NCBI RefSeq assembly: GCF_949769195.1 | Contig: NZ_OX458333.1 | Span: 1,674,001 to 1,738,000, forward strand | Direction of reading: 5' to 3' | Source of the DNA: Methylocaldum szegediense | GTDB taxonomy: Bacteria > Pseudomonadota > Gammaproteobacteria > Methylococcales > Methylococcaceae | Length of the DNA stretch: 64,000 nucleotides | Shown here: positions 1-64,000 of the stretch, piece after piece | Layout: each line of letters opens with the position of its first letter | Position numbering within the stretch: position 1 is the first letter of the stretch | Notes under the pieces: model-generated | Seen by the model: the letters and a program-made list of their open reading frames with translations, nothing else | What the model was told of the DNA's origin: nothing | Database searches by the model: none | Program-made: the position numbers and the translations under genes

Positions 1-782
1 AAAGGGCCGCGGCGCAGACCGATGTGGACAACTGCCGTTTCCAGAGGGACAACGCCAGGGCTTCGCTGCTGGCGGCACAGGCCAATCGCGATCTGGCCAA
101 GCTCGACCTGAGCTACACGCGGGTCACCGCGCCTTTCGACGGCCGCATCGGCCGGCGGCTCCAGGATCCCGGCAACCTGGTCGGAGCTGGGGAAAATACG
201 GTGTTGGCGGAAATCAACCAGATCGATCCCATCTACGTGTATTTCACGATCAGCGAGACGGAACTGCTGCGACGTATCCAGGCAACCGGCGTCTCGCCGA
301 CCGAGGCCGAAAAACTGAAGATACCGGTGTACTTAGGTCTCGCGAACGAGGAAGGCTATCCCCATGAAGGCTATCTCGATTTCACCGGCATTTCCGTCAC
401 GCCGACTACCGGCACGCTGTTACTGCGCGGGATCTTTCCCAATCCGGACGGCAAGATTCTGCCTGGGCTCTACGCGCGGGTGCGGGTGCAGAAGCTCGAT
501 TCGGAGCGGATTGCCGTACTGGTGCCGCAGACGGCCCTGGGCTACGACCAATTGGGCACCTACATCCTAGTAGTGAACAATCAAGACCTGGTCGAACGCC
601 GAGGCGTCAAAACCGGCGACCAGGTCGGCGACCTCAGCGTGATCGAGGAAGGATTGCAGGGAGACGAATGGATCGTCGTTAGCGGATTATTGCGGGCTAT
701 CCCCGGCGCCAAGGTGACACCGCTACGGAAACCAGCCGAGGAGGCAACGGCTGTGGCCCAGCCAGGTAAGGGCTCGCCATGA
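1..782 (+). CDS. RND efflux periplasmic adaptor (membrane fusion protein), 5'-truncated by window edge
   Basis: Partial gene: the reading frame is open from base 3 and runs to TGA at 780-782, so the true start lies outside the window. About 259 residues are visible. They begin in the alpha-hairpin/lipoyl part (RVTAPFDGRIGRR is the second half-lipoyl motif of HlyD/AcrA-type adaptors), followed by the beta-barrel domain and the membrane-proximal domain (LVPQTALGYDQLG, then the VVSGLL..IPGAKVTP tail). The adaptor bridges the inner-membrane pump and an outer-membrane channel in the periplasm. The stop overlaps the next gene's start as ATGA, so the two genes are translationally coupled. Substrate cannot be told from sequence. 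Confidence 0.93.
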   Translation, partial: RAAAQTDVDNCRFQRDNARASLLAAQANRDLAKLDLSYTRVTAPFDGRIGRRLQDPGNLVGAGENTVLAEINQIDPIYVYFTISETELLRRIQATGVSPTEAEKLKIPVYLGLANEEGYPHEGYLDFTGISVTPTTGTLLLRGIFPNPDGKILPGLYARVRVQKLDSERIAVLVPQTALGYDQLGTYILVVNNQDLVERRGVKTGDQVGDLSVIEEGLQGDEWIVVSGLLRAIPGAKVTPLRKPAEEATAVAQPGKGSP

Positions 783-3700
783 TGTCCGAGTATTTCATCG
801 AGCGGCCCATCTTCGCCAACGTCATCGCCATCATCACAGTGATTATCGGGCTGGTGTGCTTCTATAACCTGCCGGTAGCGCAATATCCCGCCATCGTTCC
901 CCCGACCATTCAAGTTTCCACCCGCTACCCCGGAGCCAGCGCCGAGGTAGTGGCGGCCACGGTCGGGATTCCCATCGAACAGGCGGTCAATGGGGTGGAA
1001 AACTCCTTGTACATCCAGTCCACCAGCACCAGCGACGGTTCCTATACCCTGACCATCACCTTCGAGGTGGGCACTGATCTCGATAAATCGATCTCCCTGG
1101 TACAGAACCTGGTGAACAGCGCCCAAGCGCAGTTGCCGGCCTCGGTCCAGCCCCAGGGCATCACGGTCCGCAAAGTCTCTACCGATATTCTGCTGGTGAT
1201 CGGTCTTTACTCCGAGGACGACCGGTTCGACGACACCTATCTGTCCAACTATGCCGTCATCAATCTCCAGTATCCGCTGGCCCGGATACCGGGTGTCGGC
1301 CAGGTAACCGTGCGCGGCGCGGGTCCCTACAGCATGCGGATCTGGCTAGACCCCAACCGACTCCATTATTTCGGCTTGACCACCTTGGACGTGGTGAACG
1401 CCATCCAAGGGCAAAACGTGCAGGTGGTGGCGGGCCAACTGGGAGCACCTCCGGTACCGCCCGAGCAAGCCTTTCAGTTTACCGTCAACGCCCTCGGCCG
1501 ATTGTCCGACGTCGAGCAGTTCGAAAACATCATTGTCAAGAGCGCCCGCGGCGAAACAGGGCAGATCGTGCGCATCCGCGACGTGGCCCGCGTGGAACTG
1601 AGCCAGCAGAGCTACGCCAACTTCTCCGCGACGCGCGGGCACCGATCGGCCAACATCCCGATTTTTTCATTGCCCGGCGCCAATGCTCTGGATGTTGCCG
1701 ACAGGGTGCGCGCGGCTATCGCAGACATGAGCCGACAGTTCCCGCCCGGCCTGAAATACGAAATCCGCTACGACACTACGCAGTTCGTGCGGCAGGCCAT
1801 ACACGATGTCTACGTCACCTTGTTCGAAGCCGGCGTGCTGGTGCTCATCGTGATCATGGTGTTCCTGCAAGACTGGCGGGCAACGCTGGTCCCGGCGACC
1901 ACCGTTCCGGTGACCATCATCGGGGCCTTCGCGGCGATGGCGCTGCTCGGGTTCGGCATCAACCTGATGACCCTGTTCGCCTTAATCCTGGCTATCGGCA
2001 TCGTGGTCGATGACGCCATCATCATCGTGGAAAACGCGTCGCGTTACATCGAAGAAGGATTTCCGCCGAAAGAGGCGACCATCAAGGCGATGCAAGAGAT
2101 GACCCGGCCTGTGATCGGGATCACCCTGGTGCTCACCGCGGTGTTCCTGCCGGCCGCGTTTCTGCCGGGCATCACCGGCCAGCTGTTCCGGCAGTTCGCC
2201 CTGGTAATCGCCTCCACCGCCATCATCAGCGCCATCAACGCCCTCACCCTCAAGCCTGCCCAGTGCGCGCTCTGGCTGCGTCCGCGGGAACGGCGCAAGC
2301 AACCCAACGCGTTCTATCGAGCGTTTAACGAGGCTTATGGGTATGTGGAAGGGATTTACGTTCGACTGATCACCCGGATGGTGTCCCGCCCGGTGCTCAT
2401 GGCCTTACTGTTCCTGTTTGTGGTGGGCATCACCGGGGTGATCTACGCCTATCATCCGACGGGTTTTCTACCTACCGAGGACCAGGGCTACGCCATCGTG
2501 GTCGCCCGGCTGCCGGAAGGGGCATCCCAGCCCCGGGTCATCAGCGTAGTCAAGAAAGTCGACGACATCATCCGCAAAACCCACGGCATCCAAGCCTGGG
2601 TGACCATCGGCGGCTTCTCCCTAATCGACGGCGCCAATTTGCCGAATACCTTTACCACCTTCATCGTTTACGATGACTGGGACCAACGCGGTTCCGATTT
2701 GACCCAGGACAAGATACTCGGGGATCTCCGCAGCGCTCTGACGTCCTCTATCGAAGAAGCGCAAATCCTGGTGGTGGTGCCTCCGCCTATCCGAGGTTTG
2801 GGTCAGTCGGGCGGCTTCCAAATGATGGTCGAGGATCGCCAGAATCTCGGGCTTGAGGAACTGCAGAAAACCGTCATGGAAGTCACCCGCGCAGCCAACG
2901 CCCAATCGGGCCTCCGTAACGTCATCAGCACGTTCAGCGCCCGGAGCCCCCAGCTTTATCTCGAGATCGACCGGACCAAGGCGGAATCGCTGAATGTCCC
3001 GTTGCCCAATGTCTTTCAGACGCTGCAGTCCTATCTCGGATCGACGTTCGTGAATCTGTTCAACAAATTCAACCAGGTCTTTCAGGTTTACGTACAGGCG
3101 GATGCACCCTACCGCCTGACGCCGGAAGACATCAAAAACCTTTATGTGCGGAATGCGCAGGGCGAGATGGTGCCCCTGGGCACCTTGCTGGAAGTGCGTC
3201 GGACGCTCGGGGCGGAATTGATCACCCGCTACAACCTGTATCCGTCCGCCCAGATCATCGGGACCACCGCACCGGGCTTCAGTTCCGGCCAGGCCCTCGA
3301 GCTCATGGATCTGATCATGCAAAAGACGCTGCCGCGGGGCATGGGCTACGACTGGACGGCGACCTCCTATCAGGAAAAGCAGGTAGGCTATCAGGCTTAT
3401 TTCATTTACACGCTGTCGATCAGTCTAGTCTTCCTGGTACTCGCCGCGCTCTATGAAAGCTGGGCCAATCCGGCTGCGGTCATCCTGGCGGTCCCCATGG
3501 CTTTGGTCGGCGTGCTCCTCGGGCTGGTGATCCGGGATTTCGACAATAATCTGTACACCCAGGTCGGGCTGGTTCTGATGATCGCGCTCGCCAGCAAGAA
3601 CGCCATTCTGGTGGTGGAATTCGCGCGCCAGTTGCGAGCGGAGGGCATGTCCATCGTCGATGCCGCCGTCGAAGCGACCCGCCGCCGGTTCCGTCCCATC

Positions 3701-3934
3701 ATCATGACCTCCTTCGCCTTCATCCTTGGCGTCGCACCTCTCCTGTTCGCCGCCGGCGCCGGAGCCGCCAGCCGGCAGTCCATCGGCACGGTCGTGTTCG
3801 GCGGAATGCTCGCTTCGACCTTGTTGGCCATCCCGTTCGTACCCGTGTTTTACGTACTGACGCAGCGGTGGAGTGAATGGTATGCAACCCGGCGGTTGGA
3901 CAAAGGTCCGCAGTCAAACGGCTCGGATAGGTGA
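779..3934 (+). CDS. RND efflux permease, HAE1 family
   Basis: 1051 residues, the normal length for AcrB/MexB-type proton-driven multidrug exporters. It opens with the usual MSEYFIERPIFANVIAI first helix. The periplasmic porter domains follow (PGVGQVTVRGAGPYSMRIWL), then the TM4 segment with the two adjacent aspartates needed for proton relay (GIVVDDAIIIVENASR), a second porter half, and closing helices with GLVLMIALASKNAILVVEFA. The start is ATG 779 or 782 (MM); 779 overlaps the adaptor stop. No outer-membrane factor follows: the DNA downstream is pseudogenic, so the pump must borrow a channel encoded elsewhere, possibly upstream of the window. Family is certain, substrate unknown. Confidence 0.96.
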   Translation: MMSEYFIERPIFANVIAIITVIIGLVCFYNLPVAQYPAIVPPTIQVSTRYPGASAEVVAATVGIPIEQAVNGVENSLYIQSTSTSDGSYTLTITFEVGTDLDKSISLVQNLVNSAQAQLPASVQPQGITVRKVSTDILLVIGLYSEDDRFDDTYLSNYAVINLQYPLARIPGVGQVTVRGAGPYSMRIWLDPNRLHYFGLTTLDVVNAIQGQNVQVVAGQLGAPPVPPEQAFQFTVNALGRLSDVEQFENIIVKSARGETGQIVRIRDVARVELSQQSYANFSATRGHRSANIPIFSLPGANALDVADRVRAAIADMSRQFPPGLKYEIRYDTTQFVRQAIHDVYVTLFEAGVLVLIVIMVFLQDWRATLVPATTVPVTIIGAFAAMALLGFGINLMTLFALILAIGIVVDDAIIIVENASRYIEEGFPPKEATIKAMQEMTRPVIGITLVLTAVFLPAAFLPGITGQLFRQFALVIASTAIISAINALTLKPAQCALWLRPRERRKQPNAFYRAFNEAYGYVEGIYVRLITRMVSRPVLMALLFLFVVGITGVIYAYHPTGFLPTEDQGYAIVVARLPEGASQPRVISVVKKVDDIIRKTHGIQAWVTIGGFSLIDGANLPNTFTTFIVYDDWDQRGSDLTQDKILGDLRSALTSSIEEAQILVVVPPPIRGLGQSGGFQMMVEDRQNLGLEELQKTVMEVTRAANAQSGLRNVISTFSARSPQLYLEIDRTKAESLNVPLPNVFQTLQSYLGSTFVNLFNKFNQVFQVYVQADAPYRLTPEDIKNLYVRNAQGEMVPLGTLLEVRRTLGAELITRYNLYPSAQIIGTTAPGFSSGQALELMDLIMQKTLPRGMGYDWTATSYQEKQVGYQAYFIYTLSISLVFLVLAALYESWANPAAVILAVPMALVGVLLGLVIRDFDNNLYTQVGLVLMIALASKNAILVVEFARQLRAEGMSIVDAAVEATRRRFRPIIMTSFAFILGVAPLLFAAGAGAASRQSIGTVVFGGMLASTLLAIPFVPVFYVLTQRWSEWYATRRLDKGPQSNGSDR

Positions 3935-4015
3935 TCGTCAAAGGTCTATTCGAGCAGGCCTTTCATAAGGATATCGATTGCGATCTTCGCACTGCCATCT
4001 AAGGAGAGAATCATC

Positions 4016-4345
4016 ATGGCCGTACCAGAAGTCGGAGTGGTCCCCGGAACTTGCGCCGGCATCGGGCTGCCACCGCCGCAGAATTCGCCCGGCGAGGCGC
4101 AAGACTGGCCCTGCTGGCCCGGGGCATCGATGGGTTAGAGGCTGCACGGCGAGAGCTCGAACGGGCCGGGAGCCGCGTGCTCGTCGTACCTACGGACATA
4201 CCCGATCCCGATCAGGTGGATCAGGCCACCGAGCGGGTCGAACGGGAGTTGGGGCCCATCGACATCTGGGTGAATTGCGCCATGGTGACGGTGTTCTCCC
4301 CGGTGAGCAGCATGACACCCGCGGAATTCAAGTGAGTCACCGATG
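4016..4345 (+). pseudogene. Short-chain dehydrogenase/reductase, frameshifted N-terminal fragment
   Basis: An AAGGAGAG ribosome binding site at 4001-4008 precedes ATG 4016. The first 17 codons read as a Rossmann beta-strand and a degenerate TGxxxGIG nucleotide loop (VVPGTCAGIG). A one-base frameshift near 4068 then moves the frame to ATAAEFARRGARLALLAR and the acidic/NAD-site region, ending in IDIWVNCAM (the NNAG-equivalent) and MTPAEFK. An in-frame TGA at 4333 replaces a sense codon, since VTDVT typical of the family continues after it. The catalytic Ser-Tyr-Lys half of the protein is absent. Similarity stops near 4345, where remnants of a gene on the other strand begin, so this is a dead 5' piece cut by a deletion. 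Confidence 0.75.
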
Positions 4346-4349
4346 TCAC

Positions 4350-5542
4350 CTAATGACCCGGCACATGGGCGGTAGCACCGAGCCCGGATTCCCGAACCTC
4401 CCAGACAAGCCGTTCTTCCTTGGGATTATCGAACAGTTTCGTCGGTGGGGCGGCAGCATCCCGCCGGAGGACGTCCATGAGACGTCTAGCCTGTTCGTAG
4501 GCCTCCCCTTCGGAGTTTCCGCCGAACTCCACCAGCAGCCATCCGCGCCTTCCAGCAACAGGTCCAGCTCTTCGGGATGCAGACGCATCCTCTGCATGGC
4601 CTTAACCAAAAGGTCATCCATGCCTTCCCGGCCGATGGGCCGGTGCTCCAAAATTTCACGTACATGGTCGCCGGCCTGGTAGATGTCCGAGTATCCCAGA
4701 ACCAGCAGAGAGCGGCAAGGCGGACTCGGCACCAGGCGCAGTTCCGCTTGCAGGACCACCACACAGGTGCCCTCGCTGCCGACCAGAGCACGGGCGACGT
4801 TGAAGCCGTTTTCGGGCAGCAGCTCTTCCAGCGCAAAGCCGGAGACGCGGCGGGGAATCTTGGAAAAGCGTGCTCGAATCAGGTCGGCGTACTAGTCGCG
4901 TATGGCCTTCAGGCCGGCATAGATTTCGCGGCGCCGGCCGCCGCCGCGAATAATCGCCTCCAGTTCGTCCTCGGAGGTTGGACCGACGGTCATGCGCAGC
5001 CCGTCGTAGGTGAGGATATCCAGCGTATGAACGTTGTCGGCGGTCCGTCCCCCCATGACCGAATGCACGCCGCAGGAATTGTTGCCGATCATCCCCCCGA
5101 GGGTATTGTGGTCGTGGGTCGACGGGTCGGGACCGAAGGTCAGATGATGTTCCTCGGCCTTGCCGCGCGGGAAGTCCAACACACAGCCCGGCTCCACCAC
5201 AGCCCGCTGCCGTGCGGGGTCGAGGGATAGAACACCGCGGAGATACTTGGACATGTCGATGATCACGGCGGCATTGCAGCATTGCCCGGCCAGGCTGGTG
5301 CCGACGCCGCGGGAGGTAACGGGCGCGCCGTGATGGCGGCAGGCGGCTACGGTCTCGATCACATCATCGAGACTGCGGGGAATCACGACACCGATCGGCA
5401 CCTGCCGGTAGTTGGACGCATCCGTCGCATACAGCGCCCGGCTACCGTGGTCGAAACGCACCTCACCGCGGACGCGCTTGCGAAGGTCGGCGGCAAGGGC
5501 ACCTACGACCTCGGTGGGGAAGCTGGGGATTGAGTGGGACAT
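4350..5542 (-). pseudogene. FAD-linked oxidase (GlcD/D-lactate dehydrogenase type), disrupted and 3'-truncated
   Basis: Starts at ATG 5542 behind a GGAGG site. The first 217 residues match the PCMH-type FAD-binding domain of the GlcD/Dld family: VVIPRSLDDVIETVAACR, TSRGVGTSLAGQCCN and LGGMIGNNSCGVHSVMGGR are the FAD-contact segments. A TAG at 4892-4894 interrupts the frame. The same frame then continues with FALEELLPENGFNVARALVGSEGT, and a frameshift near 4530 leads to LVEFGGNSEGEAYEQA and WEVRESGLGATAHVPGH. There the homology is cut. Full-length relatives run on for hundreds of residues, often with an Fe-S domain. The gene is therefore inactivated three ways: nonsense, frameshift and truncation. 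Confidence 0.8.
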
Positions 5543-6457
5543 CAAAACCTCCGTGTTGCGTCCCGTGCCCGCCCAGCTGTGCGGCTGTTAAACAGAATTC
5601 AGGCAACTCTACCAACTCGGCAGACGGAACTATTCTGCACATCGAGCGGATCGATATGCAGAACTTCAAACTGTTTGACCGGGGATCGTTCGAGTTTCAT
5701 GCCTTGCGCAATCCGATTGCTGCAATCGATGGGAGCGGGAATACCTTGCTTTTTCGGACAATCGTGAAATCAGTATTCTCGAGCGCGCGGGTTTCGGGTT
5801 TTTGCCAGTACTTTTGTTAGGGAAAAGAGTATAAAAATACTCAATGGTGCGTCCATCTATGAAAGTGGTACTTCCGTTTCCTTGCAACTCCGGGAGATGG
5901 TCATGGAATCCCCGGCGCAACGGTTTGCGCGAGAGGTTTCGACATTCACCTGTCCATGATCCGGCACAAGAGGCCAACAGCGCCGAAGTTCAAGCTCAAC
6001 CAGATGGGTCGTTGATACTCTATCTGCCTTGACAACCCCTGCCGCTCTCTTGGTCTGGACGCTTTGCACTATTTTGGCGCGTCCTGCCCCATTCCTGAGC
6101 ACTCGTTCCGAAGTTTGGAGTCTCGATGCTTGGTATCGCGATTTTTCGCTAGTATCCAATTTACCATTCGGCAACCGACATTCCTGTATTCGCTTAGCCT
6201 GCATAGCCCTCCTGCGCAGCGGCCCGAATAATGCCATTAAATCGAAGTAGGCCAACGAACCCCCGCAAAGCTTGGCATGCAATCTGCCTGATAATCATTG
6301 AGAGCGGAGTGTCGGACAAAGAGCGTTAAGTCTTGTCTTCAAGTTCTGCGCAGCCTCAAGCGGTACTGTGATTTGGATAATCCGGCTAATCCGGAACGAG
6401 GTGACTTGAGTGCGGATGCACTCATTCTGAGCAATTCTCAAAAACCAGGTGAAACAT
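5543..6457. other. Intergenic, no recognisable gene
   Basis: About 900 bases, noticeably richer in A+T than the flanking coding DNA from roughly 5800 onward. Short open frames exist on both strands (for example a minus-strand frame from 5977 to 5666), but none has a convincing ribosome binding site, domain or protein-like composition. It probably contains the promoter of the lipoprotein gene at 6458 and relic DNA. Confidence 0.5.
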
Positions 6458-6733
6458 ATGAAAATCACGGCACTTGTTCCCGCATTACTAGTACTTACAG
6501 CATGCGCTTCCAGCCCTGACAAAGTGGCGATGCACGATGAAAATGACAGGTTATGCGAAAACCACAAGCATGATTTTCAGTATTTTCGAGCCGCCTTTGA
6601 TAAAGAGCGCGCCGAAACGTGTTCGAATGGATGTATATATACCCCTTCGATGAACAAGAGCTCTGATATGATGGAGCGAATTGCCGGGTTATATTACTTG
6701 ATGAATTGTGACTACAATCATGGCAGGCTGTGA
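6458..6733 (+). CDS. Small putative lipoprotein, function unknown
   Basis: 91 residues. The start is ATG 6458, chosen over the in-frame GTG at 6449 because AGGTGA at 6448-6453 is correctly spaced as its ribosome binding site. The N-terminus MKITALVPALLVLTAC is a textbook lipoprotein signal with lipobox LTAC, so the mature protein would be a lipid-anchored polypeptide of about 75 residues beginning CASSPDK. It has four further cysteines (LCENH, TCSNGC, MNCDY), suggesting periplasmic disulfides. It sits alone between a gene-poor stretch and an IS element, with no operon partner. I do not recognise the family. Confidence 0.6.
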   Translation: MKITALVPALLVLTACASSPDKVAMHDENDRLCENHKHDFQYFRAAFDKERAETCSNGCIYTPSMNKSSDMMERIAGLYYLMNCDYNHGRL

Positions 6734-6908
6734 CAACAAGCCCGTATCGGCCTAGGAACGTCACTTTCCGAAGCGCAGGAAATGTCTCTTAAACTCTGCT
6801 CGGGTGGAAGTGACCTATGTGTCGCGTCTCGTGTGATTATTTACCGAGAAGGAGTTATGCTCTGTTCGAAGCCCGGAGCCTTCTCCAGGAGATATTCGGT
6901 TCGTCCAA

Positions 6909-7919
6909 GTGAGGTTTCTCTCCATGCAGATTCGTCTTCATAAGAACGCCCGTACCACCCCGGCCGTTCGGCAGGCCATTCAAGCGTCCACGTTGAGCGA
7001 GCGCGCCTTGGCCCAAAAGCATGGCATTAGCCGAACGACCGTCCGCAAGTGGAAACACCGCTCCTCGGTCGAAGATGCCTCACACCGGCCCCACACCCTC
7101 AGAACCACGCTCACGCCCGCCCAGGAAGCCATCGTGGTCTACCTCCGCCAAGCTCTGCTCCTCCCCTTGGATGATCTCCTGGCCGTGACCCGGGAATTTC
7201 TCAATCCCGCCGTGTCCCGTTCCGGGCTAGACCGCTGCCTGCGCCGCCACGGGGTGGCGTCCCTCAAGACCCTGCTTCCGCCTACAGAGAAGGCGAAGGT
7301 CAAACCCTTCAAGGCCTATGAGCCCGGCTTCCTTCACCTGGATGTTAAGTACTTGCCCGCCATCGACGGCGAACCCCGCCGATACCTGTTCGTCGCCATC
7401 GACCGCGCCACCCGCTGGGTCTATGTCGCCCTCAAGCCCAACCGCTCCGCCTTAAGCGCAAAGGACTTCCTCAAAGCGGTGATTCAGGCCGCGCCTTTCC
7501 GCATCCAGAAATGCCTGACCGACAACGGCTCGGAGTTTACCGACCGTTTCCTGACCCGAACTCGGCAGCCCTCGGGGACGCATGAGTTTGACCGCCTCTG
7601 TACTGAACAAGGCATCGAACATCGCCTGATTCCGCCGGGCCGGCCCCAAACGAATGGCCTGGTGGAACGCTTCAATGGCCGCATCGAGGAGGTGTTGCAA
7701 ACCCATCACTTCGATTCAACCGCCGATCTGGACACCACCCTGCACCGCTATGTCGAGCTGTACAATCATCACATTCCCCAAAAGGCCTTAGGCCATCTCA
7801 CCCCGATCCAGGCTCTCAAAAACTGGCAACTGTCCCATCCTCATCTTTTTCGAAAGAAGGTTTACGATCTTGCGGGACTTGACACCTATGGTGTTCCTGA
7901 TTGCCAGCACCATTTTTGA
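6909..7919 (+). mobile_element. IS481-type insertion sequence (transposase-coding part; ends not delimited)
   Basis: The transposase gene is intact and single-frame, as in IS481 elements. I searched the flanks (about 6830-6923 and 7920-7990) for terminal inverted repeats and a short target duplication and could not fix either, so only the coding part is delimited. The element separates the lipoprotein gene from the small secreted protein gene at 7960. Confidence 0.6.
6924..7919 (+). CDS. IS481 family transposase
   Basis: 331 residues from ATG 6924 (MQIRLHKNARTTP, the usual start of the family). The in-frame ATG at 6909 would add five residues. An N-terminal helix-turn-helix (LSERALAQKHGISRTTVRKW) is followed by a DDE integrase core: first Asp in FLHLDVKYLP, second in CLTDNGSEFTD, and Glu in GLVERFNGRIEE. 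The C-terminus has the family's YNHHIPQKALGHLTPIQAL segment. All three catalytic acids are present and the frame is uninterrupted, so the enzyme is probably functional. It catalyses cut/copy and strand transfer of its own element. Confidence 0.92.
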   Translation: MQIRLHKNARTTPAVRQAIQASTLSERALAQKHGISRTTVRKWKHRSSVEDASHRPHTLRTTLTPAQEAIVVYLRQALLLPLDDLLAVTREFLNPAVSRSGLDRCLRRHGVASLKTLLPPTEKAKVKPFKAYEPGFLHLDVKYLPAIDGEPRRYLFVAIDRATRWVYVALKPNRSALSAKDFLKAVIQAAPFRIQKCLTDNGSEFTDRFLTRTRQPSGTHEFDRLCTEQGIEHRLIPPGRPQTNGLVERFNGRIEEVLQTHHFDSTADLDTTLHRYVELYNHHIPQKALGHLTPIQALKNWQLSHPHLFRKKVYDLAGLDTYGVPDCQHHF

Positions 7920-7959
7920 AATCGGGTAAATCCTCGATTTTGAGAGGCCGTAAGCCTGT

Positions 7960-8286
7960 TCACCTGTTGCAGCTGTAGGCACGGGCAATGGCTACGCCAT
8001 TGAAGGCACCAACGGGAATGAGCCGCTGCCAAACCACATGGGTGGCCCCCAGTTTTTCCGCCTTTCTCAGGGCGGAAGATTTGGCCAGTGGTTGCCAACC
8101 GAAATTCTTGCCGTAACCCGACGATCCCTCGACCTTGCCCAGGAAGCGGCAATCCTGTACCGCTGATTCCTGCACCTCAATGGGTTTGGCTATGCCTAGC
8201 GTGGTAAAACCGACCACGAGAACAATCGCCATCAAACCTTTCGTTACAACTTTGCGATTAGCTTTACGCGCGACAACCATAGACAT
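7960..8286 (-). CDS. Small secreted protein, paralogue of the protein at 53353-53673
   Basis: 108 residues from ATG 8286, which has GGGAG about ten bases upstream; an ATG at 8316 is also in frame but lacks a site. A signal peptide (residues ~12-33, VTKGLMAIVLVVGFTTLGIAKP) is followed by a compact domain with one Cys near its start (QDCRFLGKVEG) and one at the end (ARAYSC), probably a disulfide. The core SSGYGK...ALRKAEKLGATHVVW...GAFNG is shared almost residue for residue with the protein at 53353. The C..LG.V.G..A..LR..A..LGATHVV pattern recalls small periplasmic DUF4156/RcsF-like proteins, but I cannot confirm membership. Function unknown. Confidence 0.75.
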   Translation of the reverse strand: MSMVVARKANRKVVTKGLMAIVLVVGFTTLGIAKPIEVQESAVQDCRFLGKVEGSSGYGKNFGWQPLAKSSALRKAEKLGATHVVWQRLIPVGAFNGVAIARAYSCNR

Positions 8287-8600
8287 GGAAATTACTCCCG
8301 TAAAAGATCTAAACATCAGTTCTGCATAGTTTTCGAATTCTGGAATTCCATTCCTTACAGGCTAAAGGCCCGGCCTAAGTAGGAAGTGGGGGGACCTGGA
8401 GAGGAATTCTTAGGTCGGGTTTCTAGGCACAGGGAACCCCGGCATCGCGTTTGTGCGGTTTTGCGTGTGCTACTACCGTGCCATACGTTAGAGCTTGGCG
8501 ATTCAACGATTTATATCCAGAGGCGTGATCGAGATTTGCAGGATGTGGTGGAAATCCACCAAGCCAATGGTGCATCGGAACGTTGCGCTTTTCCCCCTGC
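8287..8600. other. Intergenic, nothing recognised
   Basis: About 310 bases between the divergent upstream region of the small secreted protein gene and the stop of the enolase-superfamily gene. No credible ORF, repeat or hairpin was seen. It should hold the minus-strand promoter for the gene ending at 7960. Confidence 0.4.
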
Positions 8601-9704
8601 CTACACTTTATAGCGCTCCGCCTCCCGCTCCTTCAGTTCCAATCCCATCCCAGGCCGGAACAGGTCGGGATGCAGCACGCCTCGGACCGGCCTCGCCACG
8701 CCTTCAAACAGCATTTCCTCGATCCACACATGGTCGTGGAAATATTCGCAATGGCAGACCTTCGGCGCGGCGCAGCACACGTGGAGATGCAAGGCCGGGG
8801 CGGTGTGGGCGGAGAGAGGAACATTGAACGCCCAGGCGAGATCGGCGGCGCGGAGGAATTCGGTGATGCCGCCGCAACGGCTGGCGTCAGCCTGGAGCAC
8901 GTCCACCGCGCCCGCTTCCAGCATGCGGCGGAAATAGAAGGCGTCGTAGCCGTACTCGCCGGCGGCGATGTCCATCCCGGCATGGCCGCAGTCTCGGATC
9001 AGGCGGAGTCCTTCCAGATCGTCCGACGACACCGGCTCCTCGAACCAGGAGACGCCGCAGTCGGCGAAACATTCCGCCAGGGCTAACGCCTGTTTGCGGC
9101 TGTAGGCTCCGTTGGCGTCCACGAATAGGTCCGCTCCGGAGCCGATAGCATCGGCCGCGAGGCGAACCCGCTCCGGATCGTCCTCCGGGTGAGTGCCGAC
9201 TTTCATCTTCACCCGGTGAATCCCTGCTTCAACCCAACCGTTGAGTTGCTCACACAGGCGCTCGATCGGGTACGACGTGAACCCGCCGCTGCCGTAGACC
9301 GCTATGCCCTCCCGTACCTGACCGAGCAGCACGACCAGCGGCACATCCAGGAGCCTTGCTTTAAGATCCCACAACGCCGCATCCACTGCGGCGATCGCCA
9401 TGGAACACTGTCCCGGCCGCCCCTGGTTGCGGATCGACCGCACCATTGCGTCCCAACAAGCGGTCACCGCCATGGCATCTCGTCCAATGACGGCGTCCGC
9501 TAATGGGTTCTGGATCAACTCGCCAATGGCTCGGCTGCCATAGGTATAGCCCAGCCCGACTTTTTCCCCGCCATAAGCCTGGACGATTACGACCGTGGTC
9601 GATTCCCAGGCATACGTGCCGTCCGCTTCGGGATAATCGGTCGGGATGCGATAGGTCTGAACCTCCAGTCGTTCGACGGGAGTATCGATCGTTCTCGTGG
9701 CCAT
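8601..9704 (-). CDS. Enolase-superfamily enzyme (mandelate racemase/muconate lactonizing type)
   Basis: 367 residues. An N-terminal capping domain is followed by a beta/alpha barrel with the superfamily's active-site set: KMK (K166/K168) at the end of the second strand, metal ligands D196 (VDANGAY, with N198), E222/E223 (WFEEP) and E250 (AAGEYGY), then D273 (LQADASRCGG) and general base H300 (PLSAHTAPALH). The K-x-K plus His-Asp arrangement is that of the mandelate racemase subgroup (sugar-acid dehydratases and racemases), which abstract a proton alpha to a carboxylate. The substrate cannot be assigned. It lies 90 bases downstream of a thiamine-diphosphate enzyme on the same strand, so the two may be one transcription unit. 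Confidence 0.9.
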   Translation of the reverse strand: MATRTIDTPVERLEVQTYRIPTDYPEADGTYAWESTTVVIVQAYGGEKVGLGYTYGSRAIGELIQNPLADAVIGRDAMAVTACWDAMVRSIRNQGRPGQCSMAIAAVDAALWDLKARLLDVPLVVLLGQVREGIAVYGSGGFTSYPIERLCEQLNGWVEAGIHRVKMKVGTHPEDDPERVRLAADAIGSGADLFVDANGAYSRKQALALAECFADCGVSWFEEPVSSDDLEGLRLIRDCGHAGMDIAAGEYGYDAFYFRRMLEAGAVDVLQADASRCGGITEFLRAADLAWAFNVPLSAHTAPALHLHVCCAAPKVCHCEYFHDHVWIEEMLFEGVARPVRGVLHPDLFRPGMGLELKEREAERYKV

Positions 9705-9794
9705 GCTTTAATCTCCCGGCACTCGATTTGAAGCCATCTGGCGCTTCGACCGATCCTCGTTTCTGTAGTTGGACATGGATACACGTCAAACCGA

Positions 9795-11591
9795 CTACGG
9801 CTTTTCCGTCTCCGGCAAAACCGTCGAAGCGATCTCCTTGGCCGAGGACTTAACCATGCCCCAGGCGTCCGGATCGCCGCCGAACAAGGCGGATAAGTAA
9901 GCCTTGGCCTGCTCGAAAGTGATGTGTGGCGGCAAAGGCGGCACGTTGGGGTCGGTGTAAGCTTCCAAGAGCACCGGCCGGTCGGCGGCGAACGCCCGCT
10001 CCCAGGCCGGGGCAATGTCCTCCGGCTGGTCCACCTTGATCCCCAGGAAACCCAGTGATTCGGCATAGCGGGCATAGGGGAAGTCCGGCACCTTTTGTGA
10101 CGCCTCGTACTTGGGATCGCCCGCCAGAGCCCGCTGCTCCCAGGTCACCTGGTTAAGGTCGCGATTGTTCAAGACCAGCACGATAAAGCGCGGATCGCGC
10201 CAGGTCTTCCAGTATTTCTCGACCGTCACCAGTTCGGCGTTGCCGTTCATCTGCATGGCGCCGTCGCCCACCAGGGCAATCACGACCCGCTCGGGATAGG
10301 CGAACTTGGCGGCAATGGCGTAGGGCACGCCGCAGCCCATCGTGGCGAGCCCTCCCGAGAGCGAGGCCATCATGCCGCGGCGGATCTTCACGTCACGGGC
10401 GTACCAGTTGGTGCCGGAGCCGGAGTCGGCGCAAATGATGCAGTTATCGGGGAGGCGCGGCGACAGTTCCCAGAAGACCCGCTGCGGATTGATGGGATCG
10501 GCCGTGTTCATGGCGCGGGACTCCAGCACTTGCCACCACTCCCGAATTTCCTGTTCGATGAAGTCTCGCCAGCTGCGGTCGGTCTTCCGTTGCAGCCGCG
10601 GGATCAAGGCCCTAAGCGTCTCGGCACTGTCGCCGACTAAATTCACCTCCATGGGATAGCGCATGCTTAGCATCCGCCCGTCGAGATCAATTTGCACGCC
10701 GCGGGCCTGACCTTCCTTGGGCAGGAACTCGGTATAGGGAAAACTCGAACCGATCATCAAAAGGGTATCGCAGTCCCGCATCATCTCGTAGCTGGGCAGG
10801 GTACCCAAGAAGCCGATGGACCCTGTGACGAAAGGCAAATCGTCCGGCAGCGCCGCCTTGCCCAAGAGAGCCTTGGCAACGCCGGCTCCGAGAATCTCCG
10901 CTACTTCGATGACTTCGTCGGTCGCCTGCAGCGCACCCGCGCCGACCAGTATCGCCACCCGCTGCCCCTGGTTCAGCACGTCCGCCGCCTTTTGTAGGTC
11001 CTCTTCTCTCGGCACCACACGCGGCGCGGAGTACCCGTATCCGGACAAGATATGACCGTGCTTTCGGGGCGGCGTGATGACCGCGTCCAGTTCCTGGAGG
11101 TCGTTGGGAACGACGAGACAGGTGACGGTCCGCTCGCACACGGCGATACGCACTGCCCGGTCCACGAGGTGGCGGATCTGGTCCGGGCTCGAGGCCAGAT
11201 GAACGTATTCGTGGGCCGCGTCCTTGAATAGCGTCACCAGGTCCACTTCCTGTTGGTAATCACCGCCCAGTGCGCCTCGCGCCTGTTGTCCGACGATCGC
11301 CAGCACCGGCTGGTGGTCCAGCTTGGCGTCATAAAGCCCGTTCAGAAGGTGAATTGCACCGGGTCCCGAGGTGGCGAGGCACACGCCCACCTGCCCGGTA
11401 AACTTGGCATGGGCACAGGCCATCAAGGCAGCCATTTCTTCGTGGCGCGTCTGGATGAATTGAAACCGCTCCCCGGCCCGGCCGAGCGCGCCGAGAATGC
11501 CGTTGATGCCGTCTCCCGGATAGCCAAATATGCGCCGGATGACCCACGCGGAAAGCCGATCCAGCAGAAAATCACTCACCGTGTACGCCAT
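9795..11591 (-). CDS. Thiamine-diphosphate-dependent enzyme, pyruvate oxidase/acetolactate synthase-like
   Basis: 598 residues behind a near-perfect AAAGGAGG site. Three-domain architecture of the PoxB/IlvB superfamily: N-terminal Pyr domain with the catalytic Glu in FIQTRHEEMAALMA (about residue 52), a central domain (VAILVGAGALQATDEVIEVAE), and a C-terminal PP domain with the GDGAMQMNGNAELVTVEKYW...LNNRDL metal/diphosphate motif. Such enzymes decarboxylate 2-oxo acids. Genes of this type are often annotated as pyruvate oxidase or simply as thiamine pyrophosphate-requiring protein. The neighbouring enolase-superfamily enzyme suggests that a dehydration product may be a substrate, but this is inference. 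Confidence 0.88.
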   Translation of the reverse strand: MAYTVSDFLLDRLSAWVIRRIFGYPGDGINGILGALGRAGERFQFIQTRHEEMAALMACAHAKFTGQVGVCLATSGPGAIHLLNGLYDAKLDHQPVLAIVGQQARGALGGDYQQEVDLVTLFKDAAHEYVHLASSPDQIRHLVDRAVRIAVCERTVTCLVVPNDLQELDAVITPPRKHGHILSGYGYSAPRVVPREEDLQKAADVLNQGQRVAILVGAGALQATDEVIEVAEILGAGVAKALLGKAALPDDLPFVTGSIGFLGTLPSYEMMRDCDTLLMIGSSFPYTEFLPKEGQARGVQIDLDGRMLSMRYPMEVNLVGDSAETLRALIPRLQRKTDRSWRDFIEQEIREWWQVLESRAMNTADPINPQRVFWELSPRLPDNCIICADSGSGTNWYARDVKIRRGMMASLSGGLATMGCGVPYAIAAKFAYPERVVIALVGDGAMQMNGNAELVTVEKYWKTWRDPRFIVLVLNNRDLNQVTWEQRALAGDPKYEASQKVPDFPYARYAESLGFLGIKVDQPEDIAPAWERAFAADRPVLLEAYTDPNVPPLPPHITFEQAKAYLSALFGGDPDAWGMVKSSAKEIASTVLPETEKP

Positions 11592-11789
11592 GAGTCGCCT
11601 CCTTTCCCGAATGCGTTACCGCTAATTCGCCTGTCCGCCTATCGTTGCTGATCACCGATCGAGGCTGCGGCATGGACGTGAGGTACTTCAAATAAGACCC
11701 GTAAGCGTCGAAGAAATTGCCGAACCGGTCAAAATCAAGCGCCGGTTCCCGTACTGTGTCATCTGCCGCTTTTACGAAACCGCGACACA

Positions 11790-11924
11790 AACGACGAGGT
11801 CTTATTTCCGATGTTGGGCAACTATCCCAAGGCCTTGACCCATCTGTCGCTCATCTCCGCCATCGTCGCCCTGGCGGAAATGGAAGCCGGGGAAGAAAGC
11901 CCGGCCGGAAGAATCCGATATTGA
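11790..11924 (+). pseudogene. C-terminal remnant, possibly of a GH15 glucoamylase-like protein
   Basis: Within 11592-12033 the only protein-like stretch is a 38-codon open end reading LFPMLGNYPKALTHLSLISA and ending in TGA at 11924. LLGNFPQALTHLALINA-type sequence is characteristic of the C-terminus of bacterial glycoside hydrolase family 15 proteins. No upstream domain is present, so this would be a relic. It lies just before a debranching-enzyme remnant, which suggests a lost glycogen/alpha-glucan gene pair. The identification rests on one short motif. Confidence 0.4.
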
Positions 11925-12033
11925 GACAGAACACCCGCGTGAACGTCGAACAAAATCGCCGAAAAGAACCGACCGTTCGCAATCAACGGCCCGTTCCCGT
12001 TTTGTGGGCTGATCGAACCAGGGGCAATCGACG

Positions 12034-12318
12034 ATGACCGATACTCAGCGCAATAACGACCAGTGGTACATCGCCGCAACTACCCCACGGACCCAGGAGG
12101 TCATTCGCACCCTCAAGCACGGCGACACCTTCGGCGTGTTCGATTGCCAAGGCGATATTGGCCAGACCGATACTGAAGAACAGGGGCTCTATCACCACGG
12201 AACCCGCTTTCTCTCTCAATGGGAGCTACTTATCGACGGCGGCCGGCCCATGCTGCTCGGTTCCATCGCCAGGGAAGACAACAGTCTCCTCATCGTCGAT
12301 CTAACCACGCCCGACATT
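12034..12318 (+). pseudogene. Glycogen-debranching enzyme N-terminal domain fragment
   Basis: From ATG 12034 about 95 residues match the GDE_N-type N-terminal domain of bacterial amylo-alpha-1,6-glucosidases: VIRTLKHGDTFGVFDCQGDI, EEQGLYHHGTRFLSQWEL and LLIVDLTTPDI are its typical blocks. Full-length relatives are around 700 residues and carry a GH-type catalytic barrel downstream; none is present. At about 12315 the homology switches, without a break in frame, to a COR domain (next entry). The fragment cannot encode a debranching activity. Confidence 0.75.
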
Positions 12319-13278
12319 ATCAGCCGCCTGATGGTCCGGCAGTACCGCTTCGTTCCCCGACCGGAGATGGGCTGGGTGTCAGGCGTGCGTGCTGTTCGAG
12401 CGGGGTGGCACGGAAGTGTTGGTGGAGATTTCCACCCAAAGGCGGAGAAATCGCGCTGCGCGCTCGTGGACCGGAGCGGAAAGAGCTGCTGAGCGTCATC
12501 GCGGCCGATTTGGATGCCTTGAACGACACCTTCCATGGGCTGCGGGAAAAGGTGAACATCTTGGTGCCCTGTGTGTGCACTCGCTGCCGCACTTTAGCCG
12601 AGCCGGAGTTCTTCGAGCAAAAGCGGCTGTTACAACGCAAACGGGACGGCAAGCTGAAGGTGGAATGCCCCGCCAGCTACGAGGACGTGGACGTCCTGGA
12701 AATGCTGGACGGCATACGGGTGGACCGGCTGCCGGGCTGGGCCAAGGAGGAATCCCGGCTGAAGGCACCACCGGAACCGGAAAAAGTGGAACGGACCATC
12801 AAGATTTTTCTCGCCTCGTCTTCCGAACTCCGGGCCGACCGTGACGAATTCGATCTTTATTTTCGCCAGCAGAACGACACACTCCGCAAACAGGGGATTT
12901 ATCTGCAAATCGTCCGCTGGGAAAACTTTCTCGACGCCATGTCGGAAACCCGTCTACAGGACGAATACAACAAGGAGATCCGGGCCTGCGATCTTTTCGT
13001 CAGCCTGTTTTTTTACCAAGACTGGAAAATTTACCGAGGAAGAATTCGACACCGCCCACCGGCAGTTTCAGGAAACCGGCAAACCGCTCATCTATACCTT
13101 TTTCAAGAATGCTCCGGTGAATACTGGAAATATCGATAAGGAAGTTCTGTCTCTGCTGCAATTCAAAGACAAGCTCAAAGAGCTCGGCCACTTTTATACC
13201 GGCTACGACAATATCGAGCACCTGAAACGGCAGTTCAAAGATCAGTTGGAAAAGCTTATTGATAAAAAACTTATTTAA
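12319..13278 (+). pseudogene. Roc-COR protein tail with TIR-like DUF4062 domain, frameshifted
   Basis: Three frames together spell the C-terminal third of a bacterial Roc-COR (LRR GTPase-like) protein. RLMVRQYRFV and VLFERGGTEVLVEIS belong to the COR region. ERKELLSVIAADLDALNDTF, a Cys-rich insert and ASYEDVDVLEMLDGI complete the COR C-terminal part. IKIFLASSSELRADRDEFDL...WENFLDAMSETRLQDEYNKEI is a DUF4062-like (TIR-related) effector domain. Frameshifts lie near 12382, near 12440 and in a run of seven T at 13007-13013 (six would restore FFTKTGKFTEEEF). Known intact relatives are STAND-like signalling or defence proteins; the Roc GTPase and repeats are missing here, so it is dead. Confidence 0.75.
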
Positions 13279-13480
13279 TGAAAGCCCCTGAAGGTCTTTC
13301 CCAAAGAGGCGAATAAATCAGGTGAATCAAGAGCATTTTGGACAATCAGCCGGATATCTTCAGTATCCAGGTTGAACTCGCCGAGGCTCAGAAAGCCCCC
13401 GAATTGTGAAAGACCGGTGATGCAGTTGAAGGTAAATTCACAACCTTATTCCGTTTCCCAATCAAAAGGACAGATGTAGG
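13275..13480 (-). pseudogene. Unidentified C-terminal protein remnant
   Basis: On the minus strand a frame of about 55 codons reads FNCITGLSQFGGFLSLGEF then NLDTEDIRLIVQNALDSPDL and ends at a stop (13275-13277) overlapping the stop of the DUF4062 remnant tail to tail. An in-frame TAA lies about 60 codons upstream of the end, preceded by more protein-like sequence (YICPFDWETE). The composition looks coding rather than random, but I do not recognise the family and no start codon or ribosome binding site is evident. Treat it as a possible relic. Confidence 0.3.
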
Positions 13481-13516
13481 CCGGAAAAAGCTTGTCTTGA
13501 GATTCTATGGTTCATG

Positions 13517-14459
13517 TCAAGCAGTCATTGCGAGCCGTGAAGGATCGAAGCTGGTGTTGTGGCGATACAGAGAAAACGCGATGCGCGCGATTTTGCGGGC
13601 GATCACGACAAGCGCAGCGGTGCTCAAAAGCCCTTTGCCTCGGTAGTACTCATACCAAGGTTTCCAGAGTTTGGATTTGCTGGCGGCGGAAGCGGCGTTG
13701 TAAAGCAATCGTCGGAGTTCTCCGGGGCCGCGCTTGGACAAACGCCGACGCCCGATCCGCTGGCCCGAGTCCTGAGGACGGGGATCGAGACCGAGGAAGG
13801 CGATGAAGGCATCGCCGTGAGTAAACGATACCCGCTCGAGGAGACTGAGCAAGCCTGCAGCGACCTAAGGGCCGACGCCGACGATGGTCTGCAAGCGCCG
13901 GTAAGCGGCTTGACGCTCGGGCTGCCGCGTCATCAAGCGTTTGAGTTCCGCATCGATGCGGGCGATCAGCTGATCCAGGTGTTGCAGAAGGGCGTTCAGG
14001 TCTGCCTGAAAATCGGCCACCCCCTGCAGGGTCTACCGGAGCGTTCCCTGAACGGTCACCCACTTGGCACGCCGCTGGATGAGCCGTGTCAGGCGACGCT
14101 GCTCGGCAGTTGGGGGGCGTGTAGGGGATCAAGTACGGGTGTTCATGTGCGACAAAACGGGCGATCAAACGGGCATCTACCCGATCGGTCTTACCCCGTT
14201 GCCCCATGGCCTTCGCATCATGGCGCATATCCTTGGGATTCAACAGAAACACGGTGAAGCCGTGGGCACGGGCCAGATCGGCGAGCCTTTCGTGATAGCT
14301 GCCCGTGGCTTCGAGGCCGAGGCGGCTGCCCGGAGGCAAGGTGTTGAGCCAAGCGAGGAGTGCGTTCTTCTCGTTGGGGAGGGACTTCACCGGCCAGGTG
14401 CCTTCAGCACAGGCGACAACGATCTCAGTTTTGGCGACATCGACACCGATGTTCAAAAC
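13517..14459 (-). pseudogene. IS110 family transposase, inactivated
   Basis: About 313 residues can be pieced together. The DEDD-type N-terminal domain begins LNIGVDVAKTEIVVACAEG and includes LGLEATGSYHERLADL and KTDRVDARLIARF. The Tnp20-like C-terminal domain contains FIAFLGLDPRPQDSGQ and RLSKRGPGELRRLLYNAA. Lesions are one extra C in the C-run near 14117 (frameshift after IPYTPP), TAG at 14033-14035 and TAG at 13865-13867. IS110 elements have no conventional inverted repeats, so the ends cannot be set by eye. The start is uncertain (TTG 14456 or nearby). Confidence 0.85.
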
Positions 14460-14600
14460 GGTTGACAGGACAGGTCTCCGATCCGGTACCGTGATAGTGC
14501 TGGGTGGACGCGCACGGTCGTCAGCTTGCGTCCAAATCGGCGAGTGTGCAGGAAAAGCCGTTAAAACCATACAAGCAAAGTCGAAGTCGTGTCCTCGAAT

Positions 14601-14770
14601 GATGCGGTTCGCTTCGCTCACCGCATCCTACGACCGGTATTTTGTAGGGTGCGGTGAGGAACGAACCGCACCGATCGTATCCGCGAATGATGCCCGTCCT
14701 GAGCTCCGCCGAAGTGCCTGTCCTGACCATAGTCCGAAGGGCGGTTCGGTTCGCTCACCGCCTCCCACGG
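14601..14770. repeat. Cluster of three dispersed GCGGTTCGCTTCGCTCACCGC-type imperfect palindromes
   Basis: Three copies of one inverted-repeat unit: 14601-14633 (GATGCGGTTCGC...CCGCATCCTACG), 14644-14675 in the opposite orientation (GTAGGGTGCGGTGAGG...), and 14739-14770. Between them, 14692-14738 carries the CCTGTCCTGA..CGAAG unit also seen at 15738-15788 and 38296-38350. Other copies of the palindrome are at 16624-16655, 36089-36120 and 38345-38375. Each can fold into a short stem. They behave like REP-type intergenic repeats. Confidence 0.7.
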
Positions 14771-14782
14771 CCTATTAGTAAC

Positions 14783-14870
14783 CCCCGTAGCCTGGATGGA
14801 GCGAACGCGGAATCCGGGACACCCCCATTCCCCGCATTCCGCTACGCTCCATGCCGGCTACGAACTTTCT
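14783..14870. repeat. Inverted repeat with GTAGCC / GGCTAC ends
   Basis: GTAGCCTGGATGGAGCGAAC at 14788 is matched by the reverse complement arm CGCTACGCTCCATGCCGGCTAC ending near 14868, around a CGGAATCC-rich centre. This is a second type of dispersed intergenic palindrome, different from the GCGGTTCGC type immediately before it. Confidence 0.55.
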
Positions 14871-15030
14871 TAAATATCGGCCGGGTTAATCCGGGGAAGG
14901 GATTCCCCGGCGCGGCAACAGACCCCGTGAGCCCAGGCCGGGCGTGTACCGGCCTGGGCGGCAGCCCGTGAATACCAGGAGGGTATTTACGGGTCTGATT
15001 CATAACGAGCAGACGGGCAAGGGAATGAGC

Positions 15031-15654
15031 ATGCAGGAGACACGAGTCCGCTGGATCATGGGATTAGCGGGTGCGGTAGTGATAGCCGCGCTGGGTGCAT
15101 GGATTTGGCTTGCCTGGGATCGGGAATTCTTCCTGGCGTGGAAGCGGGAGGCAGGGTCTGGGCCGTTTTTCATCGCGCTGGCGATCATGCCCATGTTCGG
15201 GTTTCCGACAACGCCGTTTTTTTTGATGGCTGGAGCAACCTTTGGCGTCGTGGTCGGGTTGGCAGGATCGGCACTGAGCTTGGCGGTCAATCTGGCATTA
15301 TGCTACTGGATCGCGCGGAGCGGACTGAGACGGGTGCTGGAGGCATGGCTGGCACGCACGCGCTATGAGCTACCCGAGGTGACGCCCGGGAGGGAGTTTC
15401 AGTTCACTCTGCTCGTGAAAATGACGCCCGGCATACCAACCTTCATAAAAAATTACCTGCTCGGTCTGAGCGGGGTGCCGTTTACGATCTACTTTGCGGT
15501 CTCGTTTACGGTGACTCTAGCCTATGCCGCGGCGTTCATCGTGTTGGGCGAGTCGATGTCTACGCATGATCTGGGCTGGGGCGCATGGGCATTGGCCGCG
15601 CTGGCGCTGCTGGGCCTGGCTTTATGGTGGTTTCGCCGCCGGCGGCACCGCTAA
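15031..15654 (+). CDS. VTT-domain (TVP38/TMEM64, DedA-like) membrane protein
   Basis: 207 residues from ATG 15031. AAGGGA at 15019-15024 is correctly spaced for this start and too close to the in-frame ATG at 15025. About five membrane spans are visible: residues ~8-30, 45-70 (FIALAIMPMFGFPTTPFF), 72-100 (GVVVGLAGSALSLAVNLAL), 150-175 and 180-200. The MPMFGFPTTPFFLMAGATFG and KMTPGIPTFIKNYLLGLSGVP segments match the conserved glycine/proline re-entrant loops of the VTT/SNARE-associated family, now linked to lipid scrambling or flipping. Its role here is unknown. It stands alone between IS110 debris and repeats. Confidence 0.8.
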   Translation: MQETRVRWIMGLAGAVVIAALGAWIWLAWDREFFLAWKREAGSGPFFIALAIMPMFGFPTTPFFLMAGATFGVVVGLAGSALSLAVNLALCYWIARSGLRRVLEAWLARTRYELPEVTPGREFQFTLLVKMTPGIPTFIKNYLLGLSGVPFTIYFAVSFTVTLAYAAAFIVLGESMSTHDLGWGAWALAALALLGLALWWFRRRRHR

Positions 15655-15933
15655 CGTTATCTCATCCGGCATTCGAGTGAACAGTAATCGTAGGATGGGT
15701 AGAGCGAAGCGAAACCCATCGTGGGATAGCCCCTCGGCTCCGCTCAGGACAGGCCCTTCGACTACGCTCAGGGCAGGTCCGAGGTTGCGCGGTGGGTTAC
15801 GGCCTCGCGGCCTAACCCACCCTACAAAATTAATGCCTTGTAGGGCCTACAGAGCATGTGCCCGACACCGCCCTGGGAGCGGCGAATCGTACCGATGCAC
15901 CCAGCGTGGTTATCGGCCAAAGCCGTGGAGCCA
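15655..15933. repeat. Intergenic repeats including a GGTGGGTTACGGCC palindrome
   Basis: No gene. At 15693-15726 there is a GGATGGGTAGAGCGAAGCGAAACCC-type palindrome. At 15738-15788 lies the CTCAGGACAGGCCCTTCGAC unit. At 15791-15825 is a near-perfect palindrome (GGTGGGTTACGGCC / GGCCTAACCCACC) followed by CTACAAAATTAATGC. The same palindrome occurs at 31699-31733, there with the same AATTAATGC tail, and at 35857-35891. Confidence 0.75.
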
Positions 15934-16517
15934 TCACAGCGTCGTGGGCTTATTCTCAAACAGATGAAACGCTACCGCCTCGAACGGCGGCGCCTGGATC
16001 GCCTGACCCGGCTCAAACCGGCCGATCGGGCGAAAACTGCCGGCGTCGAGGATCAGCGCTTCGAGCCAGGGCGCGTCCGGATCGATCAGCCAGACGAAAG
16101 GCACACTGTGACGGGCATACAGAGGAAGCTTTTCGTTCAGGTCGTAATCGCGGCTCGTAGGTGACAGCACCTCGCAAATCCAGTCGGGCACAACCCGAAA
16201 CCGATGATCCTCCGGCATCGAGGGAAGCCGCTCGCGCCTCCAGCCCGCCAAATCCGGCACCGTGAACTCGTATTGAGGACGAAATGGACTTCCGGTTCGT
16301 CCAGAATCCACCAGCCGCCCGGACCTCCCACACCGTCCTCGAACGGGGCTCCCAAGCGTCGGCCAAGTACACTCGCGCTATGAATGTGTTCGCCCTCGGG
16401 GCGCGGCAGCGCGTGAAGACGACCGTTGACGAGTTCCGCCGTGTAGCCGGCCGGCACCGCTTCCAGGTCGGCGTAAGTTGCAGGGCCGGCGGAGACGAAA
16501 TGGACTCGGGCGCTCAT
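15934..16517 (-). pseudogene. Uma2-family (DUF820) putative endonuclease, one-base frameshift
   Basis: Starts at ATG 16517. The first ~75 residues (ATYADLEAVPAGYTAELVNG, HSASVLGRRLGAPF, GGWWILDEPEVHF) and, after a frameshift near 16275, the remaining ~115 residues (PQYEFTVPDLAGWRRERLP, RVVPDWICEVLSPTS, YARHSVPFVWLIDPD) together form a complete Uma2 protein. A missing C in GTCCATTTC-GTCCT explains the break. The PD-(D/E)xK-like acidic residues (PD in VPDW/VPDLAGW, E in CEVLSP) are present but split between frames. Function of the family is not established. Confidence 0.8.
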
Positions 16518-16534
16518 TTGGAGTCAACCATTTA

Positions 16535-16718
16535 AAGCGTTTTCATCATTCATTGAAAGGCAACCGAGGGGAAAGGAAGTCAGGCAGGACTAACTGGACT
16601 CCATACTGGAAGCCATCCGCGAACGGTGCGGTTCGCTTCGCTCACCACACCCTACTTCCACTACAGCTAAATGATTTCAGCAACGTAGATCTACTGTATA
16701 AACAAAATGAAAACGCTC
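16535..16718. mobile_element. 184-bp MITE-like element with TA flanks
   Basis: Left end AAGCGTTTTCAT (16535-16546) and right end ATGAAAACGCTC (16707-16718) are inverted repeats matching at 11 of 12 positions, each bordered by TA (16533-16534 and 16719-16720), as expected for a TA-duplicating element. It has no coding capacity. A GCGGTTCGC palindrome sits inside (16624-16655). The right end, read on the minus strand, is the same sequence as the left end of the element splitting cytochrome b561 at 35656 for at least 23 bases, with patchy identity for about 70. Confidence 0.7.
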
Positions 16719-16988
16719 TAAAACTTGGGCGTTAATTATTCCATTGAGGCCGGGGCTTTTTCATAGTTTTGCGGTGTCGGTCATCGCTGTTCTCCTTTGA
16801 AACACGCTCCAAACGCTAGCCCGCCGACGCATCGGGGTTCTTACCTATAGCTCGCGGAGTCTCCCTGACGCACTATTGCTCGGATGAGGATGCATCGGGC
16901 TTTGCGGCGCATCGAAGCGGTCGACCGCCGTTTCTAGGATTTTGGACCGCCGCCTGGATCATTCAGCCGTAAAAGGAGTTGCGCGCTG

Positions 16989-17641
16989 ATGGGACAGATT
17001 TTCCGACCGAGAGCCAACAGTTTTGCACGAATCGCGCTCTTGGCGCTGTTTCTCATCATCCTGTTGCCTTTCGGCATTGGTTTCGCGCTGGTCCGCTCTC
17101 CTTATCTGACCGGCGTCGACGACGTCCCGCGTCAACCAGTACCCTTCAGCCATCAGCATCACGTCAGCGGTCTCGGCATAGACTGCCGCTACTGCCATGA
17201 CTCGGTCGAACATGCGGCCTTCGCCGGCATCCCGCCGACCGAAACCTGCATGACCTGCCATTCCCAGATCTGGACCGACGCCGCCATGCTGGAACCGGTC
17301 AGGGAGAGCTGGCGGACGGGTAAACCGCTGCGCTGGACCAGGGTCTACGACCTACCCGACTTCGTCTATTTCAATCACGCTGTCCACGTCAGCCACGGCA
17401 TCGGCTGCACCACCTGCCATGGCCCCGTGGGCCGGATGCCGCTCACCCGGCAAGCCACCCCCTTGTTCATGTCCTGGTGTCTCGACTGCCACCGCGCGCC
17501 CGAGAAATACGTCCGGCCGCGGGAACATGTCTTCGATCCCGACTGGATGCCGCCTCAAGATCAATTGGCTCAGGGCCGGCAATTGGTACATGAATACCGG
17601 ATCCGGGTCGGACAACTGACCGATTGCTCCGTGTGCCACCG

Positions 17642-17645
<4 letters not shown>
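16989..17645 (+). CDS. actA: Alternative Complex III subunit A, pentaheme cytochrome c
   Basis: 218 residues with one N-terminal membrane anchor (residues ~12-34, IALLALFLIILLPFGIGFAL) and a periplasmic domain carrying five CxxCH heme-c motifs: CRYCH, CMTCH, CTTCH, CLDCH and CSVCH. This count and the class III cytochrome layout match ActA of Alternative Complex III, which oxidises quinol and passes electrons to a c-type cytochrome or directly to the oxidase. First gene of an 11-gene operon. Its TGA overlaps the actB ATG (ATGA). About 270 bases separate it from the MITE-like element, and this gap must contain the operon promoter. Confidence 0.95.
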
Positions 17646-20648
<3,003 letters not shown>

Positions 20649-20665
<17 letters not shown>

Positions 20666-22013
20666 CGAACACCCGGAAAATGAAACCGTTCTGCACGCGG
20701 ACCAGGATTACGCCTCGATCAGCCGCGAAATCAGCGACATCGTGTTGCGGCCCGCGGGCCGAGGCTGGTGGCTGGGCTTTGGCCTGAGCGGCTTGGGCGT
20801 CCTGATCTTCTTCGCCGCCGCCGTCTATCTCTTTTACGCCGGGGTGGGCATCTGGGGCGTCAATACCACGGTCGTCTGGGGTTTCGCCATCATCAATTAC
20901 GTCTGGTGGATCGGCATCGGCAACGCCGGCACCCTGATCTCCGCCATGCTTTACCTCGCCCGCCAGCCCTGGCGCACCTCGATCAACCGGTTCGCCGAGG
21001 CCATGACCATCTTCGCGGCCTCAATCGCCGGTTTGTTTCCCATTCTGCATCTGGGCCGACCCTACCTCTTCTACTGGCTGGCGCCCTACCCCAGCACCAT
21101 GGGCGTATGGCCCCAGTTCCGCAGCCCTTTGGTCTGGGACATGTTCGCCATCCTCACCTATATCATCGTGTCGGTCTTGTTCTGGTATACGGGACTGATT
21201 CCGGACTTGGCCACCCTGCGCGACCGTGCCCGCAGCCGCGCCGCGCAACTGGTCTACGGCGCCTTGGCCTTGGGCTGGCGCGGGTCGGCGGCGCACTGGA
21301 GACATTACGAGAGAGCCTATCTCATTCTGGCGGCGCTCGCCGTGCCCCTGGTCGTTTCGGTGCACAGCGTGGTCGGCTACGATTTTGCGACCACACTCAT
21401 GCCGGGCTGGCGCTCGACCATTTTCGCGCCCTACTTCGTGGTCGGCGCGATGTTCTCCGGCTTCGCCATGGTCATCGTCATCACCATCGCCCTGCGCGCC
21501 GCCTTCAAGCTGCACGCCTTCGTCACTCCGCGCCATCTGGACGCCATGGCGAAAATCCTACTCGCGGCATCGCTGATCATGGGTTACGCCTACGGCATGG
21601 AAGTGTTCATGGCCTGGTACGGCACAGACGCGGACGAATGGCGCCAAACCGTCACGACCGCCACTGGGCCGTATGCGCCCGCCTACTGGGGCATGCTGTT
21701 CTGCAACATCGTCGTGCCCCAGCTGTGCTGGTCGGCGCGCATCCGGCGCAACATCCCGGCGCTGCTCATCATCGCCATCCTGGTGAATGTCGGCATGTGG
21801 CTGGAGCGTTATGTCATCGTGGTCAACATCCTGAGCCACGGTTTCGTTCCCTCTCAATTCCGGCAGTATTTCCCGACCGTCTGGGACTGGGCCACGATGC
21901 TCGGCAGCTTCGCGCTGTTTCTTTGGTTCTTTTTTCTGTTCGTCCGCTTCGTGCCCATGGTGCCCATGCACGAAGTCCGGAGACTCGCCCATAGCCTGGG
22001 AGAGCGCTCATGA
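20649..22013 (+). CDS. actC: Alternative Complex III subunit C, NrfD-like quinone-binding membrane protein
   Basis: 454 residues from ATG 20649, inside the end of actB. About ten membrane helices of the NrfD/PsrC type, with family blocks VVWGFAIINYVWWIGIGNAG, HLGRPYLFYWL, VHSVVGYDFATTLMPGW and GMEVFMAWYGTD. It is the membrane subunit that forms one of the quinol sites in ACIII. The ATGA overlap with actD indicates translational coupling. Confidence 0.95.
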
Positions 22014-22549
22014 CCCCGAATTCCTCATGGCTGGCCGAATTCGCGACTGCCGAACAGCTCCTTAATGCGATAACCCGAACCCGCATCGCGGGCTATCGCC
22101 GCATCGAGGCCTATGCACCGTTCGACGTACCGGGGCTAGCCGAAGAGTTGGATCTGCCCGCGTCCCGCCTGCCGCTATGGATACTGATATTCGGCATTCT
22201 TGGCGGCGTATCGGCCTTTTTGCTGCAGGCTTATCTCGCCGCAGTCGACTTTCCCCTCAACGCGGGCGGACGGCCTTATTTCAGCTGGCCGTCCTTTACC
22301 CTGGTGAGTTTCGAGTTCACGGTGCTCGGCGCTGCGCTAGCGGGCTTCTTTGGGATGTTGGCGCTCAAGGGTCTGCCCCGTCCCTACCACCCGATCTTCG
22401 ATGCGGCAAATTGCGACCGGGCGAGTCAGGACCGGTTTTTCCTGATGATCGATTCCGACGACCCAGAATTCGATCCGGATTCCACTCGCCGATTCCTGGA
22501 ATCGTTGAATCCGATCGCCGTTACCGAGGTGAACCGTGAGGTCAGTTAA
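22010..22549 (+). CDS. actD: Alternative Complex III subunit D (DUF3341)
   Basis: 179 residues with two central membrane spans (about 55-78, LWILIFGILGGVSAFLLQAYL, and 95-120, LVSFEFTVLGAALAGFFGML), the GYRRIEAYAPFDVPGL N-terminal block and the LPRPYHPIF / DRFFLMIDSDD C-terminal blocks of DUF3341. ActD is a structural membrane subunit of ACIII without cofactors. It overlaps actC by 4 bases and actE by 14. Confidence 0.93.
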   Translation: MTPNSSWLAEFATAEQLLNAITRTRIAGYRRIEAYAPFDVPGLAEELDLPASRLPLWILIFGILGGVSAFLLQAYLAAVDFPLNAGGRPYFSWPSFTLVSFEFTVLGAALAGFFGMLALKGLPRPYHPIFDAANCDRASQDRFFLMIDSDDPEFDPDSTRRFLESLNPIAVTEVNREVS

Positions 22550-23099
22550 GCGCGGCTTCCGCCGTCTCTCGATTCTTCCGGGAATGCTCGTCCCCTTGCT
22601 CCTGACCGGCTGCGAACAGGACATGGCCGATCAACCCAAATACGAACCGCTGGAAGCCGCCGCCATTTTTCCGAACGACCAGTCCGCCCGCCCGCTCGTC
22701 GAAGGCACCGTGGCGCGCGACACCGTGATCGAACCTCGCCCGGCACGTCCCCCTTTGCCGATGACCGAAGCGGTATTGAAGCGCGGCCGGGAGCGCTACG
22801 ACATTTATTGCGCCCCTTGTCACGGCCGCGCGGGCGACGGCGAGGGCATGATTCCCGAACGGGGATTTCCGCGGCCGCCGTCCTATCATACCGATCGCTT
22901 GCGGAATGCCCCCGACAGCCATTACTACGATGTCATCACCAACGGCTTCGGGGTCATGTTTTCCTATGCCAACCGGGTTGCGCCGGAGGACCGCTGGGCT
23001 ATCGTCGCCTACATCCGCGCCTTGCAGCTCAGCCAGCATGCGACGAGCGACGATGTTCGCGAGGCGGGATTGGAGGATAAACTCCGGGAGGCCAAGTGA
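22536..23099 (+). CDS. actE: Alternative Complex III subunit E, monoheme cytochrome c lipoprotein
   Basis: 187 residues beginning at GTG 22536. Lipoprotein signal with lipobox LTGC (residues ~25-28). The MADQPKYEPLEAAAIFPNDQ block that follows is typical of ActE. A class I cytochrome c domain carries CAPCH (about residue 92) and a distal Met candidate in NGFGVMFSYANRV. It is the ACIII subunit likely to hand electrons onward. The stop overlaps the actF start (GTGA). Confidence 0.93.
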   Translation: MRSVKRGFRRLSILPGMLVPLLLTGCEQDMADQPKYEPLEAAAIFPNDQSARPLVEGTVARDTVIEPRPARPPLPMTEAVLKRGRERYDIYCAPCHGRAGDGEGMIPERGFPRPPSYHTDRLRNAPDSHYYDVITNGFGVMFSYANRVAPEDRWAIVAYIRALQLSQHATSDDVREAGLEDKLREAK

Positions 23100-24205
23100 C
23101 GGAAACCGTGCGCCTACGGATTCGCCCTGTCCTGCTTCTGCTGATCGCAGGCCTTGCCTTGTGCGCTTGCCTTTTGAGACTGTGGTGGGCGCCGGATGCC
23201 TTTTTCCGCAGTTATCTTCCGGCCTGCCTGTTCTGGATCGGGCTGCCGTTGGGTTCGCTGGCGCTACTCATGATCCACCGCTTGACGGGAGGCGGATGGG
23301 GCGTCTTCATCCGCCCCGTTCTCGAGACCAGCGCGGGCACTCTGCCGGTCAATGCGGTCTTGTTCCTGCCTCTAGCCTTCGGCTTGGCACACCTTTACGC
23401 CTGGGCCAGGCCCGATTGGACGGTTCCGGCCACTCCGGGAGGACAGGCGGTCTATTTACAGCCGGGCTTCTTTTTGATCCGCGAAGGAATAGTTTTCGTG
23501 CTTTGGCTGGGACTTGCGTCCACGTTGGAGCTCTGGCGCAGCCGTTCCGCCGAGGTCAATCTCAACCGCCGCAGTGCGCTCGGCCTGATCATCCTCGGTC
23601 TGACCGTGACCCTATTCGGCATCGATTGGGTCATGTCGCTGGAACCCCGCTGGACCTCGGCCAACATCGGATTTCTCTCGGCCGTCACCCCGATGCTCGC
23701 CGCTCTCGCATTCGCCGTAATGGCCCGATGTCTTTTAATGCCAAACGGTCGTAATGCGGCTTTGCGGTTTCAGGATCTCGGCGGCTTGTTGCTGGCTTTC
23801 GTTCTGCTCTGGAGCTATCTGGCGTTTCAGGAGTATTTGACGATCTGGTCGGAAAACCTGCCCGACAAGACCATCTGGTATGTTCAACGGCTCAACGCCG
23901 GCTGGCGATGGTGGGCTTGGTCCACGGCCGTCATTTGCGGTGCACTGCCGTTTGTACTGCTGCTGTTCCGCACGCTCAAACGCAACCCGAGGCGTCTGAT
24001 CTGGGCCGCGGGGCTAGTGCTTTCGGGCAATGCGCTCGAATTTTATTGGCTGGTGCTGCCGAGCTTTTACCGGAGCCCGGGCGAACTCAGCCCGCTCGAT
24101 GCCCTGCCCTTTATCGCGGTCGGTGGATTCTGGCTTTCGGCCTTTCTCCGGGCCTTACCTCGCGCCCTGGCCCGGTCCGAACCGGAGAGAATATCCCATG
24201 GCTGA
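23096..24205 (+). CDS. actF: Alternative Complex III subunit F, membrane protein
   Basis: 369 residues from GTG 23096, with about ten hydrophobic helices, related to ActC/NrfD but cofactor-free. Recognisable family segments are FFLIREGIVFVLWLGLAS, GIDWVMSLEPRWTSANIG and FQEYLTIWSENLPDKTIWY. In ACIII structures ActF pairs with ActC in the membrane and is implicated in proton transfer. It overlaps the next gene's start by eight bases. Confidence 0.93.
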   Translation: MTETVRLRIRPVLLLLIAGLALCACLLRLWWAPDAFFRSYLPACLFWIGLPLGSLALLMIHRLTGGGWGVFIRPVLETSAGTLPVNAVLFLPLAFGLAHLYAWARPDWTVPATPGGQAVYLQPGFFLIREGIVFVLWLGLASTLELWRSRSAEVNLNRRSALGLIILGLTVTLFGIDWVMSLEPRWTSANIGFLSAVTPMLAALAFAVMARCLLMPNGRNAALRFQDLGGLLLAFVLLWSYLAFQEYLTIWSENLPDKTIWYVQRLNAGWRWWAWSTAVICGALPFVLLLFRTLKRNPRRLIWAAGLVLSGNALEFYWLVLPSFYRSPGELSPLDALPFIAVGGFWLSAFLRALPRALARSEPERISHG

Positions 24206-24602
24206 ACAAGACCGCGGCATCCCGCCTATCCTGTCCCCCGAAGCGGGCGAAGCCGACATCAGCACCAAGGCGCTGATCGCCGCCGTGATCATCTTCCTGG
24301 TGGTGGTGATCGTCGCCAGTGCCGGAGCCTGGCTGTTGATCAAGCGCTGGGCGCATATCGAACCGAGTCCTGCCCTCCCGCCCTCGCCGCAGCCCACCGT
24401 CCAGACCGAGCCGCCGCTTCAGATCGCGCCGGCGCTGGACCTTCAGAGCTTACGGCAACGGGAGGATCGCCTGCTTCAGAGTACCGAGTGGATAGACCAG
24501 GGCGCCGGCATCGCCCGTATTCCGATCGAGGACGCCATGGCCTTGCTCGTCAAACGCACCGGGCGGAAAGACGAACCGCACACGGACCATCCGAGAGACT
24601 GA
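24198..24602 (+). CDS. Small single-span membrane protein of the ACIII/caa3 operon, function unknown
   Basis: 134 residues from ATG 24198, overlapping actF. One membrane span (~29-51, IAAVIIFLVVVIVASAGAWLL), a Pro-rich linker (~58-75), then a C-terminal periplasmic motif, LQSTEWIDQGAGIARIPIED. A W-D...AGIARIPI-type motif recurs in small proteins encoded next to ACIII or cytochrome oxidase genes in other proteobacteria, so the gene is a genuine conserved member rather than a shadow. No cofactor residues are present. It may be an assembly factor or an accessory subunit linking ACIII and the oxidase; that is inference from position alone. Confidence 0.8.
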   Translation: MAEQDRGIPPILSPEAGEADISTKALIAAVIIFLVVVIVASAGAWLLIKRWAHIEPSPALPPSPQPTVQTEPPLQIAPALDLQSLRQREDRLLQSTEWIDQGAGIARIPIEDAMALLVKRTGRKDEPHTDHPRD

Positions 24603-24606
24603 CGCC

Positions 24607-25556
24607 ATGGCCGGTACGGACGCCGTTTCCGATACCCCGCTGCTGCCGGCGGCCTCCACCCTGGCCGAACGGGTGGATACGCTGTTCTTTACCCTGACCG
24701 GGCTGGATGCGCTCATGGTCCTGGTCCTGAGCGGGCTCATCATCGGCTTCGCCGTTTACTACCGGCGCAACGCCCGCGTGAACCGCACCACTAACGTCCC
24801 GGAAACCAAGACCGAGATCGTCTGGAGCCTCGGGCTTTTGGCGGTCTTTCTCGCTATTTTCGTCTGGGCCGCTCACCTTTACGTCGAGGAGGCCAGTCCC
24901 CCCAACAATGCTTTGGAGATCCACGCCATCGGCAAGCAATGGATGTGGAAATTCCAGCACCAAAACGGACGGCGCGAAATCAACGAACTCCATGTTCCCT
25001 TGGGGGTGCCCGTGAAAATCGTCTTGGCGACCCAGGACGTCATCCACAGTTTTTTCGTGCCGGCCTTCCGGGTCAAGCAGGATCTCGTGCCGGGGCGCTA
25101 CCGGACGGTCTGGTTCACCCCCAGCCGGATCGGCCGCTATCACCTGTTCTGTGCCGAATATTGCGGGCTGGATCATTCCCGCATGCGCGGCCAGGTCATC
25201 GTGATGGAACCGGCCGAGTACGAAACCTGGCTGGCGGGCGAGGACAGCGCGGAATCTTTGCCGGTCCAAGGCGAAAAGCTGTTTGCGAGCCTCGGCTGCA
25301 TCAGCTGCCACGGCGCCGGCAGCAGGATCGCGGCGCCCTCGCTGGCCGGCATCTTCGGGAAACCGGTGCCGCTGAAGGGCGGTCAAACCGTGATTGCCGA
25401 CGAAACCTATATCCGCGATTCGATCCTGACGCCGGAAAAACAGGTGGTCGCCGGTTACGAGCCGATCATGCCGAGTTTCGCCGGGCGCGTGACCGATTCC
25501 GATTTGACCCGGCTGATCGCCTACATCAAATCCCTTTCCGGGGAGGAAGGACGCCC

Positions 25557-25560
<4 letters not shown>
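24607..25560 (+). CDS. coxB: Cytochrome c oxidase subunit II with fused cytochrome c (caa3 type)
   Basis: 317 residues. Two N-terminal membrane helices, then the cupredoxin domain with the CuA ligands: His in [10 protein letters not shown] and the [12 protein letters not shown] loop (Cys, Glu, Cys, His, Met). A C-terminal class I cytochrome c domain follows (CISCHG, distal Met probably in PIMPSFAGR). A subunit II with its own heme c is the definition of caa3 oxidases. It receives electrons from ActE or ActA and passes them to heme a. Its stop overlaps the coxA start. Confidence 0.95.
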
Positions 25561-27185
<1,625 letters not shown>

Positions 27186-27811
27186 GGCTAGACCTGCCCC
27201 GCAGTTCGACAGCCTGCGCCAGCAGTACGAAGCGGATGCGCTGGGGATCTGGATTTTCCTCGCTTCGGAAATCCTCTTTTTCGGCGGCCTATTCATGACT
27301 TATGTCATCTATCGAGCCGCCTATCCGGAGGCTTTCGAAGCCGCCAGCGGCCGTCTCGATCTTTTGCTGGGCGGGATCAATACCGCGATTCTCCTGACCA
27401 GCAGCCTGACCATGACTTTGGCCGACGACGCGGTTCTGCCTCGCAACCAGAAAGCACTGGTCGGCTGGCTGGCCGTTACCGCGCTTCTGGGCGCCGTTTT
27501 TTTGGCCATCAAAGGCGTCGAGTATTCCCGGGAATTCGACGCGCATCTTGCGCCCATATTCGGCCGGCCTTTCGAATTCCCCGAGCCCCATACCGAGCAG
27601 GCACGGCTGTTCTTCAGTTTCTATTTCGCGCTGACCGGCCTACACGCCCTTCATCTTTTCATCGGCATCGTGGTGGTTCTTGTCATGCTGGTGCTGGCGA
27701 TCCGCGGCGCTCCGCGGCTCGAAGCCAAGGTGACCATCGCCGGGCTGTATTGGCATCTGGTGGATCTGATCTGGGTGTTCGTGTTCCCGCTGCTGTATCT
27801 GGCCGCCCGCC

Positions 27812-28480
27812 ATGGATGAGAGGACGCGCCGAAATCACCTCGGAATCTGGCTGCTCCTCCTGAGCCTCCTGGGATTGAACATCGCTTTGTCGTTTCTCGA
27901 CTTGGGGATTTTCAACACTATCCTCACGATCGCCATCGCGGCCCTCCAGGCATTCATCATCGTCACGTTCTTCATGTACATGCGCTCGGCCGCTCCGGTG
28001 CCGAGGATTGCCGCCGCGACCGGATTTTTCTGGCTGCTGCTGATGATCGGCTTGACCCTGACCGATTATCAAACTCGCTTCGAGGACATCGCCCTCGGCC
28101 GCCTATTGCCGGAGCCCGGCTGGGAGTCCCCAGGTGTCGGCCAGGTGCCGAATCCCCTGTCCGAATCGGGGTATACGCCCGCGCCCCAACCATCGGCCCC
28201 TGGCACGGCTGTCCCCAATCCGGCTTCCGGCGAACAAGTCTATGCGTCGGTCTGCATCGTCTGCCACGGCGGAGGTCTCGGCGGCGCCCCGCGCACGGGA
28301 GACAAAGCCGCCTGGCTGAAACGCGCGGAGCAAGGCGTGGACACCCTGGTCGACCATGCGGTCAAGGGCTACAAAGGTATGCCGCCCAAAGGCGGACATC
28401 CGGAACTGAGCGAACAGGATGTCCGTAACGCCATCGGCTATATGCTCTACGCCTCCGGCATTGAATTGCAGAGGCGATGA
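27812..28480 (+). CDS. Cytochrome oxidase subunit IV fused to cytochrome c
   Basis: 222 residues with two modules. Residues 1-~90 are a prokaryotic oxidase subunit IV (CtaF/CyoD-like) with three hydrophobic spans, including FNTILTIAIAALQAFIIVTFFMYMR. A Pro-rich linker (~100-145) leads to a class I, cytochrome c5-like domain with CIVCHGG (about residue 149) and a likely axial Met in GYKGMPPKGG. Ordinary subunit IV proteins are ~90-110 residues and carry no heme. The fusion gives this oxidase a second tethered heme c besides that of CoxB. Last gene of the respiratory operon. Confidence 0.9.
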   Translation: MDERTRRNHLGIWLLLLSLLGLNIALSFLDLGIFNTILTIAIAALQAFIIVTFFMYMRSAAPVPRIAAATGFFWLLLMIGLTLTDYQTRFEDIALGRLLPEPGWESPGVGQVPNPLSESGYTPAPQPSAPGTAVPNPASGEQVYASVCIVCHGGGLGGAPRTGDKAAWLKRAEQGVDTLVDHAVKGYKGMPPKGGHPELSEQDVRNAIGYMLYASGIELQRR

Positions 28481-28540
28481 AGCGATTGCGGGAATTGCGG
28501 CAAGCCTTCCGGAATCGAATCGGATAAGGAGCAACCGACG

Positions 28541-28666
28541 ATGACGGATATTCAGCGAAGCGACGGGTCCTTCGATGGCGCTCAAGACAAGCCTGTCGAA
28601 GAACTCCATCAAAACGTCCCTAACGAACGCCATCCGGCCGGCGTGCCTGTCTGCGGCCGGAATTAA
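28541..28666 (+). CDS. Possible 41-residue peptide ORF upstream of the GH65 gene
   Basis: ATG 28541 has a good AAGGAG site (28527-28532) and the frame runs 41 codons to TAA at 28664. The coding region spans a dispersed CAAGACAAGCCTGTCGAAG repeat-like stretch, and the peptide (MTDIQRSDGSFDGAQDK...) is Asp/Pro-rich without recognisable features. It could be a leader peptide of the GH65 gene, whose ribosome site (AAAGGAG) overlaps the stop, or a chance ORF. Confidence 0.25.
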   Translation: MTDIQRSDGSFDGAQDKPVEELHQNVPNERHPAGVPVCGRN

Positions 28667-28677
28667 AGGAGCGGAAA

Positions 28678-31167
28678 GTGATTCGCCGCGAGCCCGTGCT
28701 ACCGCCGGAATTCATCTATCCCGTCGAGGACTGGCGAATGGTGGAGCGGGAATTCGTCCCGGCGCTTTTGTCCCAAACCGAGAGCATCTTTGCCACTGCC
28801 AACGGCTACTTCGGCATGCGCGGCGGTTTCGAGGAGGGAACGCCCGCCTATGAGCACGGGACCTTCGTAAACGGGTTCCACGAGACTTGGCCTATTCCTT
28901 ACGGGGAACGGGCGCACGGCTTTGCCACGACCGGACAGACGATCATCAACGTGCCGGACGGAAAAATCATCCGGCTGTATGTGGACGACGAGCTGGTAGA
29001 CCTCGCACGTACGCCCGTGCTCCGCTACGAACGCGCGCTGGACTTCAGGACCGGAACCTTGGACCGCGAAGTGCTCTGGGAAACGCCGACAGGCAAGCAG
29101 GTCCTGGTCCGGTCGCGCCGTCTGGTGTCGTTTGCCGAACGCCACCTGGCAGCCATCTTCTACGAGGTGACCGTACTCAATGCCGAGGTTCCCATCGTCC
29201 TCTCCTCGGAACTGGTACAACACCCGCAACCCCGGATGCTCGGGGAAGATGATCCCCGCCTCGCCCGCCAGCTCGACAGGTCCGTGCTGATCCCAGAGGC
29301 GCGACAGGCGGACAAGTACCGGCTCCTGCTCGGCTTTACGACCCGCAGCAGTCGCATGACGCTCGCTTGCGGCTTCGACCACATTCTAGAGACGGCATGT
29401 GAATGCGCGGTCGAACAAGAGAAATCCGACGAGGCGAACCGCGTCGTCTTTTCGGTCCAGGCCACGCCGGGTAAACCGATCCGTTTGACCAAGTTCCTGA
29501 CGTATCACACATCCCGGACGGTATCGGTCGGCGAGCAGCTGGACCGCGCCAGGCGCGTGCTCGACCGCGCTCTCCGTCAGGGATTCGAACGATTGCTGCT
29601 GACTCAACGGCAGTACCTGGACGACTTCTGGCACCGAGCTGACGTCGAGGTGAGCGGGATGCACTCGAGGGCGCAGCAATGCATGCGGTGGGACCTGTTC
29701 CAGTTACTCCAGGCCACCGCCCGGGCCGACGGGGCCGGCGTGCCGGCGAAAGGTCTGACCGGCCAGGCCTATGAGGGCCATTATTTCTGGGACATGGAGA
29801 TGTTCATGATCCCATTCCTGGTCTACACCGATCCGCGCGCGGCCCGAAACCTGCTGCTATTCCGCTACCGCTTGCTCGACGCCGCCCGGCAACGGGCGCG
29901 GGAGGTGAGCCAGAAAGGCGCCTTGTTTCCGTGGCGGACGATCAACGGCCAGGAGGCATCGGCCTACTACGCCGCCGGGACCGCTCAATACCACATCAAC
30001 GCAGCGGTCGCCTACGCCATCCGCAAGTATGTCGAGGCGACCGGGGACGAGGACTTTCTCAGGCGCTATGGGGTCGAGATTCTGATCGAGACCGCCCGGC
30101 TCTGGTACGATCTGGGGTTCTTTTCGGAGCGGCGCGGAAACCGGTTTTGCATCAACTCGGTCACCGGCCCGGACGAGTACACCACCGTCGTCGACAACAA
30201 CACCTACACCAACCTGATGGCCCGGGAGAACCTGCGGTATGCGGCCGATTCGGTCGAGATACTACAGTCGACGGATCCGCTGACGTACAGCGAACTCGTC
30301 TACCGGACGGGCCTCTCGCCCGAGGAACCCAAAGACTGGCGGCGAGCGGCGGATGCCATGTACATCGCGTTCGACGAGGCGCTGGGCATCCACCCTCAGG
30401 ACGATGGCTTCCTGAATCGCGAAGTCTGGGATTGCGCCGGAACGCCGGCGGACCACTATCCGCTGTTGCTGCACTACCACCCGCTGGTCATCTACCGCTA
30501 TCAGGTCCTCAAGCAGACCGACGTCGTTTTCGCCCTGTTCCTGCTCGGCGAGGATTTCACCATGGAGCAGAAGCGGCGAGACTTCGACTACTACGATCCG
30601 ATGACGACCGGCGACTCGTCGCTGTCGGCTTGCATCCAGAGCATCGTGGCCGCGGAACTGGGCTATCGGACCCACGCGCTGGAATACTGGAAGTATGCCC
30701 TGCTGATGGATTTGGCGGATGTCGGCGGGAACGTCAAGGACGGGTGCCACATCGCCGCGATGGGCGGAAGCTGGATGGCGGCGGTCTACGGGCTGGCGGG
30801 GATGCGCGACCGGGGTGGGAAACTATCGTTCAAGCCGCGGCCTTATGTCGAGCGACTGCGTTTCGCGCTGGCGGTCCGCGGTCAACGGCTGGAGGTCCAT
30901 ATCGAAAACGGCTCCGTCACCTATCGGCTCCGCGGGAAGGTCGAGCTGACGATCACCCATTGCGGCGAAACGCTGGTCCTCCGCGACGGGGAGGCGGTGA
31001 CACGGAACCTTGCCGAGAGGGCCGAGGCGATGGACGGTTTCCACGATCGCGATTCGAGCGTAATGCCTCCCCGTATTCCTGCCGGCGATCGAGGCGATCC
31101 AACAGGCCCCGCGGCGAAAAGCCCCGCGAAACACCGCGGCCGGCCTCCCGGCGAAGGGACACGATGA
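28678..31167 (+). CDS. Glycoside hydrolase family 65 phosphorylase (kojibiose/maltose/trehalose type)
   Basis: 829 residues, start GTG 28678 behind AAAGGAG. It has the GH65 layout: beta-sandwich N-domain (ESIFATANGYFGMRGGFEEG), helical linker, then an (alpha/alpha)6 barrel with GLTGQAYEGHYFWDMEMFM. The general-acid Glu is in VTGPDEYTTVVDNNTYTN, and phosphate-site residues are in LKQTDVV and TTGDSSLSA. A C-terminal beta-sheet domain and an unusual ~45-residue polar tail (DSSVMPPRIPAGDRGD...) close it. Such enzymes phosphorolyse or hydrolyse alpha-glucobioses, releasing beta-glucose 1-phosphate. Which disaccharide is used cannot be read from sequence. Stands alone after the respiratory operon. 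Confidence 0.92.
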   Translation: MIRREPVLPPEFIYPVEDWRMVEREFVPALLSQTESIFATANGYFGMRGGFEEGTPAYEHGTFVNGFHETWPIPYGERAHGFATTGQTIINVPDGKIIRLYVDDELVDLARTPVLRYERALDFRTGTLDREVLWETPTGKQVLVRSRRLVSFAERHLAAIFYEVTVLNAEVPIVLSSELVQHPQPRMLGEDDPRLARQLDRSVLIPEARQADKYRLLLGFTTRSSRMTLACGFDHILETACECAVEQEKSDEANRVVFSVQATPGKPIRLTKFLTYHTSRTVSVGEQLDRARRVLDRALRQGFERLLLTQRQYLDDFWHRADVEVSGMHSRAQQCMRWDLFQLLQATARADGAGVPAKGLTGQAYEGHYFWDMEMFMIPFLVYTDPRAARNLLLFRYRLLDAARQRAREVSQKGALFPWRTINGQEASAYYAAGTAQYHINAAVAYAIRKYVEATGDEDFLRRYGVEILIETARLWYDLGFFSERRGNRFCINSVTGPDEYTTVVDNNTYTNLMARENLRYAADSVEILQSTDPLTYSELVYRTGLSPEEPKDWRRAADAMYIAFDEALGIHPQDDGFLNREVWDCAGTPADHYPLLLHYHPLVIYRYQVLKQTDVVFALFLLGEDFTMEQKRRDFDYYDPMTTGDSSLSACIQSIVAAELGYRTHALEYWKYALLMDLADVGGNVKDGCHIAAMGGSWMAAVYGLAGMRDRGGKLSFKPRPYVERLRFALAVRGQRLEVHIENGSVTYRLRGKVELTITHCGETLVLRDGEAVTRNLAERAEAMDGFHDRDSSVMPPRIPAGDRGDPTGPAAKSPAKHRGRPPGEGTR

Positions 31168-31794
31168 ACCGCCGGTAGTGCATGGAGACGGCCTATGTGA
31201 AGCCGGAATGCGGAGTTCTTTACTTAGAGCGCTTTCATCGCTGACGTACGCTGGAAAAGGAAGCTGCGTTTGGCAGCCGGTGAGTTTGAAGCAGGTCGCG
31301 CTCCACCGGCGAGGCACTTTTGCAAACCCCTTGTGGGGCTGCGCCCACAAGTCCCGGGAGTCCTTCCCTGGCGCCCACAAGTCCCGGGAGTCCTTCCCTG
31401 GCCCCCGCTTGCCTTGGGAGCGCCACGGCGAGCTCCCAGGATCTGCCCCTTGGGCTAGCCTTTGGCTGTCTACTGACAACGTCCTTTCCTCGACGTTGCC
31501 CTTCGGGCGAACGTTGTTCGTCTCATTCCGCTCTCGGGAGAATGGTCGCTTCCGGCGAATTTATTCAAAGCTTCCGAAACTTGATAACCTTGCTGCATGC
31601 CGGCAGCGACAGCTATGTACCCTACGATTTTCGGCAGTTGAGCTTAATGCCATTCCGCATTCGAATGAACATGAATCGTAGGGTAAGTTAGGTCGCTCGG
31701 TGGGTTACGGCCTCACGGCCTAACCCACCCTACAAAAATTAATGCTTTATTGAAAGCGATTTGGAAAAAGGCAGCTTTAATACCCTCTCCTCTC
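31168..31794. repeat. Gene-free stretch with tandem, palindromic and MITE-like repeats
   Basis: No credible gene. It contains TTAGAGCGCTTTCATC at 31224-31239, resembling the MITE-like ends at 16535 and 35656. There is a perfect 30-bp direct repeat at 31341-31370 and 31371-31400, and a GGTGGGTTACGGCC palindrome at 31699-31733 followed by AATTAATGC. A degenerate reverse MITE-like end (TTGAAAGCGAT) lies at 31750-31760. The promoter of the two-component genes should be near 31740-31790. Confidence 0.65.
31341..31400. repeat. Perfect 30-bp tandem duplication
   Basis: GCGCCCACAAGTCCCGGGAG followed by TCCTTCCCTG occurs twice head to tail without a mismatch. The preceding CTTGTGGGGCTGCGCCCACAAG can form a hairpin with the first copy. 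Two units only, no spacers. Confidence 0.9.
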
Positions 31795-32457
31795 ATGCGA
31801 ATTCTGCTTGTCGAAGATGACCCCTCGCTCGGAGCCACACTCCAATCTTGGCTCCAACTCGACGGCTACGCTGTCGACTGGGTACGGCGTGGCGATCTCG
31901 CCGAAACCGCGCTGCGGACGCAGCCCTATCAGTGCGTCCTGCTCGATCGCGGCCTGCCCGGACTCAGCGGCGATGGGCTGCTGTCCGGCCTGCGCGCTCG
32001 CCGCAGCGACGTGCCGGTGCTGATGATCACCGCCCGCGACACTCTGCACGATCGCATCGAAGGACTCGATCTCGGCGCCGATGATTACCTCGTCAAACCG
32101 TTCGACCTGGAGGAACTATCGGCGCGTATTCGTGCCGCGATCCGGCGCGGTGCGCGACAGGCCACTGCCGTGCTGCGTCACGGCCGGATCGAACTCGATC
32201 CCGCCGCCAAACAGGTCCGCCGCGACGGCGAACCGGTCGTACTCACCGCGCGCGAGTTTGCGGTGCTGCACGCGTTGATGCTGCACGGGCAACAGACGCT
32301 CAGCCGGGCACAGCTCGAAGACGTGCTATACGGTTGGGGCGAGGAAGTGGAGAGCAATGCGGTCGAGGTACACGTCCATCACCTGCGCCGGAAACTCGGC
32401 CGGGGTCTGATTCGCACCGTGCGCGGCCTCGGCTACGCCTTGGCTCCGCCGCCATGA
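31795..32457 (+). CDS. OmpR/QseB-type response regulator
   Basis: 220 residues from ATG 31795 (MRILLVEDDPSLG). An earlier in-frame ATG at 31750 would add residues unlike the family. Receiver domain with acidic pocket EDD (7-9), phospho-acceptor D51 in VLLDRGLPG, Thr in MITAR and Lys in DYLVKPF (~102). Winged-helix DNA-binding domain (LTAREFAVLHALMLH, VEVHVHHLRRKLG, RTVRGLGYAL). It resembles QseB/PmrA regulators. Its stop overlaps the histidine kinase start (ATGA). A CTTAAG-N5-CTTAAG box at 33855, in front of ygiW, is a likely target. Confidence 0.93.
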   Translation: MRILLVEDDPSLGATLQSWLQLDGYAVDWVRRGDLAETALRTQPYQCVLLDRGLPGLSGDGLLSGLRARRSDVPVLMITARDTLHDRIEGLDLGADDYLVKPFDLEELSARIRAAIRRGARQATAVLRHGRIELDPAAKQVRRDGEPVVLTAREFAVLHALMLHGQQTLSRAQLEDVLYGWGEEVESNAVEVHVHHLRRKLGRGLIRTVRGLGYALAPPP

Positions 32458-33842
32458 TCCGTTTCGATCGGCTTCGGAGGTCCATAGGGAGGGCTCCCGG
32501 TCCTGGCCGCCCCTATTCGCTGCGCCGACGGCTGCTCGCCTCTCTGCTGGGCGCGAGCGCGCTGCTTTGGCTGGTCAGCCTGGGGATCATGGTCGGCATC
32601 GCCTGGGACGAAACCAACGAGGTCTTCGACGATGGTCTCGAAGACGCCGCCTATCTCATCCGGGCGGCCGCCGCCGGCCTACCGCAGCCGGGCGCGCCCA
32701 TCGCCGATCCCATCGACCGGGACGGCCGCCATGCCGGGCTGTACTACCAGATTATCGCCGGCGACCGCGTCCTGCGCCGCGCCGGAACGGCGCCCGAGGA
32801 GCCGTTCGTGACCGGTTTCGACAAGCGCAAGGGCTTTCGCACGGTTCTGATCGGCGTCGTGCCGTGGCGGGTGTTCGTGTTGCGCAGCCGGGATAACAGC
32901 TTCGAAGTACAGGTCGGTCAGCCCTTGGAGGCGCGCACGGAAATCCTCGAGGAACTGGCCGAGAATCTGACCTGGCCGGCCCTGGGCCTTTTGGCGCTGC
33001 TCGGCGCGGTCATCTGGCTGGCGGTCGGCCGGCTGGTCCGTCCGATCGAGCAGACCGCATTCGCCATCGCCCAGAAGACGCCAGAGGACCTGACACCGGT
33101 GGCGGTTGCCGACCCGCCGCTGGAACTGTCGCCGATCATCGCTTCGCTCAACACCGTCTTCGCCCGCCTGGACAAGGCGCTGCAATCGGAGCGCCGTTTC
33201 ACCGCCGACGCCGCTCACGAGTTGCGCACTCCGCTGGCGGCGCTACGCATGAAGATTCAGCTGCTGGAGCGCCAGCACCCCGAACACCAATCCTCGCTGC
33301 GGATGCTGCGCGACGACGCCGACCGCTGCACCGCCCTGGTCGAAAACCTGCTCGCGCTCGCTCGCCTCGATGCCGATCGCCCGGATCTTCTCGCCCGCGA
33401 GCCGGTTGCGCTGCCCACACTGCTCGACGAACTGCGCCGGTTCTATGCCGGGCAGGCCGAAACCCGGCAGATCGAGCTGCAGATCGACTGCCGGGCAGCC
33501 ATGCTGTACGGCAATGCAGAGCTGCTGCGCGTGGCCTTGCGCAACCTGCTCGACAACGCGCTGCGCTACTGCCCGCCGCACAGCCGCGTGCGGATCGAGG
33601 CGCAATCCAGCGCTCAAGGGGTGCGCCTCGCCGTGCGCGACGACGGTCCCGGCGTGCCGGAAGCCCAGCGTGACCGACTGGCAGAACGGTTCTTCCGCGT
33701 GCTCGGCACCGACCAGACGGGCAGCGGACTGGGCCTGTCGATCGTCGAACGCATCGCCGCGCTGCACGGCGCTGCCTTGCGCTTCGAAGACGGGCTCGAT
33801 CGTCGCGGGCTGGGCGTGATCCTGGATTTCCCGCAGATCTGA
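32454..33842 (+). CDS. Sensor histidine kinase, QseC/PmrB-like
   Basis: 462 residues from ATG 32454. Two membrane spans (~28-50 and ~180-203) enclose a periplasmic sensor of about 125 residues. There is a short HAMP-like linker (GRLVRPIEQTAFAI), the dimerisation/phosphotransfer H-box with H255 (FTADAAHELRTPLAALR), and the N (LLDNALRY), G1 (DDGPGVP) and G2 (GSGLGLSIV) boxes of the ATPase domain. It pairs with the preceding regulator. The signal is unknown; QseC/PmrB relatives sense cations or host/redox cues. Confidence 0.93.
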   Translation: MIRFDRLRRSIGRAPGPGRPYSLRRRLLASLLGASALLWLVSLGIMVGIAWDETNEVFDDGLEDAAYLIRAAAAGLPQPGAPIADPIDRDGRHAGLYYQIIAGDRVLRRAGTAPEEPFVTGFDKRKGFRTVLIGVVPWRVFVLRSRDNSFEVQVGQPLEARTEILEELAENLTWPALGLLALLGAVIWLAVGRLVRPIEQTAFAIAQKTPEDLTPVAVADPPLELSPIIASLNTVFARLDKALQSERRFTADAAHELRTPLAALRMKIQLLERQHPEHQSSLRMLRDDADRCTALVENLLALARLDADRPDLLAREPVALPTLLDELRRFYAGQAETRQIELQIDCRAAMLYGNAELLRVALRNLLDNALRYCPPHSRVRIEAQSSAQGVRLAVRDDGPGVPEAQRDRLAERFFRVLGTDQTGSGLGLSIVERIAALHGAALRFEDGLDRRGLGVILDFPQI

Positions 33843-33854
33843 GACGAATCACCG

Positions 33855-33871
33855 CTTAAGAATTCCTTAAG
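33855..33871 (+). promoter_or_regulatory. PmrA/QseB-type regulator box
   Basis: CTTAAG-AATTC-CTTAAG: two perfect hexamers spaced by five bases, the direct-repeat pattern bound by PmrA/QseB response regulators. It lies 80 bases upstream of ygiW and 13 bases after the kinase stop. A plausible -10 (TTGAAT, 33882-33887) follows at the usual distance. Confidence 0.7.
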
Positions 33872-33893
33872 CTCGGAGCGTTTGAATGACCCC

Positions 33894-33916
33894 ATGCGCC
33901 GCCCCTCGCGGCGCAT
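33894..33916 (+). terminator. Strong hairpin in the ygiW leader (terminator- or attenuator-like)
   Basis: ATGCGCCGC / GCGGCGCAT form a perfect nine-base stem with loop CCCTC, followed by TTTAA. It lies between the putative regulator box and the ygiW start. It could end read-through from the kinase gene or sit at the 5' end of the ygiW message. Confidence 0.5.
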
Positions 33917-33952
33917 TTAACCCCTTCACTGTCATTCAAGAGGAGTACCGTC

Positions 33953-34300
33953 ATGAAACGCTTACTGATTGCGGGCGTTCTCGGTCTCGCCGCCACCGCC
34001 GCGCTGGCGGAATACACCGGCCCGAGCGCCGTGCCCGCCATGACCGTCAAGCAGCTGCTGGAAACCGGCGTGGACGATCAATACGCCACGCTGCAGGGCC
34101 GGCTGGTGTCCCACGAGGGCGGCAAGCACTACACCTTCGCCGACGATACCGGCCAGTTGCGGGTGGAGATTTCCCCCAAGCGACTGCCGGCCGGCCAGCC
34201 GCTCGATGCCAAGACGCGGGTGGAGATCACCGGCGAGTTCGACAAGGACTTCGGCGAGCCGCCGGAACTGGAAGTCGAGCAGATCAAGATTCTGCCTTGA
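33953..34300 (+). CDS. ygiW: YgiW/BOF-fold periplasmic protein
   Basis: 115 residues behind an AGAGGAG site. Signal peptide 1-~19 (MKRLLIAGVLGLAATAALA), then a bacterial OB-fold (BOF) domain: VPAMTVKQLLETGVDDQYATL, LVSHEGGKHYTFADDTGQLRVEI and VEITGEFDKDF match YgiW/NirD-type proteins. In enterobacteria ygiW is encoded next to qseBC and is induced under stress. The same arrangement here, with a regulator box in front, supports a common regulon. The precise function of the family is not settled. Confidence 0.9.
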   Translation: MKRLLIAGVLGLAATAALAEYTGPSAVPAMTVKQLLETGVDDQYATLQGRLVSHEGGKHYTFADDTGQLRVEISPKRLPAGQPLDAKTRVEITGEFDKDFGEPPELEVEQIKILP

Positions 34301-34376
34301 TCCGCCGCGGGAAGGGCGGCCGCACCCCGCCGCCCGTCCCGGCCAGCCGTCTTGCAAAGTCTTGGGAAATCCAACG

Positions 34377-35144
34377 ATGCGCAGAGTTCATTCGGACGCG
34401 CCAACCCACTCCGGGAAGCCCAGCCGCCGCCGTGTCCCGGCCTGGTTATTCCGGCTCGGCCTGGCCGCCGGCATGCTCCTGGCCACCGGGGCGCAGGCCG
34501 ACTCGGTCGAAAGCATGGCGGGTAACTGGAGTTCGCTCACCCTGTCCGGAGATTTCGGCGATTTCTCGCCCAGGCTTCAGGAATTCCGCTGGTTTCTCAT
34601 GAATCAGACCCGCCTGCGGGACGACAATCCCGATGCGTGGCGCCTCTCCGAGGACCTGCTTAGGTTTCAACTGGGCTACGACCTGAATTCATACGCCAGC
34701 GTCTGGCTGGGCTATGTTAACGAGTGGCACCATTCGCTGGGCAAGGCGGCGTTCCAGGAAAGCAGGCCCTACGCGGCTCTCCAGTTCGACTTTCCGATCG
34801 CGGGATTCAAAGCCCAGGTCCGCACCCGCATCGAACAGCGGATCAACCGCGTTACGGGCAATGTAGGCGTTCGCCTGAGGCAGGCGCTCAAGCTTCGGCT
34901 ACCGCTCGAATTCATCGATCCCAAGCTGTCCCTCTACCTGGGAGACGAGGTGTTCGGCTATCTGAACACCAACACTTTCGGGCCAACCGGTTTCAGCGAA
35001 AACCGCGCCATGGCGGGATTCGGTCTGAAACTGACCCGGCGGCTCAGCGTTGACCTGGGATATCTGGGGCAAACCATTCAGAAAATCAGTGGCGACGTGA
35101 CCCTCACGCACAATGTTTATGCCAACGTGAGTTATCGGTTTTGA
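34377..35144 (+). CDS. DUF2490 family outer-membrane beta-barrel protein
   Basis: 255 residues from ATG 34377. A long N-region and signal peptide (FRLGLAAGMLLATGAQA, cleavage near residue 41) precede repeated amphipathic beta-strands and the C-terminal aromatic signature YANVSYRF. GNWSSLTLSGDFGD, LGYVNEWHHSLG, RTRIEQRI, LSLYLGDEVFGYLN, FSENRAMAGFGLKL and GYLGQ follow the DUF2490 pattern (strand-ending NR/RxExR). It lies 76 bases after ygiW on the same strand, so it is probably cotranscribed. The family has no defined function. Confidence 0.82.
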   Translation: MRRVHSDAPTHSGKPSRRRVPAWLFRLGLAAGMLLATGAQADSVESMAGNWSSLTLSGDFGDFSPRLQEFRWFLMNQTRLRDDNPDAWRLSEDLLRFQLGYDLNSYASVWLGYVNEWHHSLGKAAFQESRPYAALQFDFPIAGFKAQVRTRIEQRINRVTGNVGVRLRQALKLRLPLEFIDPKLSLYLGDEVFGYLNTNTFGPTGFSENRAMAGFGLKLTRRLSVDLGYLGQTIQKISGDVTLTHNVYANVSYRF

Positions 35145-35231
35145 GTCCGTTGCATGCGATCAATCCTGCATCGGCGCCGCCGGCCGATGAGCGGGCTTTG
35201 ACGCCGTCCAATGCTCGTAGTAGGTGCTCTC

Positions 35232-36334
35232 ATGAACGATGCCGTACAAAAAATCAGAAAAGCCCGATTGCCCTTGCGCATTCTGCATTGGCTAACCGCA
35301 ATCGCCATCACTTTCGCGTGGATATTCGTTTACTCGAAGGGTCTGTTCGCGAAGGGATCCCCGGAACGCGTATTTCTTACCGGGGCACACGTCTTTGCGG
35401 GGCTGACGGTGCTGACATTATTGCCGCTGCGTGTCGCGGCAAGATGGCTCTGGGCATTGCCCGCGATCGAACCTAGTCCGCCATTGTGGCAGATGCGATT
35501 ATCCAGCGTGGTACAGATTCTGCTTTATGCCGGCATGCTTTCGACCCCTGTGTTGGGTGTGCTGCTTATGCAAAGCAGTGGAAAGGAACTTGCTTTTCTC
35601 GGCTTGACGCTGCCAGCCCTGGTTGACGCAAACAAGACACTGTCGCACACGATTAGAGCGTTTTCATTTTGTTTATACGGCATGGCTGGCGTTGCGGAAG
35701 TCATTTACCCGTAGTGGATAGCTTCAGAATGATCGGGAAGGCCCAAGCGATCATGTGGTGTCCGAGTGTCGAGGGTCGAAGCTTCAATGGTACGCCGCCA
35801 CAAAGGCTGTAATGTAGGGCCGATCAGTCAGCATGTACCGCCATTTCGCGGCATGCGGCGGGTTACGGCCTGACGGCCTAACCCGCCCTACCTCACTTAT
35901 GTCAACCTGCAAGATCGTCATTCCGGCATGGATTGCCGGAATCCAGGGGCCAAGGACGGCGAAACGTTTGCATCCCTGCCATCTGGATCCCGGTAATCCT
36001 CGCCGGGGCAGCGGGTTTTGGTCCTTCACGGCTTGTAAGCGGCGTGACATAAAACCATAGAACGTCAGGCATGATCCGCGGTGTATTTGGTGCGGTTCGC
36101 CTCGCTCACCGGCACCCTACAACATTGGTTGTGGTGAGCGAAACGGGCTTTTCCGCCGCCTACGAACGGGCAAACGATCTTCACCCGTCAGACGGCCAGT
36201 CGTTCCTTCAGCGCTTTAAGGAAGCGCACGAGGCATTGGGCGTTGCGATGTTGTACCTGGTCATCGCACATGCCGCCGCGGCAGTATGGCATCATTTCAT
36301 CCGCCGGGATAACGCTTTGCGGCGCGTCTTGTAA
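35232..36334 (+). pseudogene. Cytochrome b561, interrupted by a 561-bp element
   Basis: N-terminal part from ATG 35232: MNDAVQKIRKARLPLRILHW, helices with heme-ligand histidines in RILHWLTA and TGAHVFAGL, to ...ANKTLSHTI at 35654. C-terminal part from 36219: KEAHEALGVAMLYLVIAHAA with the remaining His ligands, ending RRDNALRRVL. Deleting 35656-36218 (element plus one TA) rejoins ACGATTAAGGAAGCG in frame and yields a 179-residue protein, the normal length for this diheme membrane electron carrier. Read through the insertion, the frame stops at 35712, so only about 160 residues with foreign ends would be made. Confidence 0.88.
35656..36216. mobile_element. 561-bp TA-flanked non-coding element inside cytochrome b561
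   Basis: Bordered by TA (35654-35655 and 36217-36218). Left end GAGCGTTTTCATTTTGTTTA is identical to an end of the 184-bp element at 16535-16718. The right end (AAGCGCTGAAGG on the minus strand) is a weak inverted match. The interior has no gene. It carries a GGTGGGTTA-type palindrome (35857-35891), a GTCATTCCGGCATGGATTGC repeat (35918-35950) and a GCGGTTCGC palindrome (36089-36120), suggesting a composite of older intergenic repeats. Confidence 0.7.
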
Positions 36335-36491
36335 TCGATTTTCACGACATCGATGCCACATGGCACCAGCCAACCGGTCGGATTCATGGTTAATCCCGCA
36401 AATTTATGGCATCACGATTCTCCCGCTTTCCATCGGCAGGAGAACCTTCCCGGTTCCGATGGCGAGGTTTTCCTTCTCAGACTCCGCCGGG

Positions 36492-37988
36492 TCAAAACGC
36501 CGTCAGCCAGCTGTGTCCGTCGACGGCGGTGAGAATGTTGGCCGCCTCCGGACCTCCGGAGCCGGCGGCATAGTTGGGAAAATCCGTCGGCTTCGTGTCG
36601 CTCCAGGTGTCCAATACCGGCATCAGCAAGCGCCAGGAGGCTTCCACCTGGTCGGCCCGCATGAATAAACTCGCGTCTCCGGCTATGACATCCCGCAGCA
36701 GGGTCTCGTAGGCGGTAGGCGTCGCGACCTTGAAGGCGTCCAGATAATTGAAATCCATCCGCACCCGCCTGAGACGCGCGCGGGACCCCGGCTCCTTGAC
36801 AAAGAAGTGCAGGACGATGGATTCCTCGGGCTGGATGCGGAGCGTCAAGGCGACCGGGTGGGTATCCTCGCTGCCGGCGGCCGGGAAAGCCCGATGCGGA
36901 ACCGGCCTGAAACGGATGGAAATCTCCGAGACATCCGCCGCCATACGCTTACCGGTGCGGAGATAGAACGGTACGTCCTGCCAACGCCAATTGTCCACAT
37001 AGAGCTTGAGGGCGGCATAGGTCTCGGTGTCGGAATCCGGAGCGACACCCGGTTCCTCCCGATAGGCGGGCACCCGGCAGCCGTTGATCCACCCGGCGCC
37101 ATACTGCCCCCGCACCGCGCGTTGCGCGACCTGCTCCGGCGGAATGGGGCGAAGCGCATGCATCACGTCCATCTTTCGGTTGCGGATATCGTCGGCGTCG
37201 TATACAGCCGGTGGTTCCATGGCCACCAGACAAAGCAGCTGCATAAGATGATTCTGCACCATGTCCCGCAGGGCTCCTGCGTGATCGTAGTAGCTGCCGC
37301 GGTGCTCTACGCCCAACGTCTCAGCCACGGTGATCGCCACGTGATCCACGTAACGCCGATCCCAGATCGGCTCGAAGATGGAATTGGCGAAGCGCAGAGC
37401 CAGAATGTTCTGCACCGTTTCCTTGCCCAGGAAATGATCGATGCGGTAGATCTGGTTCTCGTGAAAGTACTCGGTCAGCGCCCGATTGATCGCCTGAAAG
37501 GAGGCCAGGTCCCGTCCCAAAGGCTTCTCCACCACGATGCGCGCCCGCTTCCGGTCTCTGTGCAATTGTGCCCGTCCCAGGTTGGAGGCAATGTCGGCGA
37601 ACAGAAACGGCGGCGTTGCCATGTAATAAACCTGCTGGCAAGACTCCCTCCACTCTTGTTCGCGCGCCTGCATCAGCGTGCGCAGCTGCCGGTACACCGC
37701 CGGGTCCTTGAGGTCGCCGCTGATGTAGCCCAAGCTTCGACAAAACCCGGCCCAGCGTTCGTCTTTTTCAATGTCCTCGCCGGATTCGGCCAGCTTTTCG
37801 GCGTAATGGCGGGCCAGTTCCTCGGGCCCGAGCGGCATCCGGTCAACGCCGATCAGGTGGAAGCGATCCGGCAGGTGCTTGTCGATATAAAGCCGGTACA
37901 ACGCCGGAACGATCAACCGCCAGGACAGATCGCCGGCCGCGCCAAAGAGGACGAACAAAGTGCTTTGTGGATGGGTACGCCGTTCCAT
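36492..37988 (-). CDS. zwf: Glucose-6-phosphate 1-dehydrogenase
   Basis: 498 residues. Nucleotide loop FVLFGAAGDLSWRL (12-25; the common motif is GASGDLA..K, so the Ser-to-Ala and Lys-to-Trp changes are unusual). IVVEKPLGRDL (151-161) and the substrate-binding motif RIDHFLGKE (182-190) carry the catalytic His and Lys. The C-terminal domain includes the YLRTGKRM block. It oxidises glucose 6-phosphate to 6-phosphogluconolactone with NAD(P)+, feeding the pentose-phosphate and Entner-Doudoroff routes. No pgl or edd gene adjoins it. The ribosome site is weak (CGAGAAC). Confidence 0.94.
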   Translation of the reverse strand: MERRTHPQSTLFVLFGAAGDLSWRLIVPALYRLYIDKHLPDRFHLIGVDRMPLGPEELARHYAEKLAESGEDIEKDERWAGFCRSLGYISGDLKDPAVYRQLRTLMQAREQEWRESCQQVYYMATPPFLFADIASNLGRAQLHRDRKRARIVVEKPLGRDLASFQAINRALTEYFHENQIYRIDHFLGKETVQNILALRFANSIFEPIWDRRYVDHVAITVAETLGVEHRGSYYDHAGALRDMVQNHLMQLLCLVAMEPPAVYDADDIRNRKMDVMHALRPIPPEQVAQRAVRGQYGAGWINGCRVPAYREEPGVAPDSDTETYAALKLYVDNWRWQDVPFYLRTGKRMAADVSEISIRFRPVPHRAFPAAGSEDTHPVALTLRIQPEESIVLHFFVKEPGSRARLRRVRMDFNYLDAFKVATPTAYETLLRDVIAGDASLFMRADQVEASWRLLMPVLDTWSDTKPTDFPNYAAGSGGPEAANILTAVDGHSWLTAF

Positions 37989-38537
37989 GAAATGTTCTCG
38001 TCGGATGGAGGATTTCAGTACTTGGACTTCGAGTCCGATGCATTAGTCGTCGGTCATTCTGAACCGGGCGGATAACGTCGCGCTGATTCGCATCGTGCAT
38101 CATGGTTCGTGAACTACCATCAAGCTTGATGGTCTTGCCGAACTCACGCAGGGTCCGTTGGGGCACACCCCTGTGTTGGTGTTGCGGGCCGGTTTCCAGG
38201 CTCCGCCTGGAGCGGCTAGCTCGTAGGATGCGGTGACGAAGGAAGGGTTGCGATTAAAGCAACCGTTTGCGATTGAAACCGCATCGTTCGCGATTGATGC
38301 CTGTCCTGAGCTCAGTCGAAGGGCCTGTCCTGAGCCTGGTCGAAAGGCGGTTCGTACCTCACCGCATCCTACGATACTGTCGGCGCTTTCGTCGAAACCG
38401 ATCCGCCGGACGGGCCTCATCGCCCGGTATCAGGCCTCCGGGCAGGCTACCAGATCACGGTCAGCTAGACGGACTGACTCCGTCGTCGGTCAGCGTTTCG
38501 GGATGATAGGCGCACCCCTGCCGTGCCTTGGGGACGG
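37989..38537. repeat. Intergenic repeats upstream of zwf
   Basis: No gene recognised. It contains GTAGGATGCGGTGACGAAGG at 38223-38242, the CTGTCCTGAGCTCAGTCGAAG unit with its second copy CTGTCCTGAGCCTGGTCGAAAG (38296-38345), and a GGCGGTTCG..CCGCATCCTACG palindrome half at 38345-38375, all members of the dispersed families seen at 14601-14770. Confidence 0.6.
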
Positions 38538-39974
38538 TTACTGCCATCCCCCGCCGAGCGATCGATAAAGATCCACAACGGCATTGAGCTGTTGCAGTTT
38601 CGTTTCAATGAGTTCCTTTTTTGCATCCAAGGCATCCCTTTGTGTTAACAATACCTCCAGATAGTCCGCACGCGCGGATTTGAACAGCTGGCCTGCCACA
38701 TCGATCGATTGGGCGAGCGAATCAACCTGCTCCTTCTTGAGCCGATAAGCTTTATCCAGATTATCTATTTTCGAAAGCTGGTTGGCGACTTCGGTATAAG
38801 CATTCAGTATGGTTTGCTCGTATTCATATGCCGCCTGAATCTGCTTGGCGCTTGCGTTCTTGTATTCTGCAATAATGGCGTTCTTGTTAACTAACGGCGC
38901 CACCAATTCCCCGGCCACCATCGCCGCCAACGACTCCGGCGTATTGATCAAGTACTTGAGAGCAAAAGCCTCAAAACCTATTCCCGCCTTTATACCGAAG
39001 GATGGATAGAAATTAGCTCTGGCCACTTCTATATTTAGCTCTGCAGCCGCAAGTTCAAGCTCCGCTTTTCTGATATCAGGCCGATTTTGCAGCAATTGCG
39101 ACGGAATGCCCGCGTTGAGTATTTTGGGTTTGATATCCATAAAACTGCGCGAGGCCCGCTGGATAGGCTGCGGCGCTCTCCCCAACAAAAAGTTGATGCG
39201 ATTTTCGACCTCCGTGATCTGCTGCATTAACCCAGACTTTTTGCTTTGGTTTTTTGCCACTTCCGCTTGGTAACGCTTGACCGCAAGCGTAGTGGTTCTG
39301 GCATAAATCTGGAGCTGCTTCACCACCTCCAAACCGTTTTGCTGAATTGCGATATTTTGCTCCAGATTCTCAAGCTGATTGTCCAATGCCATGAGCTCAT
39401 AGTACGCATGGGCAATCTCGCTGACCAAATTCGTTACCAAAAAGTTTTTCCCTTCCTGACTGGCCATGTATTCCAGCACGGCCACCTGCTTCGCGTTCCT
39501 CAGCTTTTTCCAAATGTCGATCTCCCAGGTCGAAAACAGCCCGAATTGATAATTACCTAGAAATGCTGGGAATGGCTGGCCATTAGCTAGCTTCAGATTC
39601 TCCTCGACAGCGCCATTACGCGTATACTTGCCGACTTTTTCTCCATCTGCGCCAATACCTATATTAACGGAAGGTAAATAGGCCCCTCGGCGTGCTTGAA
39701 TCTCATTTTCCGCAGTGCTAATACGCTGCAGCATCATATTGACTTCCTTGTTATTGGCGATGGCGATATCGATCAGGCTCAATAAATTCGGGTCTTCGAA
39801 AAAGTCCTCCCATTTCACGGTGCCCGAGTTAGCCTTTTCCGCAAGGTTTAGCTTGAATCTATCAGGAAGTTGCGTATCTGCTTTCTTGATTGTTATTTCT
39901 GGAATTCCACAAGCATGTAACATTAATCCCATTACGCCCAATGTCATAAGGCGAAAAATTTTACTCCTCGACAT
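38538..39974 (-). CDS. RND efflux outer-membrane lipoprotein (NodT/OprM family)
   Basis: 478 residues. Lipobox LHAC (residues ~19-22) after MSRSKIFRLMTLGVMGLM. Two TolC-type repeats: LLSLIDIAIANNKEVNMMLQR in the first, the GIPSQLLQNRPDIRKAELEL motif, typical of NodT-family factors, at the start of the second, and ADYLEVLLTQRDAL near the end. It forms the outer-membrane channel of the tripartite pump encoded with it. Its start overlaps the permease stop by 14 bases. Base composition is visibly more A+T-rich than that of the genes on either side. Confidence 0.93.
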   Translation of the reverse strand: MSRSKIFRLMTLGVMGLMLHACGIPEITIKKADTQLPDRFKLNLAEKANSGTVKWEDFFEDPNLLSLIDIAIANNKEVNMMLQRISTAENEIQARRGAYLPSVNIGIGADGEKVGKYTRNGAVEENLKLANGQPFPAFLGNYQFGLFSTWEIDIWKKLRNAKQVAVLEYMASQEGKNFLVTNLVSEIAHAYYELMALDNQLENLEQNIAIQQNGLEVVKQLQIYARTTTLAVKRYQAEVAKNQSKKSGLMQQITEVENRINFLLGRAPQPIQRASRSFMDIKPKILNAGIPSQLLQNRPDIRKAELELAAAELNIEVARANFYPSFGIKAGIGFEAFALKYLINTPESLAAMVAGELVAPLVNKNAIIAEYKNASAKQIQAAYEYEQTILNAYTEVANQLSKIDNLDKAYRLKKEQVDSLAQSIDVAGQLFKSARADYLEVLLTQRDALDAKKELIETKLQQLNAVVDLYRSLGGGWQ

Positions 39975-42900
39975 CGTTCGTGCCGTACTGATAAGTTTCC
40001 GTTAGAGGGTTAATGTCTTCGTCTTTAATTAATCTCTTACCTTCCGTCATCTTGGCGAAAACGTAATAGAGCCCTGGAATAAGCAGAACGCCGAATAGGG
40101 TTCCGAAAAGCATCCCGCCCAAGGCCGAGGTGCCGATGGTTCGGTTGCCGACCGCTCCCGCCCCGGTGGCGACCGCTAACGGCACCAACCCGGCGATAAA
40201 GGCAAAAGACGTCATCAAAATCGGCCGGAAACGCGCTTTCGCGCCCTCAATCGCCGCTTCCCTGACGGACATACCCTGGGCTTGTTTTTGAACGGCGTAT
40301 TCCACGATCAAAACGGCGTTCTTGCCGAGCAAGCCAATCAACATCACCAAACCCACTTGGGAATAAACATCGTTGGCGAGCCCTGTGGCTTTCAGCAGAA
40401 GGAAAGAACCGAATATACCGGCAGGCAGAGAGAACAACACCGCCAGCGGGAGAACGAAACTTTCGTACTGTGCCGCCAGCACCAAATAGACAAACGCGAT
40501 CACGACCACGAAGATCACCAATGCCTCGTTACCGCGAGCGGCTTCGTCGAACGACAGTCCTTCCCAGGCAATGTCATAACCGCGGGGCAAGGTGGCGGCG
40601 GCGACTTCCTGGACGGCTTTGATGGCATCTCCGGTGGTATAGCCGGAGGCGGGCTCGGCACGGATAGCCGCCGAGTTGTAGAGGTTGTAGCGGGTAATTT
40701 CGTTCGGACCTTGCCGTTTTTTAAGGGTCATAAAGGCGGAGTAGGGCACCATTTCGCCGTTTTCGTTTTTCACGTAGTAATTCAATACGTCCGTGGGAAA
40801 ACGCCGGAATTCGGGCAGCGCCTGGACATAGACCTTGAAAAAGTTATTGAAGCGGATAAAGCCTTGCTCGTAAGTACTGCCGATCATGATGTCCAAGTTC
40901 TCCATCGCTTTATCGATTGAGACGCCTTTTTGCATGGCGAGCTGGTTATCGATGATCAGTTCATACTGCGGATAGTTGGCTGCGTAAAAGGTAAATAAAC
41001 CGGTTAGTTCTTTGCGCTTGCGTAAAGCTTCCATGAATTCCTGGTTGATTTTGTCAAACTCATAGTAATCCGTATCCGAAGTCTTATCCAATAACCGAAA
41101 TGCCAATCCGGAAGCTGCGCCGTAGCCGGGGACTGCCGGCGGTTGGAAGAACTCGATGACGGCGCCGAAATCGCGGGTTTTTTCCTCCAATTCTCGGATC
41201 ACATCTTGTACGGATACTTTACGCTCAGACCAATCTTTCAGATTGATAATACAAGTACCCGCATTGGAACCGCGTCCTTCGGTCAGTACCTCGTAGCCCG
41301 CCAAGGAAGAAACCGATTGCACGCCTTCAATTTGTCTGGCCACGCTTTCGAGCTTTCGCGCCACTTCGTAGGTGACTTCGAGCGTCGAACCCGGGGGTGT
41401 TTGAATAATCGCATAGATCATCCCTTGGTCTTCGCCGGGAATAAAGCCGGCGGGTAGGGTTTGATTCACTGCAAAAATACCGAAAGAAAACCCAGCCAAC
41501 GCTAAAAACGTAACGATCCGCCGGGTGACGACGACATTCAGCAGCTTAATGTACCGTCCTGTTGCTTTCTCGAAGATATAGTTGAAGCCATCGATGAATA
41601 AGTTAATCGGAGTTTTACTCTTGGGCCTGCCGTGGGGATTTTTCAGAATCATCGCGCACAGAACCGGAGCGAGCGATAAGGCCACGATCGCCGAGATGAT
41701 AATCGACGACGCCATGGCTATCGAAAACTGCCGATAAAACACGCCGACCGGGCCGGTCATAAAGGCGATGGGAACGAAAACCGAGGTCATGACCAGGGTA
41801 ATCGCGATAATGGCGCCACCGATTTCCCCAAGAACTTTTTGCGCAGCAACATACGGGGAAATATGTTCGATCTCCATTTTGGCATGCACGGCTTCGACTA
41901 CCACGATGGCGTCGTCGACCACGATACCGATCGCCAAAACCAAGGCAAACAGGGTAATCAGGTTGATGGAAAGTCCGAATGCCGACATCACGGCGAAGGA
42001 GCCGATTAACGAAACAGGGACCGCCAAAATGGGAATCAGGGTGGAGCGCCAATCCCCCAAGAAAACAAATACCACCAGCGTTACCAGCACGAATGCTTCC
42101 GCTAGGGTGTGCAGGACTTTTTCAATCGAGGCCTCGACGAATCTCGACACGTCGTAGTTGATTTCATAGTCCATACCCTCAGGGAACGACTCCTTCAATT
42201 CTTTCAATTTCTCCTTCACGTCCTCGATGACTTTGCTGGCGTTACTCCCATAGTTTTGTTTAAGCACGATCGAAGCCGAAGGAAAGGAGTCCTTATCGGA
42301 GTAGATATCGTAAAACTCGCTGCTTAGACTGACTTTGGCGATATCTTTAATGCGCAGCATCTTTCCTTCGGGCGTGGCGCGTATGATGATGTCTTCATAC
42401 TGTTCCGGCTTGTTGTACCGCCCTTGGTAAACCAACACATACTCTTTGGATTGGGCGGTAATACCCGTACTTTGCCCGATTCGCCCCGGCCGACCGATAA
42501 CACTTTGCCTGGCGATGGCATCCATCACTTCATCGATCGAGACGTTATAAGCCCTCATCCGGTCCGGATTCAGCCAAATCCGCATCGCATATTGGCGGCT
42601 GCCCAATATCTTGGCTTGCGCAATACCATACACGCGCTGGATTTCCGGGATTACATGGACGTTGGCATAGTTGTATAGAAATTTCTGGTCCGCGTTTTTG
42701 TCCGTGCTGTACAGGTTGATGTACATGAGCATACTGGGCTGTACCCGTTCGACCACCACCCCTTCCAGCTGAACCAGCTTCGGCAATCGGTTCATGACTT
42801 GGTCCAGGCGTGTCTTCACGTTGACCATCGCTACGTTAGGATCGACGCTCAGGTCGAACAGAACCTGAATGGTCGCTTCACCGGCGCTCGTTGCATCCGA

Positions 42901-43137
42901 GATGATGTATTTCATGCCGGGAACGCCGTTGATGGCGCGTTCGATCGTGATTAACGACGATTTCACCAGCACATCCGCGCTTGCACCGGGAAACGCCAAG
43001 GAAACGATCACGCGGGGCGGTGCAATATCCGGAAATTGGGAAATGGGCAAGGACCGGACTGCCAACCCGCCCATGAACAGAAAGAGCAGCGATAACACGA
43101 TCGCCATGACAGGCCGCTTGATAAAAACATTGAACAT
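39961..43137 (-). CDS. RND efflux permease, HAE1 family (second, divergent copy)
   Basis: 1058 residues. It begins MFNVFIKRPVMAIVLSLLFL, has the proton-relay helix GIVVDDAIVVVEAVHAKME and ends with LMIGLLGKNAVLIVEYA / GNRTIGTSALGGM. Segments such as IWLNPDRMRAYNVSIDEVM, YVLVYQGRYNKPEQYEDI and FYDIYSDKDSFPSASIVLKQ are closer to the style of HAE1 pumps common in Bacteroidota than to the AcrB-like permease at 779-3934. Flanked by adaptor and channel in the order adaptor-permease-channel. Probably exports toxic hydrophobic compounds. Confidence 0.95.
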   Translation of the reverse strand: MFNVFIKRPVMAIVLSLLFLFMGGLAVRSLPISQFPDIAPPRVIVSLAFPGASADVLVKSSLITIERAINGVPGMKYIISDATSAGEATIQVLFDLSVDPNVAMVNVKTRLDQVMNRLPKLVQLEGVVVERVQPSMLMYINLYSTDKNADQKFLYNYANVHVIPEIQRVYGIAQAKILGSRQYAMRIWLNPDRMRAYNVSIDEVMDAIARQSVIGRPGRIGQSTGITAQSKEYVLVYQGRYNKPEQYEDIIIRATPEGKMLRIKDIAKVSLSSEFYDIYSDKDSFPSASIVLKQNYGSNASKVIEDVKEKLKELKESFPEGMDYEINYDVSRFVEASIEKVLHTLAEAFVLVTLVVFVFLGDWRSTLIPILAVPVSLIGSFAVMSAFGLSINLITLFALVLAIGIVVDDAIVVVEAVHAKMEIEHISPYVAAQKVLGEIGGAIIAITLVMTSVFVPIAFMTGPVGVFYRQFSIAMASSIIISAIVALSLAPVLCAMILKNPHGRPKSKTPINLFIDGFNYIFEKATGRYIKLLNVVVTRRIVTFLALAGFSFGIFAVNQTLPAGFIPGEDQGMIYAIIQTPPGSTLEVTYEVARKLESVARQIEGVQSVSSLAGYEVLTEGRGSNAGTCIINLKDWSERKVSVQDVIRELEEKTRDFGAVIEFFQPPAVPGYGAASGLAFRLLDKTSDTDYYEFDKINQEFMEALRKRKELTGLFTFYAANYPQYELIIDNQLAMQKGVSIDKAMENLDIMIGSTYEQGFIRFNNFFKVYVQALPEFRRFPTDVLNYYVKNENGEMVPYSAFMTLKKRQGPNEITRYNLYNSAAIRAEPASGYTTGDAIKAVQEVAAATLPRGYDIAWEGLSFDEAARGNEALVIFVVVIAFVYLVLAAQYESFVLPLAVLFSLPAGIFGSFLLLKATGLANDVYSQVGLVMLIGLLGKNAVLIVEYAVQKQAQGMSVREAAIEGAKARFRPILMTSFAFIAGLVPLAVATGAGAVGNRTIGTSALGGMLFGTLFGVLLIPGLYYVFAKMTEGKRLIKDEDINPLTETYQYGTNDVEE

Positions 43138-43159
43138 GGCTAAATCAGTTCCGACACGA

Positions 43160-44245
43160 TTACTCGGTATACAGATCCAGCTCTGCGACGACTTTCTCCG
43201 GTGACTTCAAGGCGATCTCTACGGCTTGCCCTGGATGTACCTTGCGCAAGCCTTCCAGTAAGACCTTGTCATCATCTTTCAGACCGTCCTTGACGATAAA
43301 AAGATGCGGCACGGTGGCTTCGATATTGATGAGCCGTTGCTCTAGTTTTCCTTCCGGGTTTATGACGTAAACATAGGTTTTGTCCAAAATCTCGAAAGTC
43401 GCTTTTTGCGGGATCAACATGGCGTTTGGATAGAGTTTCTCCATGAGGATCGTGCCGGTCTCGCCGTGTCGGAGTAGCTTGTCGGGATTGGGGAAGGTGG
43501 CTCGGAACTCGATGGTGCCCGTGGTATTGTCAAAATCCGCTTCTATGGTCTCGACCACTCCGATTTGGTTGAAAATCTGACCATTGGCCATCCTTAGCTT
43601 TACTTTGGTCGGTTCGTTGTCCTGCTTGTGGATTTTGTAATCCAGATATTCGGCTTCTGGCACATTGAAATACACCCACATCTTGCTAATGTCGGATAAA
43701 GTGGTTAACAAAGTGCCCTCTTCTACCAAGCTGCCGTTCCTCACTTCCAGGTGATCCATAATGCCGTCAAAAGGCGCGTTGATATCGGTAAAACTCAAGC
43801 GCGATTCCATCAATCTCACTTCTGCGTTGGCTTTGTCCAATTTGGCTTTCGCCAAAGCCAACTCATTGGGTGAAACGATATTTTTGTCGGCCAATGCTTT
43901 GGTATTGAGATATTCAACAGTCGCAGTATTGGCTTCGGCTTTTGCTTTTAACAGCTTTGCCTGGTAGACGTTAGGCAGGATTTTGAACATGGGATGGCCT
44001 TGATTTACCCATTGCCCCTCGTCGACAAAAATATTCTGTATATAGCCTCTTTCCAGTGCCCGGACTTCAATATGCCTTATTGCGTGAATCTGACAAACAT
44101 ATTCCCTGGTGACAGTAGTATCCTGGCGAAGTGGTGTAGTCGCCTCCAGCCTTGCGATTTCTTCCTGTTTGTCGGTTCCTTCGTGGTAACAACCAGTTAA
44201 TAAAACGACACTTAATCCGATAGCCAAATATGTCTTGATATTCAT
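43160..44245 (-). CDS. RND efflux adaptor lipoprotein
   Basis: 361 residues from ATG 44245 (MNIKTYLAIGLSVVLLTGC), chosen because this start gives a proper lipoprotein signal with lipobox LTGC; upstream in-frame starts do not. REYVCQIHAIRHIEVRALERG and INAPFDGIMDHLEVRNGSLV are the two lipoyl halves, separated by a coiled-coil hairpin (~95-150, rich in Ala/Lys/Glu). The beta-barrel domain contains TTGTIEFRATFPNPDKLLRHG and the membrane-proximal domain ends LLEGLRKVHPGQAVEI. First gene of the pump operon, 22 bases before the permease. Confidence 0.93.
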   Translation of the reverse strand: MNIKTYLAIGLSVVLLTGCYHEGTDKQEEIARLEATTPLRQDTTVTREYVCQIHAIRHIEVRALERGYIQNIFVDEGQWVNQGHPMFKILPNVYQAKLLKAKAEANTATVEYLNTKALADKNIVSPNELALAKAKLDKANAEVRLMESRLSFTDINAPFDGIMDHLEVRNGSLVEEGTLLTTLSDISKMWVYFNVPEAEYLDYKIHKQDNEPTKVKLRMANGQIFNQIGVVETIEADFDNTTGTIEFRATFPNPDKLLRHGETGTILMEKLYPNAMLIPQKATFEILDKTYVYVINPEGKLEQRLINIEATVPHLFIVKDGLKDDDKVLLEGLRKVHPGQAVEIALKSPEKVVAELDLYTE

Positions 44246-44529
44246 TTCCGAGTTCGTTAAATCTGGATGGAACGAAATGTTCCGTATTAAGTACTCATTT
44301 GTGGGATTAACAGTGCGCCTAATCAGTTCCATTTACTCTTGGCGGGCACCTCGATATTCGTGAGCTTCAACAAGCTCAGTGCGAAAGTTCCAATCAGATC
44401 AATTGGTTTCGTTCTTGCTGAGCCTGTCGAAGCATGAACGTGACAGGTCGGTGAGTATGCCGGAGGAATCCTGCCTCCAGACTCTCTCAAAACAGTGACC
44501 GAACCTGTCGACTTACACCGCTCCCATCA
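44246..44529. repeat. Intergenic with GAGC..CAAGCTCA and CTGAGCCTGTCGAAG repeats
   Basis: It contains GTGAGCTTCAACAAGCTCAG at 44358-44377 (a short palindrome) and GCTGAGCCTGTCGAAGCATG at 44417-44436, members of a common dispersed repeat type. The adaptor operon promoter should be just upstream of 44245. No gene. Confidence 0.5.
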
Positions 44530-45116
44530 AGCAAACGTACCAGCCATCCGCAATTTCCAGTGCATGAATAGCCATGGCTGCTTCCCGGCCATGCCTAATA
44601 GAAGTCGCTCCGTACATGCGCCATTCACCAGAAGCACCAGCTCCATGCCTGCGACGAAGAGACCGCGGCAGTGACCGAGCAGCCAAAGCGGGCGTTCGTT
44701 TTGCCGGTACCTGCGGACATAACCGGGACCGTAAGGACTCGCCGCGGCGATGCCGAGCCCAACGATTCCCCAAAAAATCCCGATAAGGAATCGAGCCGCA
44801 CATGCCAGTGCAGCCAAGGCAGACCGAACGCCAGCTGGTCTACCGTGACACCTTGGCCAAGCAAGGCGGATAGCCCGCCAACCACCGCGGCTAGGCCGGA
44901 CAAGGCGAGCAGACCGAACACGCCTTTTTGCAGCAACCGCGGATAAAAAGCCACGGTGAACAAGCGTTGGCGCTGTGCCGGCCATTGTTTCGAACCGGCG
45001 AGCGTAGCCAGCCCGTTCGCGGTGCGTTCCAATGTCGTCCGGTGCTCGGAAAACAATGCCAGGGCACTCGACAAAAGGGCGCACAGAACCGAGAGGTAGA
45101 CCCAGAAAAAAGACAT
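44530..45116 (-). pseudogene. HyfB/NuoL-like proton-translocating membrane subunit, truncated and frameshifted
   Basis: From ATG 45116 about 110 residues (MSFFWVYLSVLCALLSSALA, LTVDQ-type block VTVDQLAFGLPWLHWHVRLD, SLSGFF) match the N-terminus of hydrogenase-4 subunit B-like proteins. Near 44780 the frame shifts and continues GIVGLGIAAASPYGPGYVRR then PLWLLGH and GLFVAGMELVLLVNGA, with further breaks, then ends. Relatives are about 650 residues with ~14 helices; all later helices and the proton-channel Lys/Glu are missing. It lies 24 bases downstream of the SulP gene on the same strand. Confidence 0.72.
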
Positions 45117-45139
45117 GTTTCGATCACTCGTAAGGGATA

Positions 45140-46840
45140 TCAGCCGTGTTTGGCGGTCTTGAAGCCAAACCGCTGAGTGACATGATTTACTCCGGCCGTT
45201 TTCCGCCGGCGTGCGGCAAGTGGATGATGCGAATAGGGGCGGTGGTTTTCCAAACCGCGAATCTCGCAGCGGCCGCCCCGTTCGCTATAGTCGTGGCGGA
45301 AGTGGTCGATAAATTCCATGACCGTGTGGTCGATAAGGTAAGCGTCCGACAGATCGAAAATCACCGCCTGCCCGGCCGGCAAGGTCGACACTTCGCTCTT
45401 GAGCCCGATGAAATTGGAGAAAACCGCCGATCCGTCGACCCGGATGTGATAAACGCCGGGCGAGGTGTGCGTGAGCGTGTAGTTGATCTTGAACAGGTTC
45501 TTGAAATTCACGCCGCGAAGCGTGTGAATCATCAGCTTGACCAAAATACCGATGAATACGCCCACCAATAGATCGGTAGCCAGGATTCCCATGATCGTGA
45601 TGCAGAACAGCGCCAACTGCTCTTTGCCGATATCCATGGTCTTGGCGAATTCCCGGGGCGAGGCTAGGCGGAACCCTGTGTAAACCAGCAGCGCCGCCAG
45701 CGAAGCCAACGGGATTTCGTGAATCAGTTTCGGAAAGAACACGACGAATAGCCCCAGGAACAGGCCATGGAACCAATTGGCCCAGCCGGTCTTGGCACCG
45801 TTGTGGACGTTGGCCGAGGAACGAACGATCTCCGCGATCATCGGCAACCCTCCGACGGCGCTCGACAAGAGATTCCCTACCCCGACCGCAGCGAGATCGC
45901 GGTTCAGATCCGAATAGCGTTTGTAAGGATCGAGCTTGTCCACCGCGGCGGCGCTGAGCAGCGATTCGAGACTCCCCACCAGACAGATCGAAACTACCGC
46001 GCCCCAGAACTCGACCGTCCCGATTTTGGAGAAGTCCGGAAAATAGAAGTTGGCTAGCACGTTTTCCGGAATCGACACCAGAAACTTCGGCCCTACCGTG
46101 TATTCGTGGCGCGGCAGAAATTCCTCCTGCGGCAGAAACAGATACACGTGCTTATGATCCAGATCGAAGTATTGGCCCAAGGCCATGCCGGCCACGACCA
46201 CGACCAACGGCGCGGGGATCATCTTAAGGATCTGATGCTTAACCCAGGACCAGATCATCAGAATGACCAGGCCGAGCAAGCCGATCGCGGCGATTTCCGG
46301 ATTGGCGTTCATGAGGCTGCGCGGAATCTCGGCGATGGCCGAAAGAATGTCGCCGCCTTCCGGCTTCACCCCGAGCACCACGTGGATTTGCTTGGCCATG
46401 ATGATGATCCCGATGGCGGCCAGCATGCCGTGCACCACCGAGGCCGGGAAATAGGCGTTGAGCTTCCCGGCTTTGAAGATCCCCAAGAGGATTTGCAAGA
46501 CGCTCGCCACTACGATGGCGGCTAGGGTATAGCGGTAACCCGCCATAGCGTCCCCCTGCCCCAGAGACTGCACCGCCGAGAGAATGACCACGATGAGTCC
46601 TGCGGCGGGGCCGTTGATGGTGACGTAGGAACCGTTGATCCTGGATACGATAACCCCGCCGATCACGGCACTGATGATGCCCGCCATGGGTGGAAACCCC
46701 GAGGCCATGGCGATACCGAGACATAGCGGCAAGGCGATCAGAAACACCAGAAAACCGGATACCAGATCCGATCGCCAATGGTCTCTAAGTCCAGGCAGAC
46801 CGGTTCGAGGCGCCTGGCGCAGCGTTTGTCTTGAAGCCAT
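45140..46840 (-). CDS. SulP-family inorganic anion transporter with STAS domain
   Basis: 566 residues from ATG 46840 (GCGAGG upstream); an ATG at 46891 is in frame but less likely. Family signatures are GLPGLRDHWRSDLVSGFLVF, LPLCLGIAMASGFPPMAGI, INGPAAGLIVVIL, LPMIAEIVRSSANVHNG and LVYTGFRLASP, over about 12-14 helices. A C-terminal STAS domain (residues ~455-550, VYHIRVDGSAVFSNF, VIFDLSDAYLIDHTVMEF) follows. SulP members carry sulfate, bicarbonate or other anions, usually by Na+ or H+ symport. The adjoining HyfB-like remnant makes a role in inorganic carbon possible but unproven. Confidence 0.92.
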   Translation of the reverse strand: MASRQTLRQAPRTGLPGLRDHWRSDLVSGFLVFLIALPLCLGIAMASGFPPMAGIISAVIGGVIVSRINGSYVTINGPAAGLIVVILSAVQSLGQGDAMAGYRYTLAAIVVASVLQILLGIFKAGKLNAYFPASVVHGMLAAIGIIIMAKQIHVVLGVKPEGGDILSAIAEIPRSLMNANPEIAAIGLLGLVILMIWSWVKHQILKMIPAPLVVVVAGMALGQYFDLDHKHVYLFLPQEEFLPRHEYTVGPKFLVSIPENVLANFYFPDFSKIGTVEFWGAVVSICLVGSLESLLSAAAVDKLDPYKRYSDLNRDLAAVGVGNLLSSAVGGLPMIAEIVRSSANVHNGAKTGWANWFHGLFLGLFVVFFPKLIHEIPLASLAALLVYTGFRLASPREFAKTMDIGKEQLALFCITIMGILATDLLVGVFIGILVKLMIHTLRGVNFKNLFKINYTLTHTSPGVYHIRVDGSAVFSNFIGLKSEVSTLPAGQAVIFDLSDAYLIDHTVMEFIDHFRHDYSERGGRCEIRGLENHRPYSHHPLAARRRKTAGVNHVTQRFGFKTAKHG

Positions 46841-47565
46841 AGTCGTCCTCGCAAAGTTGTACCGACTCTGCGGAGGCGACTTCCGTGCCAATTTTTTTGT
46901 TTTTCTATATCAATGATCTATAAAGAATTTTTTGACCGTGCGATTCCCCGTGACTCGGACCGGTTGAAGATCACCGGTGGAACCGGCTTATTCAAACCAT
47001 CCCCAAAAGTTGTTTCCGTTCCGCGCTCTCCGGCGATATCCCTGATATACCAGGCCAAGATAACAGTGGTCATCCATAGTTGCTTGGGTTCCAAGATTAC
47101 GAGAGAGAACATGCACGTCGCGCGCAATCCGACGCGTGTTCAGGCGTGCAGCAAGATGTACCTCCCGGCGGGGAAAACCCGATGCGCGCAAGGCGATTTC
47201 GGGTAGCCGTGACTGAGCTACGGGCTTTCTTGGGTGGTAAGAAGCGCAGGTCCCTTCAAACGACCCGCTATGCGAAACGAACGCTCGGTGTTCGCCGAAT
47301 TCCGGGACATCTATCAGATGGAGACAGACTTCGTGAAGAAGATTGAAGCGGAGTTTGACGAAATGATTGAAGAGGCTTTGATCGAGTCCGAAAGCGCACC
47401 GCGATTGGCCGGACTTGGCGGAGCCGAAACCGCGACTCGAACCCATGTCACGTTGCCGTGGTGGAACCGAGCCGTAATTCCATACGGAAGAGTGATCTTT
47501 GCACGGCAAGCTCACGACGAAGGTACACTATGCTCGTGTACGCAGGCTTAGAAGGAGTCTGAACC
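46841..47565. other. Intergenic with possible short ORF and TA operator
   Basis: About 725 bases. From ATG 47270 a plus-strand frame of 93 codons (MRNERSVFAEFRDIYQMETD..., acidic and helical, ending TAG at 47551) looks protein-like in its first 50 residues but lacks a ribosome site and is not recognised. The GTACAC-N7-GTGTAC operator candidate (47523-47541) lies within its end. Nothing else stands out. Confidence 0.35.
47523..47541. promoter_or_regulatory. Palindrome in front of the toxin-antitoxin genes, putative operator
   Basis: GTACAC-TATGCTC-GTGTAC, a perfect six-base inverted repeat with a seven-base centre, ending 24 bases before the antitoxin ATG. Antitoxins of this type autoregulate by binding such palindromes. 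Confidence 0.5.
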
Positions 47566-47790
47566 ATGAAAAATATTACCTTGAGTGCAGATGAAATTCT
47601 GATCGAAGCTGCCCGTGAACGTGCGCGCGCCGAGCACACGACCCTGAACGAACAATTCCGCCGCTGGCTGTCGGACTACGTGCGGCAGGAGGGACGAGCC
47701 GATGCGGCCGTGGCATTGATTGAGGAACTACGTGGCCGCGTGCGCACCGGTGGCCGTAAATTCACGCGGGACGAAATGAATGAGCGGTGA
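47566..47790 (+). CDS. VapB-like antitoxin
   Basis: 74 residues behind GAAGGAGT. N-terminal MKNITLSADEILIEAARERA and ARAEHTTLNEQFRRWLSDYV read as a ribbon-helix-helix DNA-binding fold, followed by a toxin-binding tail (IEELRGRVRTGGRKFTRDEM). It would neutralise the PIN-domain toxin encoded immediately downstream, with which it overlaps by 11 bases, and repress the operon. The antitoxin frame is intact although the toxin gene is broken. Confidence 0.82.
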   Translation: MKNITLSADEILIEAARERARAEHTTLNEQFRRWLSDYVRQEGRADAAVALIEELRGRVRTGGRKFTRDEMNER

Positions 47791-48201
47791 ATTTATCGAT
47801 ACCAAGTCTTTGTTTATCCGTTCGACGAAACCGACGACCGCAAACGCAATATCGCCGAACGGCTGATCCGCACGGCCCTGGAAAAGCGCGGCGCCCGCAT
47901 CAGCTACCAAGTCGTTCAGGAGACACTGAAAATCTCAACCCGCAAGTTGCCGTCACCCATGACAGCGGAAGAGGCTCAGCGTTTCCCGGACCTAGTATTG
48001 GCGCCATTATGGAAAATCATGCCGAGTCCGGCGCTCTACCAGCGGAGCCTCGACCTCCAGGCACGCTACGGCTTTAGTTTCTACGACGCCCTGATCGTTG
48101 CCTCGGCCCTCGAATTCGACTGTACCCGCCTCTACAGCGAAGATCTGCAGCATGGCCAGCGGATTGGAGGGCTGACCATCGAAAACCCGTTCAGGGATTA
48201 A
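47780..48201 (+). pseudogene. VapC-like PIN-domain toxin, one-base frameshift
   Basis: ATG 47780 reads MSGEFIDT, then the frame breaks near 47805. Restoring one C in ACCAA-GTCTTT gives IDTNVFVYPFDETDDRKRNI, followed by RISYQVVQETLKISTRKLPS, FSFYDALIVASALEFDCTRL and YSEDLQHGQRIGGLTIENPF. These supply all PIN acidic residues (D in IDTN, E in QET, D in YDAL, ED in SEDLQ). As sequenced only 27 residues would be made, so the ribonuclease toxin is inactive unless this is a sequencing or assembly error. Confidence 0.85.
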
Positions 48202-48211
48202 GAAACCCCTC

Positions 48212-49010
48212 ATGGCAAAAAAGCAAACCCAACTCACCGTCGAACCCATCACCCACGACGAAGCCACCCGCAAGAACACCCCCACGGCCGAATACCAGTC
48301 GGTCCTGCGTCAGGATGAGCAAAGTCCTATCCGCGTGGCCTATGAACGCCGCAACCGCGGCCCGGACCCGCAAGCGATCACGACAAGCTGTTCAAGATAA
48401 CGACAGCCCGCAGAGCGGACAAAACCGTGCAGTTCGATGCACGCGACAAGGCCGAGTTCGAATACCTCTACGACAAACGCTACGAGGACAAGAAAAAAGT
48501 CCGCTTCGCCGGGCCGTTCACGGTGGAAAACCTTTCGCCCCACCGCGTGCTGACGGTAGACGAGAACGACGAACTGGTCGACGGCGTCGCTGATCCCGAC
48601 GGTGCCTACAGCGAGGAGCGAGATTTCGTCCAGATGATCCTGGAAAACCTCAAAACCGCCGGCGTCCAGCAGGCGCACAAGGAGGACAAGATCAACTTCA
48701 CCTCGTTTACACCCTGGCCCGGTGAGCTGATCTGCGCCGAAGGACGTTATTGGAAGGTAAATCCTCAGAACCTTCTCGATCTTGGCAGGGGCACAGTGAG
48801 GGCGAAATCGAAAAGCCCGCCACCATTTTCATAGGCCTCGAGTTTTGCACCGTTTCCCGCCCTGATCTAGTCACTGCTGCCCGTGAAACTACCGGTGCCG
48901 GGTTCGACGTGTTCATCGCCTGTACCTTCAATTACGACGCCGATTCCTCAGAATTCAACAGGTTCGGTCGTTTCCCCTTCCTCAAGGCCCGCGTGAACAA
49001 GGACCTCTAC
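48212..49010 (+). pseudogene. Type III-like DNA methyltransferase remnants
   Basis: ATG 48212 begins MAKKQTQLTVEPITHDEATR...EYQSVLRQDEQSPIRVAYERR, the N-terminus of a large adenine-specific methylase family. After ~50 residues a big internal deletion removes the catalytic core. From 48415 the C-terminal region resumes (KTVQFDARDKAEFEYLYDK, ERDFVQMILENLKTAGVQQA, FTPWPGELICAEGRY). A frameshift near 48755 continues in another frame with ATIFIGLEFCTVSRPDLVTA and FNYDADSSEFNRFGRFPFLK. No DPPY-type motif remains, so there is no methylation activity. Confidence 0.72.
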
Positions 49011-49550
49011 ATGTTACTAGGACCGGAACTATCCGACGTTGACGGCAATGTCGAGGAACGGCGCGGTACGATTTCCGTATTCAACGGCCCCGCCCCTGCC
49101 ATCTTGACGTTCGATACCCCAGAAGACGAAATCGAAGCGGTCGCGGAGTGGCTTTTGGCCCGAGTCAAGGAAGGTGTCAATCTCCACGAAATCGGCGTTT
49201 TCGTCCGGTCGGCGAACGAGTTGGATCGCGCCAAAGCTGCTATTGAGCACGCCCGACTTGCTTTCAAGATTCTGGACGAGCACGTGGAAACAACGAGCGG
49301 TCATGTCTCCGTCTGCTCCATGCATTTGGCGAAAGGACTGGAGTTTCGAGCCGTCGTTGTAATGGCCTGCGACGACGAAGTCATTCCGTCACAGGCAAGG
49401 ATCGAATCCGTGGCCGAGGACGCCGATCTTGAGGAGGTCTACAGCACCGAACGGCATCTCTTGTATGTCGCCTGCACTCGCGCCCGGGATCATCTACTCG
49501 TAACCAGCGGCGGCGTTCCCTCAGAGTTTCTCGACGATTTGCGGGGCTGA
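49011..49550 (+). pseudogene. UvrD/Rep-like helicase C-terminal fragment fused in frame to the methylase remnant
   Basis: From about 49011 the same open frame changes identity: LLGPELSDVDGNVEERRGTI, ISVFNGPAPAILTFDTPEDE, LHEIGVFVRSANELDRAKAA, VSVCSMHLAKGLEFRAVVVM and YVACTRARDHLLVTSGG are the C-terminal motifs (V and VI; LAKGLEF, VACTRAR) of superfamily I DNA helicases. The N-terminal Walker A/B part is missing, so it is not a helicase. The junction with methylase sequence is seamless (LYML then LGPELSD). Confidence 0.75.
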
Positions 49551-50017
49551 CTGCGGATCTAAAAAACTGGCCCTCAGGTCCTCTTGGCCAGTTCTCACGC
49601 AGGACTAAAGCGCCGGACACGCGTGTAAAGCGTGTTGCTTTGTCGATCGAGAATGCCACACCAATGGCGATGACTTCTTCATCCGCAAAGCGTAGATCGG
49701 CACGAGGCACGAATCGCTGTCACGGCTACAGCGGCCATCGTGGTAATGATCACACACCTTCAGATGCATCGTATTCAGTTGAGTCTGCCCGTCCTTGGTC
49801 GTCTGCCCAAAAGTGTTGCAGTACATTTCTCTACAGAGACACCAGTGGGCTGGCGTCGTCTCTCCGTTAGCCCTTATTTCGCATACAATCCGGAGTCCAT
49901 GTTTAATACCCGCGACTCACGTACGCCCGGAGATCCACGCATATGTCTGGATGCCGGCGGGCTCGCGAGTTGCCGGAATCCAAGTAACGTTCCACCAATA
50001 TCATGCAGGAGCACGCT
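49551..50017. other. Intergenic, one terminator-like hairpin
   Basis: AACTGGCC (49565-49572) and GGCCAGTT (49586-49593) form an eight-base stem directly after the helicase remnant, flanked by an A-run at 49561-49566. A GGATGCCGGCGGG..TTGCCGGAATCC repeat is at 49949-49981. No gene seen. Confidence 0.45.
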
Positions 50018-50638
50018 ATGAAGCTTTATTACCACCCCTTCTCGCCTTTTGCCCGCAAACCGCGGTTGGCGGCAGCGCTACTGGGAATCGAACTGGAAAC
50101 CGAGAAGGTGGACTTGTTTGCAGGCGAGGGGCAAAGGCCGGAGTTTCTGAAATTGAATCCGCAAGGCAAGGTGCCGACGCTGACGGACGGCGACTTCTCG
50201 CTGTGGGAGTCAAACGCCATCGTCCTGTATCTGGCGTCAAAGGCGGCGAAAAGCCCTCTTTGGCCTGACGACGCCCGTAGCCGTGCGGACATCCTGCGCT
50301 GGCAGTTTTGGGAAACGAGCAGTTGGGCGCCCGCTTGCATGGTCTACCTCTACGAAAACATCTTGAAGTCGATGTTGGGCCGCGGCGATCCGGATGCCGA
50401 AGAACTGAAAAAGGCAGACGAAAAGTTTCACCGTTGCGCCAAGCTACTGAACGACCACTTGGCGAAGCAGGCCTGGCTAGTAGGCGATTCGATGACGCTC
50501 GCGGATATCTCCGTTGCGCCGACGCTGATGCACGCCGAGTCCGCTAAATATCCGCTGGCGGGTTACGACCATATCCGCGCTTGGTTCGACAAGATCCGTC
50601 AACTGCCCGCCTGGACGTCGACGGAACCCTCCGCCTGA
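50018..50638 (+). CDS. Glutathione S-transferase family protein
   Basis: 206 residues from ATG 50018 (CAGGAG upstream), preferred to ATG 50003. N-terminal thioredoxin-like GST domain (MKLYYHPFSPFARKPRLAAA, NPQGKVPTL, LWESNAIVLYLA with the conserved glutathione-binding ES pair) and an all-helical C-domain with LVGDSMTLADISVAPTLMHA (the N-capping box). The catalytic position is Ser/Pro (HPFSPFA), as in theta/phi-like bacterial enzymes. It conjugates glutathione to electrophiles or has an isomerase/reductase role. Monocistronic; a hairpin at 50745-50764 may end the transcript. Confidence 0.9.
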   Translation: MKLYYHPFSPFARKPRLAAALLGIELETEKVDLFAGEGQRPEFLKLNPQGKVPTLTDGDFSLWESNAIVLYLASKAAKSPLWPDDARSRADILRWQFWETSSWAPACMVYLYENILKSMLGRGDPDAEELKKADEKFHRCAKLLNDHLAKQAWLVGDSMTLADISVAPTLMHAESAKYPLAGYDHIRAWFDKIRQLPAWTSTEPSA

Positions 50639-50744
50639 TCAAAGCGGCCGGAACTCTTTCCGGGCTTTGCTGCGGCGGAGAAAAATGAAACCGGCCATAC
50701 ACCCTGCCCGAGCACCCGAGCCAGAAAAAACGTCGGAGAGTCAG

Positions 50745-50764
50745 ACGGCACATCCATGTGCCGT
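50745..50764. terminator. Hairpin ACGGCACA / TGTGCCGT
   Basis: Perfect eight-base stem with a TCCA loop about 105 bases downstream of the GST gene and 330 bases from the end of the AsmA-like gene. It has no clear U-run. The rest of 50639-51096 holds nothing recognisable. Confidence 0.4.
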
Positions 50765-51096
50765 CCCCTTCGGGCGCTTCGCATGCACCCGTTCGCCGGG
50801 AGCGAACAGGAACGTGAGAAGAGTGAGCCTCAGGGATGAGGCGAACAGATCGGCCTCGCCACGTTGTGCCTCGCCCTGCTGATGCGTCTGGCGCCCATAG
50901 AATGCCGTCGCGCCCCGAAGCACCTTGACGGCATCGGTCACGGCAACAACCGGCGGGAACCGACGACAACGTCAGTCGGGCTGTTACCCGAAACGCTTCG
51001 TTATTCGGGCACGCATATCGCTATCGTTCAAGCTCTGGGGATATCGTTTTTTCGCGGCTGCTTTGCGGAGTGTTCGCCGAACGGAAAGGAAAAGCT

Positions 51097-53064
51097 TTAC
51101 CGCCGTTCTTGCTGCTTTCGTTCTTTTTGCGGAATTTTCTCTTTGGATGTCGCCGCATCGACCAGCGCGTGGCACTCGCTGTCCTCCGCCAGGCCGAGCT
51201 CGATCCAGGGAATCAAGGCCGCGGCCGGGGTCAGCAGCGCACCCAGCGCGATGGATGCCGCACCGCGAGCGATCAACGGCGCAGGCTCGGGATAGGGCCT
51301 AGGCTTTTTCAGGCTTCCTTTAATCTTGATCGGATTTCTCGCGCTGAATGGACTCACATCCTTGGGATGGGCTGACAGGCGAAGGTCCAAGTCCTCGGTG
51401 GCCAGATTCACCTGGCCTTCCATCAAGACATTGGTATCGGTGGTATCCATCAGGAACAACTGTGTTTTCACCACGCCGTCGCTGACGATGAAATCGGCGA
51501 TGGTGCAACGGACCGGGATGCTCGGATCCTTGCCGATAAGTTTCTGGAGACTCTCCGCGAAATCGATGCCGAAAATTTCCATCATCAGATTGCTGATGCG
51601 ACCCTGCTCCATCAGGATCAGAATGCCGCCGTCGGAGTGGGCGGCCATCTCCGCGACCGAGTTCCCTATCGTCGTGAGATGAATCCGGCCGAAAAAGGTA
51701 CCGGCCGCTTCCTCTTCGAACGGGGTTCCGGCAAGCAGGCGTTTGAACGGCACCTTGTCGATCTTGCCTTTGACTTCGGTTTGTAAGGTGTCGCCGCGCG
51801 CATTCAGGGTCACGTTGGAATCGATCGCCCCGAAACCCACGGTGAGCTTTACCGGCTGGATCGTCACCATGCCCCGGTCCATTTTGAGGTGGACGGAAAT
51901 ATCATCCACCGGCACCCATGGCGTCACGATATTATCGCTTCGGAACGTGATCTCCCCGTCGGCACCGCGCAGCCCCTCGACTGGATACGGTTTGTCCGGA
52001 AGCAGCCTGGGGCGTTCGGGTTCCTCGGGAGACGGCGTCGGATCGGCACCGAAGATGCCTACGAAATCCTTGAAGTCGAGCTTGCGCGCAACCAAGTCGC
52101 CCTGCACATAAGGCCGCTCGTCACGCATCGTGAACATCAGGTCGCCGGTGAGATCGCTGTCGCCGAGACGGCCTTCGAATCCTTTCAGCAACCAACGCTC
52201 GCCGTCGCGAGTGATTTTGCCGCTGAACCGATACGGCGGCGTTTCCGGTATCCACATAGGCGCTACGGCGGCCAGTGCCGCGAGATCCGGCCCTTTCGCC
52301 TCGAACCGCAAATCCGGACCTTGGAGTTCTAAAGGCTCGGCTACCGTGCCGGATACCTTGGCTTCCGTCTTGCCGTATTTGAGCTCGACGTTAACCGGGA
52401 AGGGCCGATCTTTCTGCCAAAGGTCCAGCACCGATCCGCCTCTGACCTTGAGGATGAAGCGTTCCTGCTGCAAACGACCCTCGCCGCTCAGTTCAACCGC
52501 CTGCTCGTCCGATGCGCCGACCACCGTCGAGACCTTCATGTCCAGCCGGGTATCCGTGCTCGGATCGAGGAACATCAAGCGGCCGTCCTCGATGGCCAGG
52601 CGGTTGATTTTCGGGATCCAGCGTTCGCTGATTTGACCTTCGGCCCGGTCCGGCTCTTTCTTTCGGTCGCCGAACTCCCAATTGGCCATACCCTTGGCAT
52701 TCCTTTCCAACAGCACGCGGGGTTTTGAGACGCTGACTTCCGGAAGCACGATGCGTCCTTTGAAGAGTTCGGGAATCCGGACCGCAAACGCCAACCGATC
52801 CAGAACGAACATATTGGGTTCGCTTCCCCACCGTGCATTGGCCAGTTTGACGTCGTTGATCGTGAAGCGCGGCGTCCACGACCAGTCCGCGGTCAGATCG
52901 CCCCTGATAGCGAACTCGCGCCCCAAGGACTTGCTAACCGCCGCGGACAACGGTTCGCAGAGCCTATTAAGATCGAAGAAGGCCAGGACAAAGACGACGG
53001 TCAGCACCAGGATCCCGATCAGGGCTCCAAATGCAATAGCGATCCATTTCAAGAAGCGCAGCAT
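51097..53064 (-). CDS. AsmA-family protein
   Basis: 655 residues. N-terminal membrane anchor (IAFGALIGILVLTVVFVLAFFD, ~9-31), the AsmA N-domain (FAIRGDLTADWSWTPRFTIN, ANARWGSEPNMFVLDRLAFA, GRIVLPEVSVSKPRVLLERN) and a C-terminal AsmA_2-like domain (VEAEVKGKIDKVPFKRLLAG region, MAAHSDGGILILMEQG, LMMEIFGIDFAESLQKLIG, SPFSARNPIKIKGSLKKPRP). AsmA-like proteins form long beta-groove bridges implicated in lipid transport to, or homeostasis of, the outer membrane. Divergently transcribed from the small secreted protein gene at 53353. Confidence 0.9.
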   Translation of the reverse strand: MLRFLKWIAIAFGALIGILVLTVVFVLAFFDLNRLCEPLSAAVSKSLGREFAIRGDLTADWSWTPRFTINDVKLANARWGSEPNMFVLDRLAFAVRIPELFKGRIVLPEVSVSKPRVLLERNAKGMANWEFGDRKKEPDRAEGQISERWIPKINRLAIEDGRLMFLDPSTDTRLDMKVSTVVGASDEQAVELSGEGRLQQERFILKVRGGSVLDLWQKDRPFPVNVELKYGKTEAKVSGTVAEPLELQGPDLRFEAKGPDLAALAAVAPMWIPETPPYRFSGKITRDGERWLLKGFEGRLGDSDLTGDLMFTMRDERPYVQGDLVARKLDFKDFVGIFGADPTPSPEEPERPRLLPDKPYPVEGLRGADGEITFRSDNIVTPWVPVDDISVHLKMDRGMVTIQPVKLTVGFGAIDSNVTLNARGDTLQTEVKGKIDKVPFKRLLAGTPFEEEAAGTFFGRIHLTTIGNSVAEMAAHSDGGILILMEQGRISNLMMEIFGIDFAESLQKLIGKDPSIPVRCTIADFIVSDGVVKTQLFLMDTTDTNVLMEGQVNLATEDLDLRLSAHPKDVSPFSARNPIKIKGSLKKPRPYPEPAPLIARGAASIALGALLTPAAALIPWIELGLAEDSECHALVDAATSKEKIPQKERKQQERR

Positions 53065-53352
53065 GATCGTTCCCTAGAACTCGCGTGACAGGCCATTCAA
53101 CCATCCGTGCGACCTTAAGTTTAGGACCGCCTTTCTGCAAAAAAGGTCTTGGAACCACGCTTTTCACACAACGATGAAGGCGATTGCTGTCCGACGCGTC
53201 ACCTTCGAGATAAACATCCTGTAGGGAACTTTTCGTATAGTTTCGAGTCAATACTATTAGCCTCGGTCCACCACAACGGAACAGTTCACACGAGGCATTG
53301 CGAAACAAACAAGGAGATAAATCCCTGCTATTGAAAGACTTGGAGACGACTC

Positions 53353-53673
53353 ATGTTTAAGCTTTTCAAGCCGAAAGGTGGTATCACGGCACCCGCCATC
53401 CTAGCATTGAGCGCCTTTACGTTGTCGGCAACGGCGGATGAGCTTCCCGTAGAGGCAACCGCCGATATGGTCGAATACTGCGAATCGCTCGGCATGGTGA
53501 CCGGACACTCAGGCTACGGAAAGCACGGCGGCGTCCATTGGGAGCGAATCGCGAAAGGCCGGGCGCTTCGAAAAGCCGATAGTCTCGGAGCCACCCATAT
53601 CATTTGGGAAAAGGCCAGACCCAACGGCGCGTTCAACGGTCATGTGACCGGCAGTATTTACGAATGTGAATAA
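53353..53673 (+). CDS. Small secreted protein, paralogue of the protein at 7960-8286
   Basis: 106 residues behind GGAGACGACTC. Signal peptide (~12-29, APAILALSAFTLSATADE) and a domain with Cys near its start (MVEYCESLGMVTG) and Cys at the penultimate position (IYECE), probably bonded. The core HSGYGKHGGVHWERIAKG, ALRKADSLGATHIIWEKA and GAFNGHVTGSIYEC lines up with the paralogue at 7960 through SGYGK, ALRKA, LGATH, W and GAFNG. Function unknown. It is followed by a large inverted repeat, and the divergent promoter region shared with the AsmA-like gene is 53065-53352. Confidence 0.78.
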   Translation: MFKLFKPKGGITAPAILALSAFTLSATADELPVEATADMVEYCESLGMVTGHSGYGKHGGVHWERIAKGRALRKADSLGATHIIWEKARPNGAFNGHVTGSIYECE

Positions 53674-53686
53674 GAGCTCGCCGATT

Positions 53687-53755
53687 GCGTCGCCATTTTT
53701 TGCAAAACCTTTTGGGACTTCCGAGTCACCAAAAGGAGCAAAAAATTGGCGACGC
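53687..53755. repeat. Large inverted repeat downstream of the small secreted protein gene
   Basis: Arms GCGTCGCCATTTTTTGC..CCTTTT and AAAAGGAGCAAAAAATTGGC with GACGC pair over about 25 positions with two or three mismatches or bulges, around a 17-base centre (53714-53730). It begins 14 bases after the TAA, so it probably acts as a transcription terminator or is a repeat relic. Confidence 0.7.
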
Positions 53756-54293
53756 GTGATTGCCTTCGGCGCCCCGGCCGTCCCCGCTCGTCTGGTCCGG
53801 ACCCAACGAGGGGTCCGGACACCGCTCGCAGATAACTCGACGCCCGGTCGCGATGCCTTGTGTAAGACCTACGACCGCCGCTATCGCGTCGACCTTCGGT
53901 CTCACACCCGGCGCTCGGGCTTCCGGGGGCTACTCGACTCGCTCGCTCACTCGCTCCATGTCTCGCAGCGTCCGTGGGCGGTCAAGCGCCGCTCGCGGGG
54001 CCCTGTTTTTCCTATCCCTCAAGCCCAAACATCAAACCCACCTCAATAATCTCGAAATACCGGGTTACACGCCAGACCGCCTGATCCGCGCGCCGCGCGA
54101 GACCCCGGCGGCTCGATAGAAGACGTGCACGAAAAGGCCAAGTCCGTCCGGCGTTCGCCCGAAATCGAAAAATCTAGGTCCTTATCCTCGACCCGGTTGG
54201 CGAGTTTGTCCCGGCTTTCGATAGTGCCGTACGTGTTGAATTTGGATGTCCACGGCAGCATCCTCTTACCCGGACTTCCTGAACAATCCGACC
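53756..54293. other. Intergenic, one hairpin, no gene recognised
   Basis: GTCCGGACCC (53795-53804) and GGGTCCGGAC (53811-53820) form a perfect ten-base stem with loop AACGAG. The remaining ~470 bases have overlapping short open frames without domains or ribosome sites. Confidence 0.5.
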
Positions 54294-55445
54294 TCAGTAG
54301 CGGTAGATCGCGGCAACTCCTGTTCCAGTGGGCATGCGCGCCGAGGGCACGACGACGACCTGGCCGCCGGTCCTCATGACCCACTCCGCCAGATCGTCGA
54401 GCAGATCGTCGATCTCGGGGTGAGCCAAATCTTCAAACTCAACCCGGCCGGTCGTGGATTCGATTCGCCCCGGAATTTCGTAGTCGGCGTCGATCAGCAA
54501 GGTCATCACCCGACCGGCGACCGCCGCTTCGGCGACCCGGGCCGGATCGTCGCTTCCAAGTCCTTTGGCTTTCGCGGCACCGAACGCCTCCGTCATTTCG
54601 GCCAGTCGCGCCAAATAATAAGGTTCGATCGCCCGCCACGCGCGCTCGCGCAATTCCTCAGCCGGCACCGAGTCCGGATGGACGTCGATGCCTTGCTCGA
54701 GCAGGAACGGGTTATGGCTGACCCGGCGGAAGAGATGATGGTGTTCCGGCAGCGCCGCCAGCAGCAGGGGCAAGCCGGAAGGCCGCGAATGATGCTCGAG
54801 CACGGCACGGTCTACGACCCGAAAGAACCGTTCCGCGTCGAGGTCCACATCTTCCTTTCTCGAGCCCTGGCCGTGGTAAATCGCGGGGCCTGCAGCTCCG
54901 GAGCCGGAGGTGGAAGCCGTCAGATGCGGTTCGGTCACCTCCTCGCCGAGAGCCTCGGTAATGGTGCGCGGAACCTCGTCCGCCGGTTCGATTTCGTCCA
55001 AAGCGTCGCGGTTTCCCTCGAAAAGCTTGATTTCCTTGCGGTTCAGACCGAGGATCTGATAGCGATCGGCCGACTGAAGGATGCGCAAGAGAGGCTTGGT
55101 ATGGAAGCTGTCGGCCACCACCGCCAGCTCCGGGACCGGTCGCTGAAGTCGATAGACCAAAAACAGGCCGGGCGAAGCCAGCACGGCGAGTCCGTCGAGG
55201 GAATGATTCCAGAACTCGCGGTCGGCGGCCAGATTGCGAAACGGCTCGATGAGCGGCTGAATCTTCTCTTCCGGATAGCCCCGCCGCAAGGAGTCTTCCA
55301 GCGTTTTCACCAGATTCCTGAATCGGATCCGGTCCTGCTGGTTATCCGGATGGGACCGGTGAGTGGGCTGGTATAAGGAAAGGCATGGGGGTTCTTGAAC
55401 GTCGAGGAAGAGCCCGGCGGGGTAATCATGTGCCGTTGAATCCAT
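54294..55445 (-). CDS. baeRF-type protein (bacterial archaeo-eukaryotic release factor family)
   Basis: 383 residues. PCLSLYQPTHRSHPDNQQDR, RFRNLVKTLEDSLRRGYPEE, LDGLAVLASPGLFLVYRLQR, PVPELAVVADSFHTKPLLRI and FEDLAHPEIDDLLDDLAEWV follow the pattern of the bacterial eRF1-like baeRF families, apparently family 3. FFRVVDRAVLEHHSRPSGLP and LLLAALPEHHHLFRRVSHNP lie in the central domain. The family is proposed, not proven, to act at ribosomes under stress. Monocistronic, no ribosomal genes nearby. The frame is long and intact, and its composition is clearly coding on this strand. Confidence 0.8.
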   Translation of the reverse strand: MDSTAHDYPAGLFLDVQEPPCLSLYQPTHRSHPDNQQDRIRFRNLVKTLEDSLRRGYPEEKIQPLIEPFRNLAADREFWNHSLDGLAVLASPGLFLVYRLQRPVPELAVVADSFHTKPLLRILQSADRYQILGLNRKEIKLFEGNRDALDEIEPADEVPRTITEALGEEVTEPHLTASTSGSGAAGPAIYHGQGSRKEDVDLDAERFFRVVDRAVLEHHSRPSGLPLLLAALPEHHHLFRRVSHNPFLLEQGIDVHPDSVPAEELRERAWRAIEPYYLARLAEMTEAFGAAKAKGLGSDDPARVAEAAVAGRVMTLLIDADYEIPGRIESTTGRVEFEDLAHPEIDDLLDDLAEWVMRTGGQVVVVPSARMPTGTGVAAIYRY

Positions 55446-55579
55446 AAAGCCTCCGAAAACACGCCGAAAATTCCTGGGAGACGCAAGCCGCGTAAGTAGC
55501 TAAAGACCAGGACTCGTCGTGATTCGTTCCCTTACCGGCGATTCTACGATACTCGTTCCTTACGGCTTTCCCGCCGCAG

Positions 55580-56278
55580 CTATAACGCCTGCCAGACGAA
55601 CCAAAATCCCAAGCCGAGAGAGCCTAAGGCGAGGCCGGCGGCAACCAGCCTGCGGCCGTGCAGCCGGGTCCACAAAAGCACACCGGTCAGACTGAGCAGA
55701 ATCAGTCCCCCGGCGAGCGTGTCCGCCAGTAGAATCCAGCCGACACCCAGCCCGGCGCCGCGGTGCAAGTTGGTGAGAAAGGCGAAGAAATTCGCTTCGG
55801 AGCGTTTTATCGTAACGAAGGCGTTGCCTTCCCAATATTCCGCTTGGACGAAGCGCTGCGGCGTGCGCATGGACACCTGCCAACGCGCCGGCTGGCGCAC
55901 TTCCATGTCGTTCCAGATGACGGTTTTGCTTGGCTCCTGTCTGATCCTCACGTCCTCCGATGCGAAGTGCAGCGCTTCCGCCAGCCACTGCACCAAAGCC
56001 TCGGGGTCGGCAGGACGCGGCTCGGGCAAGCGCAACTGGACCTCGCTCTGCGCCATACGAGCGGCCGGAATCTTCATCTTCTCGTGGTGATTGAGCAGGA
56101 TACCGGTAGTGCCGAACAACAACCCCAGCGCGGCGCCCCATAACCCTGTCCAAGCGTGCGTTCGGCGCAGCCACTTGATGAACGCCCCGCGCGCGAGGCG
56201 CCTCGGAAGGAACAAATAGCCGCCCGAGGGTTTGACGCGAGGCGAGTGAGGCGGAAGACCGAGTTCCGCAGGCTTCAT
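55580..56278 (-). CDS. PepSY-associated TM domain protein
   Basis: 232 residues. First span ~41-63 (HAWTGLWGAALGLLFGTTGILLNHH, with the His residues typical of PepSY-TM proteins), a periplasmic PepSY-like region, LHRGAGLGVGWILLADTLAG (HRG...G motif before the third span), and two C-terminal spans. It begins one base inside the receptor gene's stop. Such proteins accompany siderophore receptors and are thought to be inner-membrane ferrisiderophore reductases or partners of TonB systems. Short single-module form. Confidence 0.85.
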   Translation of the reverse strand: MKPAELGLPPHSPRVKPSGGYLFLPRRLARGAFIKWLRRTHAWTGLWGAALGLLFGTTGILLNHHEKMKIPAARMAQSEVQLRLPEPRPADPEALVQWLAEALHFASEDVRIRQEPSKTVIWNDMEVRQPARWQVSMRTPQRFVQAEYWEGNAFVTIKRSEANFFAFLTNLHRGAGLGVGWILLADTLAGGLILLSLTGVLLWTRLHGRRLVAAGLALGSLGLGFWFVWQAL

Positions 56279-58425
56279 TAAAATCTCACCCTCAGCACAG
56301 CATTGGCGGCAATGGGCGAGCCCGGCATGATGTTATTGTTGTTGTGCGCCGACGCATAGTACTCCTTGTCGAACAGGTTTTCGACGTTGACCTGAAGCTG
56401 GACGTTGTCGTTGAACGTGTAATAAACGGCGCCGTCGAAGCGGAGGAAGCCCGGTAGTCTGACCGTATTATCGGTGGAGGCATACATTTCGCTGCGATAG
56501 ACCGCACCCAGACCGACGCCCCAATGCGGCGTGATGTCGTAGCGATTCCAGATCGAAAACGTATGTTCCGGAACCTGCGCCGCCTTGTTGCCTTTCGGAG
56601 CGTTGGCCGACAAGCTCTCTGTGATCTCGGCATCCTGGTAGGAATAGCCGCCGATCACACGCCACTGATCGGTGATTTCGCCGGCCAGTCCCAACTCAAT
56701 GCCCCGGGTACGCTGACCATCGACCAAGAATGACACCGTGGGGTCGTTGGGATCGGTAACTGCGACATTGAGACGATCGAGCTGATAGAAAGCGAGGGTA
56801 GCCGACAGATTGGGAAGGATATCCCACTTCGCGCCTACCTCGTAGTTCTTGAACTCTTCCGGCTTCAACGACTGATTGCTCAGCGTGAGCGAAGCCAGCT
56901 GGTCGCCTGCGCGCGGCACATAGGCCATGCTGTAGCTCGCATAGATGGAGAGCGAATCCATCGGCTTGAAGATCAAACCGCCGCGCGGCGACCACAAATC
57001 GTCATTGGAATAAAAGCTTTGGCCGTTGCGCTTGTTGCGGAACTCGACCTCGAAGTTGTCATAGCGCAATCCCGCCACCAGCTGCCAGTGCTTGGTGATC
57101 TCGATCTGATCCTGGAAATAACCGGCGGCGATGGTCGCAAGACCGTGGTTGCTCGCGTCCGTCGCGCTCTGCCTGAAGGTCACGGGACCGGTATATCTCG
57201 GATCCGACACCGGAACCCTGACCGAGGTCGCATCGGGACCTACCGCCGTGAAATAGCCGGTCTGGCGGAAGTTGTCGGTTTCCTGATGCCCGAACTCGGC
57301 GCCGGTCAAGACCGTGTGCTTAAGCGGTCCGGTCTCGAACTCGAACGTCAGATCGGTCTGATTGAAGAAATTGTCGCGATGGGTCGCGTTGCTATAGGCC
57401 GAGATCGAGACCTGGTCGCCTGTAGCATTGACCGCTCCCGGAAAGATGTTCTGGTAGAACTTGTCGTAGATGGCGTAACGGGTGCGGTTGCGGAATTTGA
57501 TCCCGTTCCCGAAGTCGTGATCGATCAGAGCGCTGAACGCGTCGACGTCCACCCAGGTCGGGCTGCGCCTGGGATCGCCGAAGAACGTGGATACGTCGGT
57601 GTCGATGGGACGGCCCCGGAACGAAGGAATGCCGCGGTCTGCGACACGGTCGTCCTCGAAGCGTTCATAACCCAAGACCACTTGGGTGTTATCGCCCAGG
57701 CGCAAGGCGATCGTCGGATTAACGCCCCAGCGTTCGGCATGGAAACCCTCGCGGTAACTGCGAGAACTCTCCCACATGCTGGTGAGGCGAACCGCGAAAT
57801 TTTCGTTGATAGCCTGACCGAAATCGCCGGTCAGACGGAACTTATCCCAGGATCCGATCTGAAAACTCGCCTCGCGGGGATTCTCCCAATTCGCCTGCTT
57901 GGTGACCCGATTGATCAGACCGCCGGCGGCGCCACGGCCGAAGATCATCGCATTGGGACCTTTCAGTACCTCGACTCGATCGATGTTGTAAAGATCACGG
58001 AAATACTGGACATCGTCGCGTATGCCGTCGACGTACAAATCGCCGGTTGTCTGGTTGCCGCGAAAAATCACCGCATCCCGGTTCCCTTCGCCTTGCGACA
58101 TCACGACGCCAGGCACATAGCGGACCGTATCGGCGATGCTCTGCATGTTCTGGTCCTTAATCAGCTCCTGCGTGACGACGGTGATCGACTGCGGAATATC
58201 AATCAACGGCGTTTCGGTCTTGGTCGCCGACCGGATACGCTTGGCCACATAACCTACCGTTTCGCCGTCTGGCTCTGGCGCTTTGCCGACCACTTTGATT
58301 TGGTCGAGCGTCGTAATGTCCTCCTCGGCTGCCAGGGCACTATCGGCCGCGCACGCCAGGGCGAGGGCGAGAGGCGTTCCCGCAAACGCCGTGTATCGAA
58401 GCCGGTATTTATTTTTTCTTGTCAT
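56278..58425 (-). CDS. TonB-dependent siderophore receptor
   Basis: 715 residues. Signal peptide (~10-32, TAFAGTPLALALACAADSALA), a TonB-box-like TTLDQIKVVGK, a plug domain (IDIPQSITVVTQELIKDQN, VRYVPGVVMSQGEGNRD, FRGNQTTGDLYVDGIRDDVQ, EVLKGPNAMIFGRGAAGGLI), and a 22-strand barrel ending NAVLRVRF. This is the FhuA/FhuE/FecA-like siderophore-receptor subfamily. It imports ferric siderophores into the periplasm, powered by the TonB-ExbB-ExbD complex encoded upstream in the same operon. Confidence 0.95.
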   Translation of the reverse strand: MTRKNKYRLRYTAFAGTPLALALACAADSALAAEEDITTLDQIKVVGKAPEPDGETVGYVAKRIRSATKTETPLIDIPQSITVVTQELIKDQNMQSIADTVRYVPGVVMSQGEGNRDAVIFRGNQTTGDLYVDGIRDDVQYFRDLYNIDRVEVLKGPNAMIFGRGAAGGLINRVTKQANWENPREASFQIGSWDKFRLTGDFGQAINENFAVRLTSMWESSRSYREGFHAERWGVNPTIALRLGDNTQVVLGYERFEDDRVADRGIPSFRGRPIDTDVSTFFGDPRRSPTWVDVDAFSALIDHDFGNGIKFRNRTRYAIYDKFYQNIFPGAVNATGDQVSISAYSNATHRDNFFNQTDLTFEFETGPLKHTVLTGAEFGHQETDNFRQTGYFTAVGPDATSVRVPVSDPRYTGPVTFRQSATDASNHGLATIAAGYFQDQIEITKHWQLVAGLRYDNFEVEFRNKRNGQSFYSNDDLWSPRGGLIFKPMDSLSIYASYSMAYVPRAGDQLASLTLSNQSLKPEEFKNYEVGAKWDILPNLSATLAFYQLDRLNVAVTDPNDPTVSFLVDGQRTRGIELGLAGEITDQWRVIGGYSYQDAEITESLSANAPKGNKAAQVPEHTFSIWNRYDITPHWGVGLGAVYRSEMYASTDNTVRLPGFLRFDGAVYYTFNDNVQLQVNVENLFDKEYYASAHNNNNIMPGSPIAANAVLRVRF

Positions 58426-58479
58426 GGATGTTTGCCCCCTGAGATATGGATTCGAATAGTTGAGTCATCGAGCTGTCCA

Positions 58480-58908
58480 TTAATGCTCGGTTTCGTTCGG
58501 ATCGGAGATGAAGCCGATACGTGTCACACCGGCGTTGGCCGAGGCGGCCAAAACTTCGGCGATGATCTGATATGCGGTCGTTTTATCAGCCCTGAGATGC
58601 ACCTCGGGTTGAGGCTGCTGCTGCGCTGCCGCGGCAAAGCGATCCCGCATCCCTGCCCGGTCGATCGCTTCGTTGTTCCAGAAAATTTGTCCGGCCGCAT
58701 CGATCGACAAATCGATGTGTTCGGCCCGGTCCGCACTCGGCTGGCTGGCCGCTTTCGGTAGGTCGATCTTGACCTGGTGGGTCAGCAAAGGCGTCGTGAT
58801 CATAAAAATGACCAGCAAGACCAGCATGATGTCGATGAGCGGAATCATGTTAATCTCGGCCGAGGGGCGCACACCGCCCTGCCCCTGGTTGAAGCTTCCG
58901 AACGCCAT
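58480..58908 (-). CDS. exbD: Biopolymer transport protein ExbD
   Basis: 142 residues from ATG 58908, overlapping the exbB stop (TGATG). One N-terminal span with the essential Asp in MIPLIDIMLVLLVIFMITTP (about residue 26), then a periplasmic domain (QVKIDLPKAA, EVHLRADKTTAYQIIAEVLA). It forms the proton channel with ExbB that energises TonB. Confidence 0.94.
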   Translation of the reverse strand: MAFGSFNQGQGGVRPSAEINMIPLIDIMLVLLVIFMITTPLLTHQVKIDLPKAASQPSADRAEHIDLSIDAAGQIFWNNEAIDRAGMRDRFAAAAQQQPQPEVHLRADKTTAYQIIAEVLAASANAGVTRIGFISDPNETEH

Positions 58909-59654
58909 CAGGCACCTCCTACGATCGCCTGGCCGACCTCGTCGCTTAGCGCATGGGGTTCGGTTCCGACACATTGCGCGCCGGTCGTCAGGAAAGCGAA
59001 CAGATCGTGAGCGAACGCATCGAGCTTCGCCAGCAGCACCCGGTTGGAACGGGCGAAGGCGTTGTAAGCCAATACCGCCGGGATGGCCACGGCGAGCCCG
59101 GCACCGGTCATGATCAAGGCCTCCCCTACTGGACCCGCGATCTGATCGAGGCTCCCCTGCCCGCTCATGCCGATTTTCACCAGAGCGTGGTAAACACCCC
59201 AGACCGTACCGAACAGACCAACGAAGGGCGCAGTACTGCCGACAGACGCGAGTACGGTCAGGCCCCATTCGAGCGCCGCGGTTTCTTCATCGATGACCCG
59301 GCGCATGGAACGCGTCAGAAACTCCGCCGCCGTGCCCGCCTCGTTCAGCCGCCCCGCACCATGCCGAGCATATTGACGGGACGACGCTAGCGCGTGATGA
59401 GCGAGACGCGAAAACGGTTCGTCGGGACGACGCTTTTCCAGCTGCGATTCCACGGCATGGAGGGACGAGGCGTTCCAGAACGACTCCAGAAAACGCGCCG
59501 TCCGCCGGCGCGCGATCAACCCCTGCAGACTCTTCGCCACGATGAAATACCAGCTCGCGACCGACATGGCGACAAGAATCGCGAAGATCGCCTTGCCGAC
59601 CGTGTCGCTCTGCGCGAGGAAATGGGTCAAACCCAAGGTTTCTGTCGTCTCCAT
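58908..59654 (-). CDS. exbB: Biopolymer transport protein ExbB
   Basis: 248 residues from ATG 59654 (METTETLGLTHFLAQ), four bases after the tonB stop. Three spans: ~22-42, ~130-155 (ALEWGLTVLASVGSTAPFVG LFGTVWG region) and ~170-195 (GEALIMTGAGLAVAIPAVLA). The MotA/TolQ/ExbB motif is complete. It scaffolds ExbD and TonB in the inner membrane. Confidence 0.95.
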   Translation of the reverse strand: METTETLGLTHFLAQSDTVGKAIFAILVAMSVASWYFIVAKSLQGLIARRRTARFLESFWNASSLHAVESQLEKRRPDEPFSRLAHHALASSRQYARHGAGRLNEAGTAAEFLTRSMRRVIDEETAALEWGLTVLASVGSTAPFVGLFGTVWGVYHALVKIGMSGQGSLDQIAGPVGEALIMTGAGLAVAIPAVLAYNAFARSNRVLLAKLDAFAHDLFAFLTTGAQCVGTEPHALSDEVGQAIVGGA

Positions 59655-59658
59655 AGGA

Positions 59659-60408
59659 CTATCCTTCGAGTGTGAACGAAATCGGGACCAGCACCCACGC
59701 CGGCACCGGCCGATCGCCCTGGCGGGCAGGAACGAATTTCCATTGCTTGACGGCCTCGAGGGCAGCGGCATCGAGCCGGCCGAACCCGCTGGAGGTGTGG
59801 ACGCTCACCGTCTCGGCGCTGCCGGCGGCGTTCACCAAAACACGGAGAACCACTTTGCCCTGTTCCCGCTGACGACGGGAAAGAGCCGGGTAGACCGGCG
59901 CCGGTTTGCGGAGATAGGCCACGTTGAAATGCGGTGGAGTGACGGGAGCCGGCGCCGGTTCGGATCTGGCCGATGCCGCTGCCCTCGAGGTCGGCGCTGT
60001 TTCGGTCGAAGCTTCAGGTGGAGGCGGCGTTTGTGCCGCGGTCGCGTGGTGCACGGCGGCTTCACTGGGCGCCGACAAAAGCGGTGAACGCTTGGCCGGC
60101 AGACGGATCGGTTTCGGTTTAGCTTGCGCTTTCGGTTTTACGGTCTTGGGCTTGACCGGTTGGGCAGGCGTCCGTACCGCCTGGCGCGCTTCGGTCTGCG
60201 GCTCCGCCATGGAAATCAAATCGATCACCACAGGTGTCGCCCGAGGGCCAGATGCCGCCGGCACCGCCTCGCCTTTTATCAAAATCGGAAGCACCGCGGC
60301 ATGCACCACCACGGCCCCCAGTACCCCCACGGTGCGGATTCCGCGATACCGACCGGCTTTCAAAATACCGGGCGAGAATAGACCCGGTGCCAAAGCGGCT
60401 GCGCACAT
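59659..60408 (-). CDS. tonB: Energy transducer TonB
   Basis: 249 residues. An N-terminal anchor (~24-45, IRTVGVLGAVVVHAAVLPIL with the SxxxH-like His), a long Pro/Lys/Ala-rich periplasmic spacer (~75-160), and the C-terminal TonB domain (PVYPALSRRQREQGKVVLRV, SGFGRLDAAALEAVKQWKFV, VPISFTLEG). It transmits proton-motive force to the receptor encoded downstream. First gene of the iron operon; a Fur box lies 160 bases upstream. Confidence 0.95.
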   Translation of the reverse strand: MCAAALAPGLFSPGILKAGRYRGIRTVGVLGAVVVHAAVLPILIKGEAVPAASGPRATPVVIDLISMAEPQTEARQAVRTPAQPVKPKTVKPKAQAKPKPIRLPAKRSPLLSAPSEAAVHHATAAQTPPPPEASTETAPTSRAAASARSEPAPAPVTPPHFNVAYLRKPAPVYPALSRRQREQGKVVLRVLVNAAGSAETVSVHTSSGFGRLDAAALEAVKQWKFVPARQGDRPVPAWVLVPISFTLEG

Positions 60409-60567
60409 GGTGTTACCTCACAACAAACGCGTAACTGAACCGAATCCTCGGCTGGCTATGTACGCCATGAGGCTCGCTGGCTGGCGACGATGGTCTGCAA
60501 TCGGTAGCTTAGAAGCATAAGTGTTCCCTCTTAGTGTCTTTCAGCGGCGGAACGGATATCCTCTGTT

Positions 60568-60600
60568 GCAAATGATAGACATTATCATTTGTATTGACAA
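60568..60600 (-). promoter_or_regulatory. Sigma-70 promoter overlapped by a Fur box, for the tonB operon
   Basis: On the minus strand TTGTCA (60600-60595), a 17-base spacer and TATCAT (60577-60572) form a good sigma-70 promoter. AATGATAGACATTATCATT (60571-60589) is a near-consensus Fur palindrome covering the spacer and -10. Iron-replete Fur would block transcription of the five iron genes. The 5' leader to tonB is about 155 bases. Confidence 0.8.
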
Positions 60601-60757
60601 CACCGTTGCCTAAAACGGATTCCGGCTGGGAAAAGAATGGCCTTTGGACGTGTTGAAAGAAGTCGGGCCCGAACCAATGGGCCCAATGGGAATCTTTAGG
60701 CGATCTGTAGGGTCATAAGGAACAAAGAACCCAAAAATCCGCACTGGGGTAACCAAG

Positions 60758-61813
60758 ATGATCAGCGAAGACCTCCCCCCGATCAGGACTGATGGATTCG
60801 AGTTCATCGAATACACCGCCCGGGACACCCAAGCCTTGGCGCGACTTTTCGAGCGGATGGGATTCGAGGCTGTGGCCCACCACCGCTCAAAGGATGTCGT
60901 GCTGTACCGTCAGGGCGAAATCAATTTCATCGTCAATCACGAACCGGGGAGTTTCGCGCAGCGCTTTGCCGAACGGCACGGACCTTCCATCTGTGCCTTC
61001 GCGATCCGAGTCGAAAATGCCGCCTGGGCGTTCCGGCGCGCGCTCGAACTGGGCGCGAGGCCGTCCGCAAGTGAGGCCGGGCCCATGGAGCTCAATATTC
61101 CGGCGATTCGCGGCATCGGCCGGAGTCTGATTTACCTCGTCGACCGCTACGGGGACCGCTCGATCTACGACGTGGATTTCGTCCCGATCAATGATAAGTT
61201 TGAGGCGCCGTTCGGCGTCGGTCTGACCCGCATCGACCACCTGACCCATAACGTGCGGAAAGGCCATATGGACGAGTGGGCCAAATTCTACGAGCGCATC
61301 TTCGGTTTCCGGGAAATCCGCTATTTCGACATCCACGGAAAAGCGACAGGGTTAAAATCGCGAGCCATGGCAAGCCCTTGCGGCAAGATTCGCATTCCCG
61401 TCAACGAACCCTCCGATCCTAAGTCGCAGATCCAGGAATACCTCGACCTCTATCACGGCGAAGGCATACAGCATGTCGCGCTGGCCACGGACGACATTTA
61501 CACCACCGTCGAACGGCTTCGTGAAAACGGTGTCCGCTTCATGGACGTTCCCGACAGCTATTACGAACGCGTGGACGCCCGCGTCCCCGGTCACGGCGAG
61601 GATATCGAACGACTCCGGCGGAATCGGATTCTCATCGACGGTCTGCCGGGAGGGGGCATCGGGCTGCTTCTCCAAATCTTCACCGAAACCGTGATCGGGC
61701 CGATTTTCTTCGAAATCATCCAGCGCAAGGGCAACGAAGGATTCGGCGAAGGCAATTTCCAGGCGCTGTTCGAAGCGATCGAGGACGATCAGATCAAACG
61801 GGGGGTAATCTGA
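60758..61813 (+). CDS. hppD: 4-hydroxyphenylpyruvate dioxygenase
   Basis: 351 residues. Two vicinal-oxygen-chelate halves. The Fe(II) ligands are H161 (RIDHLTHNV), H239 (GIQHVALATDDI) and E319 (IFFEIIQRKG), all present. It converts 4-hydroxyphenylpyruvate to homogentisate with CO2 release. First gene of a four-gene tyrosine degradation operon; its TGA overlaps the hmgA ATG (TGATG). Confidence 0.96.
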   Translation: MISEDLPPIRTDGFEFIEYTARDTQALARLFERMGFEAVAHHRSKDVVLYRQGEINFIVNHEPGSFAQRFAERHGPSICAFAIRVENAAWAFRRALELGARPSASEAGPMELNIPAIRGIGRSLIYLVDRYGDRSIYDVDFVPINDKFEAPFGVGLTRIDHLTHNVRKGHMDEWAKFYERIFGFREIRYFDIHGKATGLKSRAMASPCGKIRIPVNEPSDPKSQIQEYLDLYHGEGIQHVALATDDIYTTVERLRENGVRFMDVPDSYYERVDARVPGHGEDIERLRRNRILIDGLPGGGIGLLLQIFTETVIGPIFFEIIQRKGNEGFGEGNFQALFEAIEDDQIKRGVI

Positions 61814-62931
61814 TGTTCCGTTGGATTTCGTTGCCGAGAGTCGAGGGTGTCGCCGCCCGTCAGGCTCATACCGATCTGCCCGATGGCACGTTCGAGCGCG
61901 AATTGGGACGGGAAGGTTTTTACGGGCCTTCCACGCAAATGCTCCACCGCCATCCGCCGACCGGGTGGGTCAACATCGAAGGTCCGCTACGGCCGCGTGC
62001 ATTCGACACCAACCAGCTCACCGAAACCAGCGTTTCGCCGTGGGACGCCACACCGATACTGGGCAATCTGCACGTCAAGATTCGGTGCTGGCACACCTAT
62101 TCCGCCATGGACCATCTGGTTCGGAACGCCGACGGCGACGAGTTGCTATTCGTCCACGAAGGCTCCGGGCATCTCTATTGCGACTACGGCCATCTCGCCT
62201 TTTCCGAGGGTGATTATCTGCTGATTCCGCGAGGTACCCTGTGGCGCATCGAAACCTCCAGAATGGCGGTTTTTCTCGTGATCGAAGCGTCGAACAGTAG
62301 TTATCGGCTGCCCGAAAAAGGCATCGTCGGCGCCCACGCCGTGTTCGATCCGGCGATCCTGGACACGCCTAAGATTGACGAAGCATTTCGCGCCCAGCAA
62401 TCCGAGCGGGCCTGGCGGGTGCTGGTCAAACGGAGGGATCGGCTCAGCGCCGTAACCTATCCTTTCAATCCGCTCGATGCAGTCGGCTGGCAAGGCACGC
62501 TGATGCCGGTCCGTCTCAATTGGCGAGATATTCGCCCGCTGATGAGTCATCGCTATCATCTTCCGCCTTCGGCCCATACCACGTTCGTCAGCGATCGCTT
62601 CGTCGTCTGCACGTTCTGTCCGCGCCCGCTGGAAAGCGATCCGGGCGCGCTGAGGGTGCCCTTCTACCACAACAACGACGACTATGACGAAGTCATCTTT
62701 TATCACCGAGGACAGTTCTTCTCCCGCGACAACATCCATCCGGGCATGATGACCCTCCACCCCGCGGGGATTACCCACGGCCCTCATCCCAAGGCGCTGG
62801 AAGCGGCGAAGACGCGCTCGCGCGCCGAAACCGACGAGGTCGCGGTAATGATCGATGCCCGAGATGCCCTCGAAGTGGCCGACCTGCCGCGGGGAGTCGA
62901 GTGGGAAGGCTACGTGGATTCCTGGAAATAG
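61813..62931 (+). CDS. hmgA: Homogentisate 1,2-dioxygenase, short form
   Basis: 372 residues against about 430-440 for the classical enzyme. It is a cupin-type ring-cleavage dioxygenase: LLFVHEGSGHLYCDYGHLAF is the first cupin, and the C-terminal half carries the iron ligands (His and Glu in FYHNNDDYDEVIFYHRGQFF, His in HPAGITHGPHPKA). It opens homogentisate to maleylacetoacetate. The position between hppD and fahA supports the assignment; the shorter length points to a distinct subfamily. Confidence 0.92.
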   Translation: MFRWISLPRVEGVAARQAHTDLPDGTFERELGREGFYGPSTQMLHRHPPTGWVNIEGPLRPRAFDTNQLTETSVSPWDATPILGNLHVKIRCWHTYSAMDHLVRNADGDELLFVHEGSGHLYCDYGHLAFSEGDYLLIPRGTLWRIETSRMAVFLVIEASNSSYRLPEKGIVGAHAVFDPAILDTPKIDEAFRAQQSERAWRVLVKRRDRLSAVTYPFNPLDAVGWQGTLMPVRLNWRDIRPLMSHRYHLPPSAHTTFVSDRFVVCTFCPRPLESDPGALRVPFYHNNDDYDEVIFYHRGQFFSRDNIHPGMMTLHPAGITHGPHPKALEAAKTRSRAETDEVAVMIDARDALEVADLPRGVEWEGYVDSWK

Positions 62932-62933
62932 AC

Positions 62934-63914
62934 ATGAAACTCGCATCGCTGAAATCCCATGGTCGCGACGGAACCCTGGTGATCGTCGACCGCGACCTGA
63001 AAACGGCATTCCCCGCCTTGGAATCCGGTTTCGCCACTTTGCAATCGGTATTGGAGAACTGGGAGGATGCCGCTCCCGCTCTGGAAACCACATACCGTGC
63101 CCTCAATCAGCGCGACCTCGATGCGCTTCCCTTGAAACTGGACGAACTGGCGTCACCCCTGCCGCGAAGCTATCAATGGCTGGACGGCAGCGCTTATTTG
63201 TCCCATGTCGAACGGGTGCGAAAGGCGCGCGGAGCCCCCATGCCACCCAGCCTTTACACCGATCCTCTGATGTATCAAGGGGGCTCGGCGGCTTTCCTCG
63301 GGCCCCGAGACCCGATCCGACTGCGCGACGAAAGCTGGGGATTGGATTTCGAAGCGGAAATCGCCGTAATCACGGACGATGTGCCCATGGGCGTCACCGC
63401 AGAGGAAGCGGCTTCACACATCAAGCTGCTGATGCTGGTCAATGACATTTCGCTGCGCAACCTGATCCCGCAGGAACTCGCCAAAGGCTTCGGGTTCCTG
63501 CACGGTAAACCCGGCCCCGTCTTTTCTCCGGTCGCGGTGACGCCCGGCGAATTGGGAGACGCCTGGGACGGCGGCAAGATCAACCTTCCATTGCTGACCT
63601 ACCGGAACGGAACGCTTGTCGGCCAACCGGAGGCCGGCCAAGGCATGCAATTCGACTTCCCTGCTCTGATCGCCCACGCCGCCAAAACCCGGCCGCTGCC
63701 CGCCGGCACGATCGTCGGCTCGGGTACCGTCAGCAATCAGGACGTCGGCCGAGGTTATTCTTGTATCGTCGAAAAGCGCGTCCTCGAACAAATCGAATTG
63801 GGCGAAGCCAGGACGCCTTATCTTCGGTACGGTGAGACCGTTAGGATTGAAATGCTGGACCGGAACGGCCGCTCCGTTTTCGGCGCCATTGAACAGCAAG
63901 TGCTGCCGTCGTGA
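62934..63914 (+). CDS. fahA: Fumarylacetoacetase (FAH family)
   Basis: 326 residues from ATG 62934, two bases after hmgA. An N-terminal FAH_N-like part (MKLASLKSHGRDGTLVIVDR) is followed by the catalytic FAH domain with metal ligands in LDFEAEIAVITDDVP (the E-x-E pair) and LMLVNDISLRN (Asp), plus PLLTYRNGTLVG and GTIVGSGTVSNQD. It hydrolyses fumarylacetoacetate to fumarate and acetoacetate. The stop overlaps the next start (TGATG). Confidence 0.94.
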   Translation: MKLASLKSHGRDGTLVIVDRDLKTAFPALESGFATLQSVLENWEDAAPALETTYRALNQRDLDALPLKLDELASPLPRSYQWLDGSAYLSHVERVRKARGAPMPPSLYTDPLMYQGGSAAFLGPRDPIRLRDESWGLDFEAEIAVITDDVPMGVTAEEAASHIKLLMLVNDISLRNLIPQELAKGFGFLHGKPGPVFSPVAVTPGELGDAWDGGKINLPLLTYRNGTLVGQPEAGQGMQFDFPALIAHAAKTRPLPAGTIVGSGTVSNQDVGRGYSCIVEKRVLEQIELGEARTPYLRYGETVRIEMLDRNGRSVFGAIEQQVLPS

Positions 63915-64000
63915 TGGGCGTGGAGCTATATACCTATTTCCGAAGCTCGGCCGCTTACCGGGTTCGCATCGCCTTGAACCTCAAGCGGCTGTCTTACGGG
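63914..64000 (+). CDS. maiA: Maleylacetoacetate isomerase (GST zeta class), 3'-truncated by window edge
   Basis: 29 residues visible from ATG 63914: MGVELYTYFRSSAAYRVRIA then LNLKRLSYG. The SSAAYRVRIALNLK motif, with the catalytic Ser pair, is diagnostic for zeta-class glutathione transferase/maleylacetoacetate isomerase. It completes the pathway between HmgA and FahA. The rest lies outside the window. Confidence 0.9.
   Translation, partial: MGVELYTYFRSSAAYRVRIALNLKRLSYG

Follow-up and report, generated by a model that had tools for sequence, protein, structure and literature searches.

The window analysed here, 64,000 nucleotides of the Methylocaldum szegediense genome (NCBI RefSeq assembly GCF_949769195.1, contig NZ_OX458333.1, positions 1,674,001 to 1,738,000), contains four consecutive genes on the same strand, encoding a response regulator, a sensor histidine kinase, a YgiW-type protein and a DUF2490 protein, with a repeat of CTTAAG in the gap between the kinase gene and ygiW (Table 1). 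The regulator scores above the gathering score for both Response_reg and Trans_reg_C of Pfam, as expected of the OmpR/PhoB family. Its best full-length matches in PDB are PmrA/BasR, the best match for its DNA-binding domain is Pseudomonas aeruginosa CarR, and its recognition helix is identical to that of E. coli QseB. An earlier note on this DNA had called the pair QseBC-like; the helix bears the name out, but the regulator falls under the equivalog cut-offs for both QseB (PRK10336, 231.1 bits against 345) and PmrA (PRK10643, 231.4 bits against 330), and the kinase under that for QseC (PRK10337, 225.9 bits against 475). The same note compared the gene neighbourhood with that of enterobacteria, a parallel that holds insofar as the box lies between the pair and ygiW, but not in orientation, since in E. 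coli ygiW and qseBC point away from each other, and the gene here is downstream on the same strand. The YgiW-type protein exceeds the cut-offs of Pfam BOF (59.2 bits against 25.8) and NF033674 (99.1 bits against 35), and scores 54.9 bits to the YgiW/YdeI subfamily model TIGR00156, below its cut-off of 108.15. DUF2490 is tied to ygiW solely as the next gene, in an order kept in four Methylococcales copies.

Table 1. Features of the regulator-kinase-ygiW-DUF2490 locus, in positions of the window.
Feature	Position	Strand	Basis or remark
Response regulator gene, QseB/PmrA-like (OmpR/PhoB family), recognition helix SNAVEVHVHHLRRKLG with His195	31795..32457	+	Pfam, NCBIfam, PDB
Sensor histidine kinase gene, QseC/PmrB-like, 2CSK_N sensor domain	32454..33842	+	Pfam HATPase_c, HisKA, 2CSK_N
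Half-site 1, CTTAAG	33855-33860	+	exact match
Spacer, AATTC	33861-33865	+	
Half-site 2, promoter-proximal, CTTAAG, fourth base A	33866-33871	+	exact match
-10-like hexamer, TTGAAT	33882-33887	+	starts 10 nt past box; spacing shared by related ygiW promoters
Leader hairpin of 9 bp: ATGCGCCGC (33894-33902), loop CCCTC, GCGGCGCAT (33908-33916)	33894-33916	+	at predicted +1
ygiW-type gene (BOF / NirD-YgiW-YdeI family stress tolerance protein)	33953..34300	+	Pfam BOF, NF033674
DUF2490 gene, possible second gene of ygiW transcript	34377..35144	+	Pfam DUF2490, 152.5 bits

Further along, a cytochrome b561 gene is seemingly split, with open reading frames at 35211-35714 and 36071-36334 matching positions 4-127 and 112-176 of the Pfam b561 profile. 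A 36-bp repeat lies between them at 35856-35891, and a 92% identical copy occurs at 31698-31733, ahead of the regulator gene. In Salmonella, a cytochrome b561 gene is reported among those activated with PreAB.

The box, claimed as perfect from the start, is exact over 33855-33871, 12 bases past the kinase stop codon and 81 bases ahead of the ygiW start codon, and is the sole exact copy of CTTAAG-N5-CTTAAG in the whole genome of 4,895,372 bases, for which a hand estimate from base composition gives a chance rate of about 0.15 per genome. It fits the quoted PmrA consensus (C/T)TTAA(G/T)-N5-(C/T)TTAA(G/T), or YTTAAK-N5-YTTAAK. The earlier note's description of it as a PmrA/QseB target stands for PmrA; for QseB, one paper quotes a different sequence as the E. 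coli consensus. Near-matches show no enrichment, with 6 box-like sites at up to three mismatches in the window against 9.8 expected, and 299 sites at up to two mismatches in the genome against 276 for a reversed-pattern control, counts that are inflated by a repeat array; the case for the box is thus the perfect site together with its location. The scan for further boxes that had been suggested as a check returned, besides the exact site, three one-mismatch sites, one within an open reading frame and two outside open reading frames of at least 90 amino acids, none of them promoter-like: in printed flanks read by eye, T..AAT was absent 10 nt beyond them in either direction. Sought genome-wide through the box, no wider regulon appeared among the sites listed, and nothing convincing was found ahead of the regulator gene in the window. 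With a single strong box, none clear at the regulator gene, and DUF2490 connected by adjacency, the "stress regulon" of regulator, ygiW and DUF2490 once proposed for this locus is not borne out. The array just mentioned (G000:C1, about 967490-974518, outside the window) is CRISPR-like, with at least 86 copies of CTTAATCCCTTCTTAAT, which resembles the box, at a spacing of about 70 bp.

The promoter has the layout half-site-N5-half-site-N10-T..AAT, which is found again in E. coli (CTTAAG-AAGTT-GTTAAG-N10-TTAAAT), in other genomes of its class and in genomes inferred to be Pasteurellaceae-like. Its frequency was assessed in 69 ygiW loci, 26 from the clade defined below and 43 others, after removal of three duplicates and with boxes chosen by half-sites alone. 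Of the clade loci, 25 have a unique best box, and T..AAT stands at N10 in 22 of them; in the three misses (L227, L228, L232) the hexamer begins with C, and one further locus (L226) has two equally good boxes. Among the 43 others it stands there in 9 of 27 loci with a unique best box and is absent in 18. Across spacings of 4 to 19, the only one to occur besides N10 was N15, once, in a clade locus. Earlier box picks had used a score that permitted A or C at base 4 and included the -10 at N10; a choice made without the -10 on a smaller set of 38 loci, partly selected for a good box, gave T..AAT at N10 in 31 of 36 loci with a unique best box, and the lower 69-locus figures are preferred. Within the clade the signature is thus all but universal, and some of the other ygiW loci share it. 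Exact 6-mer direct repeats likewise peak at period 11: after kinases this period occurs in 16 of 59 loci, where seven other periods give 1 to 8, and before regulators in 10 of 59, where other periods give 1 to 5. The shuffle expectation is about 2, and the 59 loci include four near-identical Methylococcales copies. Where ygiW is more distant, as in L227 and L238, a box of the matching type sits at ygiW. Four ygiW loci on megaplasmids, three of them from Burkholderia and one from Shinella, lack an adjacent pair on their strand; their best N10 scores are 8-9, and they stand outside the clade counts. Four high-GC ygiW genes (L181, L183, L190, L193), with no regulator-kinase match nearby, carry ATTCAG-N5-NTTCAG 10 nt before a TA-initial hexamer.

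No sigma-70-type -35/-10 pair was found at 33700-34450, which would be expected if a bound regulator substitutes for the -35 element. The locus thus has the layout of a putative activator-dependent promoter, an operator at a fixed distance from the -10 with no -35 consensus. Pho boxes likewise stand about 10 nt ahead of the -10. The box-N10-T..AAT layout is a precise ygiW promoter signature, usable for annotating QseB/PmrA-type regulons.

The nine-base-pair hairpin lies where it had been claimed to lie: TTGAAT, starting 10 nt past the box, places the beginning of the stem near the predicted +1. The fold of 33894-33955 has -19.9 kcal/mol and z -3.38, with 1 of 200 shuffles equally stable; started from 33888, z is -3.99 and no shuffle of 200 equals it. 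When 31 promoters were compared using single-base shuffles, a strong stem at the predicted +1 was seen in the window (z -4.0) and, with different sequence, in three Methylococcales relatives (z -3.4 to -3.7), moderate stems in L244 (z -3.0) and L229 (z -2.1), while the remaining 25 of 31 missed z -2. Strong stems are thus confined to the window and its Methylococcales relatives, a lineage in which the hairpin may stabilise the transcript; it does not belong to the conserved promoter. Rfam over 33700-34400 returned only two matches, both below the gathering score.

Relatives of the locus were sought in genome samples comprising 41, 26 and 56 relatives, 201 genomes of the order and 398 of the phylum, with further samples of 274 and 252 genomes of the class and of 180 and 165 genomes of two families. 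Among the 41 near genomes, ygiW matched only in the window's own; kinases above 690 bits occur in 4 of the 201 genomes of the order, one of which has two copies. Kinase relatives from a named genome collection (10 loci) were 23-34% identical, too distant to help. Absence of the box in relatives with the same gene order would, according to the earlier note, have refuted the proposed link, and the three closest such relatives indeed have no CTTAAG box at up to two mismatches; but their changed half-sites keep the geometry. All three, which are Methylococcales, have CTTCAT-ATTCG-CTTCAT directly after the kinase stop codon, then 10 nt, then TCAAAT, with half-site spacing equal to that of the window. 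These sequences also bear on the repeat's orientation: CTTAAG is palindromic, so the window alone fits direct and inverted repeats alike, and CTTCAT-N5-CTTCAT indicates a direct one.

The change in half-sites is matched by a change in the regulator. A clade of 26 loci was assembled from the window, the three Methylococcales relatives, L065, seven loci of family f115 and fourteen of family f188; left out were L158 (its genome already being represented by L157), L197 and L200 (the same places as L217 and L218), L224, L225, L235 and L243 (no ygiW found in the fetched flank), and L220 and L221 (kinases 38-40% identical, no ygiW). In the promoter-proximal half-site, base 4 is A in 14 of 14 loci whose regulator has His195, and C in 12 of 12 with Tyr195 (eleven) or Ser195 (one). 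Among 220 regulator columns, 195 is the only one to share no residue between the box classes. The distal half-site follows the same division in 25 of 26 loci. The exception, L237, is the sole Tyr195 regulator among the His195 group, and no other member of that group has C in half-site 2 at ygiW. Codon 195 reads CAT in the window and TAC in Methylomonas. On a kinase tree of 36 rows, without L209 and other outgroup loci, the box changes three times and residue 195 four times; the rows comprise 22 His/A, 12 Tyr or Ser/C, 2 Tyr/A and no His/C, the half-site of L186 having been set by hand after the automatic scan took another copy from its tandem ygiW set. That locus (in genome G815) has three tandem ygiW-type genes beside a qseBC-like pair, with a box ahead of the first. 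The tree places the window, with full support, as the sister of the Methylococcales relatives, which belong to the opposite class, so that the pair straddles a switch, at which gain and reversion are indistinguishable.

Boxes ahead of the regulator gene were scanned in 31 clade loci, what counts as a clear box being a matter of judgement. Seven members with helix EVHxHH (L065, L217, L230-L234) have TTAA in both halves, and nine with EVHxY (L218, L223-L229, L244) have TCA in both; for L065, L217, L230 and L231 this is the second-ranked scan match, or the top-ranked one shifted by a single base. The box of L237 reads CTTCAG/CTTCAT. In four EVYxHN members with His195 (L235, L236, L241, L242), half 1 reads TTAAG but half 2 reads TTCAT, indicating that His195 in company with Tyr193 tolerates C. 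None was clear in ten of the 31 (the window, L156-L159, L222, L238-L240 and L243).

The window regulator shares the residue numbering of PmrA. In an NMR and docking paper on Klebsiella PmrA, the half-site CTTAAT comprises bases 5-10, G46 lies in half 1, and the model puts His195 on THY43; by our arithmetic, partners under this numbering sum to 51, so that THY43 pairs with base 8, the fourth half-site base. A later crystal paper describes base-specific contacts by Asn188, Asn196 and Arg210 and hydrophobic base contacts by Thr187, Val192 and His195. A limited literature search found no description of a switch at residue 195.

A strict code of His for A and Tyr for C across the whole QseB/PmrA group was ruled out. 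The regulators of L064 and L206, from the presumptively Pasteurellaceae-like genomes, have Tyr195 with TTAA boxes, and CarR of P. aeruginosa, which we take to be the same regulator as BqsR, has Asn at this position. In a more distant PmrA/QseB-like group (L058, L059, L060, L062) with His195 and helix EVYxHRxRxR, CTTTCA-N5-CTTTCA repeats of period 11 begin 30-38 nt ahead of the regulator gene. The operator reported for BqsR is TTAAG-N6-TTAAG. These exceptions outside the clade, with the four EVYxHN operators inside it, make the rule context-dependent, and it is proposed for this clade only. There, residue 195 may set half-site base 4 (His with A in CTTAAG, Tyr or Ser with C in CTTCAT or CATCAG) and would have switched about three times together with the linked operator. 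With the window and its nearest relatives on opposite sides of a switch, we propose a mobile regulator-target cassette with a private, insulated DNA code, a reading whose chances, taken as a whole, we judge to be about even.

The competing reading of the same pattern, that the half-site change and residue 195 are independent lineage markers that coincide through drift or common descent and are causally unconnected, strikes us as rather unlikely, though several points favour it: the tree holds only three box changes, 419 of 4000 random three-change histories produced a perfect sorter somewhere in the regulator, and Tyr195 accompanies TTAA in L064 and L206. An independent-pairs sign test (two for, none against, one tied; p 0.5) had too few pairs, at least six differing ones being required. 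What weighs against coincidence is that the sorter falls within the DNA-reading helix, an outcome seen in 8 of 20,000 simulated three-change histories, and that L237, a lone Tyr195 among His195 sisters, has the lone C in half-site 2 and the pair CTTCAG/CTTCAT at its regulator gene.

Judging from sequence comparison, the box very probably acts as the adjacent regulator's operator at an activator-dependent ygiW promoter, and operator and recognition helix have changed together. The phosphorylated regulator would bind both half-sites head to tail; the box, ending 10 nt before the -10, would stand in for the -35; and the bound dimer would recruit RNA polymerase, so that ygiW, and possibly DUF2490, is transcribed from about 33894, where the stem may protect the 5' end. 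The cluster's history would then pair A at base 4 with His195, as in the window, and C with Tyr195 or Ser195, as in its closest relatives. Service of the box chiefly by another QseB/PmrA-type regulator, or by several, is improbable. A search of genome G000 with the kinase gives 42 matches at E<=0.001, the query among them, and published accounts describe interacting PmrA and QseB regulons in enterics and a PmrA consensus that the box fits; yet the next-best kinase relative there scores 169.6 bits against 1003.8, and an unlinked regulator would hardly give agreement between the box and the adjacent regulator in 26 of 26 loci. That the perfect box is a functionless palindromic repeat arisen by chance is scarcely credible, despite the lack of enrichment of near-matches, when its position and geometry repeat in many other genomes. 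For the hairpin alone, a role as weak terminator of the regulator-kinase transcript, in place of a ygiW leader element, would suit its G+C-rich stem 3' of the kinase gene; we consider it unlikely, as a scan of 33700-34450 turned up no terminator-like site with a T run, the three Methylococcales relatives have a different stem at the same place, and 25 of 27 other promoters fall below z -2 strength.

An operator for the adjacent regulator is in itself a known kind of element. The PmrA box of Salmonella, Klebsiella and Acinetobacter (PmrA/BasR) is likewise a YTTAAK-N5-YTTAAK direct repeat bound by head-to-tail OmpR/PhoB DNA-binding domains, but the targets of PmrA are lipid A genes, whereas the proposed target here is ygiW-DUF2490 beside the regulator, and relatives here have CTTCAT or CATCAG. 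The nearest parallel in gene content is QseBC (PreAB, FirRS) with YgiW in enterics and Haemophilus, where the neighbouring ygiW is reported to be under the pair's control; the helix and the E. coli geometry are the same, while here ygiW is downstream, co-directional and accompanied by DUF2490, and the proteins score as noted above. In Salmonella, ygiW (visP) was activated with PreAB, 22.6- and 36.8-fold on two arrays; primer extension there placed the ygiW start at -161, inside preA and away from the start codon, which tells against the start predicted here. A review describes activation of Haemophilus ygiW by QseBC with Fe(II), more weakly with Zn, and also with cold, and a Vibrio study has ygiW (visP) activated by VC1639 with polymyxin B (PMC5636140). 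For VbrR of Vibrio parahaemolyticus there is a structure of an OmpR/PhoB regulator on DNA whose half-sites are TTCTAAT and TTCATCG; H195A moderately weakens its binding, although this H195, in VbrR's own numbering, may be another position than residue 195 here. BqsSR/CarSR of P. aeruginosa resembles the present system in an activator operator, whose downstream pentamer overlaps the -35 at one promoter; it differs in residue 195 and in the 432 operators with up to two mutations counted in the P. aeruginosa genome.

New here is the visible co-change of an operator and the helix that reads it within one cassette, the window and its closest relatives standing on opposite sides. Because operators are scattered and turn over, a change of specificity with the target kept is seldom visible in response regulators. 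Here the regulator and its kinase sit beside the operator and its target, and the operators of different genomes align base by base, so that the change can be mapped onto a phylogeny, traced to a candidate residue and put to the test. The cassette therefore lets a change in a regulator's DNA specificity be followed and tested in proteins of methane-oxidising bacteria. CarO of P. aeruginosa, incidentally, is presumably an OB-fold protein like YgiW.

The cassette looks horizontally mobile among these bacteria. Plasmid pFW12EY of Methylomonas koyamae (L156) carries the same four genes in the same order, downstream of genes for a Tn3-type transposase, an IS481 transposase and a recombinase, an arrangement from which we infer mobility. 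The regulator-kinase-ygiW-DUF2490 cassette occurs twice in genome G369 (L157 and L158), and the regulator of the window is 77-79% identical to those of its nearest plasmid- and chromosome-borne relatives. In three loci of the window's own family (L047, L054, L166), a one-mismatch box, CTTAAG-N5-TTTAAG, lies between another regulator-kinase pair and a protease-like gene, whose product, by eye from its sequence, resembles a trypsin-like protease of the HtrA/DegP kind; the design of kinase, box and neighbouring target thus also exists with another target.
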